From: Thermococcus paralvinellae
GTDB taxonomy: Archaea > Methanobacteriota_B > Thermococci > Thermococcales > Thermococcaceae
Length of the DNA stretch: 64,000 nt
Direction: 5' to 3'
Assembly (NCBI RefSeq): GCF_000517445.1
Contig: NZ_CP006965.1
Location: forward strand, 1,526,681-1,590,680
In this document: positions 1 to 64,000 of the stretch, piece after piece
How the letters are laid out: the number at the start of each line of letters is the position of its first letter
How positions within the stretch are numbered: position 1 is the stretch's first letter
Notes under the pieces: generated by a model
The model's input: only the letters and a program-made list of their open reading frames with translations
Told to the model about the DNA's origin: nothing
The model's database searches: none
Program-made: the position numbers and the translations under genes

Positions 1-2
1 AA

Positions 3-422
3 GAAGCAATGGCAATAAGCGACAGAATTGCAGTAATGAATGATGGCAGAATTGAACAAGTTGGGAAGCCCTTGGAACTCTATTATACCCCAAAAACAGA
101 GTTCGTTGCAAAGTTTTTAGGATTGTCAAATATCATTGAGCTTGAAGCTGAAAATGGAAAAGCTCGTCTCGGAAAGCTGTGCTTCAATGTTAGCAAAGAT
201 GGGAAAGTTAGGATATTCTTCAGGCCTGAAAGTGTTTACATAACTGAAGGAGATTTCGCTGAAATTGTTAGCTATGAACTATTGCCTGGAAGGATAAGAT
301 TGAGGCTTTCCATTGAAGGAAAAGAGATAATTGCCGAGCGCTTTTTAGACGAACTGCCCTTTAAAGTCGAAAATATGCCAAAAAAGGTTGGTGTGCAGGT
401 AAAATCATTTGCTCTCCTTTAA
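3..422 (+). CDS. ABC transporter ATP-binding protein, C-terminal part (cut by window start)
   Basis: This is the 3' end of a gene that begins before the window; the reading frame is open from base 3. The first residues (EAMAISDRIAVMNDGRIEQVG) are the segment that follows the H-switch of an importer ATPase of the MalK/PotA/WtpC type. The remaining 100 or so residues are a short TOBE-like regulatory domain containing FFRPESV. The Walker A, Walker B and signature motifs must lie upstream. The substrate cannot be told from this part. The short TOBE domain would fit a tungstate/molybdate (WtpC-like) or similar anion importer, but that is a guess. Confidence 0.85.
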   Translation, partial: EAMAISDRIAVMNDGRIEQVGKPLELYYTPKTEFVAKFLGLSNIIELEAENGKARLGKLCFNVSKDGKVRIFFRPESVYITEGDFAEIVSYELLPGRIRLRLSIEGKEIIAERFLDELPFKVENMPKKVGVQVKSFALL

Positions 423-559
423 TTTTTAGATTTCATAACATTCACCCTCTAGCATATTATCCCTCTGCTCCATTGTTTAACATTTTTTTGTTGAAAAACT
501 TTAAATATTATACAGATTTTTAACAAATTGATGCAAATTAATCGCTCAAGGTGATTTGG

Positions 560-1924
560 ATGGACGCCGTTAGGGATGTAGAAATTGGAATGAGGAAGAA
601 CAAAAACTGGTTTGAGGAGTACTTTGATTTTGCATACCACAACACTGACCTTAGAACAGAGATTCTAGCTGGAATAACAACCTTCATGACCATGGCCTAC
701 ATCCTCTTCGTTAATCCAGCGATTTTAAGCGATGCCATTGGTAAAGATGCTATTCCTTCACTGGTCACAGCAACAGCTCTCTCAGCTGGCCTGGCAACTA
801 TCCTCATGGGTTTATACGCAAAGAAGCCATTTGCATTGGCTCCGGGAATGGGACTCAATGCTTACTTCACCTACGGTGTTGTTCTCGGAATGGGTTACTC
901 ATGGCAAGTGGCTTTGGCTGCCGTTTTTGTGGAGGGTCTAATATTCATTGCACTAACCCTTACAAAAGTGAGAAGCGCTATTATACACGCAATTCCACTT
1001 TCACAGAAATATGCAATTGGTGCTGGAATTGGTCTGTTTCTGACAATCATTGGAATGCAAGAGGCTGGTTTTGTGGTTGACAGCCCAGCAACTCTTATAA
1101 CTTTCGGCGCTCAGAACGTTGCAAAGCCAGAGTTCTGGTTAGCTTTGTTCGGCCTCTTTTTGGCAGCAGTCCTCATCTCAAGAGGCATCAAAGGGGCTTT
1201 GCTAATCTCAATCCTTACAACAACAGTAATTGGAATTGCTCTAGGCATAACACCAGCTCCCGATAAGTTATTTGCAATGCCAACACTCAGCCACACATTC
1301 CTCCAAATGGATTTGAAAGGTCTCTTAAGTGTTGGAGCCATTGGTGTTGTCTTTGCATTCTTCATGGTGGACTTCTTCGACACATTAGGTACGATTACTG
1401 GATTAAGTGCAAAAGCTGGCTTCCTGACAAAGGACGGAAAAGTCCCAGATGCTGAGAAGGTTTTGCTAACAGACGCAATAGGAACAACAGTTGGTGCTGT
1501 CTTGGGAACATCAACAGTCACAACATATATTGAGAGCGCCGCAGGTATAGAGGAGGGCGGAAGAACAGGAATGACAGCTCTAGTCACTGGAGCACTGTTC
1601 TTGATTGTTGGTCTCTTCATTTCCCCAATTGCAGGGGTTATTCCAGCCTACGCAACTGCTCCTGCATTGATCATAGTCGGCTATTATATGCTGAGCGCCA
1701 TCAGAGGAGTTGACTTCAGTGATCCAACAGAAGCAATTCCAGCATTCATGGTCCTCGTTACAATCCCATTTACATACTCAATAGCGGATGGAATAGGCAT
1801 GGGCTTCATAAGCTATGCAATTGTGAAAACATTAAGCGGAAGATACAAAGAAGTACACCCGCTGTTATACATCTTAGCTGGTGTGTTTGTCTTCTATTTC
1901 CTCTACCTCGGAGGCGTCCTTTGA
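560..1924 (+). CDS. NCS2/AzgA-type purine (guanine/hypoxanthine) permease
   Basis: A polytopic membrane protein of 454 residues matching the AzgA/PbuG branch of the nucleobase permeases (COG2252), which import adenine, guanine or hypoxanthine by proton symport. Family hallmarks visible are TEILAGITTFMTMAYILFVNP near the N-terminus, ALAPGMGLNAYF in TM3, FFMVDFFDTLGT in mid-protein, and GTSTVTTYIESAAGIEEGGRTG in the later half. I chose the ATG at 560 because GGTGAT lies 4 bases upstream; a GTG at 551 would add three residues but overlaps that site. A TATA-like stretch (TTTAAATATTATA) lies near 502-515. The 3' end overlaps the convergent DtxR-type gene by 51 bases. Confidence 0.93.
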   Translation: MDAVRDVEIGMRKNKNWFEEYFDFAYHNTDLRTEILAGITTFMTMAYILFVNPAILSDAIGKDAIPSLVTATALSAGLATILMGLYAKKPFALAPGMGLNAYFTYGVVLGMGYSWQVALAAVFVEGLIFIALTLTKVRSAIIHAIPLSQKYAIGAGIGLFLTIIGMQEAGFVVDSPATLITFGAQNVAKPEFWLALFGLFLAAVLISRGIKGALLISILTTTVIGIALGITPAPDKLFAMPTLSHTFLQMDLKGLLSVGAIGVVFAFFMVDFFDTLGTITGLSAKAGFLTKDGKVPDAEKVLLTDAIGTTVGAVLGTSTVTTYIESAAGIEEGGRTGMTALVTGALFLIVGLFISPIAGVIPAYATAPALIIVGYYMLSAIRGVDFSDPTEAIPAFMVLVTIPFTYSIADGIGMGFISYAIVKTLSGRYKEVHPLLYILAGVFVFYFLYLGGVL

Positions 1925-2356
1925 TTTCCTTTCTCCCTTTTCTATATGCTCCTTTATGAACTGCTTGATTACATAAGGACACTGCTCTTGAATGTACTTT
2001 GCAAATTCTCTGATTCTCTCTGCTGTAATCTCGTGGACATAGTGCTCGAATTGACAAGCATCTTCTTCAGCTATCTCTGGAGGAATGCCAAGAATGTTTA
2101 TAAAAAACTCTGTTAGCAACAAATGCTTAGAATAAGTCTTTTCTGCAATTTCCTTTCCTCTTTCAGTTAGCAAAATTCTATCATACTTTTCATATTCAAC
2201 TAAACCTTTCTCGCTGAGCTTTTTAAGAGCATCAACAACACTTGGAGGCCTTACCCTAAGCTTTTTGGCAATATCCTTAACTCTTATTACACCCTTTTTC
2301 TTATAAAGCAGATACATTGCCTCAAGATACTCTTCTTCTCTTTTGCTAATCTCCAC
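1874..2356 (-). CDS. DtxR/MntR-family metal-dependent transcriptional regulator
   Basis: A 160-residue DNA-binding regulator that senses Fe(II) or Mn(II). The N-terminal winged helix covers about residues 1-60 (EEEYLEAMYLL, then RPPSVVDALKKLSEKGLV). The dimerisation/metal domain follows, with the typical AEEDACQFEHYVHEITAERI segment supplying Cys/Glu/His ligands. There is no C-terminal SH3 (FeoA-like) domain. The start is the GTG at 2356, preceded by AGGTGAG; the GTG at 2365 overlaps that site. The C-terminal 17 codons overlap the tail of the convergent purine permease. A TTAGGT-rich element just upstream suggests autoregulation. Which metal it senses cannot be told. Confidence 0.9.
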   Translation of the reverse strand: MEISKREEEYLEAMYLLYKKKGVIRVKDIAKKLRVRPPSVVDALKKLSEKGLVEYEKYDRILLTERGKEIAEKTYSKHLLLTEFFINILGIPPEIAEEDACQFEHYVHEITAERIREFAKYIQEQCPYVIKQFIKEHIEKGERKSKDASEVEEIEDKHTS

Positions 2357-2365
2357 CGAACTCAC

Positions 2366-2386
2366 CTAAATTAGATTTACCTAAAG
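2366..2386 (-). promoter_or_regulatory. Candidate DtxR-type operator
   Basis: Read on the minus strand, this stretch has TTTAGGT twice, flanking AAATCTAA. It contains TTAGGTAAATCTAA, an imperfect palindrome of the TTAGG...CTAA kind typical of DtxR-family sites. It sits directly in front of the ribosome binding site of the DtxR-type gene. Autoregulation is inferred. Confidence 0.45.
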
Positions 2387-2453
2387 AATTTAAGTGCTTT
2401 TTGGTAACGCAGAGATTAAAAACTCCAAAGCAAAATTCTAAATGGTGGTGTGT

Positions 2454-3044
2454 ATGAAAATTTATGAACCACTAATGCTGGCAATGCCTTTGGCAAAATG
2501 GATGGGCGAGTTTATAATTGAAAACAAAAAGCTCCCCACGGGAGACGATGTTAGAAAGTTCTTGAGAGAGAACAAGCTTGAGGAAATTTGTTTAGATGAA
2601 GGATTAGCTCTTCACAGGGGAAAATTCGTTCTAACATTAACTTTCCCGGCAAAAGAGCATATAATCGTTGATATAATTTCATCAAGCGGAGAGCTGAGCG
2701 ATGCCCTTGAGGTAATAGCTTACCATGACAGAAAGCTTGAAGCTTATGTTATTGAAATCATTCCAGCGAATGAGCTTGAATTTGAAGGCAACATTGGGCT
2801 TGAACCTGTAATCATTGATGAAGAAAGTTTTGAGCTAAAGAGCTATCCCGTTCTTGGACATTTTGAGGAGGAAAAAGATGGAGTGTTTCTGGTTATTGAC
2901 AATAAAACGTATCAGATATGGAAAGAGAACGGAAAACTTAATATCTGTCCAATATGCGGTGCTGAAGGATTAGCATGGAGAAAAAATGAAGCTTACTGTG
3001 ATTCATGTGGATTTGGGATTAAAGTTGAGGGGGAAAGGCAATGA
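2454..3044 (+). CDS. Conserved hypothetical protein with C-terminal zinc ribbon
   Basis: A 196-residue soluble protein I do not recognise as a characterised family. Residues 1-150 form a mixed alpha/beta region with no motif I can name. The C-terminus carries a two-knuckle zinc ribbon, CPICGAEGLAWRKNEAYCDSCG. The start is the ATG at 2454 behind GGTGGTG; the ATG at 2442 lies upstream of that site and would add four residues. Its stop overlaps the start of the aldolase gene by four bases (ATGA), so the two are translationally coupled. The ribbon suggests nucleic-acid or protein binding, which is inference. Confidence 0.75.
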   Translation: MKIYEPLMLAMPLAKWMGEFIIENKKLPTGDDVRKFLRENKLEEICLDEGLALHRGKFVLTLTFPAKEHIIVDIISSSGELSDALEVIAYHDRKLEAYVIEIIPANELEFEGNIGLEPVIIDEESFELKSYPVLGHFEEEKDGVFLVIDNKTYQIWKENGKLNICPICGAEGLAWRKNEAYCDSCGFGIKVEGERQ

Positions 3045-3637
3045 GCCAGCTCATAAAATCCATTCTCGTCAAGTATTCACACTTAGCTCACGAGAGAGGG
3101 TTAACTGTAGCTTTCGGTGGAAATCTGAGCATTCTCTTTAATGGAAAAATTTTCATAAAAGCTACTGGAGCTGTTATGGACACCATGACAGAGCAGCAAG
3201 TGGCAGTTATTGACCTAAATGGAAAGCAAATCTCAGCTGTTAAGCCTTCATCAGAATGGAGGCTTCACTTGTTTATTTACCGCGAAAGAGAAGATATCAA
3301 AGCAATAGCTCATCTTCATCCGCCATATTCCATCGTTGCTTCAACCATTTTGAAAGATGAACTTCCGATAATAACTCCAGAAGCGGAAATTTATCTCAAG
3401 AAAATCCCAATTGCAGAGTTTAAGCCAGCAGGAAGTGAAGAACTCGCAAGAGAGATTGCAAAATACGCCAAAAAGTATGATGCCGTTTTAATGGAGAGAC
3501 ACGGAATTGTTACAGTGGGAAAAAGTCTAAAAGAAGCATTCTACAAAGCAGAACTTGTCGAAGAAAGTGCAAAGCTGTGGTATTTAATAGAAGGCAAAAG
3601 TGAGCATAAAAAACAAAATTCACTGAATCTGCTCTAG
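3041..3637 (+). CDS. Class II aldolase (L-fuculose-phosphate aldolase type)
   Basis: A 198-residue zinc-dependent aldolase/adducin-like protein. Members cleave sugar phosphates such as L-fuculose-1-phosphate to dihydroxyacetone phosphate plus an aldehyde, or act as epimerases. The sequence shows FGGNLSI (phosphate loop), KPSSEWRLH (catalytic Glu region), HLHPP (two zinc His) and MERHGIV (third zinc His). Length matches the archaeal FucA-like enzymes. It starts inside the stop of the zinc-ribbon gene (ATGA overlap) and its last 18 bases overlap the convergent UPF0147 gene. The true substrate is not determined; fuculose phosphate is only the usual annotation. Confidence 0.85.
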   Translation: MSQLIKSILVKYSHLAHERGLTVAFGGNLSILFNGKIFIKATGAVMDTMTEQQVAVIDLNGKQISAVKPSSEWRLHLFIYREREDIKAIAHLHPPYSIVASTILKDELPIITPEAEIYLKKIPIAEFKPAGSEELAREIAKYAKKYDAVLMERHGIVTVGKSLKEAFYKAELVEESAKLWYLIEGKSEHKKQNSLNLL

Positions 3638-3880
3638 AGCACCCAAAACCTCCCAGATTATAGTTCTTGTGTGGAGAGGCATGTTTGGATCTTCACTAAT
3701 TTCCTCAAGAATTGCAATAGCGTCAGCTGCCCTAACAGCGGGCTCTTTACTTCTATCCATCAAGTGCTCAATTGCCTCCTCAGCGGCCCTTCTAATATTT
3801 CTTGGGACGATTGTGTCCTGAACAACTTGTTCCTTAAGAACTTGGATAATCTGGTTGATTCTCTCCTCGACATCGCTCAT
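3620..3880 (-). CDS. UPF0147 family protein
   Basis: An 86-residue all-helical acidic protein that matches UPF0147, a family restricted to archaea and without an assigned function. The core reads VVQDTIVPRNIRRAAEEAIEHL and NMPLHTRTIIWEVLGALEQI, a HEAT-like pair of helices. I chose the ATG at 3880 because GGGGGTGAT lies 4 bases before it; the GTG at 3889 lies within that site. The gene is monocistronic, convergent with the aldolase gene. Confidence 0.88.
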   Translation of the reverse strand: MSDVEERINQIIQVLKEQVVQDTIVPRNIRRAAEEAIEHLMDRSKEPAVRAADAIAILEEISEDPNMPLHTRTIIWEVLGALEQIQ

Positions 3881-3908
3881 TTGCATCACCCCCTTTTACT
3901 AAGAATTG

Positions 3909-3963
3909 GTAACTAAAAATTTTCCAGTGGTATATTGCACTTTTGTAACTAAAAAGTTTTCGG
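3909..3963. repeat. Direct repeat pair in the UPF0147/CobO spacer
   Basis: GTAACTAAAAA occurs at 3909-3919 and again at 3945-3955, 36 bases apart, each followed by a TTTTC run. An inverted GGTTAC follows at 3962. The pair lies in the promoter region of the leftward UPF0147 gene and could be a regulatory site; no known regulator motif is recognised. Confidence 0.4.
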
Positions 3964-3969
3964 TTACTA

Positions 3970-4503
3970 TCAAAGCTCAACACCTTTCCTAGCTGTGATT
4001 CCTTTCTGGTAGGGATGCTTTATTTCCCTCATTTCAGTCACATAGTCTGCCAGCTCAAAGAGCTCTTCCGGACAATAACGACCCGTTAAAACAAGCTCAG
4101 TATTCGGAGCTTTGCTTTTTATCAGTTCCTTAACTTCCTCAACGTCAAGCATTCCAAAGCCGAGAGCAACACATATTTCATCCAAAATTACCAAATCCCA
4201 CTCACCGCTTTTAACAACCTCCTTAGCCCTCTCTAAAGCTCTCCTTGCTGCCTGAATATCATCTTCTTCTGGCTTTCCATGAACAAATTTTGGCAGACCA
4301 TAGGACTCAATTATATAACCACACTTCTCAGCCATGAAGTATTCTCCATAAACCTTTGGAGATTTCATGAACTGGATTATAATTACTCTCCCCCCATTGC
4401 CGAGCATTCTCAAAGCCAAACCCAAAGCCGCTGTGGTTTTTCCCTTCCCGTTGCCTGTGTATATGTGAACTAATCCAAGCTTTTTCTTCCAGCTTTCACT
4501 CAT
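3970..4503 (-). CDS. cobO: Corrinoid adenosyltransferase (CobO/BtuR type)
   Basis: A 177-residue ATP:co(I)rrinoid adenosyltransferase that transfers the adenosyl group of ATP to cobalt, needed for adenosylcobalamin production or salvage. The N-terminal P-loop reads GNGKGKTTAALGLALR. WDLVILDEICVALGFG is the Walker B-like segment, followed by ELVLTGR and the C-terminal EMREIKHPYQKGITARKGVE, a CobA/CobO signature. The ATG at 4503 follows GGTGATTTAA. No other cobalamin gene is adjacent, which fits a salvage role. Confidence 0.93.
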   Translation of the reverse strand: MSESWKKKLGLVHIYTGNGKGKTTAALGLALRMLGNGGRVIIIQFMKSPKVYGEYFMAEKCGYIIESYGLPKFVHGKPEEDDIQAARRALERAKEVVKSGEWDLVILDEICVALGFGMLDVEEVKELIKSKAPNTELVLTGRYCPEELFELADYVTEMREIKHPYQKGITARKGVEL

Positions 4504-4565
4504 TTAAATCACCAAAGAGAGTTCACTTTGGAGTATTTATCCATTTTGTTGAGTTTCCTCAGAAA

Positions 4566-4596
4566 CTAAACTAAAAAGAGAAGGGATTTATATCCC
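4566..4596 (-). terminator. Possible hairpin plus T-run terminator
   Basis: At the stop of the DUF4932 protease gene (minus strand) a 14-base palindrome GGGATATAAATCCC (4583-4596) is followed by TTCTCTTTTTAG. A second short hairpin (GTTTC/GAAAC, 4553-4566) follows. Archaeal termination mostly needs T-runs, so the hairpins may be incidental. Confidence 0.35.
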
Positions 4597-6228
4597 AACT
4601 TTCACTACCATCTTATCTTCTAAGTATCCTATATCCCTCCAGTTGCCATTATAGATGCAATAATGGAGTATATCAGGGGTGTAAGGAACAAAAGTTCCGT
4701 CCCTAGTAATTCCTGCAATCAAAATCATGAGCTTGCTTTTATTCCAAGGATTCCTCACAATTTCAAAAACTCCTACATCCTCAGAGAAATATGTCCTGTT
4801 AGTATATTCACTATAAAGCACATATTCTCCATTCTTTTTTATGAATCTAACTTTTAGGAGATCATTAACGTGTCTCGTAACGTTATTAGCTACCGGACCC
4901 CCAATCAAAATTAAGTAAGACTTTAGATCCTTCTCTGTAACGTTTATATCAGCCCTTACAGTTACGTTATAGCCCCTATGGGCGAGACTTCTCCAAATAA
5001 GCTCAGCAAGCTGCTTGTCATGTTCGTTGCCACTCCTATCAGGGTTTATTGTCCCATAAACTATAACAATCCTGCCGCTTTTTGAATGCTTCATAAAACT
5101 GTACACATAGTCCCCATTTTCAAGCTCATTTATCTTATCTCCAAAAGTCCTATTGTAAACACCTCTAATAACTTCAGCAAGCTCTGGCATGAAGTCTTCA
5201 AAAGTCTTATATCTATCCCTATTCTCACAATACCTAAGGTATGCATCATAGATATCGTGGATAAAGTAGAATCCTAATGCTCTCTGTTGGGCAAGAAATC
5301 TACGAGCAGAAAAATCTCCCTTCGTCATATTGATATAGTATGCCTCAAATGCTCTGACAAAAGTCTCATCCAACATAACTTTCCAATTACCATATGCCAT
5401 TCTTCCCATTTTAGGCCAAACAGGTTCATAAAGAAGGGAATAGTTTTCAAACAAATCAAAATATCTCTCAACAGTAGGATTTACAAAAGAATGGGCAAAC
5501 TCATGAACTAAAGCTCTGCAGAACTCTGGAGTGCTGTCATATATAATCCCACAAACTCCCAAGAGACCATAAACAATTTTTCCATCTGGAGTATCAAAAT
5601 GAGACCCATAGCTGTGACCCCACTGGGAAAACTGAAGAACTATGCACCATTCTTTAACGTTCTCACCAAAAAATTGCTCCTCAGTTTTTGTTATATTTTC
5701 TAGATTTACCGAGCTTAAATAATTGCTAATTGCCCTCTCATAAAGAGATTTATGATTTTTGTAAAACTCCCAAAAATTACTCTCCTCTGCAAAATCTCTA
5801 ACTGCCTCTGCAAGCTCATTTAAGAGAGTTACATTTCCACCAACCCTTGAAATTATATAATCGTCCCATGGCTTGGCTTTCTCAAATGTTTCCCTGTCCA
5901 AGAAAAGAGCAAAGTAAGGAATTGCATCATATGCCATTCCACTCTCAAAAGCTTTTTGAGCCAACTTTACAGCTCTGTGAAATCTATATTTTGAAAGACA
6001 GGCATTTATGTCTTCCAAGTACCTGTACCCCTGTTCATATCCAATAGGAAAACCTTGCATCTTTCCCCAATCTGTAAAGTAGAAAATTATCTCAACTAGC
6101 TCTACTCTCGGATCAACTTCAACAAAGATATTGGAAGTTACTTTTTGAGAAATCTCCCCCGCAATTACAAATGAATTCGATATTGTGGCAAAAATGAGCA
6201 ACATCATAAGGAGTAATGTTCTTTTCAT
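4588..6228 (-). CDS. Secreted DUF4932 gluzincin-like metalloprotease
   Basis: A 546-residue exported protein. Residues 1-23 are a signal peptide (MKRTLLLMMLLIFATISNSF...). HEFAH at 242-246 is an HExxH zinc motif, and the downstream DETFVRAFEAYY (about 287-298) should hold the third, Glu ligand, as in DUF4932 proteins. Several NxT/NxS sequons fit an extracellular location. The last 140 or so residues (IVIVYGTINPDRSGNEHDKQLAELI ... LILIGGPVANNVTRHVND) resemble the C-terminal domain of archaeal S-layer proteins, so the protease may associate with the cell surface. The ATG at 6228 follows GGTGAACTATT. It is monocistronic and divergent from the P1 peptidase gene. Confidence 0.82.
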   Translation of the reverse strand: MKRTLLLMMLLIFATISNSFVIAGEISQKVTSNIFVEVDPRVELVEIIFYFTDWGKMQGFPIGYEQGYRYLEDINACLSKYRFHRAVKLAQKAFESGMAYDAIPYFALFLDRETFEKAKPWDDYIISRVGGNVTLLNELAEAVRDFAEESNFWEFYKNHKSLYERAISNYLSSVNLENITKTEEQFFGENVKEWCIVLQFSQWGHSYGSHFDTPDGKIVYGLLGVCGIIYDSTPEFCRALVHEFAHSFVNPTVERYFDLFENYSLLYEPVWPKMGRMAYGNWKVMLDETFVRAFEAYYINMTKGDFSARRFLAQQRALGFYFIHDIYDAYLRYCENRDRYKTFEDFMPELAEVIRGVYNRTFGDKINELENGDYVYSFMKHSKSGRIVIVYGTINPDRSGNEHDKQLAELIWRSLAHRGYNVTVRADINVTEKDLKSYLILIGGPVANNVTRHVNDLLKVRFIKKNGEYVLYSEYTNRTYFSEDVGVFEIVRNPWNKSKLMILIAGITRDGTFVPYTPDILHYCIYNGNWRDIGYLEDKMVVKVGI

Positions 6229-6348
6229 AATAGTTCACCATAATAGAAAACTTTCTATCAGAATTTAAGATTTACGAATAAATAAAGTTACCCGACAAAG
6301 CAAATGTTTTTACCATCCTAAAATGCACAAAATAATTAGGTGTTTACA

Positions 6349-7434
6349 ATGAAAGCTCCAGACCTAGGAATTAAAATTGGATTTTATGAGCATGGAAAAA
6401 GGAACTCAATAACTGACGTTAAAGGCATTAAAGTTGGCCATGTAACTCTAATTAGGGGAGAAGGAAAGCTCATTCCTGGAAAAGGTCCAGTCAGAACAGG
6501 AGTTACGGTTATTCTACCACATGAAGGGAATATCTTCAAAGAGAAGCTCTTAGCAAATGTCTTTGTAATGAATGGCTATGCAAAGCCCGTAGGACTGACT
6601 CAAATTAGAGAACTTGGTACAATTGAGACTCCAATAGCTTTGACAAATACTTTAAGCGTTTATACTGTTGCTGATGCCTTAACAGACTTTATGCTTGAGC
6701 AGAATGAAGATATAGGAGTTACAACTGGTTCAGTTAATCCCGTCGTTTTAGAGTGCAACGATTCCTATTTGAACGACCTCAGAGGAAAGCACGTGAAAAA
6801 AGAGCATGTCTTTGAAGCAATAAAAAACGCAAGTAAAGATTTTGAAGAAGGCTCAGTAGGGGCAGGAACAGGAATGAGCTCATTTGAATTTAAAGGCGGA
6901 ATAGGTTCTTCTTCAAGAGTCGTTGAGATTGAGGGTAAGAAATACACAGTGGGTGCTTTGGTTTTGAACAATTTTGGGAAGAGAGAGGATTTAACAATTG
7001 CCGGAGTTCCTGTCGGCTGGGAGCTTAAAGACTACCCCGGAAGAGGAAAGCCAAGCAAAGGGAGCATCATAATGATTCTCGCAACAGATGCTCCTCTGAC
7101 AGCAAGGCAGCTCTACAGGTTGGCTAAGAGGGCTGTAGTCGGCTTAGCGAGGACTGGAGGCTACGCCTATCATGGAAGTGGTGATATAGCCCTAGCATTT
7201 TCAACAGCTCAAAGGATAAAGCACTATCAAAGAGAGGAGTTTGAAATAAAAATGCTCCCCGATGCAAGGCTCAACAGACTGTTTAAAGCAGCTGCTGAAG
7301 TAACTGAAGAAGCGATAATCAATTCTCTCCTCCAAGCAAAGACAATGACTGGAAGAGATAACCATATTCGCTATGCTCTTCCCCATGATAAGCTGATTGA
7401 AATTATGAAAAAGTACGGGAGATTAGAAAGGTGA
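6349..7434 (+). CDS. P1 family peptidase (DmpA/BapA-type, S58)
   Basis: A 361-residue N-terminal-nucleophile hydrolase related to the L-aminopeptidase D-Ala-esterase/amidase DmpA and beta-aminopeptidases. Family features include NSITDVKGIKVGH near the N-terminus, VTTGSVNPVVLECNDSYLND, GAGTGM and ATDAPL. The expected autocleavage point is Gly238-Ser239 in SKGSIIMILATDAPL, which would make Ser239 the nucleophile of the small subunit. The ATG at 6349 follows AGGTG; the GTG at 6340 overlaps that site. Its stop codon overlaps by four bases the GTG of a 33-codon microprotein gene, so the two are coupled. Natural substrates in Thermococcales are not known to me. Confidence 0.9.
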   Translation: MKAPDLGIKIGFYEHGKRNSITDVKGIKVGHVTLIRGEGKLIPGKGPVRTGVTVILPHEGNIFKEKLLANVFVMNGYAKPVGLTQIRELGTIETPIALTNTLSVYTVADALTDFMLEQNEDIGVTTGSVNPVVLECNDSYLNDLRGKHVKKEHVFEAIKNASKDFEEGSVGAGTGMSSFEFKGGIGSSSRVVEIEGKKYTVGALVLNNFGKREDLTIAGVPVGWELKDYPGRGKPSKGSIIMILATDAPLTARQLYRLAKRAVVGLARTGGYAYHGSGDIALAFSTAQRIKHYQREEFEIKMLPDARLNRLFKAAAEVTEEAIINSLLQAKTMTGRDNHIRYALPHDKLIEIMKKYGRLER

Positions 7435-7532
7435 ACTTCATACTCTACGCAATCTCGGCTGCAGTGCTTATAGCAGTCCTCTATGCAACAAAAAAAGAAA
7501 AGAACTTTCAGAATTTACAAACAGAATTTTAA
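7431..7532 (+). CDS. 33-residue single-pass membrane microprotein
   Basis: A small open reading frame starting with GTG at 7431, inside the stop codon of the P1 peptidase gene (GTGA overlap), and ending with TAA at 7530-7532. The product is MNFILYAISAAVLIAVLYAT followed by KKEKNFQNLQTEF: about 18 hydrophobic residues then a charged tail, as expected for one membrane helix. The peptidase's last codons (GAA AGG) give an AGG just before the start. The tight overlap and clear membrane-helix character make it more likely real than random. Function is unknown; a membrane anchor or regulator for the peptidase is a guess. Confidence 0.55.
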   Translation: MNFILYAISAAVLIAVLYATKKEKNFQNLQTEF

Positions 7533-7551
7533 AGCTAGTATTCAAGCTTAA

Positions 7552-8400
7552 TTAGACTTTTATCTGCTCATATTTCTTTTTCATCAAAATTGCATCCCCT
7601 TCAATATTGGGACTTTCACTTATAACGACACCCTTCACCTTGAACTCTTTCAGTACTTTAAGTAAGTCCTCCCACCTCAAATCGCTCTCCTGAAGGTTCA
7701 AATGATGCTTTTCTCCCTTCTCTGTATAGTGAATTCCACTTACATGGATGTGCATGTTGTCTAAAGCTTCTCGCCCGAGTTCATGTTCAATCAGGGCAAG
7801 CATTTCACGCCACTCTTCTGCTGTATTGAGCTTTCCTTTGTGTCTTGCATGTGCATGTGCAAAGTCTATAGCCGGCAATACCATCTCTACATCCTGACTC
7901 AGCCTTATCAGCTCTCTGAGCTCACCAAACTGAGTTGGCTTTCCTGTGAGTTCTGGCCTTATCCAAATCTTTATTCCTTTGTCTTGGAGTTGCCTGACAA
8001 TATCCTTAATTTCATTTTTAATCTTTTCATACACCGTCTCCGGAGGTTGTTTGAGATAGTAACCAGCATGGAACACAACACTCCAACCTCCAGCTTCATG
8101 CAAACGTTCGGCACTTTGAATAATCCTCTTCTTGCTTGCCTCAACCTTGCTTTTCTCTGCAGCGTTGAGGTTTATGTAGTAGGGAGCATGAGCCGTTAAA
8201 AGAATATCGTGCTTCTGAGCAACATACTTTATCTTCTTCGCCAGTTCGGGGGAAATGTTCACTCCTCTCACAAACTCAAGTTCCATTGCATCCAGGCCAA
8301 GCTCTCTAACTCTTTGAATTCCAGTAATAGTTGAAGGTTTTGGTGTTGAGAGCGGAATCCCAGCTGTCCCAAACCTTAGTCTGTCTATCTTAATCTTCAT
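7552..8400 (-). CDS. nfo: Endonuclease IV-like AP endonuclease (xylose isomerase-like TIM barrel)
   Basis: A 282-residue TIM-barrel protein of the endonuclease IV / AP-endonuclease family 2, which cleaves 5' to abasic sites in base excision repair. Metal-ligand segments are visible in the expected order: MELEFV, LTAHAPYYINL, VVFHAGYY, IRPELTGK, AIDFAHAHAR, MHIHVSGI and VVISESP. Length is close to E. coli Nfo (285). Its promoter on the minus strand has a TATA box at about 8434-8441, overlapped by an 18-base palindrome (8419-8436), so regulated expression is likely. The ATG at 8400 follows GGTGGTGAG. Confidence 0.9.
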   Translation of the reverse strand: MKIKIDRLRFGTAGIPLSTPKPSTITGIQRVRELGLDAMELEFVRGVNISPELAKKIKYVAQKHDILLTAHAPYYINLNAAEKSKVEASKKRIIQSAERLHEAGGWSVVFHAGYYLKQPPETVYEKIKNEIKDIVRQLQDKGIKIWIRPELTGKPTQFGELRELIRLSQDVEMVLPAIDFAHAHARHKGKLNTAEEWREMLALIEHELGREALDNMHIHVSGIHYTEKGEKHHLNLQESDLRWEDLLKVLKEFKVKGVVISESPNIEGDAILMKKKYEQIKV

Positions 8401-8418
8401 CTCTCACCACCAATAGAA

Positions 8419-8436
8419 AATTAGGCTTTCCTAATT
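8419..8436 (-). promoter_or_regulatory. Palindromic operator at the nfo promoter
   Basis: AATTAGG-CTTT-CCTAATT is a perfect inverted repeat with 7-base arms. It overlaps the downstream edge of the TATA box (minus strand TTTATAAT) and extends toward the start site, the usual place for an archaeal repressor site. The TTAGG...CCTAA form resembles DtxR-family operators and the element upstream of the DtxR gene in this window. Confidence 0.55.
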
Positions 8437-8442
8437 ATAAAT

Positions 8443-9489
8443 TTATGGTTTATCTATGCTCGTGTTTAGGATTTTCTCAAGTTTTGAAAGTGATTCGTCC
8501 AATTCTTTCTCAAGCTCAAGTAACTTCTCCTTTAACTTCCTAATCCTTGCTTCTTTCTCAAGAATACGCTTTCTAATCCTTTCAATTTCATTCTCAATTT
8601 CTTTCTTTTCTTGAAGAATCTCCTCTCTCTTATGCTCAAGTCCCTCTAACTTCTTCTTTCTCTCCTGAATTTCTCTAGATTTAGACTCCAAATTTTCAAT
8701 AATCCAGTCTGCAGTTTGCTTATATTTCCCTTCCAGCTGTCCTCTAATTTTAATCAAAAAGCTTAAAAACTCTTCTGGATGCTCAATTCCATACGAACTG
8801 TCCTTTAAAATTTCATTAGCTGTTTTCTCACCTGTACGCATTCTCTTTATTGGTTTCTGGAGCTTTGAAATCTTCGAGCGGATTTCAATCTCATCTTTTG
8901 CAATCGAGGATTTGAGAGTTTTAATCTCAGATTCAATTTCTTCAAGTTCTTTGCTGAACTTCGCAGTTTTAAATTCCTTTTCTTTCTCTTTTAGCTCGGC
9001 TTTCAATGCCGATAAATCTCTTTCCTCCTTTTCAAGCTGCTTTTTAGTTACTTCAATGCTATTCAAAATAGAATCAAATTCAATTGAATCAATGCTGATT
9101 TCCGCTGTTCTCTTAATGTATTCTGTGTACTCCTCAGAAATTTCTTTTAGGATTTTGTTTATTGCATAAACTTCTTTTTCAAAGACTAGGAGGAGATACT
9201 TTCCGTGAGAAACATGGAACTTGGAGAGCTCAGGGAGAAACCTACCCAATTCATCAATGCTTTCAATTCTTTCAAGCGTTCTTCTCAATGTATCTACATA
9301 GCTCTTTCTTTCTCCCTCTACAACTTTCTTAATCCTGTCGTCGATCTTCTTGGGAATTTCTTTTCTTTCAAGCTTTTCAAGATTTTTCAAAATCTCACGT
9401 TTCTTTTTTAAAAATTTAGATGTATATTTTTCCTCAAGCTTCTTTCGTTCTTCTTCAACTTTCTTTTTTCTTTTCTCATACTCCTTCAA
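8443..9489 (-). CDS. Long coiled-coil protein of unknown function
   Basis: A 348-residue (minimum) highly charged protein dominated by Lys/Glu heptad-like repeats, with two long coiled-coil blocks (roughly the first 60 and last 100 residues). Between them is a less repetitive middle with FLPELSKFHVSHGKYLLLVFEKEVYAIN. No ATPase or other catalytic motif is seen. The frame is open to a TTG at 9549, giving 368 residues, but that would overlap the upstream DUF373 gene by 74 bases. The TTG at 9489, with GGAG 6 bases upstream and a 14-base overlap, seems more likely. There is no ATG near the start. It is the last gene of the leftward thiamine-binding-like / DUF373 / coiled-coil operon. Confidence 0.7.
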   Translation of the reverse strand: MKEYEKRKKKVEEERKKLEEKYTSKFLKKKREILKNLEKLERKEIPKKIDDRIKKVVEGERKSYVDTLRRTLERIESIDELGRFLPELSKFHVSHGKYLLLVFEKEVYAINKILKEISEEYTEYIKRTAEISIDSIEFDSILNSIEVTKKQLEKEERDLSALKAELKEKEKEFKTAKFSKELEEIESEIKTLKSSIAKDEIEIRSKISKLQKPIKRMRTGEKTANEILKDSSYGIEHPEEFLSFLIKIRGQLEGKYKQTADWIIENLESKSREIQERKKKLEGLEHKREEILQEKKEIENEIERIRKRILEKEARIRKLKEKLLELEKELDESLSKLEKILNTSIDKP

Positions 9490-10624
9490 CGCTTTCTCCA
9501 ATTTCAATTTTCTCCCATCCTTTAACTTTCTCCCTAAGGTAAATTCCAATTAAAGTTCCGACAACAACATCAGCTATTGCCATCACGACTTTTTTGATAA
9601 AGAATTGGAGCAAATATGGAGATACTGTGGACATTGCATAAAGGGTCGTTAAGTCAATAGTAATCCACAAAGCTGGAAGTAAAAGCAAACCAGTGATGTA
9701 GTACCAAATGTGAGAGTCTTTTCTTAGATATGCCTGTAAAATTCTTCCTAAAACCATTACGCCTAATCCAGTGACAAATGGGGTCTTTAATATATTCAGA
9801 TAGAGTAGGGCTGCGATTAATTGAGTACCAGGCAAACCACCAAGCTCTTCCATTGCTACATACTCCAAATTAAGGTACGCATTTATGGCACCTGCCACCA
9901 TTATCAACAAACCTGCTATAATTGATATGAACTCAATAAAACCTTTTGTTATTGTTTCTTTCAGAGAGACACGTATCCTAAAGCCCTTCGTAAAGAAATA
10001 GAAACCAACTATGAAGAGAATTGTGCCTGTAACTGTTGCTGAAACAATTTGAATGCTCTGGGGATACTTAACTGAGATAAGCTTAGCTATTCCATACAGA
10101 AGTAGAATTAAGCCGGGAATTCCTAAGACCACTTTAGCAACTTCTGGATCGCTGAGAATTTCCCTCAGGTATCTATATATTATGTAATAAGTAGTCTCAA
10201 TGCTCTCACTCTGCTTAACAACAATTCTACGTGAACTTATTATTGGGACTCTAGAGCTTAAAATTGGAAAAATCTGCTCATCTTCAGCCCCATCTGTGAC
10301 GGGAATAACACCATCAGCAGGAAAGACCTTCAGAACTTCATCAAGCTGTTTACTTAATTCTAAATCACTCTTTACCCCAACGTCATGATGACCAGTAATG
10401 AGAGCAACCTCAACGTCCTCAAATTCACTGCTCTCTTTAAGCTCATCACGGAGCTTAACAGCAGCGTAAACAACGTTGGCATCGCTGTCCTCAGGGTCAG
10501 CTAAGCTGAGCTTGAGAGCAGCATCTATACATGCATCTCGCCCAATAACCGGTCCTTTTACCCCGGCCTTAACACCAAAATCATCATCTCTATCAATTGC
10601 CAAAACTAAAACCCTAATATTCAA
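9476..10624 (-). CDS. DUF373 family membrane protein
   Basis: A 382-residue protein of the archaeal DUF373 family. Residues 1-160 form a soluble domain opening with VLVLAIDRDDDFGVKAGVKGPVIGR, with VALITGHHDVGVKSD and VIPVTDGAEDEQIFPIL, a Rossmann-like pattern. Residues 163-375 hold about six membrane helices. Function is unknown. The start is unusual: the frame begins with TTG at 10624, which overlaps the stop codon of the upstream gene, and AGGAGG lies only one base before it. Either initiation uses that TTG by coupling or a rare start is used slightly downstream. The 3' end overlaps the coiled-coil gene. Confidence 0.88.
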   Translation of the reverse strand: MNIRVLVLAIDRDDDFGVKAGVKGPVIGRDACIDAALKLSLADPEDSDANVVYAAVKLRDELKESSEFEDVEVALITGHHDVGVKSDLELSKQLDEVLKVFPADGVIPVTDGAEDEQIFPILSSRVPIISSRRIVVKQSESIETTYYIIYRYLREILSDPEVAKVVLGIPGLILLLYGIAKLISVKYPQSIQIVSATVTGTILFIVGFYFFTKGFRIRVSLKETITKGFIEFISIIAGLLIMVAGAINAYLNLEYVAMEELGGLPGTQLIAALLYLNILKTPFVTGLGVMVLGRILQAYLRKDSHIWYYITGLLLLPALWITIDLTTLYAMSTVSPYLLQFFIKKVVMAIADVVVGTLIGIYLREKVKGWEKIEIGESVEGV

Positions 10625-10923
10625 CCCTCCTGAGCTTTCTCTAACACTGACTTCACTTTATCTTCCATTTTAACCTTTTTATCTCTTCTGTCATCAATTC
10701 GAATTGTTGTTGAGACCCTTTTTGCCCCAAGCTTAAACATGAGCTCATGAGCCTCCTCAATTATTCTAAGACCTTCTGAAACTGTAGGAACTTCAATTAT
10801 AGTCCCCATAGGTGTCAGTTGATACTTTACACCCTTCTTCTCTAAAAGCTTTACTACTTCAGCAACGTACTTGCTCAGACTAAGCTCTCCAAGGGGTACT
10901 ATGACGAACTCTATGATTGCCAT
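10621..10923 (-). CDS. MTH1187/YkoF-like thiamine-binding family protein
   Basis: A 100-residue ferredoxin-like fold protein of the MTH1187 family (formerly DUF77), some members of which bind thiamine or hydroxymethylpyrimidine. Visible signatures are IEFVIVPLGE, YQLTPMGTIIEVP and HELMFKLGAKRVSTTIRIDDRRD. I chose the ATG at 10923 because GGGTG lies 6 bases before it; a GTG at 10932 would overlap that site. It leads a compact leftward operon with DUF373 and the coiled-coil gene. Ligand binding is inferred from the family only. Confidence 0.88.
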   Translation of the reverse strand: MAIIEFVIVPLGELSLSKYVAEVVKLLEKKGVKYQLTPMGTIIEVPTVSEGLRIIEEAHELMFKLGAKRVSTTIRIDDRRDKKVKMEDKVKSVLEKAQEG

Positions 10924-11017
10924 TTTCGACACCCAACTAAGTTAGGCTCGACAATTTTTTAAGCTTTGCGCAACACCTTAAAATACTCCAAAGACGTAAG
11001 AAAATGTGGTGAGGAAT

Positions 11018-11644
11018 ATGTACAAAATCAAAGATGAGTGGGGAGAGTTTCTAGTTAAGCTCGCAAGGAGAGCAATTGAAGAGTATTTAAAGAGTGGAAA
11101 AATTATTAAACCTCCAAAAGACACTCCAGAAGATCTTTGGGAAAAGATGGGAGTTTTTGTCACTCTCAATCGTTATGGTGTTCCAAAGCAGACGGCACTC
11201 AGGGGATGTATTGGATTTCCCTTGCCAATCTATCCCCTCGTTGAAGCTACAATAAAAGCGGCTATATATGCAGCTGTTGAAGACCCTCGCTTTCCTCCGG
11301 TAACTTTGGACGAGATGGACAACATAACAGTTGAAGTCAGTGTTTTAACTCCTCCCGAGTTAATTGAAGGGCCTCCAGAAGAAAGACCAAAGAAAATTAA
11401 AGTGGGACGAGATGGTTTGATAATTGAAAAGGGCATCTATTCAGGACTTTTGCTACCCCAAGTACCTATTGAATGGGGCTGGGATGAGGAAGAATTTTTA
11501 GCAGAAACCTGCTGGAAGGCTGGTCTGCCTCCAGACTGCTGGCTTGATCCAGATACAAAGGTTTACAAATTCACAGCGGAGATATTTGAGGAGGAATACC
11601 CAAGAGGTCCCGTGAAGAGGAAGCCATTAGTCCCTGAGGAGTAA
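11018..11644 (+). CDS. AMMECR1 domain protein (TIGR00296 family)
   Basis: A 208-residue protein of the universally found AMMECR1 family. The signature LRGCIGFPLPIYPL and the segment DPRFPPVTLDEMDNITVEVSVLTPPE are clear, as is the C-terminal ETCWKAGLPPDCWLDP. Biochemical function is not settled; archaeal members are often encoded near Memo-like or radical SAM genes, which are not present here. The ATG at 11018 follows GGTGAGGAAT; the GTG at 11006 lies upstream of that site. It is monocistronic, with its end 6 bases from the convergent RNA methyltransferase gene. Confidence 0.93.
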   Translation: MYKIKDEWGEFLVKLARRAIEEYLKSGKIIKPPKDTPEDLWEKMGVFVTLNRYGVPKQTALRGCIGFPLPIYPLVEATIKAAIYAAVEDPRFPPVTLDEMDNITVEVSVLTPPELIEGPPEERPKKIKVGRDGLIIEKGIYSGLLLPQVPIEWGWDEEEFLAETCWKAGLPPDCWLDPDTKVYKFTAEIFEEEYPRGPVKRKPLVPEE

Positions 11645-11650
11645 TTTGCG

Positions 11651-13006
11651 TTATTCTTTCTTCAATTTCGCAATGAAAAAGCTGTTGCAGTCGTGCAGAT
11701 GAGTCCAAGCTCTGAAAACTTTATCTCCAATCTCTAAAAAGCCCCTTTCACCCCAGCTAAAGGGATAATTGACCAACTCAAAACCCACCTTGTTTATTGC
11801 ATATTTAACGTTCTCTTCATTTTCATCAATTCTGATTGAGCAGGTTGAGTAAGTCATCTCCCCACCAACCCTTAGGTTGCGATAAGCATTCCTCAGCATC
11901 GCTTTCTGCACTTGGATAACCCTCTGGATTTTCTTCTCATCAAAGCGCCACTTCACCTCTGGGAACTGTCTGTAAGTGCCCGAACTTGAGCACGGAGCAT
12001 CAAGGATAATTTTATCAAACTCCTCTTTATCCTTGAATTTCATCCCATCAGCATGAACAAGCTTAACATTTGTAACTCCCAGGATCTTCATCTTCTCACG
12101 CATTTTGTTGAGCCTTTCTAAAGAATAATCAACAGCTATTATCTCCCCCGTGTTTTCCATCAGGTGAGCAACATGGAATGTTTTGCTACCTGGAGCAGCT
12201 GCCAAATCCAAAATCTTCTCACCTTTTTCTGGGCTTAAAACATGAGCAACATAAGCTGAAGCTAAGTCTTGAATGACAAAGTAGCCTTGCTTGTACCATT
12301 CAAGCCTCGTAATTGGAGTCTTGTATTCTAAAATCTTGAGAACGTCATCAACTGGAGTTCTAGCAACCCTAACATTGTGCTCCTGCAAATAATCAGCTAA
12401 GCTATCAATATCAGTCTTGAGAGGATTCACCCTCACATAGTAGCGCTGAGCTCTGTTATTGCTCAACATCAGTCTTACTGCATCTTCATAGCCAAGCAAC
12501 TCAATTGCATATTCAACGTACCATCTTGGATGGGAGAACTTAACACTTAAATACTCAATCCTGTCCTTCTCTTTCAGCTTTTTCAAAGCTTTTTCGAGAT
12601 TAAAATTCTCCACTTCTCTAAGCAAAGCATTCACAAACTTAGCCTTTGCCAAATCATACTTCTCCTTAACAGCCCTAACAACGGAATCAGTAGCAATGGC
12701 AGGATTAACTCCCTTGAACTTCATTTCAAAAACGCCGATTCTGATTAAATTGGCCAAATAAAGATCCAAATCCTCAATTTTTGAGCCTTTGAGAACAGAG
12801 TTCACTATGAAGTCAATTTTCTTTCTCCATTTTTCAATTTCAAATACATAAGCATGAGCCAGTCCGCGGGCTTTTTCCCTATCTCTTCCGCTAACTCGCT
12901 TAAAAACCCTCTCAAGAGCATTTTTTGAAGAGAGCTCACGCTCATCAATTAATGTTAGTATGTCAGCTATGAGCTCGTGAAGAGTTATGCGATAAAACAG
13001 CTCCAT
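11651..13006 (-). CDS. NOL1/NOP2/Sun-type RNA m5C methyltransferase with NusB-like N-terminal domain
   Basis: A 451-residue SAM-dependent methyltransferase forming 5-methylcytosine in tRNA or rRNA. The first 150 residues resemble the NusB/RsmB N-terminal helical domain; a linker with YYVRVNPLKT follows; the catalytic domain has LDLAAAPGSKTFH (SAM motif I), LDAPCSSSGTYR (motif IV with PC) and YSTCSIRIDENEENV (motif VI catalytic Cys). I favour the ATG at 13006. A TATA-like TTTTTAAAC lies about 25-30 bases upstream and no ribosome binding site is seen, which fits a leaderless mRNA. A longer form starting at 13066 is possible. The RNA target is not determined. Confidence 0.9.
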   Translation of the reverse strand: MELFYRITLHELIADILTLIDERELSSKNALERVFKRVSGRDREKARGLAHAYVFEIEKWRKKIDFIVNSVLKGSKIEDLDLYLANLIRIGVFEMKFKGVNPAIATDSVVRAVKEKYDLAKAKFVNALLREVENFNLEKALKKLKEKDRIEYLSVKFSHPRWYVEYAIELLGYEDAVRLMLSNNRAQRYYVRVNPLKTDIDSLADYLQEHNVRVARTPVDDVLKILEYKTPITRLEWYKQGYFVIQDLASAYVAHVLSPEKGEKILDLAAAPGSKTFHVAHLMENTGEIIAVDYSLERLNKMREKMKILGVTNVKLVHADGMKFKDKEEFDKIILDAPCSSSGTYRQFPEVKWRFDEKKIQRVIQVQKAMLRNAYRNLRVGGEMTYSTCSIRIDENEENVKYAINKVGFELVNYPFSWGERGFLEIGDKVFRAWTHLHDCNSFFIAKLKKE

Positions 13007-13088
13007 GCTCTTAGCTTCGATGGAGAGTTTAAAAATTTGGTGGAAAATTTTATCTAAAATGGGCATGTATTTTTAAAAGGGTGAAATT

Positions 13089-16000
13089 ATGATTCTCGAT
13101 ACTGACTACATCACGAAAGATGGAAAGCCAATAATCAGAATTTTCAAGAAGGAAAATGGTGAGTTTAAAATAGAGCTTGATAGGGACTTCCAGCCTTACA
13201 TTTACGCTCTTCTTGAAGATGATGAGGCTATTGAAGAGGTTAAAAAGATAACAACAAAGAGAGGAAATAAAATTGTCAGAGTTTTGAAAGCTGAAAAAGT
13301 TCAGAAGAAATTTTTGGGAAGACCAATAGAGGCGTGGAAACTAATTTTTGAGCATCCACAAGACGTTCCAGCGATTAGAGAAAAAATAAGGGAGCATCCA
13401 AAAGTAATCGACATTTTTGAGTATGACATTCCTTTTGCAAAGCGCTATCTCATTGATAAGGGCTTAATCCCGATGGAAGGAGAGGAAGAACTTAAACTTC
13501 TTGCCTTCGATATAGAAACATTTTACCACGAAGGAGAGCAGTTTGGAGAAGGGGAAATAATAATGATTAGCTATGCTGACGAGAACGAAGCAAAAGTAAT
13601 TACTTGGAAAAAGATTGATCTGCCATATGTCGAGGTTGTTTCCAGCGAGAGGGAGATGATAAAGCGCTTTATTCAAATTATCAGAGAGAAAGATCCAGAT
13701 GTTCTCATAACTTATAACGGAGACAACTTTGATCTGCCGTATTTAATCAAGAGGGCCCAGAAATTAGGACTGAGACTGTTCATTTCAAGGGATAAGGAAC
13801 ATCCAGAACCAAAAATACAGAGAATGGGTGACAGGTTCGCTGTTGAAATCAAGGGAAGAATACACTTCGACCTCTTTCCAGTTGTAAGGAGAACAATAAA
13901 CTTGCCAACATACACCCTAGAGGCAGTGTATGAAGCAGTCTTAGGAAAGAAGAAAACCAAACTTGAGGCTGCTGAGATAACTGCAATCTGGGAAAGCGAG
14001 GAAGGAATGAAAGAGCTTGCAAAATACTCAATGGAAGATGCTAAAGCAACCTATGAACTGGGTAAAGAGTTTTTCCCAATGGAAGCAGAGTTAGCGAGGT
14101 TAATCGGGCAAAGTGTTTGGGATGTTTCCCGTTCGAGCACAGGCAACTTGGTTGAGTGGTTTTTACTCAGGATTGCCTATCAGAGAAACGAACTTGCTCC
14201 GAACAAGCCAAGTGACGAGGAGTATCAGAGAAGATTGAGGACAACATATCTCGGGGGCTACGTTAAAGAGCCTGAAAGAGGACTATGGGGAAACATCGTA
14301 TATTTAGATTTCAAAGCTCTATACCCCTCAATCATAGTTACACATAACGTTTCGCCTGATACCCTCCAAAGAGAAGGTTGTAAAAACTATGATGTTGCTC
14401 CGATTGTTGGGTATAAGTTCTGCAAAGATTTCAAAGGCTTCATACCATCTATCCTTGAAGAGCTCATCGAAACAAGAACAAAGATAAAGAAGGAGATGAA
14501 AGCTACAATTGATCCAGTAAAAAAGAAGATGCTTGATTACAGACAGAAGGCAGTGAAGCTTTTAGCAAACAGCATACTTCCAAATGAATGGATTTTTGTA
14601 CTTGAAAACGGTCACCCAAGATTCCTCCCCATTGGGGAGCTTGTCGACAGGAGGATGGAAGCCAATTCCGAAAAAGTAAAGATAGTCGATGGAAGTGAAG
14701 TTCTCGAAGTTTCAAGCCTCTGGACAATCTCATTTGATAGGAGTTCCAAAAAAGCCCGTCTCTCAAAGATTAAAGCGATGATAAGACACAGGTACAAAGG
14801 AAAGGCATACAAGATAACGCTCAGCTCAGGAAGGAGCATCAAGATAACTCAAGGACACAGTCTATTTACGGTTAAAGGAAGTGAAATCAGGGAGGTAACT
14901 GGAGATGAACTTAAAGAGGGGGATGTGATCATCATTCCTAAGAGGTTCAAGGTCAATGGGAGAGAGATGTTCGTAATTCTGCCTCGTTTATTTGCTTTGC
15001 TTCCATCCGAAGATACGGAAGATATAATTCTCACAATTCCTGCCAAAGGCAGAAAGAACTTCTTCAGAGGAATGCTCAGAGCTTTGAGGTGGATTTTTGG
15101 TGAAGAAGAAAAAAGGATTAGAACGTTCAATCGCTATCTGTTTCACCTTGAAGAACTTGGCTTCGTAACGATTAAGCCGAGAGGATTCGAAGTAATTAAC
15201 TGGGAAGGATTAAAGAAGTACAAAAGGTTATATGAAATACTGAACCAGAAAGCAAAATACAACGGCAATAAGGGTGAGTACTTCATAAGATTCAACGATT
15301 TGAGAGATGTCATTGAAGAGTTCCCGCTTGAAGAGCTTGCTGAATGGAAGATTGGAACTTTAAACGGCTTCCGAATGAAGAGTATAGTAAAACTTGACAA
15401 GCACTTTGCAAGATTTTTGGGATACTACGTGAGTGAAGGATCAGCAAGGATGCAAAGAAACCAGAGAGGAGGATTCAGCTATACCGTGAGACTCTACAAC
15501 GAAAATGAAGAAATTCTGAGGGATATGGAACACGTCTCTAAAGTTCTCTTTGGTGAAGTCAAGAAGACTGAGAAATATGTGGAGATTTCAAAGAAAGTCG
15601 TGTACTTAATTGTCAAAGCTATGTGCGGAATTGGTGCAGAAAATAAGAGAATACCAGAGCCAATCTTCCTTGCACCAGAAGAGCTAAGATGGGAGTTCTT
15701 GCATGCGTATTTCCTTGGTGACGGAGATGTCCATCCAAGCAAAAGACTAAGGCTGTCCACAAAAAGTGAGCTCTTAGCCAATCAGCTTGTGTTTCTCCTC
15801 AACAGTCTTGGAATTTCATCAATAAAGCTCGGTTTTGACAGCGGAGTTTACAGAATTTACATCAATGAAGACCTGCCATTCCTGAGAACTGGAAGACAGA
15901 AAAACAGCTATTACTCAAACCTAATTCCAAAAGAAGTTTTGGAGGCAGTGTTTGGAAAGAGATTTCAGAAGAACATGAGCTTTGCAAAATTCAAGGAGTT

Positions 16001-17033
16001 AGTTGAAAAAGGAGAACTTGATTGGGAGAAAGCAAGGCTTATAGAGTGGCTCATTGAGGGTGATCTAGCATTAGATAGGGTAGAAAGTGTTGAGGAATTC
16101 CCCTATGAGGGATACGTCTACGATTTGAGTGTCGAAGAGGATGAAAACTTTTTAGCAGGTTTTGGCTGGCTCTATGCCCACAACAGCTTCTACGGTTATA
16201 TGGGCTATCCAAAGGCAAGATGGTATTCAAAAGAGTGTGCTGAGAGCGTAACGGCATGGGGAAGAACATACATAGAAATGACGATTAAAGAAATAGAAGA
16301 AAAATTCGGGTTTAAAGTTCTATATGCAGACACAGATGGTTTATACGCCACAATACCTGGCACCAATGCCGAAACTATCAAAAAGAAGGCTAAAGAATTC
16401 TTAAAATACATCAACTCTAAACTCCCTGGATTGCTAGAGCTTGAGTATGAAGGATTTTACGTGAGAGGATTCTTCGTTACAAAGAAGAGGTATGCGCTGA
16501 TAGACGAAGAAGGTAAGATAATCACAAGGGGACTCGAGGTTGTGAGAAGGGACTGGAGCGAGATAGCAAAGGAAACCCAAGCCAAAGTTTTAGAGGCAAT
16601 TCTGAAGGATGGTAGTATTGAGAAAGCTGTTGAAATAGTCAAGAAGGTGGTCGAGGATTTAGCAAAATACAAAGTTCCGCTTGAAAAGCTCGTGATACAC
16701 GAGCAGATAACAAAAAGTTTAGATGAATATAAAGCCACTGGACCACATGTGGCAGTTGCAAAGAGGCTCAAAGCCAGAGGGGTTAAAGTGAGACCAGGAA
16801 TGATAATCAGCTATATAATCCTCAAGGGAGACAAAAAGATAAGCGAAAGAGCCATTCTGCTGAGTGAGTACGATCCAAAGAAGCACAAGTACGACCCAGA
16901 TTATTACATCGAACACCAAGTTCTGCCAGCAGTTTTGAGGATTTTGGAAGCTTTCGGATATAGGAAGGAGGATTTAAGATATCAGAAGACTAAGCAGCTT
17001 GGATTGGGAGCTTGGCTGAATGTTAAGAAATGA
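13089..17033 (+). CDS. polB: Family B DNA polymerase precursor with one intein
   Basis: A 1314-residue precursor; removing the 538-residue intein leaves a 776-residue replicative/repair polymerase of the Pfu/KOD/Vent type. Exonuclease motifs are LLAFDIETF (Asp141/Glu143), [11 protein letters not shown] and [13 protein letters not shown]. Polymerase motif A is [11 protein letters not shown]. Motif B (KAVKLLAN...SFYGYMG) is split by the intein. Motif C is [10 protein letters not shown]. The N-terminal domain should include the uracil-sensing pocket of Thermococcales PolB. The intein sites in motif A and motif C, used in some relatives, are empty here. The ATG at 13089 follows GGGTGA. The C-extein runs unbroken to TGA at 17033, which abuts the ribosome binding site of a 29-codon microgene. 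Confidence 0.97.
14571..16184 (+). mobile_element. Intein with LAGLIDADG homing endonuclease (pol-b site)
   Basis: A 538-residue intein occupies precursor residues 495-1032, inserted in the motif B sequence between LLAN and SFYGYMG. It begins with Ser (SILPNEWIF) and ends with the splice motif LYAHN, followed by Ser+1 of the C-extein. Splicing blocks are recognisable: GHSLF (block B, His) and [22 protein letters not shown] (blocks F and G). Two LAGLIDADG-type motifs, [10 protein letters not shown] and [12 protein letters not shown], keep their acidic residues, so the homing endonuclease may be active. Size and position match the known Thermococcales pol-b inteins. Confidence 0.95.
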
Positions 17034-17042
17034 GGTGATTCA

Positions 17043-17132
17043 ATGAAGGAGGATGAGCAGAGAAAAAGAGAATTAAAGATTCCAAAGAGTTCTTCAGCCT
17101 ACACTTTTTATCGCCCTAAAGTAAACTACTGA
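17043..17132 (+). CDS. 29-residue microprotein downstream of polB
   Basis: A short reading frame, ATG at 17043 to TGA at 17130-17132, encoding 29 residues: MKEDEQRKRELKIPKSSSAY then TFYRPKVNY. A textbook ribosome binding site (GAGGTGATTCA) lies directly before the ATG and overlaps the polB stop region, so the gene would be cotranscribed and coupled with polB. The product is basic, hydrophilic and rich in Lys/Arg with an aromatic tail. It does not contain a canonical PCNA-binding box. I do not recognise it. Support is the strong initiation site and operon position only. Confidence 0.5.
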   Translation: MKEDEQRKRELKIPKSSSAYTFYRPKVNY

Positions 17133-17143
17133 GAATTCAGAAC

Positions 17144-17836
17144 TCATCGGACTAACTCAAAAACTTCCCCTAACTCCCCAGCATTCCTCACCACAAAGCC
17201 CTTCTCTGCTATCCTTTCAACTTTTTCAGCATCCGAATTAATCCAGACCGCCCATAATCCTGCACTCAAAGCTCCTTCAAAGTCCTCTGCATAGGTGTCG
17301 CCTATGTGGAGTGCTTCTTCTGGATTAACTCCAAAATACTCCAACGGCTTCAGGAAGACTTCTTTCATAGGCTTGTAAGCTTTGAGCTCGTCAGAATAAA
17401 ACTGCTTATCAATAAAGTCCGCCAACACAAACCTCTCAAGAATTAAGCGCGTATAAGCGGAAGGCCAGAACATGACATTGCCAGTTGTGACTATAATTAA
17501 ACCTCTTTCTTTTGCTGCTTTCAAGCCTTCAACTGCTCCTTTAATGACAATCCTCTCATTAACTCTAAGGGTTGCTTTAGCAGCCGCCCTCTTGATGATT
17601 TCAACATCACAGCCAAGCTTTTTCGCAAGGATTTCTTGACTCTCTTCGAGAGCTTTCTCTGGATTTCCTCTTTTGCTCTTTCTCAGCTCCTTGATTTCTC
17701 CTCTTGCTTCTATGGCTTTTTCAAAAACCTCTTTATACTCTTTCTTTGTCATCTCAGCCAAGGCTTTTGTCAGTTCCTCCAGCATAATGTTGATATCCAA
17801 GAGGGTGTTCCAGACATCAAAGCTCACAAGCTTCAT
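17144..17836 (-). CDS. HAD superfamily hydrolase
   Basis: A 230-residue haloacid dehalogenase-like phosphatase. Motif I reads VSFDVWNTLLD, with the nucleophile Asp7 and Trp where many phosphatases have the second Asp. Motif II is IIVTTGN. Motif III Lys lies in DELKAYKPMKEVF. Motif IV is ALHIGDTYAEDFEGA. The cap is of the C1 helical type, between motifs I and II. The start ATG overlaps the stop of the upstream Toprim-like gene (ATGA) and follows GGAGGTGATCGA. It is the last gene of a three-gene leftward operon. The substrate is unknown; the DxW arrangement resembles some 2-haloacid dehalogenase-like and phosphoglycolate-type members. Confidence 0.88.
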   Translation of the reverse strand: MKLVSFDVWNTLLDINIMLEELTKALAEMTKKEYKEVFEKAIEARGEIKELRKSKRGNPEKALEESQEILAKKLGCDVEIIKRAAAKATLRVNERIVIKGAVEGLKAAKERGLIIVTTGNVMFWPSAYTRLILERFVLADFIDKQFYSDELKAYKPMKEVFLKPLEYFGVNPEEALHIGDTYAEDFEGALSAGLWAVWINSDAEKVERIAEKGFVVRNAGELGEVFELVR

Positions 17837-18837
17837 TCGATCACCTCCGCCAGCTTATCCAAAAGTCCAGCACTGCGGAGGATTTCCTCAAGGTTATCCT
17901 TCCTCGAACGCATCACAAACATTTCATAGAACCCCTCGAGATTTCCCCAGAAGCCATAGGAAGCCAAGGCTAAATAAATTACCTCTTTAGGTTTCAGCTT
18001 TCTCTTTAAATCAATGCGCAGAATGTTTATTGCCCTTTCAATTTTCCTCAACACTCCTTGCTTTTCCAAAAGCTTAAGCATCAAATCCTCAACAGTTGGC
18101 TTTTTCCATTCCACGCATGGGTGCCTAAAGTGATAACCAATTAAAAGCGGGATTATAACAACATCTCCAACTCTAAAATTCTCTCCCTCTCTTGTGAATT
18201 TGAGTGAAGAAAGCTTGCCTGTTATTGATTCCATTACCCTCTCAGCACTTTCATCAATATCAATAGCCAATCCTATCTTGTCAACTTTGAACTCAAAAAC
18301 ATCCATAGCTTTCAAAAAGTTTCCTAGGTTCCTTATAACCCCAGCATTACCCTCACTTGGGATTATTGCCAAGAATACATCGTCTTTTCTCAAAAGCTCA
18401 AAGTTGTCTCTCTCAAAAACTTTTTCTATTAGCTTTAAATTTTCAGGTATTATTCTGCTTTCTTTAAATCCGAACAGCTTTTTGTAAACCCCTTTGAAAA
18501 ATTTTGAGTCAGTTTTGCCCTCACAGAAGATAATGCTAACTTTGGAAAATTCACCAAATGCCGCACCTCTCAGGTCAAAATCTAGGTATTTTCTGAGTTC
18601 ATAAGCTTCTTTCAAAGTCAAGCTTTTCATTGTGTTAGAATACACAAGCTCTCCACTTTCCGTTCTCTTAAACCGCTCCAAGATAAGGTCCATCAACTCT
18701 AAGCTTGCTGTAACCACCGTCTCTTTTCCTTCAAGTGAGTCCACAAACTTTTTTAGCTCTTCTCTGTTCTTCCCGTACTCTGGGAAAAGTATTGCATCTT
18801 CAAAATTTTCATAATGCTTTCCTGTTACAATTTTCAT
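17833..18837 (-). CDS. Toprim-like domain protein of unknown function
   Basis: A 334-residue protein that I do not recognise as a named family, but the centre looks Toprim-like. VSIIFCEGKTDSKFFKGVYKKL carries the conserved Glu plus a following Asp (CEGKTDxxFF), and DKIGLAIDIDESAERV carries the DxD acidic pair. IIPSEGNAG lies between. The N-terminus (MKIVTGKHYENFEDAILFPEYG) and C-terminus are unassigned. No P-loop is present, so it is not a full OLD nuclease; DUF3226-like proteins have this layout. The ATG directly follows the TGA of the upstream membrane gene and its own stop overlaps the HAD gene start. Metal-dependent phosphotransfer or nuclease activity is inferred. Confidence 0.65.
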   Translation of the reverse strand: MKIVTGKHYENFEDAILFPEYGKNREELKKFVDSLEGKETVVTASLELMDLILERFKRTESGELVYSNTMKSLTLKEAYELRKYLDFDLRGAAFGEFSKVSIIFCEGKTDSKFFKGVYKKLFGFKESRIIPENLKLIEKVFERDNFELLRKDDVFLAIIPSEGNAGVIRNLGNFLKAMDVFEFKVDKIGLAIDIDESAERVMESITGKLSSLKFTREGENFRVGDVVIIPLLIGYHFRHPCVEWKKPTVEDLMLKLLEKQGVLRKIERAINILRIDLKRKLKPKEVIYLALASYGFWGNLEGFYEMFVMRSRKDNLEEILRSAGLLDKLAEVIE

Positions 18838-19338
18838 TCACTTCACCATGTCAACCGCTATAGCCCCAATTACAGCAAAAGTGCTTATTATGATGGTCGC
18901 ACTTATATACTGAGCCAAAGAAAACTCAGCAAGTCTGTTTATACCATATAAATAAATCAAGCCCGCAGAAGTTAGATATGAAATTAAAACTACCGTCAAA
19001 AGACGTTTTGGTATATGGAACAGTTCCTCCCTTTCAATATTCGAAATTTTTGCCTTTGCAATAAAGAGATAAGCAATTGAAAGAGTCAGAATTAAAATTC
19101 CGGCTGCTCGTTCCATTGTTAGAGACTTTGCTATACTCCAAATCTCTTCGGTAAAGAGGAAAGGCAGAGCAAAGGTTAACGCACCAATAATCTCTTGAGC
19201 TATGTCATCCCATCCAAGCTTGTCAGGTTTTTTCTCTAATTTCTTCTCTAACCCACCAATTTGTTCTGAGAGCCTTTTAAACCGCTCATTAAGTTGTTTT
19301 AACTCCTCACTCATTTTGCTCAGCCACTCTGGGGTCAA
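18838..19338 (-). CDS. DUF2391-like membrane protein
   Basis: A roughly 160-residue protein with a short N-terminal coiled segment (SEELKQLNERFKRLSEQIGGLEKKLEK) followed by four hydrophobic helices beginning IGALTFALPFLFTEEIWSIAKSL. This pattern fits DUF2391, a family of small integral membrane proteins. The start is uncertain: the frame opens with a TTG at 19338, while the first ATG is at 19314; neither has a good ribosome binding site. A TATA-like TTTTTAAA lies at about 19377-19384 on the minus strand. It heads the operon with the Toprim-like and HAD genes, separated by no bases from the next start. Confidence 0.7.
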   Translation of the reverse strand: MTPEWLSKMSEELKQLNERFKRLSEQIGGLEKKLEKKPDKLGWDDIAQEIIGALTFALPFLFTEEIWSIAKSLTMERAAGILILTLSIAYLFIAKAKISNIEREELFHIPKRLLTVVLISYLTSAGLIYLYGINRLAEFSLAQYISATIIISTFAVIGAIAVDMVK

Positions 19339-19393
19339 TCATCAGTTCAGCATTGGATTCACTCATCATCGCACATTTAAAAATCTTGGGACA

Positions 19394-19404
19394 AAGTTAT
19401 AAAC
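19394..19404 (+). promoter_or_regulatory. TATA box of the S-layer-like gene
   Basis: AAAGTTATAAA lies about 33-42 bases before the ATG at 19436, and an AGGTGAG ribosome binding site lies between. This spacing gives a short leader of about 15 bases. Confidence 0.5.
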
Positions 19405-19435
19405 TTTGAGGATAACAAAATTTAGGTGAGTAACT

Positions 19436-20899
19436 ATGAGAAAAGTTCTAAGCGTAATGATGTCTTTTTTGTTTTTAGTATCTATTGCAGGGGCTGTGCA
19501 AGGTTTTAACTTTATGATAAACTCAGCAAATGCAGTAATTGTTCTACCAACAACAAAGATAGTCAATGGACAGCCACTCCATATAGGAGAAGACGCAATA
19601 ACTGGATCTAGACTTGGAGCCTTACTTGTGCTGAAAGGAATTAGGCAAATGATATTCTCCACATATGTTGATGTGCCAATTGAGTACCACAGTATTCTAA
19701 TTGATGATAACGACCAATATTACAAATTAAACAGCATTGATATGCCAGATGTAGGAGTTAATGTTGGAGATTCTCCTGTGGGAGATGCGATTGTAGTTGC
19801 AGTCAACTTTTCAAGAATTCTGTACAACGACACAATCAAAGAAGCACAGTTCAACGATAGGAGTATTGAGATTATATTTAACGAAAACACAACTCCACTA
19901 AACCTTGGGGAAGAAACAAACAAGATGATTTCTACTGTAGTTGATGGAAAAGACACCCTCTACATATATTCCTATGAAGAGAATTCTGGATCAAAAGCAC
20001 TGGGAGAAATACTAACTATAGGTGGTTGGAAAATCAAATTCATTGACATCGATACAGAGCAAGAAAAAACCCTCGTGGATATCATGTTCCCAAGTGGATT
20101 TTCAAAAACCGAAACACTCCACAAGGATAAGTATTATATCCTCTATGTTGATGCAAACGACGACGAAGATTTCGAACCATTTGATGCATATCCCTCAGCA
20201 AGAATCCAAGAACTCCTACAAAGTGGGGTTAAAAAAATATTCATATTTTCACCAACAGATTTCTTCGTTGGAATTGGCGGGACAAGACAAGTAACATACA
20301 AGTACGAGTACTATGAAAAGATCAGGATGTATCAAGACGGGGAAATTTATGAAGGACAATGGGTTTGGGATATTGACCCAGAAAACAACCTGTTCACTCT
20401 TTACCTCCATGTTGATTCAGAAAATGACTTTCCAAAAGTCACACTTGGAGAGGGTGAGATATTAAAGCTTCCAGTTGATGGACTCAACATACAGCCTGTG
20501 TTTACAAAAGACGAGAACGGAGAGATAACGGGAATTGAAGGCTACAGATTTGTCAGGATAGACACAATAAAGAAAAAGGTGACGATACCAACAGTAAAAG
20601 CAGATGTTACCAGTGACGTAAACAAGCTCATAATTGAAGACACACAACCTACAGAGTTACCCACTGACAAACATGTGATAATTGTGGGTGGATGGGTCAG
20701 CAACAAGGCATGGAAACTGCTAGAGCAAGTTTATGGTTCAAGCACAATCCAGAGCATAAAAGATGAAATAATGAACAAGGGATACGTAATTGAGATACTT
20801 GACAACCCATACAATCCCCAATACAAAGTCATAATACTTGCGGGTAAAGATTATACATTAACGAGAAAAGCTGTTGAGGAGTTTATGACCGAGATTTAA
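19436..20899 (+). CDS. S-layer-like secreted protein
   Basis: A 487-residue exported protein. Residues 1-23 form a signal peptide (MRKVLSVMMSFLFLVSIAGA). The mature part starts with SANAVIVLPTTKIVNGQPLHIGEDAITGSRLGALL, an S_layer_N-like opening. The end, DKHVIIVGGWVSNKAWKLLEQVYGSS...YKVIILAGKDYTLTRKAVEEF, matches the S-layer C-terminal domain in which a putative-glycine loop follows a hydrophobic strand. Acidic composition and NxT sites fit a glycosylated surface protein. It is shorter than the main S-layer glycoproteins of Thermococcales (around 600 residues), so it may be a minor or accessory lattice protein. The ATG at 19436 follows AGGTGAGTAACT. Confidence 0.78.
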   Translation: MRKVLSVMMSFLFLVSIAGAVQGFNFMINSANAVIVLPTTKIVNGQPLHIGEDAITGSRLGALLVLKGIRQMIFSTYVDVPIEYHSILIDDNDQYYKLNSIDMPDVGVNVGDSPVGDAIVVAVNFSRILYNDTIKEAQFNDRSIEIIFNENTTPLNLGEETNKMISTVVDGKDTLYIYSYEENSGSKALGEILTIGGWKIKFIDIDTEQEKTLVDIMFPSGFSKTETLHKDKYYILYVDANDDEDFEPFDAYPSARIQELLQSGVKKIFIFSPTDFFVGIGGTRQVTYKYEYYEKIRMYQDGEIYEGQWVWDIDPENNLFTLYLHVDSENDFPKVTLGEGEILKLPVDGLNIQPVFTKDENGEITGIEGYRFVRIDTIKKKVTIPTVKADVTSDVNKLIIEDTQPTELPTDKHVIIVGGWVSNKAWKLLEQVYGSSTIQSIKDEIMNKGYVIEILDNPYNPQYKVIILAGKDYTLTRKAVEEFMTEI

Positions 20900-21477
20900 T
20901 CCTTTTCTCTTATCTCTTTTAGCATTTTATAACTAACTGCAACGATCCAAGAAAGAATAAAAACAGCACCTATCATTTCTGGAATCGCTAGACCCATTTT
21001 TCCAATGGTTAAAATCATGAGAACAAACGTAACAACACTGCCCACAATACTAATGATTGAAAACCATAATTCTCCCCGCTTTTTAAGAAGAATCCCAGCA
21101 TAAAATATTCCAACAAGGGAAAAGATGTAAAACAATGTCGCAGGAATCGAGTGTATTTTGCCGTATTCTTCTGGAAAAATCCCCACTGCAATTAAAAATA
21201 TCATTGCAACTGTAAAGGTATACATGACAGTGGATTCAAAATATTTAACAGTAGCTAGTGAAAAAAGAATGCCAAATAATCCCATTAGAATTAACCCACA
21301 ATTAAAAACATATCTAGTCGGGACTTTAAGAGAACCCAAGTCGCTAAGGGCATTTCTATAAAAAGAGAACCATGGGTTTAAGAAGATAGCAAGTGTCAGT
21401 ATAATACCAAATAGCACTGGTAATGCAATACCAGAAACAGCTCCAAATTTTAGAATTTTGTTAGATTTCATGACCAT
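20896..21477 (-). CDS. DUF998 family membrane protein
   Basis: A 193-residue membrane protein with six predicted helices. The segment NPWFSFYRNALSDLGSLKVP in the first loop is the DUF998 signature, and IFPEEYGKIHSIPATLFYI in the third loop also fits. Function is unknown. No ribosome binding site precedes any start. A TATA box (TTTTAAAAAT on the minus strand, about 21498-21507) lies about 27 bases upstream of the ATG at 21477, so a leaderless start there is likely; the ATG at 21471 is an alternative and the TTG at 21492 unlikely. Its 3' end overlaps the S-layer-like gene by four bases. Confidence 0.82.
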   Translation of the reverse strand: MVMKSNKILKFGAVSGIALPVLFGIILTLAIFLNPWFSFYRNALSDLGSLKVPTRYVFNCGLILMGLFGILFSLATVKYFESTVMYTFTVAMIFLIAVGIFPEEYGKIHSIPATLFYIFSLVGIFYAGILLKKRGELWFSIISIVGSVVTFVLMILTIGKMGLAIPEMIGAVFILSWIVAVSYKMLKEIREKD

Positions 21478-21630
21478 ATAATGTTTAAGCAAGGTGATTA
21501 TTTTTAAAATTTTTGAGAATAGAGCTTATTCAAGCCCTTCTGATTTGACCTAATTAGCAGATCATTATCTGATTTTAACACTTAGTAATGCTTTTTACCT
21601 TTGGTTAATAAATTTTATGGTTCATACATG

Positions 21631-21643
21631 TAACTATTAGTTA
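21631..21643. promoter_or_regulatory. Perfect palindrome upstream of MFS gene 1
   Basis: TAACTA-T-TAGTTA is a 13-base perfect inverted repeat located 28 bases upstream of the TATA box at 21671-21678. Its position upstream of BRE/TATA would suit an activator site. The spacer 21478-21700 otherwise shows only the two divergent promoters and a CAGAT/ATCTG hairpin at 21558-21571. Confidence 0.35.
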
Positions 21644-21670
21644 TATTCTCATTAGCTTCGTTTCGACAAA

Positions 21671-21678
21671 TTTATAAA
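21671..21678 (+). promoter_or_regulatory. TATA box of a leaderless MFS gene
   Basis: TTTATAAA ends 22 bases before the ATG at 21701. With the usual 22-27 base TATA-to-start distance, transcription would begin at or next to the ATG, and no ribosome binding site is present. Confidence 0.65.
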
Positions 21679-21700
21679 CGCTAAGATGTTAAGTTTAACC

Positions 21701-22894
21701 ATGTTCCAAAAATTCAACAGAGATGCCAAGATACTAATAGCATTAAACGCTGTAGGTCAGCTATTCCTCCAGTTTTCTTTCTTTATAATGCCCTTCTATC
21801 TGAGAGCGATTGGATACTCTATGGCGGATATGGGAACATTTTTCTCACTAAGAACATTTGTTGGTGCCCTGTTCTTCTTATTCGCTGGCCAGATTTCATT
21901 GAAAATAGGCTACAAAAAGTCTCTCCTCCTTGGAGCAGTTTTAGGCTTTATAGGGAGAATACTCCAAGTTACAGCCCTAAATTACTACTTCCTTCTACTT
22001 GGATTTCTCCTTGTTGGGGTCAACATGGGAATAAGACAGCCGAACTTCTCTGCTCTCCTGAGTGAAGAAGTAGGGGATAAGCTCAGGCATCACGCATTTT
22101 CAATAAGCTTTGGTCTTGGAACAATGTTCAATGCTGTGGGAGTTCTGTTAGCTGGATTTATGCCGAATTTCTTAGAGGATATTTTTGGAGTTACCCCCCA
22201 ATTAGCTTATAGATTAGTTTTAGCGTTTTCATTTCTGCAGTTTTTAATCACTATTCCTGCACTTTTAATAATCAAAGACGTCCCAGTGGAGAATCCAAAA
22301 ATACAGTGGAGAAGAGAGCTGATAGTGAAGATCCTTAAGTTTTCAGTTCCCTCAGCAATAATAGGCCTTGGTGCAGGTATAACAATCCCATATATGCAGC
22401 TTTACTTTGATATGCGCTTTGGAGTCACTTTAGCAGCTATAAGTGGTGTTTTCTTCTTCCAGCAGCTGGTCATGGGACTTGGATCATTTATACTTCCAAA
22501 GCTTGTAGATAGAATAGGCCCAGTAAAAACAATAACACTTTTTCAAAGCTCTGCAGCTCTGCTTTTTGCTGTCTTTCCATCAATCAATATATTTACATTA
22601 GCCGCTTTCTTCTACATCATAAGGAGCATATTAATGAACATCGTCTGGCCAATTAATGATTCTTTCATGCTTGGATTTTTCTCAGCTGAAGAGAAAGCCA
22701 CAGCTGTTGGAATTAGAAGAGCATTTTCAACCTTCATGCGTGGAATAGGAAACTATATAGGTGGATTTCTCTTTGGAATATCCCTCAGCTATCCCTTTTA
22801 TACAACCGCAACTTTGTACATAATTGCTACCTTTGTATTCTACTTTTTCTTTGCTAAGTACAACAAATGTTTAAGCGCTTCGACATGCTTATAA
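21701..22894 (+). CDS. MFS transporter (paralog 1 of a tandem pair)
   Basis: A 397-residue major facilitator with about 12 helices. The loop 2-3 motif is LKIGYKKSLLLG, and the second half begins KFSVPSAIIGLGAGITIPYMQLYF. It is a clear paralog of the next gene, sharing IGLGAGxTIPYMxLYF, QQLVMxxG, RIGxVKTI and IIRSILMNIVxPI. The substrate is unknown; drug-efflux-like annotation is common for this group. The ATG at 21701 fits a leaderless transcript from the TATA box at 21671; an ATG at 21686 would lie only 8 bases past the TATA box. Confidence 0.88.
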   Translation: MFQKFNRDAKILIALNAVGQLFLQFSFFIMPFYLRAIGYSMADMGTFFSLRTFVGALFFLFAGQISLKIGYKKSLLLGAVLGFIGRILQVTALNYYFLLLGFLLVGVNMGIRQPNFSALLSEEVGDKLRHHAFSISFGLGTMFNAVGVLLAGFMPNFLEDIFGVTPQLAYRLVLAFSFLQFLITIPALLIIKDVPVENPKIQWRRELIVKILKFSVPSAIIGLGAGITIPYMQLYFDMRFGVTLAAISGVFFFQQLVMGLGSFILPKLVDRIGPVKTITLFQSSAALLFAVFPSINIFTLAAFFYIIRSILMNIVWPINDSFMLGFFSAEEKATAVGIRRAFSTFMRGIGNYIGGFLFGISLSYPFYTTATLYIIATFVFYFFFAKYNKCLSASTCL

Positions 22895-22895
22895 A
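22889..22895 (+). promoter_or_regulatory. TATA box of leaderless MFS gene 2
   Basis: TTATAAA overlaps the stop codon of the first MFS gene and ends 21 bases before the ATG at 22917. The arrangement repeats that of the first paralog, so each copy seems to have its own leaderless promoter. Confidence 0.6.
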
Positions 22896-22916
22896 TGGAT
22901 GCTCCAACTCTCAACC

Positions 22917-24110
22917 ATGAGCCTTGAAAAATACAAGGGGTTTAGCAAGGATGCAAAGTTAGTTGTAGCTTATTCGTTCTTCGGCTGGCTAGGTGGAAAT
23001 ATAGTGTGGTTTATCTTACCCTTTTACCTCAAATCCCTTGGAATGGGCTTTACAGAAATTGGAACCCTCTTTTCAATTTCAACGATAGTTCAGGCAACTC
23101 TTTTACTAGTTTCTGGACAGGTTAGTGTTAAGCTTGGCTATAAGAGAACAATCTTACTTGCATTATCCTTATTTTTCGTCGCTCGCTTGATTCAGGTTTT
23201 TGTCCCAATATTCTGGGCCTTAGCATTGTCTTCCGTAATTGTTGGAATAGCTATGGCACTTGAATGGCCTTCTTTGATTGCCTTGCTTAGCGGAGAGGTA
23301 AGCGAAGAAAAGCGGCACTATTTGTTCACTCTAAACAGTGCTCTTGGAACAGCAGGAGCCGCTTTTGGAATGCTTTTAGGCGGAATACTGCCAAAAATCC
23401 TTGACGGGATAAACCCCTATAGAAGAACTCTGTTCTTTGCAGCTCTTCTGATTTTGATTCAAATAGCCTTGATATCTTTCGTCTCTCCAGTACTTGGAAA
23501 AGAAGAAAAGAAGCTTAAGCTTAGAAAAGACTTGCTGATGAAGATAGCAAAGTTTTCACTTCCTTCAGCTTTAATTGGTTTAGGTGCTGGAGTAACAATT
23601 CCATATATGGGACTCTACTTCAACTTGAAGTTTGGAACGAGTTTAGAAAACATAGGTGGACTCTTTGCACTGCAGCAGCTTGTCATGGCAGTAGGAATGT
23701 TCTCCATGCCAATCCTAGCTGACAGAATTGGAAGTGTGAAAACAATAGTGAGCTTTAATGGAAGTGCCACAGCCCTAATAATTGCTCTTCCCTTTGCCCC
23801 AAGCTTTCTGATAGCTTCAGTCATTTACATAGTTAGAACAATCCTCATGAATATCGTCAACCCAATATGGGATGCTTTTATGATGAAGTTCTTCACAAAG
23901 GAAGAGAGGGCGACTTCAATAGCATTGAGGAGTTTCGCTTGGACATCAACATTTGGAATCGGGCAATATTTGGGAGGAATCATCTTCGATAGATCGTTAG
24001 TGCTCCCGTTCCTTATAACCGGTTTTCTCTATGCAGCATCTATAGTCATGTTCTGGATGTTCTTTGCTGGATATGAAGAAAGAGTTATAAGCAACGGTAC
24101 ATCTTTTTAA
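22917..24110 (+). CDS. MFS transporter (paralog 2 of a tandem pair)
   Basis: A 397-residue major facilitator with the same length and helix pattern as its upstream neighbour. Matching blocks include KFSLPSALIGLGAGVTIPYMGLYFNLKFG, LQQLVMAVG and YIVRTILMNIVNPIWDAFM. Residues differ strongly in the N-terminal half (for example MALEWPSLIALLSGEV versus MGIRQPNFSALLSEEV), so the pair has probably diverged in substrate. The ATG at 22917 fits a leaderless transcript from the TATA box at 22889-22895; the frame is open from 22899 but has no ribosome binding site. Confidence 0.88.
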   Translation: MSLEKYKGFSKDAKLVVAYSFFGWLGGNIVWFILPFYLKSLGMGFTEIGTLFSISTIVQATLLLVSGQVSVKLGYKRTILLALSLFFVARLIQVFVPIFWALALSSVIVGIAMALEWPSLIALLSGEVSEEKRHYLFTLNSALGTAGAAFGMLLGGILPKILDGINPYRRTLFFAALLILIQIALISFVSPVLGKEEKKLKLRKDLLMKIAKFSLPSALIGLGAGVTIPYMGLYFNLKFGTSLENIGGLFALQQLVMAVGMFSMPILADRIGSVKTIVSFNGSATALIIALPFAPSFLIASVIYIVRTILMNIVNPIWDAFMMKFFTKEERATSIALRSFAWTSTFGIGQYLGGIIFDRSLVLPFLITGFLYAASIVMFWMFFAGYEERVISNGTSF

Positions 24111-24135
24111 ATGACTGTTCTAAGGGGTGAGCGAG

Positions 24136-26361
24136 ATGGCAGTTAAGGATTGTCCAGAGTGTCATGGAACTGGAAAAGTAAAAGCAGGCGAGAAGGAGTG
24201 TGAGGTCTGCAACGGATGGGGTTATGTACCAGCCGATTTCAAGCTTGATGAGCATCTGAAAGGTTACAAAAACCTTGATTACTTTGGTGTTGATGAAGAT
24301 GTGGATGAAATACCTTGTCCTGAGTGTCACGGAAAAGGTGTCGTGCCAGTTTATGACATATGCCCAAACTGCGGAGGGACTGGGAGAGTTTTAGCTTGTG
24401 ACATATGTGGAAAAGTAAAAGAACCCTGGGAACCGGGCATGGAAACGACTTGGGTCTGCCCAGAATGTGAGAGGAAATTTAAGATTGTCTACATCCTTGA
24501 TAAGACATGTGACTATGAAGATGTTGAAATCGGAAAGATTTACAAGGGTGTTATTGACAGAGTGGAGCGCTTTGGTGTTTTTGTTAAGCTCAATCCTCAT
24601 GTTGTGGGTTTAATCAAACGTAAAGATCTACTTGGAGGCAAGGAATACAAGCCTGGAATGGAAATTCTAGTGCAAGTTTTAGATGTTAGACCCGAGAAAA
24701 GGGAGATAGACTTTATAGAATCAGCATTAAGACAGTACAAGGAAGTAGCCGTAAGGAAAGAGCTCCCTGTTACCCCAATTGAAGAGCTCAGCGAAGAATT
24801 AGCCGGAAAGACAGTGAGAATAAGGGGCAAGATAATACAGGTTCAAGTCACGGGTGGCCCAACAGTTTTCACAATAACTGATGGAACTGGCATAACATGG
24901 GCAGCTGCCTTTGAAGCCCCAGGTGTGAGAGCTTATCCGAACATAAACGTTGGGGATATAGTTGAAATAATAGGAAAAGTGTCATTTCATGCTGGTGAAA
25001 TTCAGATAGAGATAAGCGATATGTCAAGACTGTGGGGACCTGAGGCAGCTGAAGTCAAGAAGAGAATTGAGGAGGAGCTTGACAAAAAAGCACAGCCGGA
25101 AGATGTGGGCTTCTTGGTTGAGAGCGAAGTTCTTGAAAAGCTTAAACCAAAAATAATGAAGGCTGCTTTCATTATCAGGAGAGCAATCTATGAAGGAAGA
25201 CCTATTCTGCTTAGGCACCACGCAGATACAGATGGTTATGTCTCTGGATTAGCTTTGGAGAGTGCTATAGTTCCTCTCTTAAAGGAGGTATCACCAGACC
25301 CAGAGGCCGAGTGGCACCTCTTCAAGAGAAGACCATCAAGAGCACCGTTCTATGAGCTTGAGGACGTTTTGAAAGACATAATCTTTGCTGTCGAGGATTC
25401 GATGAAGTTCGGTGAACCTTTGCCGTTAGTTGTGATAGTTGACAACGGAGGAACAACAGAAGACATTCCAGCATACAGGAGGTTAAAGGCATATGGAGTT
25501 CCAATCGTTGTCGTTGATCACCACGACCCGAGAGATTTCATAAGTGAAGACAAAGCGGCAGTTGATGAGTGGGTTGACGTTCATATCAATCCCCATCTTG
25601 TCAAGAGAGGTTACTATGAGCTGACAGCTGGAATGCTAGCAACTGAGCTTGCGAGATTCATAAACCCGAAAGTAGAAGACAAGATAAAGCACCTTCCAGC
25701 CATAGCTGGAACCGGAGATAGGAGCAAGGCTCCAGAATTTGAACAGTATTTGAAGATTGCAAAAGAGGCAAAAGGGTTGGAAGAGGAAGACTTAAAGAAG
25801 ATTGCTGAAGTCATTGATCATGAGGCATATTACTGGAAGTTCATGGATGGAAGGGGAATAATTGAAGAGATTCTTCTCCTCACTGGAAATCTCCAGAGGC
25901 ATAGAAAGCTAATTGATGCAATCTATCCGGAGGTCAAGGCAAAACAAGAAAAAGCACTCAAAGCTTCTCTGCCGCATGTAAAGAGCATTGTTTTGCCAAA
26001 TGGAATAAGATTCAACACAATTGATATTGAGCTTTATGCCCCAAAGTTCGAGTATCCATCACCAGGAAAACTGAGCGGTTTAATTCACGACTACTTCAAG
26101 GAGAAATATGGTGAAGATTCGCCGATATTAACTCTAGCTTATGGTCCAGACTTTGCAGTGATTAGGGCGAGTGATGGAATGGCAGCTTATGGATTCGACC
26201 TCAACGAAATTATCAAGGTTCTTCAGGAGAAGCTTCCAGATGCGGGAGTAGAAGGTGGGGGACACAGCTACGCCGGTTCAATAAAGTTCTTTGAAGGCAA
26301 GAGAAAAGAAGTTCTTGAGGAGTTTGCAAAGCAGGTTGTTAAGTTGAAGAAAAATGCTTAA
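24136..26361 (+). CDS. DHH-family nuclease with DnaJ-type zinc fingers, S1 and OB domains (HAN-like)
   Basis: A 741-residue multidomain protein. Four CxxCxGxG repeats (CPECHGTG, CEVCNGWG, CPECHGKG, CPNCGGTG) and an extra CDIC...CPEC pair occupy residues 1-115. An S1-like domain follows (IGKIYKGVIDRVERFGVFVKL), then an OB fold (GKTVRIRGKIIQVQVTGGPTVFTITDGTGITWAAAF). The DHH phosphoesterase domain has RHHADTDGYVSG, VVIVDNGG, VVVDHHD and a DHHA1-like end with VEGGGHSYAGSIKF. The architecture matches what I recall for the Hef-associated nuclease HAN of Pyrococcus, a 3'-5' exonuclease linked to repair; that name is by recall, not by search. The ATG at 24136 follows GGGGTGAGCGAG. Confidence 0.88.
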   Translation: MAVKDCPECHGTGKVKAGEKECEVCNGWGYVPADFKLDEHLKGYKNLDYFGVDEDVDEIPCPECHGKGVVPVYDICPNCGGTGRVLACDICGKVKEPWEPGMETTWVCPECERKFKIVYILDKTCDYEDVEIGKIYKGVIDRVERFGVFVKLNPHVVGLIKRKDLLGGKEYKPGMEILVQVLDVRPEKREIDFIESALRQYKEVAVRKELPVTPIEELSEELAGKTVRIRGKIIQVQVTGGPTVFTITDGTGITWAAAFEAPGVRAYPNINVGDIVEIIGKVSFHAGEIQIEISDMSRLWGPEAAEVKKRIEEELDKKAQPEDVGFLVESEVLEKLKPKIMKAAFIIRRAIYEGRPILLRHHADTDGYVSGLALESAIVPLLKEVSPDPEAEWHLFKRRPSRAPFYELEDVLKDIIFAVEDSMKFGEPLPLVVIVDNGGTTEDIPAYRRLKAYGVPIVVVDHHDPRDFISEDKAAVDEWVDVHINPHLVKRGYYELTAGMLATELARFINPKVEDKIKHLPAIAGTGDRSKAPEFEQYLKIAKEAKGLEEEDLKKIAEVIDHEAYYWKFMDGRGIIEEILLLTGNLQRHRKLIDAIYPEVKAKQEKALKASLPHVKSIVLPNGIRFNTIDIELYAPKFEYPSPGKLSGLIHDYFKEKYGEDSPILTLAYGPDFAVIRASDGMAAYGFDLNEIIKVLQEKLPDAGVEGGGHSYAGSIKFFEGKRKEVLEEFAKQVVKLKKNA

Positions 26362-26411
26362 CTTCCTTAACTCTTTTATACCTTCACTCATAATTTTCTC
26401 TGGTGATGACA

Positions 26412-26630
26412 ATGTTCATGGCGGAGTTCAAGCTTAGATACGGTTCTATGAAATGGTATGTCAGAAGGATTGTTGAGGCTAAAACTCTTGAAGAAGCAAA
26501 GGAGCTGGCAGAGAGATATGTAAAGGCAATAAACAAGGGAGAAGTTAAGTGGGAGTTGAACGATATTTATGAAGTTGACAAACCGCTTACAATAACGAAG
26601 GAAATGGTGGAGAAGCTCGAAAAAGCTTAG
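26412..26630 (+). CDS. Small conserved hypothetical protein
   Basis: A 72-residue soluble protein beginning MFMAEFKLRYGSMKWYVRRIVEAKTLEEAKELAERYVKAIN. It has a beta-strand/helix pattern with a central amphipathic helix but no motif I can name. The ATG at 26412 follows GGTGATGACA, and a TATA-like CTTTTATACC lies around 26371-26380, so it has its own promoter after the DHH gene. Composition and codon use match neighbouring genes. Function unknown. Confidence 0.72.
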   Translation: MFMAEFKLRYGSMKWYVRRIVEAKTLEEAKELAERYVKAINKGEVKWELNDIYEVDKPLTITKEMVEKLEKA

Positions 26631-26736
26631 CAAAGTTTTAGTGCTCTCATCTTTTGCTCTCCTATCATCTCCGTACTTCTTCTGTAGGTTCACTAAGAAG
26701 ATAGAAGAGTAAACATTACACAAAAAACATTACTCC

Positions 26737-27915
26737 TCACTCCTCCTTAACTAACATCATCAACATCATAGCCAATGCACTCATTGCTGCTGCATAAAGA
26801 AAGCTGTATTTCAGCGAATAGCTCTGCCACAGCCAGCCTGCAATTACCGATGCCGGAAAGACAAAGAACCCAAAGACTGTATGATATGCTCCAATTATAG
26901 TTCCTTTCTCAAAGTCCTTAGCTAAATCTGCCATGTAAGCCCTTGGAATAGTGTCCTCAATAGCCAGATAGACACCATAAAGAATAAATCCAACTAAGAG
27001 CATCCACAAAGTTTTTGCATATGCAAATGTTAAAGCTGCCAATGTTGCAACACCAAATCCAGCTGTTATAACTGCTTTTTTGCTAACTTTGTCCGAGTAA
27101 ACACCTATCGGGTAAGCTGACAACGCATAAATAGCATTAAAGAGAGCATAAAAGCCCAAGCTTTGAACAACCGAGTAGCCAAGCTCCTGAGCTTTCCACA
27201 TTGTAAAGGCATAGCTGTATCTTCCAAGAGCTCCGATAGCAACTACAAGCAAAAATAACTTCAAATTTCTGCTCTTCAATGCTGAAATTCCTTTGATTTT
27301 CTTCTTAACTTCTGCCCCAGTGTCCTTTATAAGGAAGATTATTATCAAGATGCTCAACGCACCAGGAAGAGCTGATAAAAGGAAAATCCTTCTGTAGGCA
27401 ACGTCAATTGGATACTTAGAGAATAAAGCCAAAAGTCCAATGGCAACTAACGGCCCAGCAAAGGCTCCCATGGTGTCCATCATCCTATGAAAGCCGAAGG
27501 ATTTACCCGTCTTTCCCTTTTCAGTTGACTCAGCTATCAAAGCATCTCTTGGAGCTGTCCTGATACCTTTTCCCACCCTATCAATAATTCTTAAGCCTAA
27601 AAAATCCCACCATGAGTGTGTAAAAGCCAGAGCACCTTTCGAGATTGTTGAAAGAGTGTAGCCTAGAATCACAAAAACCTTCCTCTGCCTGAATTTATCA
27701 CTGATATACCCAAAAATAACCTTAAAGAGAGAGCTTAAGCTCTCAATGAGACCCATTATAGAACCACTCGCAAGCTTCCCAATCTTCAAAACTTCAGTTA
27801 AATATGCCGGAACAATCGGTGCAATCATCTCGCTGCTCATATCATTGAGAAAGCTAACAATACCTAACAGAAATACATTCCAGCTTATTCCAAAGATTTT
27901 CTTCTCTTTATTCAT
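26737..27915 (-). CDS. MFS transporter, PadR-linked efflux candidate
   Basis: A 392-residue major facilitator with 11-12 helices. The N-terminal FLNDMSSEMIAPIVPAYL and the loop GYISDKFRQRKVFVILGY are typical, as is RIIDRVGKGIRTAPRDALIAES, a signature of a family often annotated as multidrug or sugar efflux. The ATG at 27915 follows GGGTGATTGC and overlaps the end of the PadR-type gene by eight bases, so regulator and transporter form one operon. That pairing suggests efflux induced by a toxic ligand, by analogy with bacterial PadR systems. Confidence 0.9.
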   Translation of the reverse strand: MNKEKKIFGISWNVFLLGIVSFLNDMSSEMIAPIVPAYLTEVLKIGKLASGSIMGLIESLSSLFKVIFGYISDKFRQRKVFVILGYTLSTISKGALAFTHSWWDFLGLRIIDRVGKGIRTAPRDALIAESTEKGKTGKSFGFHRMMDTMGAFAGPLVAIGLLALFSKYPIDVAYRRIFLLSALPGALSILIIIFLIKDTGAEVKKKIKGISALKSRNLKLFLLVVAIGALGRYSYAFTMWKAQELGYSVVQSLGFYALFNAIYALSAYPIGVYSDKVSKKAVITAGFGVATLAALTFAYAKTLWMLLVGFILYGVYLAIEDTIPRAYMADLAKDFEKGTIIGAYHTVFGFFVFPASVIAGWLWQSYSLKYSFLYAAAMSALAMMLMMLVKEE

Positions 27916-28216
27916 CGCAATCACCCAAGATTTCGTTGCAGAGCTCTTTAACTTTTTTCTTACCCTCTTCCAAAACTTCTAAGCCCTTTGGGGTTATTTC
28001 ATAGAGTCGGACTCTTTTCCCATTCCTAACTTCCCATCTGCTCTTTAAAAGCCCAGAAACTTCCATCTTATGTAAGAGCGGATATATCGTTCCAGGGCTA
28101 ACTTCATAGCCATGCCTTCTCAGCTCTTCAATCATGAACACGCCAGTTATCGGTTCTTTGCTTGCATGATGCAGTATGTGCAACCCCATGAAGCCAAGCA
28201 AGATGCGTCGTATCAT
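27908..28216 (-). CDS. PadR-family transcriptional regulator
   Basis: A 102-residue winged-helix repressor. The PadR core is clear: ILHHASKEPITGVFMIEELRRHGYEVSPGTIYPLLHKMEVSGLLKSRWEVRNGKRVRLYEITPKGLEVL. The C-terminal helix for dimerisation is short (EEGKKKVKELCNEILGD), as in PadR subfamily 2. The ATG at 28216 follows GGTGTTCGAT. A palindromic element with three half-sites covers the region from 28215 to 28244, between TATA box and start codon, so autorepression is likely. The next gene in the operon is an MFS transporter. Confidence 0.92.
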   Translation of the reverse strand: MIRRILLGFMGLHILHHASKEPITGVFMIEELRRHGYEVSPGTIYPLLHKMEVSGLLKSRWEVRNGKRVRLYEITPKGLEVLEEGKKKVKELCNEILGDCDE

Positions 28217-28244
28217 ATCGAACACCGATATCGAATTTCGATAT
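28215..28244 (-). promoter_or_regulatory. PadR operator: perfect 17-bp palindrome plus a third half-site
   Basis: ATATCGAA-T-TTCGATAT (28228-28244) is a perfect palindrome. A further copy of ATATCGAA lies at 28215-28222, 13 bases from the first in direct orientation and overlapping the start codon. A TATA-like TTTTTAA on the minus strand lies just upstream (about 28252-28260). The site would block transcription start and possibly translation initiation. Confidence 0.7.
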
Positions 28245-28291
28245 TAGAGTTAAAAACATTTTCCCTCTGAGTATAAAACAAATAAAGAGGA

Positions 28292-28678
28292 TCAAGGCTC
28301 AAGCACATGCTTCTCTAAAACGTAGCAGTGAAATTTCCCTTCCAGCACTTTCTCGTTTCTCTGATTGAAAACTTCAACGTGGACTACTTTCTTTCTGCCT
28401 AAATCCTCCACAAGTTTTGCTTTAGCTAAAAGTTCATCTCCAACTTTTACGGGCTTTGTGAACTTTACTTCAGCCTTTCCCAAAACAACTGTTGGCTCAT
28501 TTACAGCAAGCATTGCAGCGTAGTCTGCCAACCCAAAGGTAAAGCCGCCGTGAACTAATCCATATTCATCAACTTTCATCTCATCAATAGTCTTCAGCTT
28601 AACTTCTGCATATCCCTCTTCAATCTTTATAGGCTCCCCAACCAATCGTTTAGAAGTCAAGTTATGGGTTCTCTGCAT
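28292..28678 (-). CDS. Hotdog-fold thioesterase (PaaI-like)
   Basis: A 128-residue single hotdog-domain protein of the acyl-CoA thioesterase superfamily. The catalytic-loop signature is GLVHGGFTFGLADYAAMLAVNEP, followed by KAEVKFTKPVKVGDELLAKAKL and VVHVEVFNQRNEKVLEGKFHCYVL. Proteins of this group hydrolyse acyl- or phenylacetyl-CoA thioesters as tetramers. The ATG at 28678 follows GGTGAGCATA; the GTG at 28687 lies within that site. It appears monocistronic with a TATA-like GTTTATATTT upstream. The physiological substrate is unknown. Confidence 0.85.
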   Translation of the reverse strand: MQRTHNLTSKRLVGEPIKIEEGYAEVKLKTIDEMKVDEYGLVHGGFTFGLADYAAMLAVNEPTVVLGKAEVKFTKPVKVGDELLAKAKLVEDLGRKKVVHVEVFNQRNEKVLEGKFHCYVLEKHVLEP

Positions 28679-28781
28679 TATGCTCACCAGTGTAACATGA
28701 TATGCATGAAAATATAAACTTTTACATACATGAAAAACTTTAAATATTCAACTTGAAACTTTTATTACAGGTGGTTGGAAA

Positions 28782-29417
28782 ATGGCATACTATGAGCACG
28801 CTCCCGAATATGGGGCTTATATCCTTATGATGCTCTGCTACTTCATTTTCTCATGGGTGATAATAGTTCTTGGAGCCTATATCAACAGAGAAGCATTAAT
28901 AAAGAATCCTAGCTTTGGAGAAATTCCTCACGGAAAGAAGGTATTTCTTAAAAAATGGGCTCCTTGGCTCTTAATTGGCCTTTTGTTATGGTCTTTCTCA
29001 ACCTTCAAGCTCACTGATTATTACCTTTCAACCTACTCCTTTGAAATGACTGGAACCCATTTTACAGCCTCTTCACTCCTTGAGGACATGAAAAGCAACG
29101 AAAGATACAGATTTGATGTTGAAGGAATTCAAAAACTCGGAATACCCCACTATGGACTGCTCAAAGGATACAAGCTTCAAGATTCTGTGAGAGAAGGTCT
29201 AATAACAAAACGAGTTGGCCAAATTGTAATTCTTCAAGGATATCCACTTGTTCCTGTAGTAAAGCTATACATCTACGAGGTGAACGGGAGGCAAGTCAAA
29301 TCGCTAAGGACAGCGTACATATTCTTCCCACAATCCCCAGGAGGAAGGCTATCCGCGATATTCAACTTCCCATTCGAAATGTTCTTCTGGCAAGCTGGAG
29401 GGGGACCTGGAGCTTAG
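28782..29417 (+). CDS. Two-helix membrane protein of unknown function
   Basis: A 211-residue protein that I do not recognise. Two membrane helices are evident near residues 12-33 (ILMMLCYFIFSWVIIVLGAYI) and 59-73 (WAPWLLIGLLLWSF). The remaining 135 residues form an extracytoplasmic or cytoplasmic mixed domain (FDVEGIQKLGIPHYGLLKGYKLQDSV...VVILQGYPLVPVVKLYIYEVNG), ending in GGGPGA. The ATG at 28782 follows AGGTGG. TATA-like sequence TTTAAATATT lies at 28739-28748. It is followed by a small gene, DUF2240, that has its own ribosome binding site. Confidence 0.7.
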   Translation: MAYYEHAPEYGAYILMMLCYFIFSWVIIVLGAYINREALIKNPSFGEIPHGKKVFLKKWAPWLLIGLLLWSFSTFKLTDYYLSTYSFEMTGTHFTASSLLEDMKSNERYRFDVEGIQKLGIPHYGLLKGYKLQDSVREGLITKRVGQIVILQGYPLVPVVKLYIYEVNGRQVKSLRTAYIFFPQSPGGRLSAIFNFPFEMFFWQAGGGPGA

Positions 29418-29462
29418 TAAAGCTTTTCTACTTCTTTTGCCTAATTTTAATTGGTGAACTAG

Positions 29463-29861
29463 GTGAAAGAGCTAAAAAATGCCATCCTCTATAAGGGTTC
29501 AAATGAATTTACAAAGCAAGAGTTAATTGGGATTCTCGTTGTTAGGCTCAGGCTAATGGGGGTTAAAGAAGCTAAAGAACTCATAGAAAATGCCCTTGAG
29601 AAAGGTATTATTGAAGAAAAAGATGGAAAACTCATAATTAATGAAGAAGTTCTTGAAAAGGAAGAGAGGGAAGAGGATTTGTTTGGAAAAATGGTAGCAT
29701 ACATTGCGCGAAAATTGGGCTGGAGTGAATTTGAAGTTCTTGAAGATATAAAGAAATTCTCGGAGAGATACGGGAATTTGGATAAAAAAATTGTGGCTTA
29801 TCTTTATGGAATTGACAAAGGAATTGATATGTCTAAATTTAAGGACAAACTGGAGGTGTGA
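29463..29861 (+). CDS. DUF2240 family protein
   Basis: A 132-residue helical protein of the archaeal DUF2240 family. The N-terminus (LKNAILYKGSNEFTKQELIGILVVRLRLMGVKEAKELIENALEKGII) looks like a winged helix, and the C-terminus (KMVAYIARKLGWSEFEVLEDIKKFSERYGNLDKKIVAYLYGIDKGIDMSKF) is the conserved DUF2240 part. Function is unknown. It starts with GTG at 29463, preceded by GGTGA at 29453. The nicotinamidase gene begins three bases after its stop, so the two share an operon. Confidence 0.82.
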   Translation: MKELKNAILYKGSNEFTKQELIGILVVRLRLMGVKEAKELIENALEKGIIEEKDGKLIINEEVLEKEEREEDLFGKMVAYIARKLGWSEFEVLEDIKKFSERYGNLDKKIVAYLYGIDKGIDMSKFKDKLEV

Positions 29862-29864
29862 GAA

Positions 29865-30401
29865 GTGGAAGCCCTAATAATTGTTGACATGCAAAAGGAT
29901 TTTATGCCCGGTGGAGCCTTACCAGTCCCAGATGGGGACAAAATAATCCCAAAGGTTGAGGAATATATAAAGAAATTTAAAGAGAAAGGAGCGCTAATTG
30001 TTGCTACAAGAGACTGGCATCCTCCAAATCACATAAGCTTTAAGGAACAAGGTGGTCCCTGGCCAAGGCACTGTGTTCAGAATACAGAGGGAGCCAAATT
30101 TGTAGTAAAGCTTCCAGAAGATGCAATAATAATTTCAAAAGCTGATAAACCTGACAAAGAGGCATATTCAGGTTTTGAAGGAACAAATTTGGCAGAAATG
30201 CTGAAAGAAAATGGCATAAGAAAAGTCTACATTTGTGGAGTTGCAACGGAATACTGTGTTAGAGCAACAGCATTAGATGCTCTAAGATATGGATTTGAAG
30301 TATATATCTTAAAAGACGCCATTAAAGGCATAAACCCAGAAGATGAGGAGAAAGTCCTCAAAGAACTTGAAAAGAAGGGGGCAAAAATAATCACTTTGTA
30401 A
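29865..30401 (+). CDS. pncA: Nicotinamidase
   Basis: A 178-residue isochorismatase-fold amidase converting nicotinamide to nicotinate in NAD salvage. The catalytic triad is readable as Asp8, Lys92 and Cys131, and the metal site as Asp50, His52 and His69 (RDWHPPNH, PRHC). The cis-peptide segment GVATEYCVRATALDAL is typical. Length and sequence fit the Pyrococcus enzyme of known structure. The GTG at 29865 follows GGAGGTG. It is the second gene of an operon with DUF2240 and its end overlaps the convergent AI-2E-type gene by 11 bases. Confidence 0.94.
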   Translation: MEALIIVDMQKDFMPGGALPVPDGDKIIPKVEEYIKKFKEKGALIVATRDWHPPNHISFKEQGGPWPRHCVQNTEGAKFVVKLPEDAIIISKADKPDKEAYSGFEGTNLAEMLKENGIRKVYICGVATEYCVRATALDALRYGFEVYILKDAIKGINPEDEEKVLKELEKKGAKIITL

Positions 30402-31374
30402 CTTTTCTCCATTCTTTTAATAGTGCCACCACCAAGTTCAACACGATTGGGCCTATTATCAAACCTTTGACTCCAAAGCTCCATGCACCACCAATCATTC
30501 CTACGAGAACCATGACTTCATCAAGTTGTGCCTCTTTTGCGACAAGTTTCGGTCTTATTGTGAAATCTGGAACTGGAGATACAAAGATGAAGCCGTAAAC
30601 TGCCAAGAGAATCGCTGTTAGTATATTCCCACTCCTAAAGAGGTATATCGCACCAGCCAACCATATCATCCAGCCTTCAAAGAGCGGAACAAAACTAAAG
30701 AGAATTGTCAAAAATCCTGCGATTATTGCTGTTGGAAAATCTGAGACCCTGAATATGATGAATCCAATTGTCATTAAAATTCCCTTGGCTATGTTAAGAA
30801 GAAGCCATGCTCTAACTAAAGCTTGGAGGGTTACATCTGCTCTCTTCAATAATTTTTCTGCCAATTCTTTGTTTTCCCTAGGTAAAAGTAGAAAAATCTG
30901 GTTTTTAATTGCTTCAGAGTTCACAAGAAAGTAGTAGAACATGACAACAAATATAACAAGCTGGAGGAGGTACCTTGGAATTGAAAATGTATATGAAAGG
31001 ATGTATTCAGAGAACTTAGGAGTGAACTGTGCATAGAATTTTTGGATTACATTAGTTAGCCCAAAGGGAAGAGTAAGAGTCTGACTCCAAGATATAAAAG
31101 CAATAACATCCTCATAGAATGACATTAAAACAGTTTTGAATATTAAAATCAACTCAATTGTTATACCAGTTACGATAAGGATTAAGAGAATAGTCAATAT
31201 TAGCGCTGATTTTTTGGTGCTGAGTTTATTTGAAAGGCATTTATGGATAGGATAAATGGCATATGTGATAATTGCAGCAAAGAAAATTGGGGATAACAAT
31301 TGTGAAACTGTACTCCATGCTAGGTAAAGAATTGCTATAACAATACTCCCCCAAACTAAAAATTCTGCTTTCAT
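30391..31374 (-). CDS. AI-2E family (PerM-like) membrane protein
   Basis: A 327-residue polytopic protein of the AI-2E/UPF0118 family. Hydrophobic helices bracket a middle segment, and the C-terminal signature FSFVPLFEGWMIWLAGAIYLFRSGN ... GPIVLNLVVALLKEW is clear. Members have been linked to autoinducer-2 export or Na+/H+ antiport; in archaea the role is unknown. The ATG at 31374 follows GGTGGGC. Upstream at 31430-31449 the decamer CAAAGATAAT occurs twice in tandem. Confidence 0.88.
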   Translation of the reverse strand: MKAEFLVWGSIVIAILYLAWSTVSQLLSPIFFAAIITYAIYPIHKCLSNKLSTKKSALILTILLILIVTGITIELILIFKTVLMSFYEDVIAFISWSQTLTLPFGLTNVIQKFYAQFTPKFSEYILSYTFSIPRYLLQLVIFVVMFYYFLVNSEAIKNQIFLLLPRENKELAEKLLKRADVTLQALVRAWLLLNIAKGILMTIGFIIFRVSDFPTAIIAGFLTILFSFVPLFEGWMIWLAGAIYLFRSGNILTAILLAVYGFIFVSPVPDFTIRPKLVAKEAQLDEVMVLVGMIGGAWSFGVKGLIIGPIVLNLVVALLKEWRKVTK

Positions 31375-31429
31375 AAAGCCCACCAATAAAATTATTATTG
31401 TCTCGGAACTTTTTAACTTTTAGCTCCTC

Positions 31430-31449
31430 CAAAGATAATCAAAGATAAT
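31430..31449. repeat. Tandem 10-bp direct repeat
   Basis: CAAAGATAAT is present twice without a gap, in the divergent spacer between the AI-2E-type gene and the small helical-protein gene. It could be a regulator site or chance in AT-rich sequence. Confidence 0.4.
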
Positions 31450-31493
31450 AATTATATTCCCAAGCACCTATTTTATTAGTGAGGGGATAACGG

Positions 31494-31811
31494 ATGGAAG
31501 AAGAGATGCTCAGGAAAATTAATGAGTACATAGAATCAGGGGACGAATACTTTAAAGAAGGAGACTATAGACTGGCATTTAGGTCTTATCTTGAGGCTAT
31601 GTACAGCATAAGTGTTTATCTAATTTATAGAGACTTAGGAATGTTGCTACCACCAAGTGGTGCTCTGGGAATGGTTAAGATTAGGTATCCAGATATATAT
31701 GAAGTTGTAGAAAAGTACCTTCCATATGAGACTAGAATAACAAGTGTTGATGAAGCTGTTGTAAAAAGCATTAGAGAAGACCTCATAAAGGTTTATAAGG
31801 AAAATATTTAA
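31494..31811 (+). CDS. Small HEPN-like helical protein
   Basis: A 105-residue helical protein. The segment INEYIESGDEYFKEGDYRLAFRSYLEAMYSISVYLIYRDLGMLLP resembles the first helices of HEPN or TPR-like domains. No Rx4-6H RNase motif is evident, and no nucleotidyltransferase partner is adjacent, so a toxin role is not supported. The ATG at 31494 follows GAGGGGAT. It stands alone between divergent and tandem neighbours. Function unknown. Confidence 0.65.
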   Translation: MEEEMLRKINEYIESGDEYFKEGDYRLAFRSYLEAMYSISVYLIYRDLGMLLPPSGALGMVKIRYPDIYEVVEKYLPYETRITSVDEAVVKSIREDLIKVYKENI

Positions 31812-31952
31812 GGATTTAAAGTCAAAGGGATAATATAAGGAGTAGGAGTCTTATGTATTTCACCATTTTTCTCTATCAACTATCTCCCTTTAAATACATT
31901 GCTTCCACTACTTCTTACATCTAGGTTAATGAGAAATTAATGAGGTGAAAGC

Positions 31953-32636
31953 ATGAGGATAGTTTCAGCTGACACTGGAGGGGCTGTGCTGGATGAGGAC
32001 TATGAACCAATAGGACTGATAGCAACCGCCGCTGTGCTCGTTGAAAAACCCTACAAAACAGCAACAATGAGCATAGTGAAATACGCTGATCCATTTAACT
32101 ATGACCTAAGTGGAAGAGAGGCAATTAAAGATGAAGTATTTCTAGCCATGAAGCTCGCTAAAAAAGTTAAACCAGATGTGATTCATTTAGATTCAAGCTT
32201 GGGCGGAATAGAACTCAGAAAACTTGATGACCCAACAATAGACGCATTAAGAATCTCAGATAGAGGCAAAGCAATATGGCATGAGCTGAGTAAAGACTTG
32301 CAGCCTTTAGCAAAGCGATTTTGGGAAGATACCGGGATAGAGATTTTGGCAATTGGAAAAGACAGCGTAGCTGTTAGGATTGCAGAAATTTACGCTGGAA
32401 TTTATTCAGCAAAATGGGCAGTTGAGCATGCAAAGAAAGAGGGCAACATAAAGATAGGTCTCCCGAGGTACATGAGAGTTGAAATCCATGAAAGCAGAAT
32501 TTACGGTGAAAGCTTAGATCCCAGAGAAGGTGGATTGTATGGAGAGATAGAGTCGAATAATGAAGGAATTGGCTGGGAGCTTTATCCCAACCCAGTAGCT
32601 AGGACTTTCATGGTTTTAGAGATATGGAAAGAATAA
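31953..32636 (+). CDS. DUF4152 protein, probable single-strand exonuclease (PfuExo I-like)
   Basis: A 227-residue protein with an RNase H-like outline: ADTGGAVLD at residues 6-14 gives the first acidic residue, VIHLDSSLGGIEL the second, and GKDSVAVRIAEIYAG follows. Sequence and length match, by recall, DUF4152 and the P. furiosus protein described as a single-strand-specific 3'-5' exonuclease (PfuExo I). I could not verify the identity by search. The ATG at 31953 follows GAGGTGAAAGC. A TATA-like CTTTAAATAC lies at 31889-31898. Confidence 0.72.
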   Translation: MRIVSADTGGAVLDEDYEPIGLIATAAVLVEKPYKTATMSIVKYADPFNYDLSGREAIKDEVFLAMKLAKKVKPDVIHLDSSLGGIELRKLDDPTIDALRISDRGKAIWHELSKDLQPLAKRFWEDTGIEILAIGKDSVAVRIAEIYAGIYSAKWAVEHAKKEGNIKIGLPRYMRVEIHESRIYGESLDPREGGLYGEIESNNEGIGWELYPNPVARTFMVLEIWKE

Positions 32637-32650
32637 AAGAAAGCTTACTC

Positions 32651-34495
32651 TTATTTCTCTATTTCACTTGGAAATTTAATTGCATCAAACGGACAAAGCT
32701 GGTTGCAGATTCCACAGCCTGTACAGATTAACGGGTCGATTTTGACTTTGTTGATCTCTGGATCATAAACCAGTGCAGGACAGCCTGTCAGAAGAATGCA
32801 CGCCTTACAGCCAACACATTTGTCCTCAATCACGATAGGCAGTTCTCCTATCTCACCTCTCCTAATCACTGGAATTATGCACTCTCTCTTAGCTATAATA
32901 ACCGCTGGTCCCTTAATCTGCATCGCTTCTTTTATTGCTTCTCTCGTTGCCTTCAAATCATACGGATCAACTGTTTTGACGTATTTGACCCCTAAAGCTT
33001 TGACTAATGCCTCAATGTCAATCTCATTGAATTTTCTCCCCGTTTCACTTTCACCAGTTCCGGGATGGGGCTGATGTCCAGTCATTGCCGTTGTTCTGTT
33101 ATCAAGAATCATCACAAGAACATCAAGATTCTTGTAAACAGCATCCACCAGGGGCTGTATTCCGTTGTGAAAGAACGTGGAATCACCAATTGTGGCAACA
33201 ATTTTCTTGTCAAAAGCTATGCTCTGGCCGTTTGCTAGGCTTATGCTTGCACCCATGACGTATTCCGTCCAAATGGCCTCGAGAGGAGGTAGCAATGAGA
33301 GGGCATAGCACCCAATATCTCCATGAATTGGAATTTCATCTTTTTTGAATTTGAGTTCTCTGAGAGCATCGAGCAGAGCCCTATAAGAGCCGCGGTGAGG
33401 ACAGCCTGGACACATGGTTGGGGGTCTTGAGGGTGCCAATTTCTCTGCTTCCTCCACTTCCTTAGGCTTTTCGTAGCTTTGGGCTTCCTTTCCAAGAAGT
33501 CTCAAAAGGGCGTTTCTAACCAAGCTCGGCGTTAACTCTCCTTCAAGAGGCAAATTACCGGTTCTCTTCCCATATATTGGAACGCTAAGCCCTTCTTCAT
33601 ACGCTACAATTTTAACCTCTTCCTCTAAGAAAGGTGCTCCATCCTCAACAACTATCGCCATGTCAACGCTCTTAAGAAAATCGACTACCAGTTTCCTTGG
33701 AAGAGGATGTGGAGTTGAGAGCTTTAAGATTTTAAAGTTTTCATCAATCTTTGGAACAACCTCTTTTACGTAGTTGTATGGAGCTCCTTCAGCAATAATT
33801 CCTATTCTTCCGTCACCTTCAACCCAGTTGAATTCTAAAGTCTCAAATTCTTTTTCAATTTCTCTAAGCGTCTTGTTCAGCCATTTATGTCTTTCTAAGT
33901 TGCCTTTCATTGAGGCTCTCACATACCTCTGTATGTCCTTCTTGAACTCCGGCTTTCTATCAAGCTTAACAAACTCGCCAACTTCAACGTCAGCAGTTGT
34001 ATGATTTACCCTAGTCGTAGTTCTGAATAGTACAGGGACTTTGTATTTTTCACTAAGCTCATAGGCATATTTGATTAAATCATGAGCTTCCTGCGGATCA
34101 TAAGGCTCAAGAACCGGTAAAAGGGAGAGCTTTCCGTAATATCTGTCATCTTGCTCTGTTTGAGAAGTATGAGGCCCAGGGTCATCTGCAACCAAAATTA
34201 CTAGACCTCCCTCAACACCAGAATAAGCCAAGCTCATGAGAGGGTCAGCGGCAACGTTTAAGCCAACACACTTCATAGTTACCAAACTTCTAAGCCCAGC
34301 ATAAGAAACGCCAGCTGCTTCTTCTAAAGCCACTTTCTCATTGGGTGCCCATTCGGCAAAAACCTCGGGGTTAAGACGTGCTATCGTTTCGATGACCTCG
34401 GTTGATGGAGTTCCAGGATAACCAGTTGCAAAAGAAATTCCGCTCTCCAAAGCTCCATAAGCGATGGCTTCATTACCCATCAAAAGTTTCCTCAT
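32651..34495 (-). CDS. iorA: Indolepyruvate:ferredoxin oxidoreductase, alpha subunit
   Basis: A 614-residue thiamine-diphosphate iron-sulfur enzyme subunit oxidising arylpyruvates (from aromatic amino-acid transamination) to aryl-acetyl-CoA with ferredoxin reduction. The N-terminal pyrimidine domain has FATGYPGTPSTEV. CPGCPHRGSYRALL and GDIGCYALSLLPP ... GDSTFFHNG form the ThDP-binding part. Two 4Fe-4S ferredoxin motifs close the protein: CVGCKACILLTGCP and CTGCGICNQLCP. The ATG at 34495 follows GGTGGTGAGA. The beta subunit gene (iorB), next to iorA in many relatives, is not beside it here. Confidence 0.95.
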   Translation of the reverse strand: MRKLLMGNEAIAYGALESGISFATGYPGTPSTEVIETIARLNPEVFAEWAPNEKVALEEAAGVSYAGLRSLVTMKCVGLNVAADPLMSLAYSGVEGGLVILVADDPGPHTSQTEQDDRYYGKLSLLPVLEPYDPQEAHDLIKYAYELSEKYKVPVLFRTTTRVNHTTADVEVGEFVKLDRKPEFKKDIQRYVRASMKGNLERHKWLNKTLREIEKEFETLEFNWVEGDGRIGIIAEGAPYNYVKEVVPKIDENFKILKLSTPHPLPRKLVVDFLKSVDMAIVVEDGAPFLEEEVKIVAYEEGLSVPIYGKRTGNLPLEGELTPSLVRNALLRLLGKEAQSYEKPKEVEEAEKLAPSRPPTMCPGCPHRGSYRALLDALRELKFKKDEIPIHGDIGCYALSLLPPLEAIWTEYVMGASISLANGQSIAFDKKIVATIGDSTFFHNGIQPLVDAVYKNLDVLVMILDNRTTAMTGHQPHPGTGESETGRKFNEIDIEALVKALGVKYVKTVDPYDLKATREAIKEAMQIKGPAVIIAKRECIIPVIRRGEIGELPIVIEDKCVGCKACILLTGCPALVYDPEINKVKIDPLICTGCGICNQLCPFDAIKFPSEIEK

Positions 34496-34621
34496 TCTCA
34501 CCACCAAAAATCAATCGAGCTTCATGTTAAAAATCCGTATTTCGGAAAGATAGCAGGCAGAACGAAAAAGATTCAAAAGAGAGAGGAGAATTTAAATTAA
34601 ATTTCAAAGGTATATTTTCAC

Positions 34622-34828
34622 TTAGCTTTCTTGTTCTCCTAATCTAAAAACAATTATCAAAAGCACAACTATAACTAAAAATGCACCTCCAGCTTCTAAA
34701 CCAAGTGCCTTGATAAGGCCAAAAACATCAGAAACCACAGCCCATCCTATAAATGCTGTTATCATGAGAACCATCAGAGCAAGGAGAATCTTGTATCCAT
34801 AGCGCTCCATGAAAAGCGCAAAATCCAA
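34622..34828 (-). CDS. Small two-helix membrane protein (paralog B)
   Basis: A 68-residue membrane protein with two hydrophobic helices (ILLALMVLMITAFIGWAVV and AFLVIVVLLIIVF). It begins MDFALFMERYGYK, identical to the start of its upstream neighbour, so the two are recent duplicates. The start codon is TTG at 34828, with GGAGGTGAT placed in the stop region of the upstream gene. Function unknown. Confidence 0.72.
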   Translation of the reverse strand: MDFALFMERYGYKILLALMVLMITAFIGWAVVSDVFGLIKALGLEAGGAFLVIVVLLIIVFRLGEQES

Positions 34829-34834
34829 AGAGAA

Positions 34835-35092
34835 TCACCTCCTCTTGTACCACTTGTCATCATAGAAGTACTTTCCATGTGCTTGAGCATAAGCATCCAT
34901 GACCTTTCTCCTAACGGCAAAGGCATAAGCCAACACTATTATAAGCATTAACCCTCCGATCTCCCAGCTGTATCTCTTGAGGAAGTATAGGTAGCCAAGT
35001 ATTGGTATTCCCACAACCACTATTATTGCGAGTGCCATCAATCCGAGAAGTAACTTATATCCATACCTCTCCATGAAAAGGGCAAAATCCAT
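34835..35092 (-). CDS. Small two-helix membrane protein (paralog A)
   Basis: An 85-residue membrane protein opening MDFALFMERYGYKLLLG. It has two hydrophobic helices and a charged C-terminal tail (RRKVMDAYAQAHGKYFYDDKWYKRR) that the paralog lacks. The ATG at 35092 follows GGTGATGTTT; the frame is open from 35104. It forms a two-gene operon with the TTG-started paralog, 6 bases apart. Promoter TATA on the minus strand is probably ACTTTTAAAC near 35120-35130. Function unknown. Confidence 0.75.
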   Translation of the reverse strand: MDFALFMERYGYKLLLGLMALAIIVVVGIPILGYLYFLKRYSWEIGGLMLIIVLAYAFAVRRKVMDAYAQAHGKYFYDDKWYKRR

Positions 35093-35198
35093 AAACATCA
35101 CCATGGTAAATTTTTCACTAAAGTTTAAAAGTTTTTCATTTATCTCAGTTGCCGAGCATCTTAAATATCATCACAGCAATTAATCAATGGTGCTAGAA

Positions 35199-35486
35199 AT
35201 GAAAATTAAAGAGCTTTTAGAACTTGTTGAAGAAGCAATAGCAAACGTCAAAGTTGCAATCGTTGTTAGCAGGCAGAGAATTTTTGAAAGCCCTCATACA
35301 AGCTGGGAGTTTACTCAGCGCTCTTTAGAGTTGCAAGACGAACTCGATAGATTGAACAGGATAAAAAGTTACCTCCTAAAATTTGACCCAGAAGAGGATG
35401 CTGAGAAAAGATTCTCAAAAGAAGAGCTTGAGGAACTTTTGGAATATCTATCAACGATAAGGGAGATGAAGGAACATGAATTTTAA
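35199..35486 (+). CDS. Small helical conserved hypothetical protein
   Basis: A 95-residue acidic, mostly helical protein (MKIKELLELVEEAIANVKVAIVVSRQRIFESPHTSWEFTQRSLELQDELDRLNRIKSYL). No motif recognised. The ATG at 35199 follows GGTGCTAGAA; an ATG at 35187 is upstream of that site. Its last 11 bases overlap the start of the MazG-YbaK fusion gene, so the two are cotranslated. Confidence 0.72.
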   Translation: MKIKELLELVEEAIANVKVAIVVSRQRIFESPHTSWEFTQRSLELQDELDRLNRIKSYLLKFDPEEDAEKRFSKEELEELLEYLSTIREMKEHEF

Positions 35487-36225
35487 AGAGCTTGAGGAAA
35501 GAGCAGTTAAGTTTCGAGACGAAAGACTATGGAAGAAATATCACACGCCAAAAAACCTCGCCATTTCAATAGCCGTAGAGGTCGGAGAGCTTTTAGAGCA
35601 TTTCCAGTGGGGTACAAACGAAGGAATTCTTGAGAAAGTTAAGAATCCAGAAATTAAAGAAGAGATTGGAGATGAAATTGCTGATATAATAATCTACCTC
35701 ACGCTTTTGGCCCATGAGCTCGGCATTGACTTAGATGAAGCTGTTGAAAGAAAGCTGAAGAAAAATGAGGAAAAGTATCCAGCAAAGGAAATAAGACTTC
35801 AAGAAATCGTTGAAGAGCTTGGAGGGGAAATAATTGAAGTTGGAAAAGAGGTTAGGAGCGTCAAACAGGTTACAAAGCTCCTAGGAGTCAAGCCAGAGCA
35901 AGTTGTTAAATCTCTAGTCTTCATAACTGAAAAGGAGCCAATTTTAGTCATAGTTGATGGAAAGTCTAAAGCTAGCCTAGAAAAGCTCGCAAAATACTTT
36001 AGGAAAGTTAGAATGGCAAGCAAAGAGGAAGTTGAGAAAATTACAGGATATAAAGTCGGAGAAGTTCCACCAGTTGGGGTTTCAATTAGAACGGTGATTG
36101 ACAAGGAAGTCCTTGAAAAAGAAATCGTAATAGCCGGCGGTGGAAGAATTGACCGCCTAATAAAGATAAAGCCAGAGAAGATAGTTGAGTTCCAAAAGGC
36201 CGAAGTTCTAGACATTGCGGAATAA
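35476..36225 (+). CDS. MazG-like pyrophosphohydrolase fused to a YbaK-type deacylase domain
   Basis: A 249-residue fusion protein. Residues 1-105 are a MazG/RS21-C6-like domain (AISIAVEVGELLEHFQWGT and EEIGDEIADIIIYLTLLAHELG), which hydrolyses non-canonical or damaged NTPs to NMP and pyrophosphate. Residues 107-249 are a YbaK/ProX-like aminoacyl-tRNA deacylase domain (LGGEIIEVGKEVRSVKQVTKLLGVKPEQVVKSLVF ... VGEVPPVGVSIRTVID ... GGGRIDRLIKI), which edits mischarged tRNA. The junction is in frame with no sign of a sequencing join. The gene overlaps the preceding small gene by 11 bases. Confidence 0.85.
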   Translation: MNFKELEERAVKFRDERLWKKYHTPKNLAISIAVEVGELLEHFQWGTNEGILEKVKNPEIKEEIGDEIADIIIYLTLLAHELGIDLDEAVERKLKKNEEKYPAKEIRLQEIVEELGGEIIEVGKEVRSVKQVTKLLGVKPEQVVKSLVFITEKEPILVIVDGKSKASLEKLAKYFRKVRMASKEEVEKITGYKVGEVPPVGVSIRTVIDKEVLEKEIVIAGGGRIDRLIKIKPEKIVEFQKAEVLDIAE

Positions 36226-36232
36226 AAAGAAA

Positions 36233-36544
36233 TCAGAGAGCACCATAGGCCTTAAGCTCCTCAGCAAGCTTTTTATAGTCTTCAGCTTCCATCACTTTTT
36301 CTGCCATCTTTGTTAGGAGAAAATAAAGAGTTGCAATGTTATTTTTAGTGAGCTTAATCCTCACGTCAATTCCAAATCCATGAATCTCAACATAATCATC
36401 TTTGAATACAACGTAATAAGTTGCCTTTTGGGAGTCATTATATTCGTCTTCAGAAGGCTGCTCATCAGTGGGAAAAAGAACCAGCGGTTCTTTGAGGATG
36501 TCAAGCTCCATTTCATAATATTCAAACTTTCTCATACTAATCAT
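36233..36544 (-). CDS. Conserved hypothetical protein
   Basis: A 103-residue acidic protein (KFEYYEMELDILKEPLVLFPTDEQPSEDEYNDSQKATYYVVFKDDYVEIHGFGIDVRIKL, then helices). Alternating strands followed by two helices are suggested. I do not recognise the family. The ATG at 36544 follows GGTGGTTAGCC; the ATG at 36535 is an alternative and the frame is open to 36577. It ends 7 bases from the convergent fusion gene. Confidence 0.68.
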   Translation of the reverse strand: MISMRKFEYYEMELDILKEPLVLFPTDEQPSEDEYNDSQKATYYVVFKDDYVEIHGFGIDVRIKLTKNNIATLYFLLTKMAEKVMEAEDYKKLAEELKAYGAL

Positions 36545-36666
36545 GGCTAACCACCAACTAGAAGAGCATACAGCCACACAATTGCTACCTAATCCTTTGT
36601 TCCTGCTCTTTAAAAGCTTTTTTATTCGACGATTTGCAAAGAGATTTTAGACAAAAAAGGTAAAAA

Positions 36667-37116
36667 TCAACTCTTAAATGCAGTTCTAAGCTTTTCAGTT
36701 TCCTCTTCACTCATCCTGTTCCTAATCCATCGTTCTTTTAGCTCTAAGTTCTCGTCTTCAATATCAAGGACAGCCTTTCTGACACCTCCTCTCGGAAAGT
36801 TCGTATCTCCTTCATACCTCGGAATTACATGAATGTGGAGATGGGGAACAGTCTGCCCAGCGGCTTTTCCCAAATTTATACCAACATTAAAGCCATCTGG
36901 ATTTAAAGTCAGCTTCAACTTCTCCATTGCAAGTTCAATTCCTCTAAGCAAGGCAACTTTCTCCTCAAAGCTCAGCTCCTCCCATTTTTCCACATGTCTC
37001 TTTGGGACAACCAATAGATGACCTTTATTGGCTGGATAAGAGTCAATAAGGATCCTAATTAGGTCATCTTCATAAAGCAGCACTTCAGGATTTGCATTGC
37101 AGAAGGGGCATTTCAT
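36667..37116 (-). CDS. HIT family hydrolase
   Basis: A 149-residue histidine-triad nucleotide hydrolase. The N-terminal CPFCNANPEVLLYEDD with paired Cys is the zinc-knuckle variant seen in many archaeal HIT proteins. LVVPKRHVEKWEEL and the triad HLHIHVIPRYEGD are clear. Members hydrolyse AMP-lysine, Ap4A or similar nucleotidyl conjugates. The ATG at 37116 follows GGAGGTGGTTAA. The leftward promoter is close to the rightward promoter of the C/D box RNA (TATA at 37133). Confidence 0.92.
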   Translation of the reverse strand: MKCPFCNANPEVLLYEDDLIRILIDSYPANKGHLLVVPKRHVEKWEELSFEEKVALLRGIELAMEKLKLTLNPDGFNVGINLGKAAGQTVPHLHIHVIPRYEGDTNFPRGGVRKAVLDIEDENLELKERWIRNRMSEEETEKLRTAFKS

Positions 37117-37132
37117 TTAACCACCTCCAAAA

Positions 37133-37139
37133 TTATAAA
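37133..37139 (+). promoter_or_regulatory. TATA box of the C/D box RNA
   Basis: TTATAAA starts 29 bases before the first base of the sRNA at 37162, the expected spacing for an archaeal promoter whose transcript starts at the RNA's 5' end. Confidence 0.65.
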
Positions 37140-37161
37140 GAGGAAGAAAATAAAAAGCTAT

Positions 37162-37219
37162 GGCAGATGATGAGCTTGGCCGCTCCTGAGTGATGAGGAC
37201 AAACCTCGGTCCTGATGCC
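37162..37219 (+). ncRNA. C/D box guide sRNA
   Basis: A 58-nt RNA with every element of an archaeal C/D box sRNA. Box C is ATGATGA (37167-37173), box D' CTGA (37186-37189), box C' GTGATGA (37190-37196) and box D CTGA (37212-37215). The ends GGCA and TGCC pair to form the terminal stem. The D' guide is GCTTGGCCGCTC, and the D guide is GGACAAACCTCGGTC. Under the D+5 rule the predicted targets are GAGCG*GCCAAGC and GACCG*AGGTTTGTCC, starred base preceding being methylated. The spacer between D' and C' is unusually short. It lies immediately beside the 3' end of glgA, on the opposite strand. Confidence 0.88.
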
Positions 37220-38590
37220 TCATCCTATGAAGCTTACTGCCTTGTCTATGTCATTTTTGTAAGCTCTGAGATATCTCTTACATGCGTTCTCCCATGTAAA
37301 GACGTTTTTTGCTCTCTTCTTTCCATTGGACCTCATTCTCTCTAGTAGCTCCGGATTTTCCTCCCTAAGCTTCGCCATCCTGAGCATTGCCTGAGCCAAA
37401 GCGAAGGCATCCCTTGGAGGAACTAACAGACCAGTTGCATTTTCTTCATCCTCATCCAAGCTCACTATGGTATCCTTAATGCCTCCAACCGCTGAACCGA
37501 TTGGAACTGCTCCTAAGCACATTGCTTCCATCTGTACAAGACCAAAGGGCTCAAAGTATGAAGGAACTACAACAAAATCCACACTACCGTAGAGCTCTCT
37601 CGTAAATTCTCTTTTGAGCATCTTGGTGATAACCTTCACATTGCTCGGATATTTGCTCTCCATTGCATGTGCCCAGTTCTCAAGCTCTGGGTCTCCTTTT
37701 CCAATGATAATGAACCTCATCCTTGAGAACTCTTGAGGATAGCTCTCTGCTAAAATTTCGATGGCTCTTAAAAGGGTATCAACTCCCTTCTGTGCCCTAT
37801 CAAATCTGCCTATGAACATAAAAGCAATCCCATCGCTTAAGCCTAAGCTTTCAAGTATCTTTTTCCTCCTCTCTTCTCTTGGCAAATCCTTGTTTTCCAA
37901 AAATTCTTCGTTCCAGAAGTAGGAAGCTATGCCATTGAAGACATGAGTAACTTTGCCCTCAAACATGCCGAAGAATACCCATTCCTCCCAGAGATAACTT
38001 CTGCTGACTGTTGTAACGAGATCCGCGATGTAGCAGAGTGTATGTTCTGGATCTATATCTGGATAAGGAGCTAATTCCCCTAAGTTAGCCATGTGGAAAT
38101 AATATGCTGGAACTTTAGATTTGTTCAAGCGGTGAATGGTTGCAACAAGAGGTATTTGGAAATATTTTTTCAAAAGACCCGCAGCAAAGACAGTGTGCCA
38201 GTCGTGAGCATGGAGCACTTCAGGTTTTCCTTCTTTCTCTATAATTTTGTTCAACAGCCCCACACTTGCTTTTCCAAAGTGAACAGCCTTGCTCAGCATA
38301 CCCTCCCATCCAGGACCATAAACATCAGGGTTGTCTAATAGAGGGTCGCTGATTGAAAAAACTCTGACTTCATTCTGCTTTCTCTCATAAATTTTAACCT
38401 CCCAAGTATGACCCGAAACGTCTATTTTAAAGCTTGTATATTCTTTTCCTTCTTTAAAGCCATGTGAAGGTGTAAAAACAGTAACCTCATTACCAAGTTC
38501 TGCCAATGTCTCGGCTATGCTGGTTATTGCCTCAGCCAGTCCACCAACTTTTATTGGTAGATACTCAAATCCAAGCATTAAAATTTTCAT
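37220..38590 (-). CDS. glgA: Glycogen synthase (GT5)
   Basis: A 456-residue glycosyltransferase building alpha-1,4-glucan from NDP-glucose. The N-terminal domain has EYLPIKVGGLAEAITS (the KxGGL donor loop) and HAHDWHTVFAAGLL. The C-terminal domain has FIGRFDRAQKGVDTLLRA and SYFEPFGLVQMEAMCLGAVPIGSAVGGIKDT. Length matches Pyrococcus/Thermococcus glycogen synthases. The ATG at 38590 follows GAGGTGCAAAAA, 10 bases after the stop of the TrmB-type regulator, so the two form an operon. Control by the glycolytic regulator is therefore likely. Confidence 0.95.
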   Translation of the reverse strand: MKILMLGFEYLPIKVGGLAEAITSIAETLAELGNEVTVFTPSHGFKEGKEYTSFKIDVSGHTWEVKIYERKQNEVRVFSISDPLLDNPDVYGPGWEGMLSKAVHFGKASVGLLNKIIEKEGKPEVLHAHDWHTVFAAGLLKKYFQIPLVATIHRLNKSKVPAYYFHMANLGELAPYPDIDPEHTLCYIADLVTTVSRSYLWEEWVFFGMFEGKVTHVFNGIASYFWNEEFLENKDLPREERRKKILESLGLSDGIAFMFIGRFDRAQKGVDTLLRAIEILAESYPQEFSRMRFIIIGKGDPELENWAHAMESKYPSNVKVITKMLKREFTRELYGSVDFVVVPSYFEPFGLVQMEAMCLGAVPIGSAVGGIKDTIVSLDEDEENATGLLVPPRDAFALAQAMLRMAKLREENPELLERMRSNGKKRAKNVFTWENACKRYLRAYKNDIDKAVSFIG

Positions 38591-38600
38591 TTTTTGCACC

Positions 38601-39623
38601 TCAGTCTAAGAGTATGAACTTCTCTCCCTCAATGTCCTCGAAGTAGCTTCCTAATCCACCAACTTTCCACTTTTTCTTTCCATCATCAACAGCTATGCTA
38701 GCTGTTAATGGAGTGTACTCAAACTCCATGACTTTTCCCCTCAGCGTTACTGCCTCCTTATTTTCCACGAGCTTTCCAATAATCTCAATTTCTCTTGGTA
38801 GAGTTATCTGCTTAAGGAGAGTTATTAGGGTTCTAATGTTAACAAGTTGAAGCGGCTTTTTCAGCTTACCATAGTTTATCGGCTTGATTATTGTGCTGTT
38901 ATCGAGATAAATAGTGTAGAACCAGTGCATGTAGTTTTGGATAAGCTTCGCTGACTTTGCCCAGAAGGAGTAGAACTTCTCTTTCCTTCTGTCCCTTGGG
39001 AGGGCTCCGAAGAAAAGTGCATAATCAATGTCTCCTATAATCCAGCTTGCCATTAGCCATGGTGCACCTCCACTCCTTGCAAGAATGATATTATCCCTCT
39101 TGAGCCACTCTGGAACCTCTTCAAAGTTGCTGATTATTACAAAAATAACATCCTTTCTCTTCTTAATTTCTTCCTTAAGCAAGGAGAGAAATTCAAATGG
39201 TGTGTTTATTAAAACTTCATACTTTGCAGTTCTTATTATATATTCAGCTCTTTCAAGGGTATTATCAAAGCCGTGAATTGTCCAAATCTCTGGGAGCTCT
39301 TCCCCATGAACAGACTTGTAAAGTTCCAGAAAAGCCTTTTTAAGCTCTTCAATGTCTGTTATTAGATCTTCCTTAATTTTTTCAAGGACAACCTCAGGAT
39401 TCACTGGCTTGTATAAACGGGGAGTACCATGCATTATATCAACGAATCCTTTTCTGTGAAGAGAACTTAAAACATCATAAACTCTCGTGTGTGGAATGCC
39501 ACTTTCCTTTGTTATATCCGTTGCTTTGCTCGGACCAAGTTTGAGTAGAGTTATATATGCCAAGCTTTCATATTTTGTCAAACCGAACTTCTGAAGTTTT
39601 TCAATTATCTCCTCTTCCTTCAT
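38601..39623 (-). CDS. TrmB-family sugar-sensing regulator (TrmBL1/Tgr type)
   Basis: A 340-residue regulator with an N-terminal winged helix (ATDITKESGIPHTRVYDVLSSLHRKGFVD) and a C-terminal sugar-binding domain (about residues 110-340, with WIIGDIDYALFFGALPRD and the closing GGLGSYFEDIEGEKFILLD). Its location between glgA and the neopullulanase/maltodextrin genes is that of the Thermococcales glycolytic regulator, which binds TATCAC-N5-GTGATA and represses glycolytic and activates gluconeogenic genes in the absence of maltodextrin. Matches to that motif lie at 39668 and 41740. The ATG at 39623 follows GGGGG. Confidence 0.92.
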   Translation of the reverse strand: MKEEEIIEKLQKFGLTKYESLAYITLLKLGPSKATDITKESGIPHTRVYDVLSSLHRKGFVDIMHGTPRLYKPVNPEVVLEKIKEDLITDIEELKKAFLELYKSVHGEELPEIWTIHGFDNTLERAEYIIRTAKYEVLINTPFEFLSLLKEEIKKRKDVIFVIISNFEEVPEWLKRDNIILARSGGAPWLMASWIIGDIDYALFFGALPRDRRKEKFYSFWAKSAKLIQNYMHWFYTIYLDNSTIIKPINYGKLKKPLQLVNIRTLITLLKQITLPREIEIIGKLVENKEAVTLRGKVMEFEYTPLTASIAVDDGKKKWKVGGLGSYFEDIEGEKFILLD

Positions 39624-39654
39624 TTGTCAAACCCCCAACTTTTTTAAGCTTTCA

Positions 39655-39670
39655 CTGGATAAAGTTTAAT
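39655..39670. promoter_or_regulatory. Shared divergent TATA region
   Basis: GGATAAAGTTTAAT can serve as BRE/TATA in both directions: AGTTTAAT for the rightward neopullulanase and TTAAACTTTAT for the leftward regulator. Expected start sites would be near 39690 (+) and 39637 (-), each just ahead of a ribosome binding site. Confidence 0.45.
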
Positions 39671-39684
39671 CATCATCAGTGATA
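39668..39684. promoter_or_regulatory. Thermococcales glycolytic motif (TGM) match in the divergent promoter
   Basis: AATCAT-CATCA-GTGATA compares with the consensus TATCAC-N5-GTGATA, with two mismatches in the left arm and a perfect right arm. It lies downstream of the rightward TATA box (repressor position for neopullulanase) and upstream of the leftward TATA box (activator position for the regulator-glgA operon). Confidence 0.65.
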
Positions 39685-39706
39685 TAATCTTAGTAGGGTG
39701 TTCTAT

Positions 39707-41671
39707 ATGTATAAGATTTTCGGCTTTAAAAATGATAAATATCTTGGCAAAGTCGCAGAAGTGGAATTCAGCATGCTCAAGAGAGGAAGCTATGCCTATC
39801 TCCTGGGAAATTTCAACGCATTTAATGAGGGAAGCTTTCGCATGAGAGAAAAAGGTGACAGATGGAGTATAAAAATTGAGCTTCCAGAAGGAGTTTGGTA
39901 CTATGCTTTCTCCATTGATGGAGACCTTATGTTAGATCCAGAGAACCGTGAAAAGACCACATATAAGAGGCATTCATATAAATTTAGGCGGACTGTTAAT
40001 GTTGCTAAAATCTTCTCAGGAGAGGAATTTTACCATTACCCCTCTTTGATTTATGCATATTCTTTGGGAGACTTAGCTTATATTCGCTTTAGAGCCATAA
40101 AAGGAACTGTCAAAAAGGTATTTTTAATCTCAGATCAAAAATATGAAATGAGAAAAAAAGCACGAGATGACCTCTTTGAGTATTTTGAAGCAGTTTTGCC
40201 CAAAAAAGAAGAACTTGAATATTATTTCGAAATCCATACAGCAGATGAGATTATCAATTATGGAGACTTTAAGGTAGATTTTAACGAGCAAAAAGAGATG
40301 TTTAAACCACCCACTTGGATTTTTGAGAGAATCTTTTATCAAATAATGCCCGACCGCTTTGCCAATGGGAATCCAGAAAACGATCCACACGATTGTATTG
40401 AGCTTGGTATTAGTCATCACGGCGGTGATCTTGAGGGGATCATAGAAAAGCTTGACTACATTGAGGAACTCGGAGTTAATGCTCTTTATCTAACACCAAT
40501 CTTTGAGTCCATGACATATCACGGCTATGATATCATTGACTATTTCCATGTTGCTAAGAAGTTTGGAGGAGACAAGGCACTTAAGCAACTGGTTAATGAG
40601 TTGAAAAAGAGAGATATCAAGTTGATCCTCGATGGGGTCTTTCACCATACAAGCTTTTTCCATCCCTACTTCCAAGATATTCTTAAAAAAGGAAAAGAAA
40701 GCAAGTACAGGAACTTCTATCGCATCTTTGGCTTCCCTGTAATTTCCAAGGAATTTTCAAAGCTTTTACACTCCAATGAACCTTGGATTGAAAAGTACCA
40801 AAAACTTAGGAAACTTAAATGGAACTATGAAAGCTTCTTCTCAGTCTGGTTAATGCCTCGTTTAAATCACGAAAATCCAGAGGTTAAAGAGTTTATACGC
40901 ACCGTGATGAAATACTGGCTTGAGAGAGGAGCAGATGGATGGAGACTAGATGTCGCTCACGGCGTTCCACCCGATGTCTGGCGAGAGATTAGGAAAGATA
41001 TCCCAGATGATGCATATCTTTTAGGAGAGGTCATGGATGATGCTCGTTTATGGCTCTTTGACAAATTCCATGGAACAATGAACTATCCATTGTATGAGGC
41101 TCTTTTGAGGTTCTTCGTTTACAATGAAATTACTGCCGAAGAATTTCTCAACTGGCTTGAGCTTTTGAGTGTTTATTATGGACCGGCAGAATATACCATG
41201 TACAACTTCCTTGACAATCATGACGTGGAGCGTTTTTTGGGACTCGTTAGAGATAAGAGAAAATATCTCTGTGCTCTAACATTTCTAATGACTTACAAAG
41301 GAATCCCAGCCATATACTACGGCGATGAAGTTGGATTAGAAAACATGGATGTTCCCTCTATGGAATGCTCGAGAGTTCCAATGGAGTGGAATGAAAAGAA
41401 ATGGGACAAAGAAATCCTTAAGATCACAAAAGAACTAATAGATCTGAGGAGGAGAAGCAAAGCTCTACAAAGAGGAACATTTGTTCCAATATTTTTTGAG
41501 GATAAGCTCCTCATATACGAGAGAGTTTCTAAAGGAGAGAGGATACTGATTGGAATTAATTACTCAGAAAAGGAAGCAAAAATTAAGTTGCCAGAAAAGG
41601 TCAAGATTCTTCTAGGTCAACTTCATGGGGAAAGATTACCTCCTTTCTCATTCTTCATTTCTTCGTTATGA
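39707..41671 (+). CDS. GH13 neopullulanase / cyclomaltodextrinase
   Basis: A 654-residue cytoplasmic glycoside hydrolase. An N-terminal starch-binding-like domain of about 200 residues (CBM34-type position) precedes the catalytic barrel, which begins WIFERIFYQIMPDRFANG. The catalytic triad is readable as Asp415 (WRLDVAHG), Glu441 (LLGEVMDDAR) and Asp506 (NFLDNHD). DGVFHHTS is the conserved second region. No signal peptide is present, so it acts on imported maltodextrins or cyclodextrins. The ATG at 39707 follows GGGTG. It is probably repressed through the TGM at 39668-39684. Confidence 0.93.
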   Translation: MYKIFGFKNDKYLGKVAEVEFSMLKRGSYAYLLGNFNAFNEGSFRMREKGDRWSIKIELPEGVWYYAFSIDGDLMLDPENREKTTYKRHSYKFRRTVNVAKIFSGEEFYHYPSLIYAYSLGDLAYIRFRAIKGTVKKVFLISDQKYEMRKKARDDLFEYFEAVLPKKEELEYYFEIHTADEIINYGDFKVDFNEQKEMFKPPTWIFERIFYQIMPDRFANGNPENDPHDCIELGISHHGGDLEGIIEKLDYIEELGVNALYLTPIFESMTYHGYDIIDYFHVAKKFGGDKALKQLVNELKKRDIKLILDGVFHHTSFFHPYFQDILKKGKESKYRNFYRIFGFPVISKEFSKLLHSNEPWIEKYQKLRKLKWNYESFFSVWLMPRLNHENPEVKEFIRTVMKYWLERGADGWRLDVAHGVPPDVWREIRKDIPDDAYLLGEVMDDARLWLFDKFHGTMNYPLYEALLRFFVYNEITAEEFLNWLELLSVYYGPAEYTMYNFLDNHDVERFLGLVRDKRKYLCALTFLMTYKGIPAIYYGDEVGLENMDVPSMECSRVPMEWNEKKWDKEILKITKELIDLRRRSKALQRGTFVPIFFEDKLLIYERVSKGERILIGINYSEKEAKIKLPEKVKILLGQLHGERLPPFSFFISSL

Positions 41672-41739
41672 TTTCTGATGAACTTCTTTGAGCAAGATGT
41701 ATAAAAGGAACACTCATGGACAAAATCGTAAGGTATATA

Positions 41740-41756
41740 TATCACTGGCGATGATA
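41740..41756 (+). promoter_or_regulatory. TGM match over the mdxE promoter
   Basis: TATCAC-TGGCG-ATGATA matches the glycolytic-motif consensus TATCAC-N5-GTGATA except for one base. It begins at the downstream end of the TATA box (TATATATA, 41734-41741) and covers the region up to the predicted start site near 41762, a repressor position. Confidence 0.75.
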
Positions 41757-41785
41757 CTTTCATGACAACAACTAATGCAAGGTGA

Positions 41786-43132
<1,347 letters not shown>

Positions 43133-43172
43133 TACTTTTCTTTTCCCTTTTGATTTTCAAGAGGTGAAAGGG

Positions 43173-44066
43173 ATGAAAAAGACAACATTGGTTGCACTGT
43201 TCTTAATTCTTCCCGGAATAGTTGCATTTTTGACTTTCAATTTATGGCCAATAGTTTATTCAATTTACATAGCATTTACAAATGCACAGCTAGGAAACTT
43301 CCCAATTGAATCAACAAAGCAACTGCAATTTGTCGGACTCGAAAATTTTAAATGGGCGTTGAGCGATGAAAAATTTAGAAGAGCTTTTCTATGGACTTGG
43401 ATATTTGTGCTGACAAGCGTGACTTTGAAGGTATTTTCCGGAATATTCTTGAGTATTCTATACAACAATAAGTACGTAAAAGGTAAACTTTTGTATAGAT
43501 CTCTACTTATAATTCCCTGGGCATTACCTTTGCTGTTTTCAATCACAGTTTGGAGATTCATGTTTGACCCCGTTTTTGGTCCGATAAATATTGTCCTCAA
43601 ATCACTTGGAGTTTCAACTCCACCGAACTGGATTAATGACCCTCTTTGGGGATTTATTGCGCTTAACGTAATCGAAGTGTGGTTGGCTTATCCATTTATG
43701 ATGACCGTAATCACAGCAGCACTGCAATCAGTTCCAGACACTCTAATTGAAGCCGCAATAATTGATGGAGCAACATACTGGCAGCGTTTGAGGCATGTTG
43801 TAATCCCAATAGTTAGCAAACCCATAGCATTCGCCACAATTCTGACATCAGCAGCAAGCTTTCAGTATTTTATGGTGCCGTATCTGTACAACGCTGGACT
43901 CTTTGAGGACAAGTTCATCTTGCTGTACGGTTTCAGAAGGGCTTTCGGAGCTTCACCACATTACGGAAGGGCAGCGGCGATAATGGTGATTGCGACCCTT
44001 GTCTTGGCAGTTTACATGTACATCAACGTCAAGATAACAAAGCTCCAGGAGGGTGCTAAAGGATGA
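43173..44066 (+). CDS. mdxF: Maltodextrin ABC transporter permease (MalF type)
   Basis: A 297-residue permease with six membrane helices. The EAA loop, contacting MalK, reads EAAIIDGATYWQRLRHVVIPIVSKPI. Unlike E. coli MalF it lacks the large periplasmic P2 loop; the first loop after helix 1 is only about 35 residues. The ATG at 43173 follows GAGGTGAAAGGG. Its stop overlaps the start of the next permease gene by four bases (ATGA). Confidence 0.94.
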   Translation: MKKTTLVALFLILPGIVAFLTFNLWPIVYSIYIAFTNAQLGNFPIESTKQLQFVGLENFKWALSDEKFRRAFLWTWIFVLTSVTLKVFSGIFLSILYNNKYVKGKLLYRSLLIIPWALPLLFSITVWRFMFDPVFGPINIVLKSLGVSTPPNWINDPLWGFIALNVIEVWLAYPFMMTVITAALQSVPDTLIEAAIIDGATYWQRLRHVVIPIVSKPIAFATILTSAASFQYFMVPYLYNAGLFEDKFILLYGFRRAFGASPHYGRAAAIMVIATLVLAVYMYINVKITKLQEGAKG

Positions 44067-45322
44067 GGATTGAGTTGCCAAGAAGAAAAGGTGAGATTGT
44101 CAAAGCATTTGTCGTTACTCTCTTGGCAGTCCTCATAATGTTCATTATCCTTTTCCCAGTCTACTACATCTTTACAGTCTCCATTAAGCCAGTATCAACT
44201 CTAGCAACAACAGAGTTGACCTTAATTCCGAGGAATATAACCGCCGAGGCCTATAAAGAGGTTTTATTTGGATTTGAAGGGAGCAAAATATCAGCAAACT
44301 TTACTGGAAGCATTGAAGGATTAGGGAGACTTGATGGGGATACACTGTACGTAACAGACGGAAAAATAACGGGAGTCGTAAAAGCGGGACCATTTACAGC
44401 GCTGAGGTTCGAGATTCCATTTAAAGAAGTGAGGTTCAAAGTTGACCAAAGCGGCTCAAAAGAGGGGCAATTTACTGGGGAAATATCCGGAGCTTTCCGT
44501 CTGACGAGAATCAACAAAGATGGTTCAATTGGTTTCGCAGTTGTGAAGAACGTTGAGCTGAAAAAAGGAGAACTCGATGGAATTACAATGAGCGGGGTCA
44601 TGGAGAAGTACATAGTTGCAAGAAATATTGGAAGTATAGAGGTAACAGCAGTTGGAAAGTTTGTAAACTCAATATTCTTTGCACATCTTAAGAACAGCCT
44701 CTTTATAGCAGGTTTAACGGTGATACTGACGCTAATCTTTGTGATTCCAGCAGCATATGCATTTTCAAGATTGAAGTTCTTTGGAAGAGATCACATCTTA
44801 TACTTCTACCTCATGTTCACACAGGTAGCAGGTGGTCTTGGAATAGCAGGATTAATAGCATTGTATGGTATGATTGTCAAGCTTGGACTATATGACAAAC
44901 TGCCAGTGCTATCCCTAATCTACGCCGCTGGAAGTGTTCCATTCAATACTTGGCTTCTTAAGGGATACATAGACTCAATTTCACCTGACTTTGATGAAGC
45001 AGCACTAGTTGATGGAGCAAGCTATTTGCAGATCATCAGATATGTCTTGCTACCAATGGCTCTCCCAGGAATAGCAACCGTTGCAATATTCGCCTTCATT
45101 GGGGGATGGACAGAGTTCATTCTCGCTAATCTACTGCTTACAGAAGCAAATCAGCCTCTATCAGTTTGGATATACCTCCTTATGGGTGGAATAGGAAGAG
45201 GAATCGACTGGAACTATTTTGCAGCTGCAGCACTGCTGTTTGCTCTACCTGTATTCATAATGTTCATGCTTGCCCAAAATTATGTTAGAAGTGGTTTAAC
45301 AGTTGGAGGATTGAAGGAATGA
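44063..45322 (+). CDS. mdxG: Maltodextrin ABC transporter permease (MalG type) with large extracytoplasmic insertion
   Basis: A 419-residue permease. Helix 1 (residues 14-36) is followed by an extracytoplasmic insertion of about 150 residues, rich in beta strands (SGSIEGLGRLDGDTLYVTDGKITGVVK ... RFKVDQSGSKEGQFTGEISGAF). The remaining five helices and the EAA loop EAALVDGASYLQIIRYVLLPMALPG are standard. Ordinary MalG proteins have about 280-300 residues, so the insertion is the special feature. It is coupled to mdxF by an ATGA overlap and followed after 10 bases by the amylopullulanase. Confidence 0.93.
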   Translation: MRIELPRRKGEIVKAFVVTLLAVLIMFIILFPVYYIFTVSIKPVSTLATTELTLIPRNITAEAYKEVLFGFEGSKISANFTGSIEGLGRLDGDTLYVTDGKITGVVKAGPFTALRFEIPFKEVRFKVDQSGSKEGQFTGEISGAFRLTRINKDGSIGFAVVKNVELKKGELDGITMSGVMEKYIVARNIGSIEVTAVGKFVNSIFFAHLKNSLFIAGLTVILTLIFVIPAAYAFSRLKFFGRDHILYFYLMFTQVAGGLGIAGLIALYGMIVKLGLYDKLPVLSLIYAAGSVPFNTWLLKGYIDSISPDFDEAALVDGASYLQIIRYVLLPMALPGIATVAIFAFIGGWTEFILANLLLTEANQPLSVWIYLLMGGIGRGIDWNYFAAAALLFALPVFIMFMLAQNYVRSGLTVGGLKE

Positions 45323-45332
45323 GGTGAACGAA

Positions 45333-48300
45333 ATGAGGAAGTTGCTTTCTCTATTTGCAATTTTTTTAATTCTCTTCAGCACTTTAGCAGTTCCAGCAAG
45401 AGCTGAAGAACCAAAGCCGTTGAATGTCATAATTGTATGGCATCAACATCAGCCATATTATTATGATCCAATCCAAGATGTATATACAAGGCCATGGGTT
45501 AGACTTCATGCGGCAAACAACTATTGGAAGATGGCATATTATCTAAGCAAATATCCCGAAGTACATGCCACAATTGATTTATCCGGTTCTTTGATTGCTC
45601 AGTTAGCAGACTACATGAACGGCAAGAAGGACACATATCAGATAATCACTGAAAAAATAGCAAATGGAGAACCTCTGACAGTTGACGACAAGTGGTTCAT
45701 GCTCCAAGCTCCGGGAGGATTCTTTGACCACACAATTCCATGGAACGGAGAGCCAGTTACAGACAAGAATGGAAACCCAATAAGGAGCTTCTGGAAGCGC
45801 TATACCGAGCTTAAAGACAAAAGGAACAAAGCATTCGCCATGTATGGGGGGTTACCATTAGAGGAGCGGAAGAAAAAGATTACTGCTGAATTTACAGAGC
45901 AAGATTACATTGACTTGGCAGTTCTCTTCAACTTGGCTTGGATTGACTACAACTACATAATGATGCACGATGACCTAAAAGCAATCTACGAAAAGAGAAA
46001 CACTGGTGGATATACAAGGGATGACGTCAAAACAGTTTTGCAACACCAGATGTGGCTTCTCAACCACACATTTGAGGAGCACGAAAAGATAAACCTCCTT
46101 TTGGGCAATGGAAATGTTGAGGTTACAGTAGTTCCATACGCTCACCCAATTGGTCCAATTCTGAATGATTTTGGCTGGGAGAGAGACTTTGATGCCCACG
46201 TCAAGAAAGCTAATGAGCTGTATAAGGAGTACTTGGGTGGAGGAAAAGTTGAGCCAAAGGGTGGATGGGCAGCTGAGAGTGCTTTAAACGATAAAACACT
46301 TGAGATTTTGGCAGAAAACGGCTGGCAGTGGGTCATGACAGACCAACTCGTTCTTGAAAGGATGGGAATTCCATACAGCATTGAGAACTACTACAAACCT
46401 TGGGTTGCTGAATTCAATGGAAAGAAGATTTATCTCTTCCCAAGAAACCACGACTTAAGCGACAGGGTTGGTTTCAGATACAGCGGAATGAACCAGTATG
46501 ATGCTGTTGAAGACTTCGTCAACGAGCTCTTGAAGATCCAGAAGCAGAACTATGATGGAAGCTTGGTTTACGTCATAACACTTGACGGAGAAAACCCATG
46601 GGAGCATTACCCATATGACGGAAAGATTTTCCTTGAGCAGCTTTACAAGAGGCTTACTGAGCTGCAAGAGCAAGGGTTGATTAGAACGCTGACGCCGAGC
46701 GAATACATACAGCTCTATGGAGATAAAGCAAACAAACTCACTCCAAAGGAGTTTGAACGCTTAGATTTGTCAACAGAGGACAAAGTGAAGAAGCTCCTCG
46801 AGGCAAAGAGCCTAAATGAACTCTATGACATGGTCGGCGTTAAGGAGCCACAGCAGTGGATTGAATCAAGCTGGGTTGATGGAACACTTTCAACATGGAT
46901 AGGCGAGCCTCAGGAGAATATAGGATGGTACTGGCTCTATTTAGCGAGAAAAGCCCTATTTGAAAACAAAGACAAGATGTCCCAAGAGGAGTGGAACAAA
47001 GCCTATGAGTACTTGCTGAGAGCTGAAGCGAGCGATTGGTTCTGGTGGTATGGAAGCGATCAGTTTGTAAGTGGTGAAGAAGCCTTTGACAGATATCTGA
47101 AAATTTATCTCTACGAAATGTATAAATTCGCAAAAATCGAACCCCCAAGCTACCTCTACGGAAACTACTTCCCAGATGGACAACCATACAGAGTTAGGGC
47201 TATAGAGGGACTTGGAGAAGGGGAAAAGAAGAGCTACACAAGCCAGTCAACAATGGCTGGAGGAGTTGAGATTTATTTCGATGGCGAAGGAATGCACTTC
47301 ATAGTAAAGAACGCTCCAGAGCAGTTTGAAATCAGCATTTATGAGAAAGATAAAATATTTGGAAATACATTCACACTGCTCCAAGAAAAGCCAAAGGAGT
47401 TCAGATACGAGCTATTCCCATACAATAAAGACAGCATTGGAATCATGATCACCAAGCACGTTGTGTATAAAGATGGAAAGGCTGAAATTTATGAAGCCAA
47501 GGACTACGAGACGAGTGAGAAGATTGGAGAAGCTACTGTAAAGGTTGAGAACGGCAATGTTGAGATAATTGTACCATTTGATTACATTGAGAGCCCAGAC
47601 GACTTCTACTTCGCAGTATCAACTGTAAAAGACGGGGAGCTTGAGACAATAACACTTCCAATCGAGCTGAAGCTCCCAATGGAAGTTAAGGGAGTTCCAA
47701 TCATTGACATGGTTGATGTTGAAGGAGATGACCATGGACCAGGAACTTACACATATGCGACAAATAAAGTATTCGTTCCTCATCACTTAGACTTGCTCAG
47801 ATTCAGAATGCTTGAACAAACGGATGCATATGTTATGGAATTTTACTTTAAGGAACTTGGGGATAATCCATGGAACGGGCCAAATGGATTTAGCCTACAG
47901 ATAATTGAAGTTTACTTTGACTTTAAAGAAGGAGGAAACACATCAGCAATCAAAATGTTCCCAGACGGACCAGGAAGCAACGTACAGCTCGATCCAGAAC
48001 ATCCATGGGACGTTGCCTTCAGAATAGCCGGATGGGATTATGGAAACTTAATTGTCCTCCCAGACGGAACTGCAATCCAAGGAGAGCTTCAAATTTCAGC
48101 TGACCCAGTTAAGAACGCAATAATTGTGAGAGTACCTAAGAAGTACATACAAATCAACGAGGATTACGGACTTTACGGTGCTGTATTAGTTGGTTCTCAA
48201 GATGGATATGGTCCAGATAAGTGGAGACCTGTTGCTGTCGAAGCTGAAGAGTGGAAAGGCGGTGGAGCGGAACCTGATGCGGTAATAAACAACGTTGCAC

Positions 48301-49388
48301 CAAGAGTTTACGATTTACTCGCCCCACCAGGATACAAGCCGACACAAGAAGAAATGCTCAGCAGCTATGACGCAAAGAACATCAAGCTCGCCACAGTTAA
48401 GATGCTCCCAATGCTCAAGACCGGAATAGTCATCAAAGACCCAGAAGGCGATGATCATGGTCCAGGAACATATACCTACGCCCTGAACAAAGTGTTCGTT
48501 CCACACCACTTAGACCTCCTCAAGTTCAAGATGACGGAAGAGAATGACTACTGGAAGCTTGAGTTCTATTTCAAGGAGCTTGGGGATAATCCATGGAACG
48601 GACCAAATGGATTCAGCTTGCAAATCATTGAAGTCTACTTCGACTTTAAAGAAGGAGGAAACACATCAGCAATCAAAATGTTCCCAGACGGACCAGGAAG
48701 CAACGTACAGCTCGATCCAGAACATCCATGGGACGTTGCACTGAGGATTGCCGGCTGGGACTATGGAAATATCATCGTTGTGCCCGGAGAGAAGCCAATT
48801 CAAGGAGAAATGAAGATATCAGCAGATCCGACGAGAAATACAATTATTGTTGAACTGCCTAAGAAGTATCTCCAGATTAATGAAGAGTACGGACTCTATG
48901 GAGCCGTGCTTGTAGGCTCTCAGGACGGCTATGGTCCAGACAAATGGAGGCCAGTTGCTGTCCAAGCTGAAGAGTGGAAAGGCGGTGGAGCAGAGCCAGA
49001 AGCAGTAATAAACAACGTTGCCCCAAGAGTTTATGATCTCCTAGTTCCAGAAGGATTCAAACCAACACAAGAAGAGATGCTTAGTAGCTATGACGCAAAA
49101 GCTGGAAAGAGAGCTGTTGTTCTCATGATTCCGATAATAGAGGGAGCCAAAGCAGAAGAAAAGCCAACACCAACTGAAACAGAAACAACCACCAAAGAAA
49201 CTACCACCACAACACAAACCACAACTATAAAGGAAACAACCACAACTACAACAACAAGCACTCCAAGTGAAACTACAGCTACTCCATCAAGTCCAAGTGA
49301 AACTTCACCAACTGAAACTGGAATCTGTGGACCAGCACTAATTATCGGACTTGCATTATTACCAGTGTTGCTGAGGAAAAGAAAATGA
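45333..49388 (+). CDS. apu: Amylopullulanase (GH57), surface-anchored
   Basis: A 1351-residue exported enzyme cleaving alpha-1,4 and alpha-1,6 bonds of starch and pullulan. A signal peptide (KLLSLFAIFLILFSTLAVPARA) is followed by the GH57 barrel, starting VIIVWHQHQPYYYDP; the catalytic pair is Glu315 (GWAAESALND) and Asp418 (TLDGENPWEHYP). After a linker domain come two 241-residue repeats (DDHGPGTYTY...), probably carbohydrate- or surface-binding. A Thr/Ser/Pro-rich tail and the closing GICGPALIIGLALLPVLLRKRK form a CGP-CTERM membrane anchor typical of Thermococcales. The ATG at 45333 follows GAGGTGAACGAA, 10 bases after mdxG. Confidence 0.95.
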   Translation: MRKLLSLFAIFLILFSTLAVPARAEEPKPLNVIIVWHQHQPYYYDPIQDVYTRPWVRLHAANNYWKMAYYLSKYPEVHATIDLSGSLIAQLADYMNGKKDTYQIITEKIANGEPLTVDDKWFMLQAPGGFFDHTIPWNGEPVTDKNGNPIRSFWKRYTELKDKRNKAFAMYGGLPLEERKKKITAEFTEQDYIDLAVLFNLAWIDYNYIMMHDDLKAIYEKRNTGGYTRDDVKTVLQHQMWLLNHTFEEHEKINLLLGNGNVEVTVVPYAHPIGPILNDFGWERDFDAHVKKANELYKEYLGGGKVEPKGGWAAESALNDKTLEILAENGWQWVMTDQLVLERMGIPYSIENYYKPWVAEFNGKKIYLFPRNHDLSDRVGFRYSGMNQYDAVEDFVNELLKIQKQNYDGSLVYVITLDGENPWEHYPYDGKIFLEQLYKRLTELQEQGLIRTLTPSEYIQLYGDKANKLTPKEFERLDLSTEDKVKKLLEAKSLNELYDMVGVKEPQQWIESSWVDGTLSTWIGEPQENIGWYWLYLARKALFENKDKMSQEEWNKAYEYLLRAEASDWFWWYGSDQFVSGEEAFDRYLKIYLYEMYKFAKIEPPSYLYGNYFPDGQPYRVRAIEGLGEGEKKSYTSQSTMAGGVEIYFDGEGMHFIVKNAPEQFEISIYEKDKIFGNTFTLLQEKPKEFRYELFPYNKDSIGIMITKHVVYKDGKAEIYEAKDYETSEKIGEATVKVENGNVEIIVPFDYIESPDDFYFAVSTVKDGELETITLPIELKLPMEVKGVPIIDMVDVEGDDHGPGTYTYATNKVFVPHHLDLLRFRMLEQTDAYVMEFYFKELGDNPWNGPNGFSLQIIEVYFDFKEGGNTSAIKMFPDGPGSNVQLDPEHPWDVAFRIAGWDYGNLIVLPDGTAIQGELQISADPVKNAIIVRVPKKYIQINEDYGLYGAVLVGSQDGYGPDKWRPVAVEAEEWKGGGAEPDAVINNVAPRVYDLLAPPGYKPTQEEMLSSYDAKNIKLATVKMLPMLKTGIVIKDPEGDDHGPGTYTYALNKVFVPHHLDLLKFKMTEENDYWKLEFYFKELGDNPWNGPNGFSLQIIEVYFDFKEGGNTSAIKMFPDGPGSNVQLDPEHPWDVALRIAGWDYGNIIVVPGEKPIQGEMKISADPTRNTIIVELPKKYLQINEEYGLYGAVLVGSQDGYGPDKWRPVAVQAEEWKGGGAEPEAVINNVAPRVYDLLVPEGFKPTQEEMLSSYDAKAGKRAVVLMIPIIEGAKAEEKPTPTETETTTKETTTTTQTTTIKETTTTTTTSTPSETTATPSSPSETSPTETGICGPALIIGLALLPVLLRKRK
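47721..49139 (+). repeat. Two tandem 723-bp repeats within apu, including a 98-bp identical stretch
   Basis: Units start at 47721 and 48444 (period 723 bases, 241 codons). Bases 47919-48016 and 48642-48739 are identical over 98 positions, while flanking parts differ at many third-codon positions. The protein repeats begin GDDHGPGTYTYA and end near EEMLSSYDAK. Confidence 0.88.
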
Positions 49389-49442
49389 TATTCCCCCTTC
49401 TCTATATTTTTAATGAAGTTTTAGTTTTATATCAAAACTTAT

Positions 49443-49448
49443 TTATAC
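49443..49448 (+). promoter_or_regulatory. TATA box of malK
   Basis: TTTATA lies 50 bases before the ATG at 49499, suggesting a start near 49472 and a leader of about 27 bases containing the AGGTGG ribosome binding site. Confidence 0.5.
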
Positions 49449-49461
49449 CATGAAATCCTGA

Positions 49462-49480
49462 TGTTTACTAAAAGTAAACA
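49462..49480 (+). promoter_or_regulatory. Palindromic operator at malK start site
   Basis: TGTTTACT-AAA-AGTAAACA is a perfect inverted repeat with 8-base arms and a 3-base centre. It covers the expected transcription start site. It is not a TGM; it is closer in form to the TACTTT...AGTA sites reported for TrmB, so a different regulator may control malK. Confidence 0.6.
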
Positions 49481-49498
49481 CAAATTGAGGTGGACTTG

Positions 49499-50626
49499 AT
49501 GGCAGAGGTCAAGTTGATAAATGTGTGGAAAAAGTTCGGTGAAGTAGTTGCGGTTCAGGATATGAACCTCCACATAAAAGATGGGGAATTTATGATTCTT
49601 CTTGGTCCCAGTGGTTGTGGAAAGACTACAACACTCAGAATGATTGCAGGATTAGAAGAACCAACAAAGGGCCAAATATACGTGGGAGACAAATTGGTTG
49701 CTGATCCCGAAAAAGGTGTCTTTGTTCCTCCAAAAGATAGGGATATTGCAATGGTCTTTCAGAGCTATGCTCTCTATCCCCACATGACAGTTTATGATAA
49801 CATAGCCTTCCCTCTCAAGCTCAGAAAAGTTCCAAAACAAGAGATAGACAAAAGAGTAAGAGAAGTTGCAGAAATGCTTGGCTTAACTGAATTGTTAAAG
49901 AGAAAGCCGAGAGAACTTTCTGGTGGGCAGAGACAGAGAGTTGCCTTGGGAAGAGCTATTGTGAGAAAGCCACAAGTCTTCCTCATGGATGAGCCTCTAT
50001 CAAACCTTGATGCAAAGCTTAGGGTAAAGATGAGAGCAGAGTTAAAGAAACTACAAAGACAATTGGGCGTTACTACAATCTATGTTACCCACGATCAGGT
50101 TGAAGCAATGACAATGGGTGACAGAATTGCCGTTATAAATCAAGGTGTCTTACAGCAAGTTGGAACACCAGACGAAGTTTACAACAAGCCAGCAAACGTT
50201 TTCGTTGGTGGCTTTATTGGCTCACCTGCAATGAACTTCCTTGATGCTTCAATTGTTGAAGATGAAAAAGGAGTTTGGGTTGACTTTGGTGAGTTTAGAC
50301 TTAAGCTTCTCGAAGATCAGGCAGAGGTTCTAAAGGAACTCAATTACATTGGCAAGGAAGTTATTTTTGGTATAAGACCAGAAGACATCTATGACGCAAT
50401 ATTTGCACAAGTCAAAATCCCAGGAGAAAACATGGTCAAAGCTGTTGTAGATATAGTAGAAAACCTGGGCAGTGAAAGGATTGTCCACTTAAGGGTGGGG
50501 GATCTAACTTTTGTCGGGGCATTCCATGCTGAATCAATGGTAAAAGAAGGTCAGAAAGTCGATGTGGTCTTTGATATGAGAAAAGTACATATCTTTGATA
50601 AAAAGACTGAGAAAGCAATTTTCTAA
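49499..50626 (+). CDS. malK: Maltodextrin ABC transporter ATPase (MalK type)
   Basis: A 375-residue ATPase energising the MdxEFG importer. Motifs: Walker A GPSGCGKTTTLRM, Q-loop FQSYALYPHMTV, signature LSGGQRQRVALGRA, Walker B QVFLMDEPLSNLD, H-switch YVTHDQVEAMTMGDRIAV. A C-terminal TOBE/MOP regulatory domain follows (FGIRPEDIYDAIFAQVKIPGENMVKAVVDIVENLGSER). The ATG at 49499 follows TGAGGTGGACTTG. It has a separate promoter, with a palindrome at 49462-49480, rather than being part of the mdx operon. Confidence 0.96.
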   Translation: MAEVKLINVWKKFGEVVAVQDMNLHIKDGEFMILLGPSGCGKTTTLRMIAGLEEPTKGQIYVGDKLVADPEKGVFVPPKDRDIAMVFQSYALYPHMTVYDNIAFPLKLRKVPKQEIDKRVREVAEMLGLTELLKRKPRELSGGQRQRVALGRAIVRKPQVFLMDEPLSNLDAKLRVKMRAELKKLQRQLGVTTIYVTHDQVEAMTMGDRIAVINQGVLQQVGTPDEVYNKPANVFVGGFIGSPAMNFLDASIVEDEKGVWVDFGEFRLKLLEDQAEVLKELNYIGKEVIFGIRPEDIYDAIFAQVKIPGENMVKAVVDIVENLGSERIVHLRVGDLTFVGAFHAESMVKEGQKVDVVFDMRKVHIFDKKTEKAIF

Positions 50627-50659
50627 AGATTTTTAAGCTCTTTTTCTTTTCCCTTTATC

Positions 50660-51067
50660 ATGCATGAAAAACTTGCAGAATATCTTTCACAAAAAATTAA
50701 GAAAGGAAGAATCATTGAAATCGGAGTTGGCTTTAATTTTAAAACTGCATTAAAGTTAAAAGAGTTGGGCTTTGATATTCTCGTTGTAGACTGGAATCCA
50801 AAAGCTGTTGAAAGAGCAAAAGAATTGAAATTAAACGCTGTTATTGATAACATCTTTAATCCTCAACTTGAAATTTATAATGGCGCAAGTGCAATTTATT
50901 CTATTCGACCGACACCGGAGATGATGCCATATCTTCTGAAGCTTGCCCGAATCATTAAAGCCCCCCTCTACATAGTTCCATTCTCAACAGATGCCGTGCC
51001 AAAAGGTATGAAACTCGAAAATTACAAGGGACTAGTAATTTACAAGTTGAAAGCTAAAGATATATAA
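50660..51067 (+). CDS. UPF0146 family protein (Rossmann/methyltransferase-like)
   Basis: A 135-residue protein of the archaeal UPF0146 family. The N-terminal half resembles a SAM-binding Rossmann motif (GRIIEIGVGFNFKTALKLKELGFDILVVDWNPKAVERAKEL), but the protein is too short for a full methyltransferase. Function is unknown. No ribosome binding site precedes the ATG at 50660; a TATA-like GATTTTTAAGC lies at 50627-50637, so a leaderless transcript is likely. Confidence 0.85.
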   Translation: MHEKLAEYLSQKIKKGRIIEIGVGFNFKTALKLKELGFDILVVDWNPKAVERAKELKLNAVIDNIFNPQLEIYNGASAIYSIRPTPEMMPYLLKLARIIKAPLYIVPFSTDAVPKGMKLENYKGLVIYKLKAKDI

Positions 51068-51097
51068 AGTAAAGCCATACATTAACTTGGTGGTGTT

Positions 51098-52456
51098 ATG
51101 AAGCTCTTTGGAACAGCAGGAATTAGAGGTCCTATTGATTCTAAGGTAACCCCAGAATTAGCGCTGAAGGTTGGAAAAGCCTTAGGAACGTACATTAATT
51201 CTGGAAAGGTTACCGTTGCAAGGGATGCGAGGACTTCAAGCATTATGCTTGAAGCTGCCCTAATAAGCGGGCTGTTGAGTACGGGAAGTGATGTCATAGA
51301 GCTTGGGTTGATACCGACCCCGATGCTCGCATGGGCTACCAACAAGCTGAGTGATGCAGGAGTTATGATAACCGCCTCCCACAACCCACCAACGGACAAC
51401 GGAATCAAGGTGTTTAATGAGAACGGCATTGAATTTTATCTTGAGCAGGAGGAAGAGCTCGAAAAGATAATCTTTTCTCAAAGCTATAAAAAGGCAAATT
51501 GGGACGAAATAGGGAAAGTTGAAAGACGTGACTTAAAGAATGAGTACATCAATGCAGTCTTAGACTTCGTAAATCATGAAACAAGTCTCAGGATTTTATA
51601 TGATGGAGCAAACGGCGCCGGTAGTGTGATAGCCCCATATCTCCTCAGAGAGATGGGCGCAAAAGTGATTTCGATTAATGCTCATTTGGATGGACACTTT
51701 CCAGGTAGGAAACCAGAGCCAAGATATGAAAATATAGCATACCTCAGGGATCTTGTTAGAGAACTGGGAGTAGATTTAGCAATAGCCCAAGATGGTGACG
51801 CTGATAGGATAGCGGTTTTTGACGAAAAGGGCAACTATATTCCCGAGGACACCTTAATTGCTCTTTTCGCAAAGCTTTATGTAAAAGAGAACAATGGGGG
51901 GATTGTTGTTACCTCTATAAATACTAGCTTCAGAATTGACAAAGTTGTTCAAGATGCAGGTGGAAAAGTCTATCGTGTACCTTTAGGCCAGCTCCACGAT
52001 GGCATAAAGAAGTACCATGCAATTTTTGCTGCCGAGCCTTGGAAGTTCATTCATCCAAGATTTGGAATGTGGATTGACAGTTTTGTAACAATGGGGCTTT
52101 TAATTAAACTTATTGACGAAGAAGGAAAGCCACTATCTGAGATCGTTAAAGAGATACCTCAATATCCGCTCATAAAGAAAAACGTCAAATGTCCAGATGA
52201 ACTGAAGCCAAAAGTTATGGAAATTGCAAAAAATGAGCTCGAGGAAAAGCTGAAGAATGAAATTAAAGAAGTTCTCACAATTTCTGGAATAAGGCTCAAC
52301 CTCAACGACGGCTCATGGGTTTTAGTAAGACCTTCAGGAACAGAGCCAAAGATTAGAGTTGTTGTGGAGGGACAAACAGAAAAGAGAATGAAAGAACTAT
52401 TTGAACTAGCATATGGTATAGTTTCAAAGGCCGTCGAAAGTCTTAAATCCACCTAG
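51098..52456 (+). CDS. glmM: Phosphohexomutase (phosphoglucosamine / phosphomanno-mutase)
   Basis: A 452-residue alpha-D-phosphohexomutase interconverting hexose-6- and hexose-1-phosphates. Active-site features: TASHNPPTDNGIK with the phosphoserine, metal loop AQDGDADRIAVFDEKG, sugar loop AAEPWKFIHPRFG and phosphate loop LVRPSGTEPKIRV. The N-terminal FGTAGIRG is typical. Archaeal members of this group act as phosphoglucosamine mutase, phosphomannomutase or both; the symbol is therefore tentative. The ATG at 51098 follows GGTGGTGTT. Its end overlaps the convergent MBL-fold gene by 14 bases. Confidence 0.88.
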   Translation: MKLFGTAGIRGPIDSKVTPELALKVGKALGTYINSGKVTVARDARTSSIMLEAALISGLLSTGSDVIELGLIPTPMLAWATNKLSDAGVMITASHNPPTDNGIKVFNENGIEFYLEQEEELEKIIFSQSYKKANWDEIGKVERRDLKNEYINAVLDFVNHETSLRILYDGANGAGSVIAPYLLREMGAKVISINAHLDGHFPGRKPEPRYENIAYLRDLVRELGVDLAIAQDGDADRIAVFDEKGNYIPEDTLIALFAKLYVKENNGGIVVTSINTSFRIDKVVQDAGGKVYRVPLGQLHDGIKKYHAIFAAEPWKFIHPRFGMWIDSFVTMGLLIKLIDEEGKPLSEIVKEIPQYPLIKKNVKCPDELKPKVMEIAKNELEEKLKNEIKEVLTISGIRLNLNDGSWVLVRPSGTEPKIRVVVEGQTEKRMKELFELAYGIVSKAVESLKST

Positions 52457-53255
52457 CCGGTCTCAATGTTTTCAATCTTATTTCTTTTCCAATTGTGACT
52501 CTGAAGCCTTCTTTTGCAACCAAAGTTTTTACCCCAGTAACATTTTCAATAAATTTTGCCTCCTTGTATGGGTTAGCAAAGTGCATCTTCATGCCTATGT
52601 GATTCATAATCAGCAATTCAGGCTTTTCTTTCATTTCCTTCAGCATATAAACTACATCTTCAGTGCATAAATGGTATGGGATTCTCATGTCCTTTGGTCG
52701 GGTTATAGCCGCTATCATGACTCTTGTTCCTTCATGCCATTCTTTCAGCTCATCAAAATACTGAGTATCTGGAATGTAAGAGATGTCCCCATACTTAGTC
52801 TTAAGCCGAAAACCAATAGTCGTGGGGTCTGCATGCACTGCTGGTGTTATTATCATTTCCTCATCTCCAAGAATGAACTTATCTCCGGGATTAGGGGTAT
52901 GGATTTCTTCTAAAGAATCAAGATGATACTTTGAAACTGCGGGTGTGTGATTTTCATCTCCATGAACAACGCTTTTAGATGCTATTAGAATCCCCCTTTT
53001 TTTCGTAACGCCCATAGTTATGCCCTCAAGCATAACTTCCACGTCATTGCAATGATCAGTGTGCCTGTGAGAGACAAAGAGAACATCAATACGTCTTGGA
53101 TCAATTTTGTATCGCCACGCTCTTACAAGTGCTCCCGGTCCAGGATCGACATAAATTTTCTTGCTTGCTTTTATGAAGAATCCTCCTGTAGAACGAGTCT
53201 GTGTTATTGTTATGAATCTGCCTCCCCCGCTGCCTAGAAATGTTATCTCTATCAT
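52443..53255 (-). CDS. Metallo-beta-lactamase fold hydrolase (RNase Z-like)
   Basis: A 270-residue MBL-fold protein. The zinc motif reads SHRHTDHCND, with further ligands in ITPAVHADPTTIGF, YIPDTQYF and IMNHIGMKMHF. The N-terminus ITFLGSGGGRFITITQTRSTGGFFI resembles RNase Z and arylsulfatase-like members, but an exosite arm for tRNA is not evident. The substrate is unknown; nuclease or phosphodiesterase activity is possible. The ATG at 53255 follows GGAGGTAAGAGC; the frame is open to 53300. Confidence 0.85.
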   Translation of the reverse strand: MIEITFLGSGGGRFITITQTRSTGGFFIKASKKIYVDPGPGALVRAWRYKIDPRRIDVLFVSHRHTDHCNDVEVMLEGITMGVTKKRGILIASKSVVHGDENHTPAVSKYHLDSLEEIHTPNPGDKFILGDEEMIITPAVHADPTTIGFRLKTKYGDISYIPDTQYFDELKEWHEGTRVMIAAITRPKDMRIPYHLCTEDVVYMLKEMKEKPELLIMNHIGMKMHFANPYKEAKFIENVTGVKTLVAKEGFRVTIGKEIRLKTLRPARWI

Positions 53256-53391
53256 GCTCTTACCTCCAATTCTTTTTTCAGATGTTAAAATTTTACACAC
53301 AGCAGTATATAAGGCATTTGGCTAACAGAATTTTACTAACCTAACCAAAAATGGTTTAAGAGATCAAGGATAAGTCATGGTGGTGAGGTTT

Positions 53392-54639
53392 ATGGAAGAG
53401 ATCATCAAAAAAGTTTCTAAAGAAGTTGAAAAATTTAGAGATAATATGATTCAAACGTTAGTTGAACTTATCAAAATCCCAGCAATAAGCCCCGATTACG
53501 GATATGAGGGAGAATACGATAAGGCGGAAAAGCTTTTGGAGATTATAAATGACTGGGGCTTTGATAAGATTGAGCGTTATGATGCCCCAGATAAGAGGGC
53601 TAAAAACGGTGTGAGGCCGAACATTTTAGCTTATTACTATGGAGAAAAAGGGGAAGAAAGTCCACGCTTGTGGATTCTAACTCACCTAGATGTAGTTCCG
53701 CCCGGAGATTTAAGCAAATGGACTGTAACGGAACCTTTTAAGCCAATTATTAAAGAGGGGAAAATCTACGGAAGAGGCAGCGAGGACAATGGGCAAAGCT
53801 TGGTAGCATCACTGTATGCAGTGAAGGCATTAATGAATCTCGGCATAAGGCCAAAAAGGACAGTAATCCTCGCATTTGTAAGTGACGAGGAAACTGGTAG
53901 TGACTATGGAATAAAATGGCTCATGAAGAACCATCCAGGACTTTTCAGAAAAGACGACCTTGTATTGGTTCCAGACGGCGGAAACGAAGAAGGAACATTC
54001 ATTGAAATAGCAGAAAAGAGCATACTTTGGATAAAGATTAAGTTTAAAGGAAAGCAAGTTCACGCGAGCATGCCAGATAAAGGGCTCAATGCTCACCGTG
54101 TTGCTTTAGAATATGGGTACAAGCTGGACAAACTTCTCCATGAGAAATATGATGCAAAGGATGAAATTTTTGACCCACCTGAGAGCACTTTTGAACCAAC
54201 AATGGGCGGAAATCCATCCGATGCTCCAAACATAGCTCCAGGAGAGCATGAGATAGTATTTGATTGTAGGGTTCTGCCAAAATACAAACTTGACGATATT
54301 CTAAACGATGCAAAAGAACTCGCAAAAGAAATGGAAGAAAAGTACAGAGGAGCAAAAATTGAGATTGAAGTGATGCAGAGGGTTGATGCTCCAGAACCAA
54401 CTCCAAAAGACAGTGAAATAGTAAAACTCCTCCAGAATGCAATTAAGATTTTGAGAAACAAAGAAGCTAAAGTTGGAGGAATTGGCGGAGGAACTTTTGC
54501 AGCTTACTTCAGAATGCTTGGAATTCCAGCAGTTGTGTGGTGCACATGTGATGAAACTGCTCACCAACCAAACGAGTATGCAAGAATAGACAACATGGTA
54601 GAGGATGCAAAAGTCATGGCGATTTTAGCCCTTTTATGA
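53392..54639 (+). CDS. M20 family metallopeptidase (dipeptidase/deacylase)
   Basis: A 415-residue zinc aminoacylase-fold enzyme. Metal-site segments in order: LTHLDVVPPGD (His, Asp catalytic), GRGSEDNGQSL (bridging Asp), VSDEETGSDYG (Glu base, Glu ligand), VPDGGN, and CDETAHQPNEYARIDNM (His). A lid domain carries KGKQVHASMPDKGLNAH. Archaeal members are often annotated as succinyl-diaminopimelate desuccinylase but many act as dipeptidases or as deacylases in lysine/arginine metabolism; no biosynthetic partner is adjacent. The ATG at 53392 follows GGTGGTGAGGTTT. Confidence 0.9.
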   Translation: MEEIIKKVSKEVEKFRDNMIQTLVELIKIPAISPDYGYEGEYDKAEKLLEIINDWGFDKIERYDAPDKRAKNGVRPNILAYYYGEKGEESPRLWILTHLDVVPPGDLSKWTVTEPFKPIIKEGKIYGRGSEDNGQSLVASLYAVKALMNLGIRPKRTVILAFVSDEETGSDYGIKWLMKNHPGLFRKDDLVLVPDGGNEEGTFIEIAEKSILWIKIKFKGKQVHASMPDKGLNAHRVALEYGYKLDKLLHEKYDAKDEIFDPPESTFEPTMGGNPSDAPNIAPGEHEIVFDCRVLPKYKLDDILNDAKELAKEMEEKYRGAKIEIEVMQRVDAPEPTPKDSEIVKLLQNAIKILRNKEAKVGGIGGGTFAAYFRMLGIPAVVWCTCDETAHQPNEYARIDNMVEDAKVMAILALL

Positions 54640-54756
54640 TTTCCCCTTTTAGATATCATTTCATCGATTGATAAAGCAGTACACACATTAATAACAAGGC
54701 ATAACTTTTGATGAATCTGAAACAAAATTTTTATGCAAACTCATGAAATAAAAAGC

Positions 54757-55482
54757 ATGAGAATGATAGGGCTAAAAATAGAGGATGCTCTGAAAATGTT
54801 CCCTGAGCTTCAAAAATACATAAAAAATGGCAAGCTTGATTTTGGCAACAGAAAAGCAAGGATTTTATACAATAAGGCTGTTGCAAAAGCTGTTTTTGAC
54901 ATTGAGGTGGAGTATCATCCAAGGGGCCTAATAACTCCTCCGATTTCACGATACATTTTTCTAAAGACATTTTTGCGAGGTGGAGAAAAAGTCCTCGAAA
55001 TTGGGACAGGTCATTCTGCGTTGATGGCGATTATGGCAGCTAAGTTGCTTAACTGCGAAGTTTGGGCTACAGAGATTAATGAAGAATTTTTTGAGTATGC
55101 AAAAAGGAATATTAAGCGCAACAAAGTTCAAGTTAAGCTCATAAAAAGCAAAGGAGAAATCATAAAAGGCTTAATTCCAGAGGAAGAAGAATTTGATGTT
55201 ATATTCTCAGCTCCTCCTTATTATGAGAAACCCACAAAGGGAGTTTTAACCCCTATTGAAGCCGTTGGTGGAGGAAAATATGGAGAGGAGTTTTCAATAA
55301 AGCTGTTAAATGAAGCCAGAGAATACTTGAAGCCTCTCGGAAAAGTTGCCCTCTTTTTACCAGATAAGAAACCTCTGCTGAAGGTTATAACAGAAAAAGC
55401 TGAAGAACTTGGATATACAGTCAAAGACATAAAATTTAAAGCAGGGACAAGAGTTAGACACTCTTTAATTTTCACTCTATAG
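54757..55482 (+). CDS. RlmF/METTL16-like SAM methyltransferase
   Basis: A 241-residue class I methyltransferase. SAM motif I is VLEIGTGHSALMAIMAAKL, acidic loop VWATEINEEFFEYAKRN, and the catalytic motif IV is IFSAPPYYEKPTKGV. An APPYY in place of NPPFY still fits N6-adenine RNA methyltransferases of the RlmF/METTL16 group. The ATG at 54757 has a TATA-like TTTTTATG about 26 bases upstream and no ribosome binding site, so a leaderless start is likely; the frame is open from 54733. The target is unknown. A C/D box RNA gene abuts its stop codon on the other strand. Confidence 0.82.
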   Translation: MRMIGLKIEDALKMFPELQKYIKNGKLDFGNRKARILYNKAVAKAVFDIEVEYHPRGLITPPISRYIFLKTFLRGGEKVLEIGTGHSALMAIMAAKLLNCEVWATEINEEFFEYAKRNIKRNKVQVKLIKSKGEIIKGLIPEEEEFDVIFSAPPYYEKPTKGVLTPIEAVGGGKYGEEFSIKLLNEAREYLKPLGKVALFLPDKKPLLKVITEKAEELGYTVKDIKFKAGTRVRHSLIFTL

Positions 55483-55543
55483 CGTCAGACCGTGGGCGTA
55501 TCTTCATTGCAGTGCTCAGAGGAGGTGCTTTCTCTTCATTCGC
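55482..55543 (-). ncRNA. C/D box guide sRNA
   Basis: A 62-nt RNA on the minus strand, starting at 55543. Boxes in order: C ATGAAGA (55539-55533), D' CTGA (55519-55516), C' ATGAAGA (55507-55501), D CTGA (55488-55485). GCG at the 5' end and CGC at the 3' end form a terminal stem. The D' guide is GAAAGCACCTCCT and the D guide TACGCCCACGGT. Both C boxes carry AAGA in place of AUGA, a tolerated variant. Predicted targets by the D+5 rule are AGGAG (fifth base methylated) GTGCTTTC and ACCGT (fifth base) GGGCGTA. The last base overlaps the methyltransferase stop codon. Confidence 0.82.
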
Positions 55544-55564
55544 TAAAGAAAGTACGATCCTTTA

Positions 55565-55572
55565 ATTTATAA
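55565..55572 (-). promoter_or_regulatory. TATA box of the minus-strand C/D box RNA
   Basis: TTATAAAT on the minus strand is centred about 25 bases upstream of the RNA's first base at 55543, exactly the archaeal TATA-to-start spacing. Confidence 0.65.
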
Positions 55573-55660
55573 GGTTAAGTCTCTGTATGAAGTACCATTA
55601 TCAACATAAGATACTAGCTATAAAACATCTAATGAAATGCAGAAAGAGAAAAACAAATCA

Positions 55661-56851
55661 TCACTTCATATCCTCAACATATAAGAACAGACATTTAAGA
55701 TATTCAGTATCCTTTGAAGCCATCAGTATTGGATGATCTGGAGCTTGTGTTCTGTAGGGTTCAAGCATCTTGAGGAATTTGCCAGCTTTTGCTGCAGCCG
55801 CAATTATCATATCCTTAAACGCCTGCAAATCAACATGCTGGGAGCATGAGCAAGTTACTAAGATTCCCCCATCCTTTACAAGCTTAAGTCCTTGATAGTT
55901 CACATTGAAATAAGCTCTTAATCCTCTCTTTAAGTCCTTCTCATGCTGGACGAATGCAGGAGGATCGAGGATTACTATATCAAACTTTTCTCCTTTCTTC
56001 TGGAGCTTTTCCATTTCAGGAAATGCTGAACCCACTATGAACTCCATCTTGTCCTCAACACCATTGAGCTTTGCATTCTCCTTTGCCATCTCTATCGCTT
56101 TTGGAGATTTGTCAATGGCTATCACTTTTTCAGCTCCAGCAACTGCAGCATGGATTGCAAAGCCCCCCGTGTAAGTGAAAACATCAAGAACCTTTTCACC
56201 GCCTTTAATGTATTTTTCAAGAGCTATTCTGTTTTCTCTCTGGTCGAGGAAAAATCCAGTCTTTTGTCCACGCATGTCAACTATGAATTTAGCCCTCCCC
56301 TCTTCAATTATCGTTCTATATTTTTCTTTACCAAGCAATACACGCTCAATCTCTGGTAATCCTTCCCTTCTCCTTGATCTCCCCGTATTCTTTTCAAAAA
56401 CGGTCTCTATTTCTGGCTCAACTTCCATTATCGCTTCAGCAACGTCAAGCTTAAATCGCTCCATACCAGCGCTTGAAATTTGGAGGGCGGCTATATCATT
56501 GAAGCGATCAACAATTAATCCCGGCAAATAATCTGCCTCACCATAGACCATCCTGTAAACGTTGCCATAACGAAGAACTTTCTTCCTATATTCGTTTGCT
56601 TTTCTGATTCTCTCTTTGAAGAGTTCTTTGTTAATTTCCACATCTTTCTCTTTTGTTAGCAAACGAACCATTATATTCGAGTTTGGATTTGCAAACCCTT
56701 TACCTAAGAACTTTCCTCCACGAGAATACACCTCAACAATATCTCCTGGTTTTATCTCCCCCTCAGTTCTAATAACCCCCTTTTTGAAAATAATCATCGC
56801 ACCTTTTTGAAGTGCTCGTGAAGCCTGAGCATCAACATAAACTCTCGCCAT
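55661..56851 (-). CDS. RlmI-like rRNA m5C methyltransferase with PUA domain
   Basis: A 396-residue class I methyltransferase. A PUA domain fills residues 1-75 (VIRTEGEIKPGDIVEVYSRGGKFLGKGFANPNSNI). The EEHEY-like middle domain holds NVYRMVYGEADYLPGLIVDRFND. The catalytic part shows DMRGQKTGFFLDQRENR, VLDVFTYTGGFAIHAA (SAM motif I), VILDPPAFVQ and VTCSCSQH with the cysteine of m5C enzymes. It matches the Pyrococcus PH1915-type protein and bacterial RlmI. The ATG at 56851 follows GGTGGTGAAA. The position methylated is unknown. Confidence 0.93.
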   Translation of the reverse strand: MARVYVDAQASRALQKGAMIIFKKGVIRTEGEIKPGDIVEVYSRGGKFLGKGFANPNSNIMVRLLTKEKDVEINKELFKERIRKANEYRKKVLRYGNVYRMVYGEADYLPGLIVDRFNDIAALQISSAGMERFKLDVAEAIMEVEPEIETVFEKNTGRSRRREGLPEIERVLLGKEKYRTIIEEGRAKFIVDMRGQKTGFFLDQRENRIALEKYIKGGEKVLDVFTYTGGFAIHAAVAGAEKVIAIDKSPKAIEMAKENAKLNGVEDKMEFIVGSAFPEMEKLQKKGEKFDIVILDPPAFVQHEKDLKRGLRAYFNVNYQGLKLVKDGGILVTCSCSQHVDLQAFKDMIIAAAAKAGKFLKMLEPYRTQAPDHPILMASKDTEYLKCLFLYVEDMK

Positions 56852-56924
56852 TTTCACCACCTACCAAATAGTTAAAGCGATAGATATTTAACTCTTGAGA
56901 TGAAATTATATAATGGTGAGTTCT

Positions 56925-57233
56925 ATGAACTTAGAAGTTATAAAAGAGTTTCTAGAAGATATTGGAGCAGACTATACAGAAATTGAGGGAGAAATTCACC
57001 TCGCCCCAGAGGTGTTCTATGAGGTTTGGAAGTATGTAGGACAACCTGATTTAAAAACATATGTTATTGAGGACGAGATTGTTGAACCCGGTTCTTATGA
57101 TCCCCCTGAAATGAAATATACAACTGCCAAGAAGGTTAAAATCAAAAAAATCTACTTTGAGACTCTTGACAATGTGAAAATAGTCACAGATTATGCCGAG
57201 TTCCAGAGGATTTTGAAGGAAAAATCCGTTTAA
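56925..57233 (+). CDS. Small conserved hypothetical protein
   Basis: A 102-residue acidic alpha/beta protein (NLEVIKEFLEDIGADYTEIEGEIHLAPEVFYEVWKYVGQPDLKTYVIEDEIVEPGSYDPPEMKYTTAKKVKIKKIYFETLDNVKI). No family recognised. The ATG at 56925 follows GGTGAGTTCT. It ends one base before the stop of the convergent TctA-like gene. Function unknown. Confidence 0.72.
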   Translation: MNLEVIKEFLEDIGADYTEIEGEIHLAPEVFYEVWKYVGQPDLKTYVIEDEIVEPGSYDPPEMKYTTAKKVKIKKIYFETLDNVKIVTDYAEFQRILKEKSV

Positions 57234-57234
57234 T

Positions 57235-58389
57235 TTATCTTCCCACTATTATTTTTACCATTAAAACTCCCATACAGTTTGTTCTTTTTACATTAAACAA
57301 GAGTGCAAGGGAGCCTATCAATGATGCTGTTGTTAGAACCAAGATACCAAGAATTCCATCAAAATAAAAAGACAGAACAACGACAAAAGTTATGACTAAA
57401 AGATTTAAGAGCCTATAATTTACCTTAAAGAAAACATTGCCAATTATTTTAGCTGTTTTCAGCCCGTAGAGGTTTATAATCAAAGCTGCGGCAATAGTAA
57501 GTAGTGTTAAAATTAAAACTTCACGTGAACTCAATAGATAATACCTCCCTTTAATTAAGACCATTATCCCATTCCTTGTCCTCCCTGTTAAGTAGAAATT
57601 AAAAAGTGAAAAGAAAAAATTTGAGGTATTCACTGAAAATGCAACAGTTAAAAATGACCTCTCATCCTTCGAAAAGAAGCTTCCGATTAATGCAGCTTGA
57701 GAAGAAGTAAACGCTGGAAGGAGTGATGCAAACATTCCTAAAACAGTGCCAAGAAAAGAAAATTTCAGTAAAGAGACATGAGACATTTTAATCATACTAT
57801 CCCCAATCTCAATATTACCCACACTACTGCGAAGAGAATACATTATTGTGGGAATTCCAAACAAACCGACAAAGATGTGGAAACAAGGCTCATGAAGAGG
57901 CAAGTAATCAATTAAAATTCCCAAAATTCCAGAGAGCAAGATAACAGCTAAAGCGAAAATTTTCTTCATACCTTTTTCTGTTAGAATCAAAAAGCAAACC
58001 AAAAAGAATACAAAGACTCTGCCAAATTCAGGAACGTACTTGGGTGTTAAGAAGAAATAGATGGGTAAAAGAGGAAGAGCAAAAATTACTGCTAAAAGAC
58101 TTGCCTTTAGAGAAATATTAATTACTTCAAAAGCTCTCCCCTCAAGAACTAATCTGTGGGCTGGCAAGATATTTAGCGCTGTATCTTCATCAGGAATACC
58201 AAGAAATGTCGAAGGTATAGAATCCAAAAATGTGTGAGTTAAGCCCATGATATAAATCAGAATTATGAATCCAAAATCAGATTTACTATTTAATGCATTT
58301 AACAGTGATGCCAAAGTGTTGACATGAAGAGCGGGTGTTATTCCAGTTAAGGTTCCAGCTAAGAGCCCAAGCAGGAATTCTCTAAACAT
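57235..58389 (-). CDS. TctA-like permease (COG1784 type)
   Basis: A 384-residue membrane protein with about ten helices resembling the large permease subunit of tripartite tricarboxylate transporters. The TctA signature is weak but present as LAGTLTGITPALHVNTLASLLNAL near the N-terminus and GTVLGMFASLLPAFTSSQAALIGSFF in the second half, the two inverted-repeat pore segments. No TctB or TctC gene is adjacent; archaeal forms are known to stand alone. It overlaps the upstream OB-fold gene by 31 bases, with GGAGGATGT inside that gene as ribosome binding site. The substrate is unknown. Confidence 0.82.
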   Translation of the reverse strand: MFREFLLGLLAGTLTGITPALHVNTLASLLNALNSKSDFGFIILIYIMGLTHTFLDSIPSTFLGIPDEDTALNILPAHRLVLEGRAFEVINISLKASLLAVIFALPLLPIYFFLTPKYVPEFGRVFVFFLVCFLILTEKGMKKIFALAVILLSGILGILIDYLPLHEPCFHIFVGLFGIPTIMYSLRSSVGNIEIGDSMIKMSHVSLLKFSFLGTVLGMFASLLPAFTSSQAALIGSFFSKDERSFLTVAFSVNTSNFFFSLFNFYLTGRTRNGIMVLIKGRYYLLSSREVLILTLLTIAAALIINLYGLKTAKIIGNVFFKVNYRLLNLLVITFVVVLSFYFDGILGILVLTTASLIGSLALLFNVKRTNCMGVLMVKIIVGR

Positions 58390-59564
58390 ACATCCTCCCT
58401 CGAATACACTTCAAGAGCGGGTTTCCCTCTATAAGTAGTGTAAACTCCAAAAGCCGTAACTGTTTGATTCTCCTTAAACTCAAGATTTAATGACTTTTTA
58501 AGCTTCACCAAAATCCAGCAATCACCATTTGTAATATTCGCCAATCCAAAACCGTTTTTATAGATTTTGACCCAAGAAACGTTTCCTTCAATTTTGATTA
58601 TTCCTGCTCGTTCTGGACTGCATATTGAATTTTCAAGTTTTTCTCTTGGAAGCTCAACCAAACAGTTTAGGCACACAAGGGAGCTTTCCCTTCTAAGAGC
58701 TTCAAATTTTATTATATCCCCAATTCTTGCAGAGAATGAATATAATTTTAGACCAGTACAATTTAAACCCAAACTTCTACCAGATTTGACAACCTGACAA
58801 CTTCCGTAAGCTATATCACCAACATTTTCTTCTCCAAGAGGTTTCCTTTTGGCTTTCCCAATTAATTTAATATCATCTGGACTGTTTACATAAAGAGTAA
58901 GTGTGGAATAAAGCCGTACAATTCCTAAGATTTCCACTTTATCTCCAAGATCCAGATGAAACTTATATGGAAGATAAACCCTAATCTTTTCTTTTCCGTT
59001 CCATATCACTGTTGGCGTTCCGTTGTTTATAACTATCCCCTCAACCCTATAAGGAAAACCATCCTTTGGTTCTGTCAAAAAATTCCCTACTTCAAAGCTG
59101 AGAACGTAAAATGTATTCCCGTAAAACACACCTTCAGCATTCACTTCAACTCCTTTTTGGATGTTTAAGCATCTGTTAAGCTTCACTTTTTGAGGAATTA
59201 GGATGTAGCAGTTGTAATCCATCCAATAAACTCCAGATAAATTGGAAATAAGGAGCTCTTCAGCACTTCCATTTTCAATCTCTAGTGGATATAAAGCTCG
59301 CCTCTCTTTGTCAGTTAATTTTCCTTTGATAGCGTAAACTCTGCCCTCTGTTAAATTTCTGTAAATCATGACAGTTTCATACCCATTCGTAAGTATACTA
59401 AAATCACCTTTAGAGTAGACACAAAGACCAGTAAAGACTACTGTATCTCCCTTTTGAGCATTTTTAAGGCTTGTATACTCATCATGTCCAATAACATATA
59501 CAGCACCCAGCATAATTAGAGAAGCCAATATTACTACCATAACATGTGTTTTTTGTTTAACCAT
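58359..59564 (-). CDS. Membrane-anchored extracytoplasmic protein with tandem OB-like folds
   Basis: A 401-residue protein with an N-terminal hydrophobic helix (VMVVILASLIMLGAVYVIG) that anchors or exports it. The rest consists of about four beta-rich segments of 70-90 residues with OB-fold rhythm (GDTVVFTGLCVYSKGDFSIL, VEVNAEGVFYGNTFYVLSFE, YRVEGIVINNGTPTVIW...GDKVEILGIVRL, GIIKIEGNVSWVKIYKNGFGLANI). Paired Cys residues (CLNC, VCLEN) suggest disulfides. The family seems to match COG4085, often beside COG1784 permeases. A TATA box places a leaderless start at the ATG 59564. It overlaps the permease gene by 31 bases. Confidence 0.72.
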   Translation of the reverse strand: MVKQKTHVMVVILASLIMLGAVYVIGHDEYTSLKNAQKGDTVVFTGLCVYSKGDFSILTNGYETVMIYRNLTEGRVYAIKGKLTDKERRALYPLEIENGSAEELLISNLSGVYWMDYNCYILIPQKVKLNRCLNIQKGVEVNAEGVFYGNTFYVLSFEVGNFLTEPKDGFPYRVEGIVINNGTPTVIWNGKEKIRVYLPYKFHLDLGDKVEILGIVRLYSTLTLYVNSPDDIKLIGKAKRKPLGEENVGDIAYGSCQVVKSGRSLGLNCTGLKLYSFSARIGDIIKFEALRRESSLVCLNCLVELPREKLENSICSPERAGIIKIEGNVSWVKIYKNGFGLANITNGDCWILVKLKKSLNLEFKENQTVTAFGVYTTYRGKPALEVYSREDVCLENSCLGS

Positions 59565-59701
59565 GATAATAAGTAAATACATAACTTTAAAAAGTTTTTT
59601 CCAATAGTGGTGTTGACAGTAAGATTGGCAGTAACTTGAAGATGATTAACAGTGAGGCCCAATAAAGGTGAATACACAGCATTATTAATAAAGCAGAAAA
59701 A

Positions 59702-60469
59702 TCAGAGTTGGAGCTTAATTCCAGACTCCGTTATTTCATAAGGCACCCAAGATAGAACGTGTTTGGTTCTCCTCATTCCATAGACTCTTAGATATCTCCT
59801 AAGAGTCATGTTTTCCTCTATTAACCTCATTTCAATTATACCATCAACTATTGCCTTAACCATCATCTCAACATGAGGCTTTTCGATTCCAGAATTCATT
59901 TCCAGCAACCAAACTTGCTTATTTCTGTGAGCAAGTTCTTTCAAATCCTCCAAAAATTTGTATATTTGCTTTTTATCTGTTTCAAAGAATATAGGAGTTA
60001 GAGAAGATATTACTCCAGTTATCATTGGGGGATTCTTTTCAGACAAAATCTTTAGGGTTACATCTTTTATAGCTTCAATGAGCTGAGTAGTGTCTGTAAT
60101 GTCAGTGACAACATTTTCATCAAAAGAAAATCTTGGAGTACCCCTTAATCTGGCACTATAAGCATCAAGTACAAAAAAGTTTTCATTAAGATACGGCATA
60201 AAGTCCCATCCAAAGTCGAGAGCATTACTCATGAATTCGTATTTTGACACATCTACCAGAATACCAATTGTGGAATATCCCATAGTTAAATGTGTGTGAA
60301 TAAACTGACTGATAAAAGTTGTTTTCCCCGATTTTGGGTCACCAATCAGCAAAACTACACTTCCCTTAGGGATGCCCCCCATTATAAGATCATCTATTAT
60401 TCCTGTTGGTACTCTCTCTACACGTCTTTCAATTTCCTCTTCACGCGCTTCAAAGAGATTTTGGATCAA
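59702..60469 (-). CDS. KaiC-like RecA-fold protein with degenerate active site
   Basis: A 255-residue KaiC/GvpD-type protein. Walker A is intact (LLIGDPKSGKTTFISQF), but the catalytic Glu pair that follows strand 2 in KaiC is absent (GILVDVSKYEF), and the Walker B position reads MITGVISSLTPIF, without Asp. It probably binds ATP without efficient hydrolysis and may act with the active paralog encoded 27 bases upstream. The C-terminus (RRYLRVYGMRRTKHVLSWVPYEITESGIKL) is the same type as in the paralog. The start is TTG at 60469, preceded by GAGAGGTG. Confidence 0.85.
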   Translation of the reverse strand: MIQNLFEAREEEIERRVERVPTGIIDDLIMGGIPKGSVVLLIGDPKSGKTTFISQFIHTHLTMGYSTIGILVDVSKYEFMSNALDFGWDFMPYLNENFFVLDAYSARLRGTPRFSFDENVVTDITDTTQLIEAIKDVTLKILSEKNPPMITGVISSLTPIFFETDKKQIYKFLEDLKELAHRNKQVWLLEMNSGIEKPHVEMMVKAIVDGIIEMRLIEENMTLRRYLRVYGMRRTKHVLSWVPYEITESGIKLQL

Positions 60470-60496
60470 AGTAAGACACCTCTCGAGAAACTAGAT

Positions 60497-61246
60497 TTAA
60501 TAGATTTCTCCACTTGGGTAAACAACTATTCCATGGTTGGTTATTTCAAAGGGATATTTTCTCATTGAATGTTTCGTTTCACGCATTTTCCTAATGAGAA
60601 GATACCGTTTTAGCTCAATATTTTTCTCTTGAAGGTCAAGAATAACAACACCTCTTGCTATGTATTCCTCAATTCCATATCTGCTAATTCTTCCAGCAGT
60701 TGGATCAGGAGCTTCAGTTGTTAGAATCGTTGTAACACCCATCTCTAGGAGTATTGTATTTAATTTTAGAAGGACTTCTCTAATTTCTTTCTCTTCCTTA
60801 AGCCTAAAAGCTATTGATGGAATAGAGTCAATTACCAATCGTTTTGCGTTTATGTTCTTAACCACTCTATAAACATATCTTAGGAAATGGTCAATATTGA
60901 ATTTATCCTCAAGGGCAAATCTTTCTTCTGATGGTAAACCCACACTCGAACTAACGCCATCAACAATAGCAATTAGTCCCTGCTCTTCATATTTCTTAAA
61001 ATCCCATCCAAAAGAACGCATTTCTCTTCTAAGGTCTTTTGCTCTTTCTTCCAGAGTAACAAAAACGCCTGGTTCTCCGTATTCCTCTGCACCTTTGTAT
61101 ATGAACTGTGCTGCAAAAGTAGTTTTACCAGTACCCGTGCCACCTGTTACTAGAACAGTCGTATTTTCGGGAAATCCCCCCTCAATTAACTCGTCAAATC
61201 CAGGAATGCCACTTTTAACTCTTTTTACTATATAAGGTTCAGCCAT
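60497..61246 (-). CDS. KaiC domain ATPase
   Basis: A 249-residue single KaiC-domain ATPase like Pyrococcus PH0284. Walker A TGGTGTGKTTFAAQF, catalytic Glu pair VTLEERAKDLRREM, Walker B KRLVIDSIPSI and the C-terminal YLLIRKMRETKHSMRKYPFEITNHGIVVYP are all present, so it should be active, probably as a hexamer. Archaeal KaiC-like proteins often bind signalling or motility partners. The ATG at 61246 follows AGGTGATTAAG. It forms an operon with the degenerate paralog. The spacer 61247-61530 upstream shows AT-rich promoter-like sequence for both flanking genes but no further feature I can name. Confidence 0.92.
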   Translation of the reverse strand: MAEPYIVKRVKSGIPGFDELIEGGFPENTTVLVTGGTGTGKTTFAAQFIYKGAEEYGEPGVFVTLEERAKDLRREMRSFGWDFKKYEEQGLIAIVDGVSSSVGLPSEERFALEDKFNIDHFLRYVYRVVKNINAKRLVIDSIPSIAFRLKEEKEIREVLLKLNTILLEMGVTTILTTEAPDPTAGRISRYGIEEYIARGVVILDLQEKNIELKRYLLIRKMRETKHSMRKYPFEITNHGIVVYPSGEIY

Positions 61247-61530
61247 CTTAATCACCTGATGATATTGATACTACAACATTCGGCTCTTATTAAGTTTATC
61301 TTTTCTCTACCTTAGTTATTCATGTACTATTTATTTTTGGACTATTGAGTAATATAAAATTTTTGGAGTGAAGTTTTAAATTTTCTGCACTTTCTGCAAG
61401 CTCCATTGGTGATTTTACAAATTTAAGAAATATACACAAAAAGGAAGGCAACAAAAAGCACCATAATGTAACTCATTTAAACAGCATAAGAGTTTTATGT
61501 CCAAACCAACAACCTCCTTAAGGTGAGGGC

Positions 61531-62727
61531 ATGCTAGATCCCTTTGGAAAAAGAGCCAGGGAGATATTAAAAGAATTTGAAAACATCAATAACTTCTTAG
61601 AAATTATCCCCACATATTTGGATATAAATTTAGCCTTGGAACGAATTATATGGCTAAAAAGTGATGTTATCCCAGGATATATTCTAAATGCTGATGATCT
61701 AAAAGATTTAATGGGATTCTACGCCCTTCTCGGTGCTCTTGCATTTTCTCCATATGGGTTTGAAATGGAGCTTGTAAAAGAAGCTAACTTAAGAATTTAT
61801 CTTGCCAGAATTGAGAGAACCAAAAATTTTGAAGAGCTATCACTTTCTATTGAATTAGCACCAGAAAATGAAATACCCCAAAGAGATCTGACAATAATTG
61901 AAAAAAGACTCCACAGTGAAATTTCCCCAGAAGAGAGAGATAGAATTGCCCTCAAATATAAAATCAAGCTAAAAGATTTTCTCAGTTTAAATGAAGGAAG
62001 TTTAAAAAGTGTGTATATTAAAAATGGATATGTCTATTTAACCAGAAATCAAGTCATAGAACTCTGGAAGAAATCATTCGAGAGAAATCTTGAAAGAGCC
62101 GTAAATTTATTATATGAGCTCAGAGATGAACTTCCACAATATTACCTCCAGCTTTACAACAGATTAAGTGAGATTGCAAGAGAACACTTTAAGAAAAGGT
62201 TTGAGAAAGTTGAAAAAGCCAGCGCTCAGCCGTTAAGATTTGACTTGTTCCCTCCATGTATTAAAATGGCCCTCGGAGGAGTTCCTAGTGGATTGAGAAA
62301 CTATGCTATAACTGTTCTGTTAACATCATTTCTAAGCTATGCTAGAATATGCCCCAACCCCCCAAGCAAAAATGTAAGAATCAAGGACTGTATAAAGGAT
62401 TTGAGTATAATTGAAAAAGAAATCCTGCCAGTGATAATCGAAGCAGGAAACCGCTGCTCTCCCCCGCTTTTTGAAGACCAGCCAAACGAAATCAAAAATA
62501 TATGGTACCACCTCGGATTTGGTTATACCTCAAAGCCCAGATTGGAAGACAGCGGCACCTCCACTTGGTATTTCCCACCAAACTGCTCAAAAATTAGGGC
62601 AAATGCACCCCAGCTCTGCAAACCAGATAAGGATTGTAAATACATTAAGAACCCTCTCACCTACTATCTGAGAAAGCTATACCTAGAGAACAAGAAAGAG
62701 AGTCAAGGAGAGGATAGGAATGAGTGA
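61531..62727 (+). CDS. priL: DNA primase large subunit
   Basis: A 398-residue regulatory subunit of the archaeal/eukaryotic primase, which binds PriS and sets primer length. The N-terminal half is helical; the C-terminal part is the iron-sulfur domain. Candidate 4Fe-4S ligands are Cys243 (FPPC), with Cys309, Cys352, Cys363 and Cys369 (PPNCSKIR, LCKPDKDC). The ATG at 61531 follows AAGGTGAGGGC. Its last eight bases overlap the start of priS, so the heterodimer is made from coupled translation. Confidence 0.95.
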   Translation: MLDPFGKRAREILKEFENINNFLEIIPTYLDINLALERIIWLKSDVIPGYILNADDLKDLMGFYALLGALAFSPYGFEMELVKEANLRIYLARIERTKNFEELSLSIELAPENEIPQRDLTIIEKRLHSEISPEERDRIALKYKIKLKDFLSLNEGSLKSVYIKNGYVYLTRNQVIELWKKSFERNLERAVNLLYELRDELPQYYLQLYNRLSEIAREHFKKRFEKVEKASAQPLRFDLFPPCIKMALGGVPSGLRNYAITVLLTSFLSYARICPNPPSKNVRIKDCIKDLSIIEKEILPVIIEAGNRCSPPLFEDQPNEIKNIWYHLGFGYTSKPRLEDSGTSTWYFPPNCSKIRANAPQLCKPDKDCKYIKNPLTYYLRKLYLENKKESQGEDRNE

Positions 62728-63757
62728 GCTTTTCAGGGAAGTTACAAAGAAGGAGAGACAGTTCTACTACACAAAGGAGTGGAGCGCTAAAAAACTCCCA
62801 TCATTTATTGTGGAGACTCTTGAAAATAGAGAGTTCGGCTTTGACCATACAGGGGAAGGCCCAAGTGATAGAAAAAATGTATTCCATGACGTTAGGGATT
62901 TAGAAGACTACGTTAGAGCAACTGCACCTTATGCAATGTTCTCAAGTGTTGCACTTTATGAAGAACCCAAGGAAATGAGCGGATGGCTTGGGGCAGAACT
63001 TGTTTTTGATATAGATGCCAAAGACTTACCTTTGAGAAGATGTAACCATGAAAGTGGAACTGTTTGTCCAATTTGCCTAGAAGATGCTAAAGAGCTCGCA
63101 AAGGATACACTAATTGTTTTAAAGGAGGATTTTGGATTTGAAGATATTCACATTGTGTACTCCGGTAGGGGATATCATATAAGAGTACTTGATAAATGGG
63201 CTCTTGAACTTGATTCCAAGGCAAGGGAGAAAATTTTAGCATATATATCTTCAGCAGAAGAGATTACATTTGAGGATATTCAAAGCAAGAGGATAATGCT
63301 GTCCTCTGGCTACTTCAGGGTGTTCCGTCTTCGCTTTGGATATTTTATAATGCGTGTTAGATACAATCATCTCAAAAATATTGGATTAAACAAAAAGCAG
63401 ATTGGTCTAATTCTAAACAACAGAGAAAACATCTACCAAGGATTTGTTAGAGAAGCCAGACTTACAGCCTTTCCGCAAGGTATAGGATATAAAACACTCC
63501 TTAGGCTTTTTGCGTTGTCAACCACATTCTCAAAAGCATACTTTGATGGTAGAGTTACTGTTGACGTTAAAAGAATCCTCAGAGTTCCCTCAAGCCTTCA
63601 TTCCAAAGTTGGGTTTATCACAACATATATCGGGGGCAACGAAAAAGAGCTTGAAAAGTTTAATCCCTTTAGAGATGCTGTGCCAAAGTTCAGAAAAGAA
63701 GAGGTCAAACAAGCGTATGAAGAATGGCTCGAGAACAATGAGCTGAAGAGTGAGTAA
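62720..63757 (+). CDS. priS: DNA primase catalytic small subunit
   Basis: A 345-residue primase catalytic subunit. The metal-binding pair Asp97 and Asp99 lies in AELVFDIDAKDL. The zinc knuckle is CNHESGTVCPIC (Cys108, His110, Cys116, Cys119). IVYSGRGYHIRVLD and the third catalytic region VDVKRILRVPSSLHSKVG are typical. Thermococcales primases also make DNA primers. It overlaps priL by eight bases and is followed after two bases by a transporter gene. Confidence 0.96.
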   Translation: MSELFREVTKKERQFYYTKEWSAKKLPSFIVETLENREFGFDHTGEGPSDRKNVFHDVRDLEDYVRATAPYAMFSSVALYEEPKEMSGWLGAELVFDIDAKDLPLRRCNHESGTVCPICLEDAKELAKDTLIVLKEDFGFEDIHIVYSGRGYHIRVLDKWALELDSKAREKILAYISSAEEITFEDIQSKRIMLSSGYFRVFRLRFGYFIMRVRYNHLKNIGLNKKQIGLILNNRENIYQGFVREARLTAFPQGIGYKTLLRLFALSTTFSKAYFDGRVTVDVKRILRVPSSLHSKVGFITTYIGGNEKELEKFNPFRDAVPKFRKEEVKQAYEEWLENNELKSE

Positions 63758-63759
63758 AA

Positions 63760-64000
63760 ATGGAAATTTCAGGGAGAGTTAAAATAATCTTCTCAATGCT
63801 AATCTGGGGAAGTGTTGGGATTTTTGCAAGGTTTACAAATCTAAATGGATTAGGGATCGCATTTTTTAGGGTCGCATTAGGGGCTTTAATTTTAGCGCTG
63901 TTGTTTAGTATAAGGGACACATCTTGGTTCCAAAAGGTTAGTGACATCACTAGACAGAATTTCAAATGGGCATTCTTGCTTGGAACTGCACTTGCCCTAA
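63760..64000 (+). CDS. EamA/DMT family transporter, N-terminal part (cut by window end)
   Basis: The first 80 codons of a drug/metabolite transporter-like membrane protein, open to the end of the window. The opening MEISGRVKIIFSMLIWGSVGIFARFTNLNGLGIAFFRVALGALILALLFSI is typical of EamA domain helix 1-2 (xxIWGSxxIxxRxxxxxxxxxAFFRxxxxA). The ATG lies two bases after the priS stop, with GAGTGAG as ribosome binding site, so it may be cotranscribed with the primase genes, probably by chance. Substrate unknown. Confidence 0.82.
   Translation, partial: MEISGRVKIIFSMLIWGSVGIFARFTNLNGLGIAFFRVALGALILALLFSIRDTSWFQKVSDITRQNFKWAFLLGTALAL

Follow-up and report, generated by a model that had tools for sequence, protein, structure and literature searches.

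The RNA encoded on the minus strand at positions 55543-55483 of the window (the whole 64,000-nucleotide stretch of Thermococcus paralvinellae DNA that was analysed) is an ordinary, already known guide RNA, sR43 of Rfam. It is probably a housekeeping archaeal C/D guide with two targets, helix 34 (h34) of 16S rRNA and tRNA-Ser. Judging from its family, sR43 would assemble with L7Ae, Nop5 and fibrillarin. The D' guide would pair with AGGAGGUGC in h34, which predicts Gm at G1000 of the organism's own 16S rRNA. The D guide would pair with CCGUGGGCGU at the junction of the anticodon stem and variable arm of tRNA-Ser, which predicts Um44. We infer methylation of both sites.

Results

The C/D box RNA proposed in the initial annotation is real, and its span was one base too long. 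With the Rfam covariance model for sR43, RF01128, the segment 55483-55543 (minus strand) scored 58 bits (gathering cut-off 45; E = 2.3e-13), and both conserved guides, GCACCUCC and ACGCCCACGG, are present. Thermococcales orthologs support the identification. Reading along the minus strand, box C (ATGAAGA) occupies 55533-55539 and is followed by the 13-nt D' guide GAAAGCACCTCCT at 55520-55532 and box D' (CTGA) at 55516-55519. Box C' (ATGAAGA) lies at 55501-55507, the 12-nt D guide TACGCCCACGGT at 55489-55500 and box D (CTGA) at 55485-55488. With its C, D', C' and D boxes, guides of about 12 nt and an intact 5-bp terminal stem (UAGCG/CGCUA), sR43 has the architecture of an archaeal C/D guide. 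Each guide can form a target duplex that spans the N+5 position, 9 bp with 16S h34 and 10 bp with tRNA-Ser. Thermodynamic folding of the RNA alone was uninformative (z = 0.75), as is expected for C/D RNAs.

The RNA shares its two guides, its four boxes, its length and its genomic conservation with the Pyrococcus C/D box sRNA described by RF01128. It differs in having T in place of A beside D' and a longer D'-C' spacer, whereas its C box, ATGAAGA, agrees with the model consensus. The initial annotation pointed to ATGAAGA in both C boxes as a variant. This holds for the present RNA, yet the base in question varies freely among relatives (G43/A23/C16/T6, n = 88) and carries no special meaning. 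The TATA box described in that annotation is present as TATAA at 55567-55571 (minus strand), 26-28 nt upstream of the RNA 5' end.

Two RNA methyltransferase-like genes flank sR43 (window 54733-56860). The convergent neighbour at 54733-55482 (plus strand) encodes an RNA methyltransferase-like protein (Pfam Methyltransf_10), and its stop codon abuts the sR43 3' end. The upstream neighbour at 55661-56860, on the same minus strand as sR43, encodes an RlmI-like rRNA m5C methyltransferase with a PUA domain. The RlmI-like gene directly precedes sR43 in many relatives.

sR43 was found in 89/94 Thermococcales genomes, including 73/74 near-complete ones. The sole near-complete genome in which it was not detectable (G035, complete, 1.52 Mb) retains both targets, h34 and matching serine tRNAs. 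In the 21 non-Thermococcales genomes from the same phylum, the box-plus-guide pattern was not found. One genome, G024, was taken as T. kodakarensis from its matching 16S coordinates and from the position of its ortholog, 1593071-1593134, which coincides with ncRNA03 at 1593064-1593134. For ncRNA03 in wild type T. kodakarensis, 7,565 small-RNA reads aligned and there were 403 circular reads (PMC9014305, Table 1). The circular form was lost in the RNA ligase knockout, which gave one circular read (PMC9014305). The two orthologs share the same two guides, and in T. kodakarensis the RNA is expressed and circularised by Rnl (PMC9014305). ncRNA03 follows the RlmI-like gene at a distance of about 20 nt and has no start site of its own listed (PMC9014305), whereas a TATA box precedes sR43 here.

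The D' guide ends in CACCTCCT, which is identical to the 3' end of the organism's own 16S rRNA (GATCACCTCCT), as the initial annotation had claimed for the anti-Shine-Dalgarno (anti-SD) octamer. That annotation left two options, a coincidental rRNA target and pairing with ribosome binding sites of mRNAs. The best rRNA target of the D' guide is AGGAGGTGCATGG in 16S h34, with nine contiguous pairs starting beside D'. In this duplex (-18.2 kcal/mol) GCACCTCCT of the guide pairs over 9 bp with AGGAGGUGC, and the fifth pair falls at G1000, which corresponds to E. coli G1050 in our alignment. When the D' guide was shuffled at constant composition, 2.7% of trials still produced an anchored 9-bp pairing with rRNA; by itself the pairing is only moderately significant. 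Among 44 tRNAs scanned for a D' target, the best score was only 7.5.

Conservation is the stronger argument for the h34 target. The guide core GCACCTCC (55521-55528) is invariant in 88/88 genomes while the flanking guide bases vary, position 1 being A47/T39/C2 and position 10 being A74/T13/G1. Positions 11-13 are conserved despite having no pairing with 16S. The h34 sequence AGGAGGTGCATGG / GAGGAGGTGCATGGCC is identical across the Thermococcales 16S genes recovered, save one aberrant contig, and compensatory change within the Thermococcales therefore cannot show. In the 13 genomes with T at guide position 10, the h34 duplex gains 1-2 pairs (about -18 to -20 kcal/mol). The invariant core and invariant 9-bp site thus favour the rRNA option of the two. 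Conservation of the guide among Thermococcales holds for the core; the 13-base complement AGGAGGTGCTTTC, put forward as a unit, is not conserved, since guide positions 1 and 10 vary.

Thermococcales 16S rRNA carries an internal AGGAGGUG in h34 (positions 996-1004 of the organism's own 16S) that matches the anti-SD tail of the same molecule over 8 bp without a mismatch. Because 16S holds both this SD-like sequence and the anti-SD tail, the octamer in the D' guide is best explained as a by-product of targeting h34.

Ten contiguous pairs join positions 2-11 of the D guide to CCGUGGGCGU of tRNA-Ser(GGA) and tRNA-Ser(UGA) in a duplex of -21.2 kcal/mol, and no other tRNA among the 44 scanned pairs as well. 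The pairing segment ACGCCCACGG lies at 55490-55499. The fifth guide position (N+5) faces U44, as counted by hand along the cloverleaf. ACGCCCACGG is unchanged in 68/72 genomes that keep the D guide, with variable bases on either side, so that the conserved stretch matches the tRNA-Ser footprint exactly. The initial annotation had suggested looking for targets of ACCGTGGGCGTA. A search of rRNA and the genome with ≤1 mismatch gave no target, and it missed tRNA-Ser because the tRNA differs at two end positions. The check thus yielded no perfect rRNA match, yet it led to a tRNA that the annotation had not anticipated.

The D guide is replaced or degenerate in 16 genomes, all of which keep D'. Loss is associated with change in tRNA-Ser: in a table of 58 scorable genomes compiled by hand, the D guide was lost in 7/9 genomes without a matching serine tRNA and in 5/49 with at least one (mean matches 0.4 vs. 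2.2; Fisher p = 7.9e-5, uncorrected for phylogeny, which overstates the evidence as many of the genomes are related). Two genomes (G016 and G034) keep the D guide without a matching tRNA-Ser.

In 16 Thermococcales genomes (L094-L109) the replaced D guide mostly gave way to sequences like GAAAACGGGT. Their D'-C' spacer starts with ACCCGG, which can pair with the former D guide (ACCCG/CGGGT), and their D' guide is intact, often with gained 16S pairing.

Discussion

The prediction for h34 can be compared with the P. abyssi 30S subunit, in which cryo-EM at 3.2 Å and mass spectrometry identified 44 modifications, none of them a ribose methyl at h34 position G1015; the ribose-methylated sites are only Am373, Cm1376 and ac4Cm250 (PMC7005279). 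The numbering of that study is ours plus 12, as fixed by three ac4C sites in CCG motifs (PMC7005279). The structure counts against methylation of h34, and at 3.2 Å it is not conclusive.

The missing methyl group in P. abyssi (PMC7005279) would suit a different function for sR43, mainly as an rRNA chaperone. During assembly its D' guide would cover AGGAGGUG of h34 and keep it from pairing with the anti-SD tail of 16S, and methylation would be slight or absent. Chaperone roles have been proposed for C/D sRNAs (PMC7994747). The perfect 8-bp complement between h34 and the 16S 3' tail has a predicted energy of -16.2 kcal/mol, weaker than the -18.2 of guide and h34. We nevertheless consider this unlikely. 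The boxes and guide register of sR43 are normal for methylation, one genome without sR43 has an unchanged h34, and AGGAGGTG is also present in h34 elsewhere in the class, with no matching guide detected there.

A second alternative keeps D' as it is and places the D-guide target in 16S h21 (ACCGUGGGG), with a predicted Um577, rather than in tRNA-Ser. The eight contiguous pairs are in the correct register, and there would be nothing unusual in an RNA with two 16S guides. But this pairing leaves three conserved D-guide bases unpaired while using the freely varying position 1, and a match of 8 bp arises in 19% of trials with shuffled D guides. The h21 site also has one and the same sequence in all four 16S genes examined, which makes it an unlikely cause of the D-guide losses. 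On these grounds h21 seems an improbable target. The h21 site (U577 region) includes the CCG that bears ac4C590 in P. abyssi (PMC7005279 numbering).

The two functions could also be combined, D' acting as an anti-SD mimic that would shield h34 from the anti-SD tail of its own 16S during assembly while the D guide would install Um44 in tRNA-Ser. We give this little credence; if true, one RNA would serve maturation of both the small subunit and the serine tRNAs.

The speculative option in the initial annotation, that D' pairs with mRNA Shine-Dalgarno sequences and regulates translation, is very improbable. Complements of 12 bases of D' with ≤1 mismatch occur at nine other genome sites, three of them in leaders that read GGAGGTGCTTTT(G)ATG. 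The genes behind them are those for type 2 IPP isomerase, CO dehydrogenase CooS and TrpRS, as named from their protein sequences. These leaders form 11-12 Watson-Crick pairs plus one G-U with D', longer than the 16S match, and the leader duplex is the more stable (-21.9 vs. -18.2 kcal/mol). However, the D' bases that separate the leaders from 16S are those that vary, position 10 among A/T/G and position 1 among A/T/C, so that no conserved complementarity to specific leaders was found. About 88 GGAGGTG leaders were estimated for this genome from a small sample, of which about two are expected by base frequencies to have CTTT next; the three GGAGGTGCTTTT leaders beside ATG that the suggested genome-wide leader check returned are roughly what chance gives. 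The three genes are functionally unrelated, and an 8-nt anti-SD would match many mRNAs indiscriminately. A 13-base mRNA or rRNA target, AGGAGGTGCTTTC, was rejected: its 12-base core has no second perfect match in the genome and its flanks are unconserved. Regulation of mRNAs by sR43 is thus unsupported.

The preferred reading, a C/D guide for 16S h34 and tRNA-Ser, can be placed beside several known systems. Archaeal C/D sRNAs aimed at tRNAs are known for tRNA-Leu, tRNA-Met and tRNA-Trp (position 34), and include sR50. sR43 would resemble them in having a guide directed at a tRNA, but it would act on U44 of tRNA-Ser, and its second guide would be directed at rRNA. The Pyrobaculum tRNA guides are without a second target (PMC7994747). 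In eukaryotes, Trm44 is known to introduce Um44 into tRNA-Ser (PMC9957541). The tRNA and the modification, predicted in our case, would be the same (PMC9957541), but Trm44 is a protein enzyme and the sR43 enzyme would be RNA-guided. The literature searched contained neither an archaeal guide for tRNA-Ser Um44 nor targets for sR43; the original Pyrococcus paper and snoRNAdb, which lay outside that search, may already list sR43 targets. The tRNA-Ser target is interesting and possibly unreported.

For the D' guide, h34 offers a simpler rRNA explanation in place of the attractive, unsupported idea of an anti-SD regulator. For the D guide, a specific predicted tRNA target, Um44 of tRNA-Ser, can now be assigned to a guide that is widespread in the Thermococcales. 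If these predictions are confirmed, rRNA and tRNA would share a single guide RNA, and archaea would make by RNA guidance what eukaryotes make with the protein Trm44.
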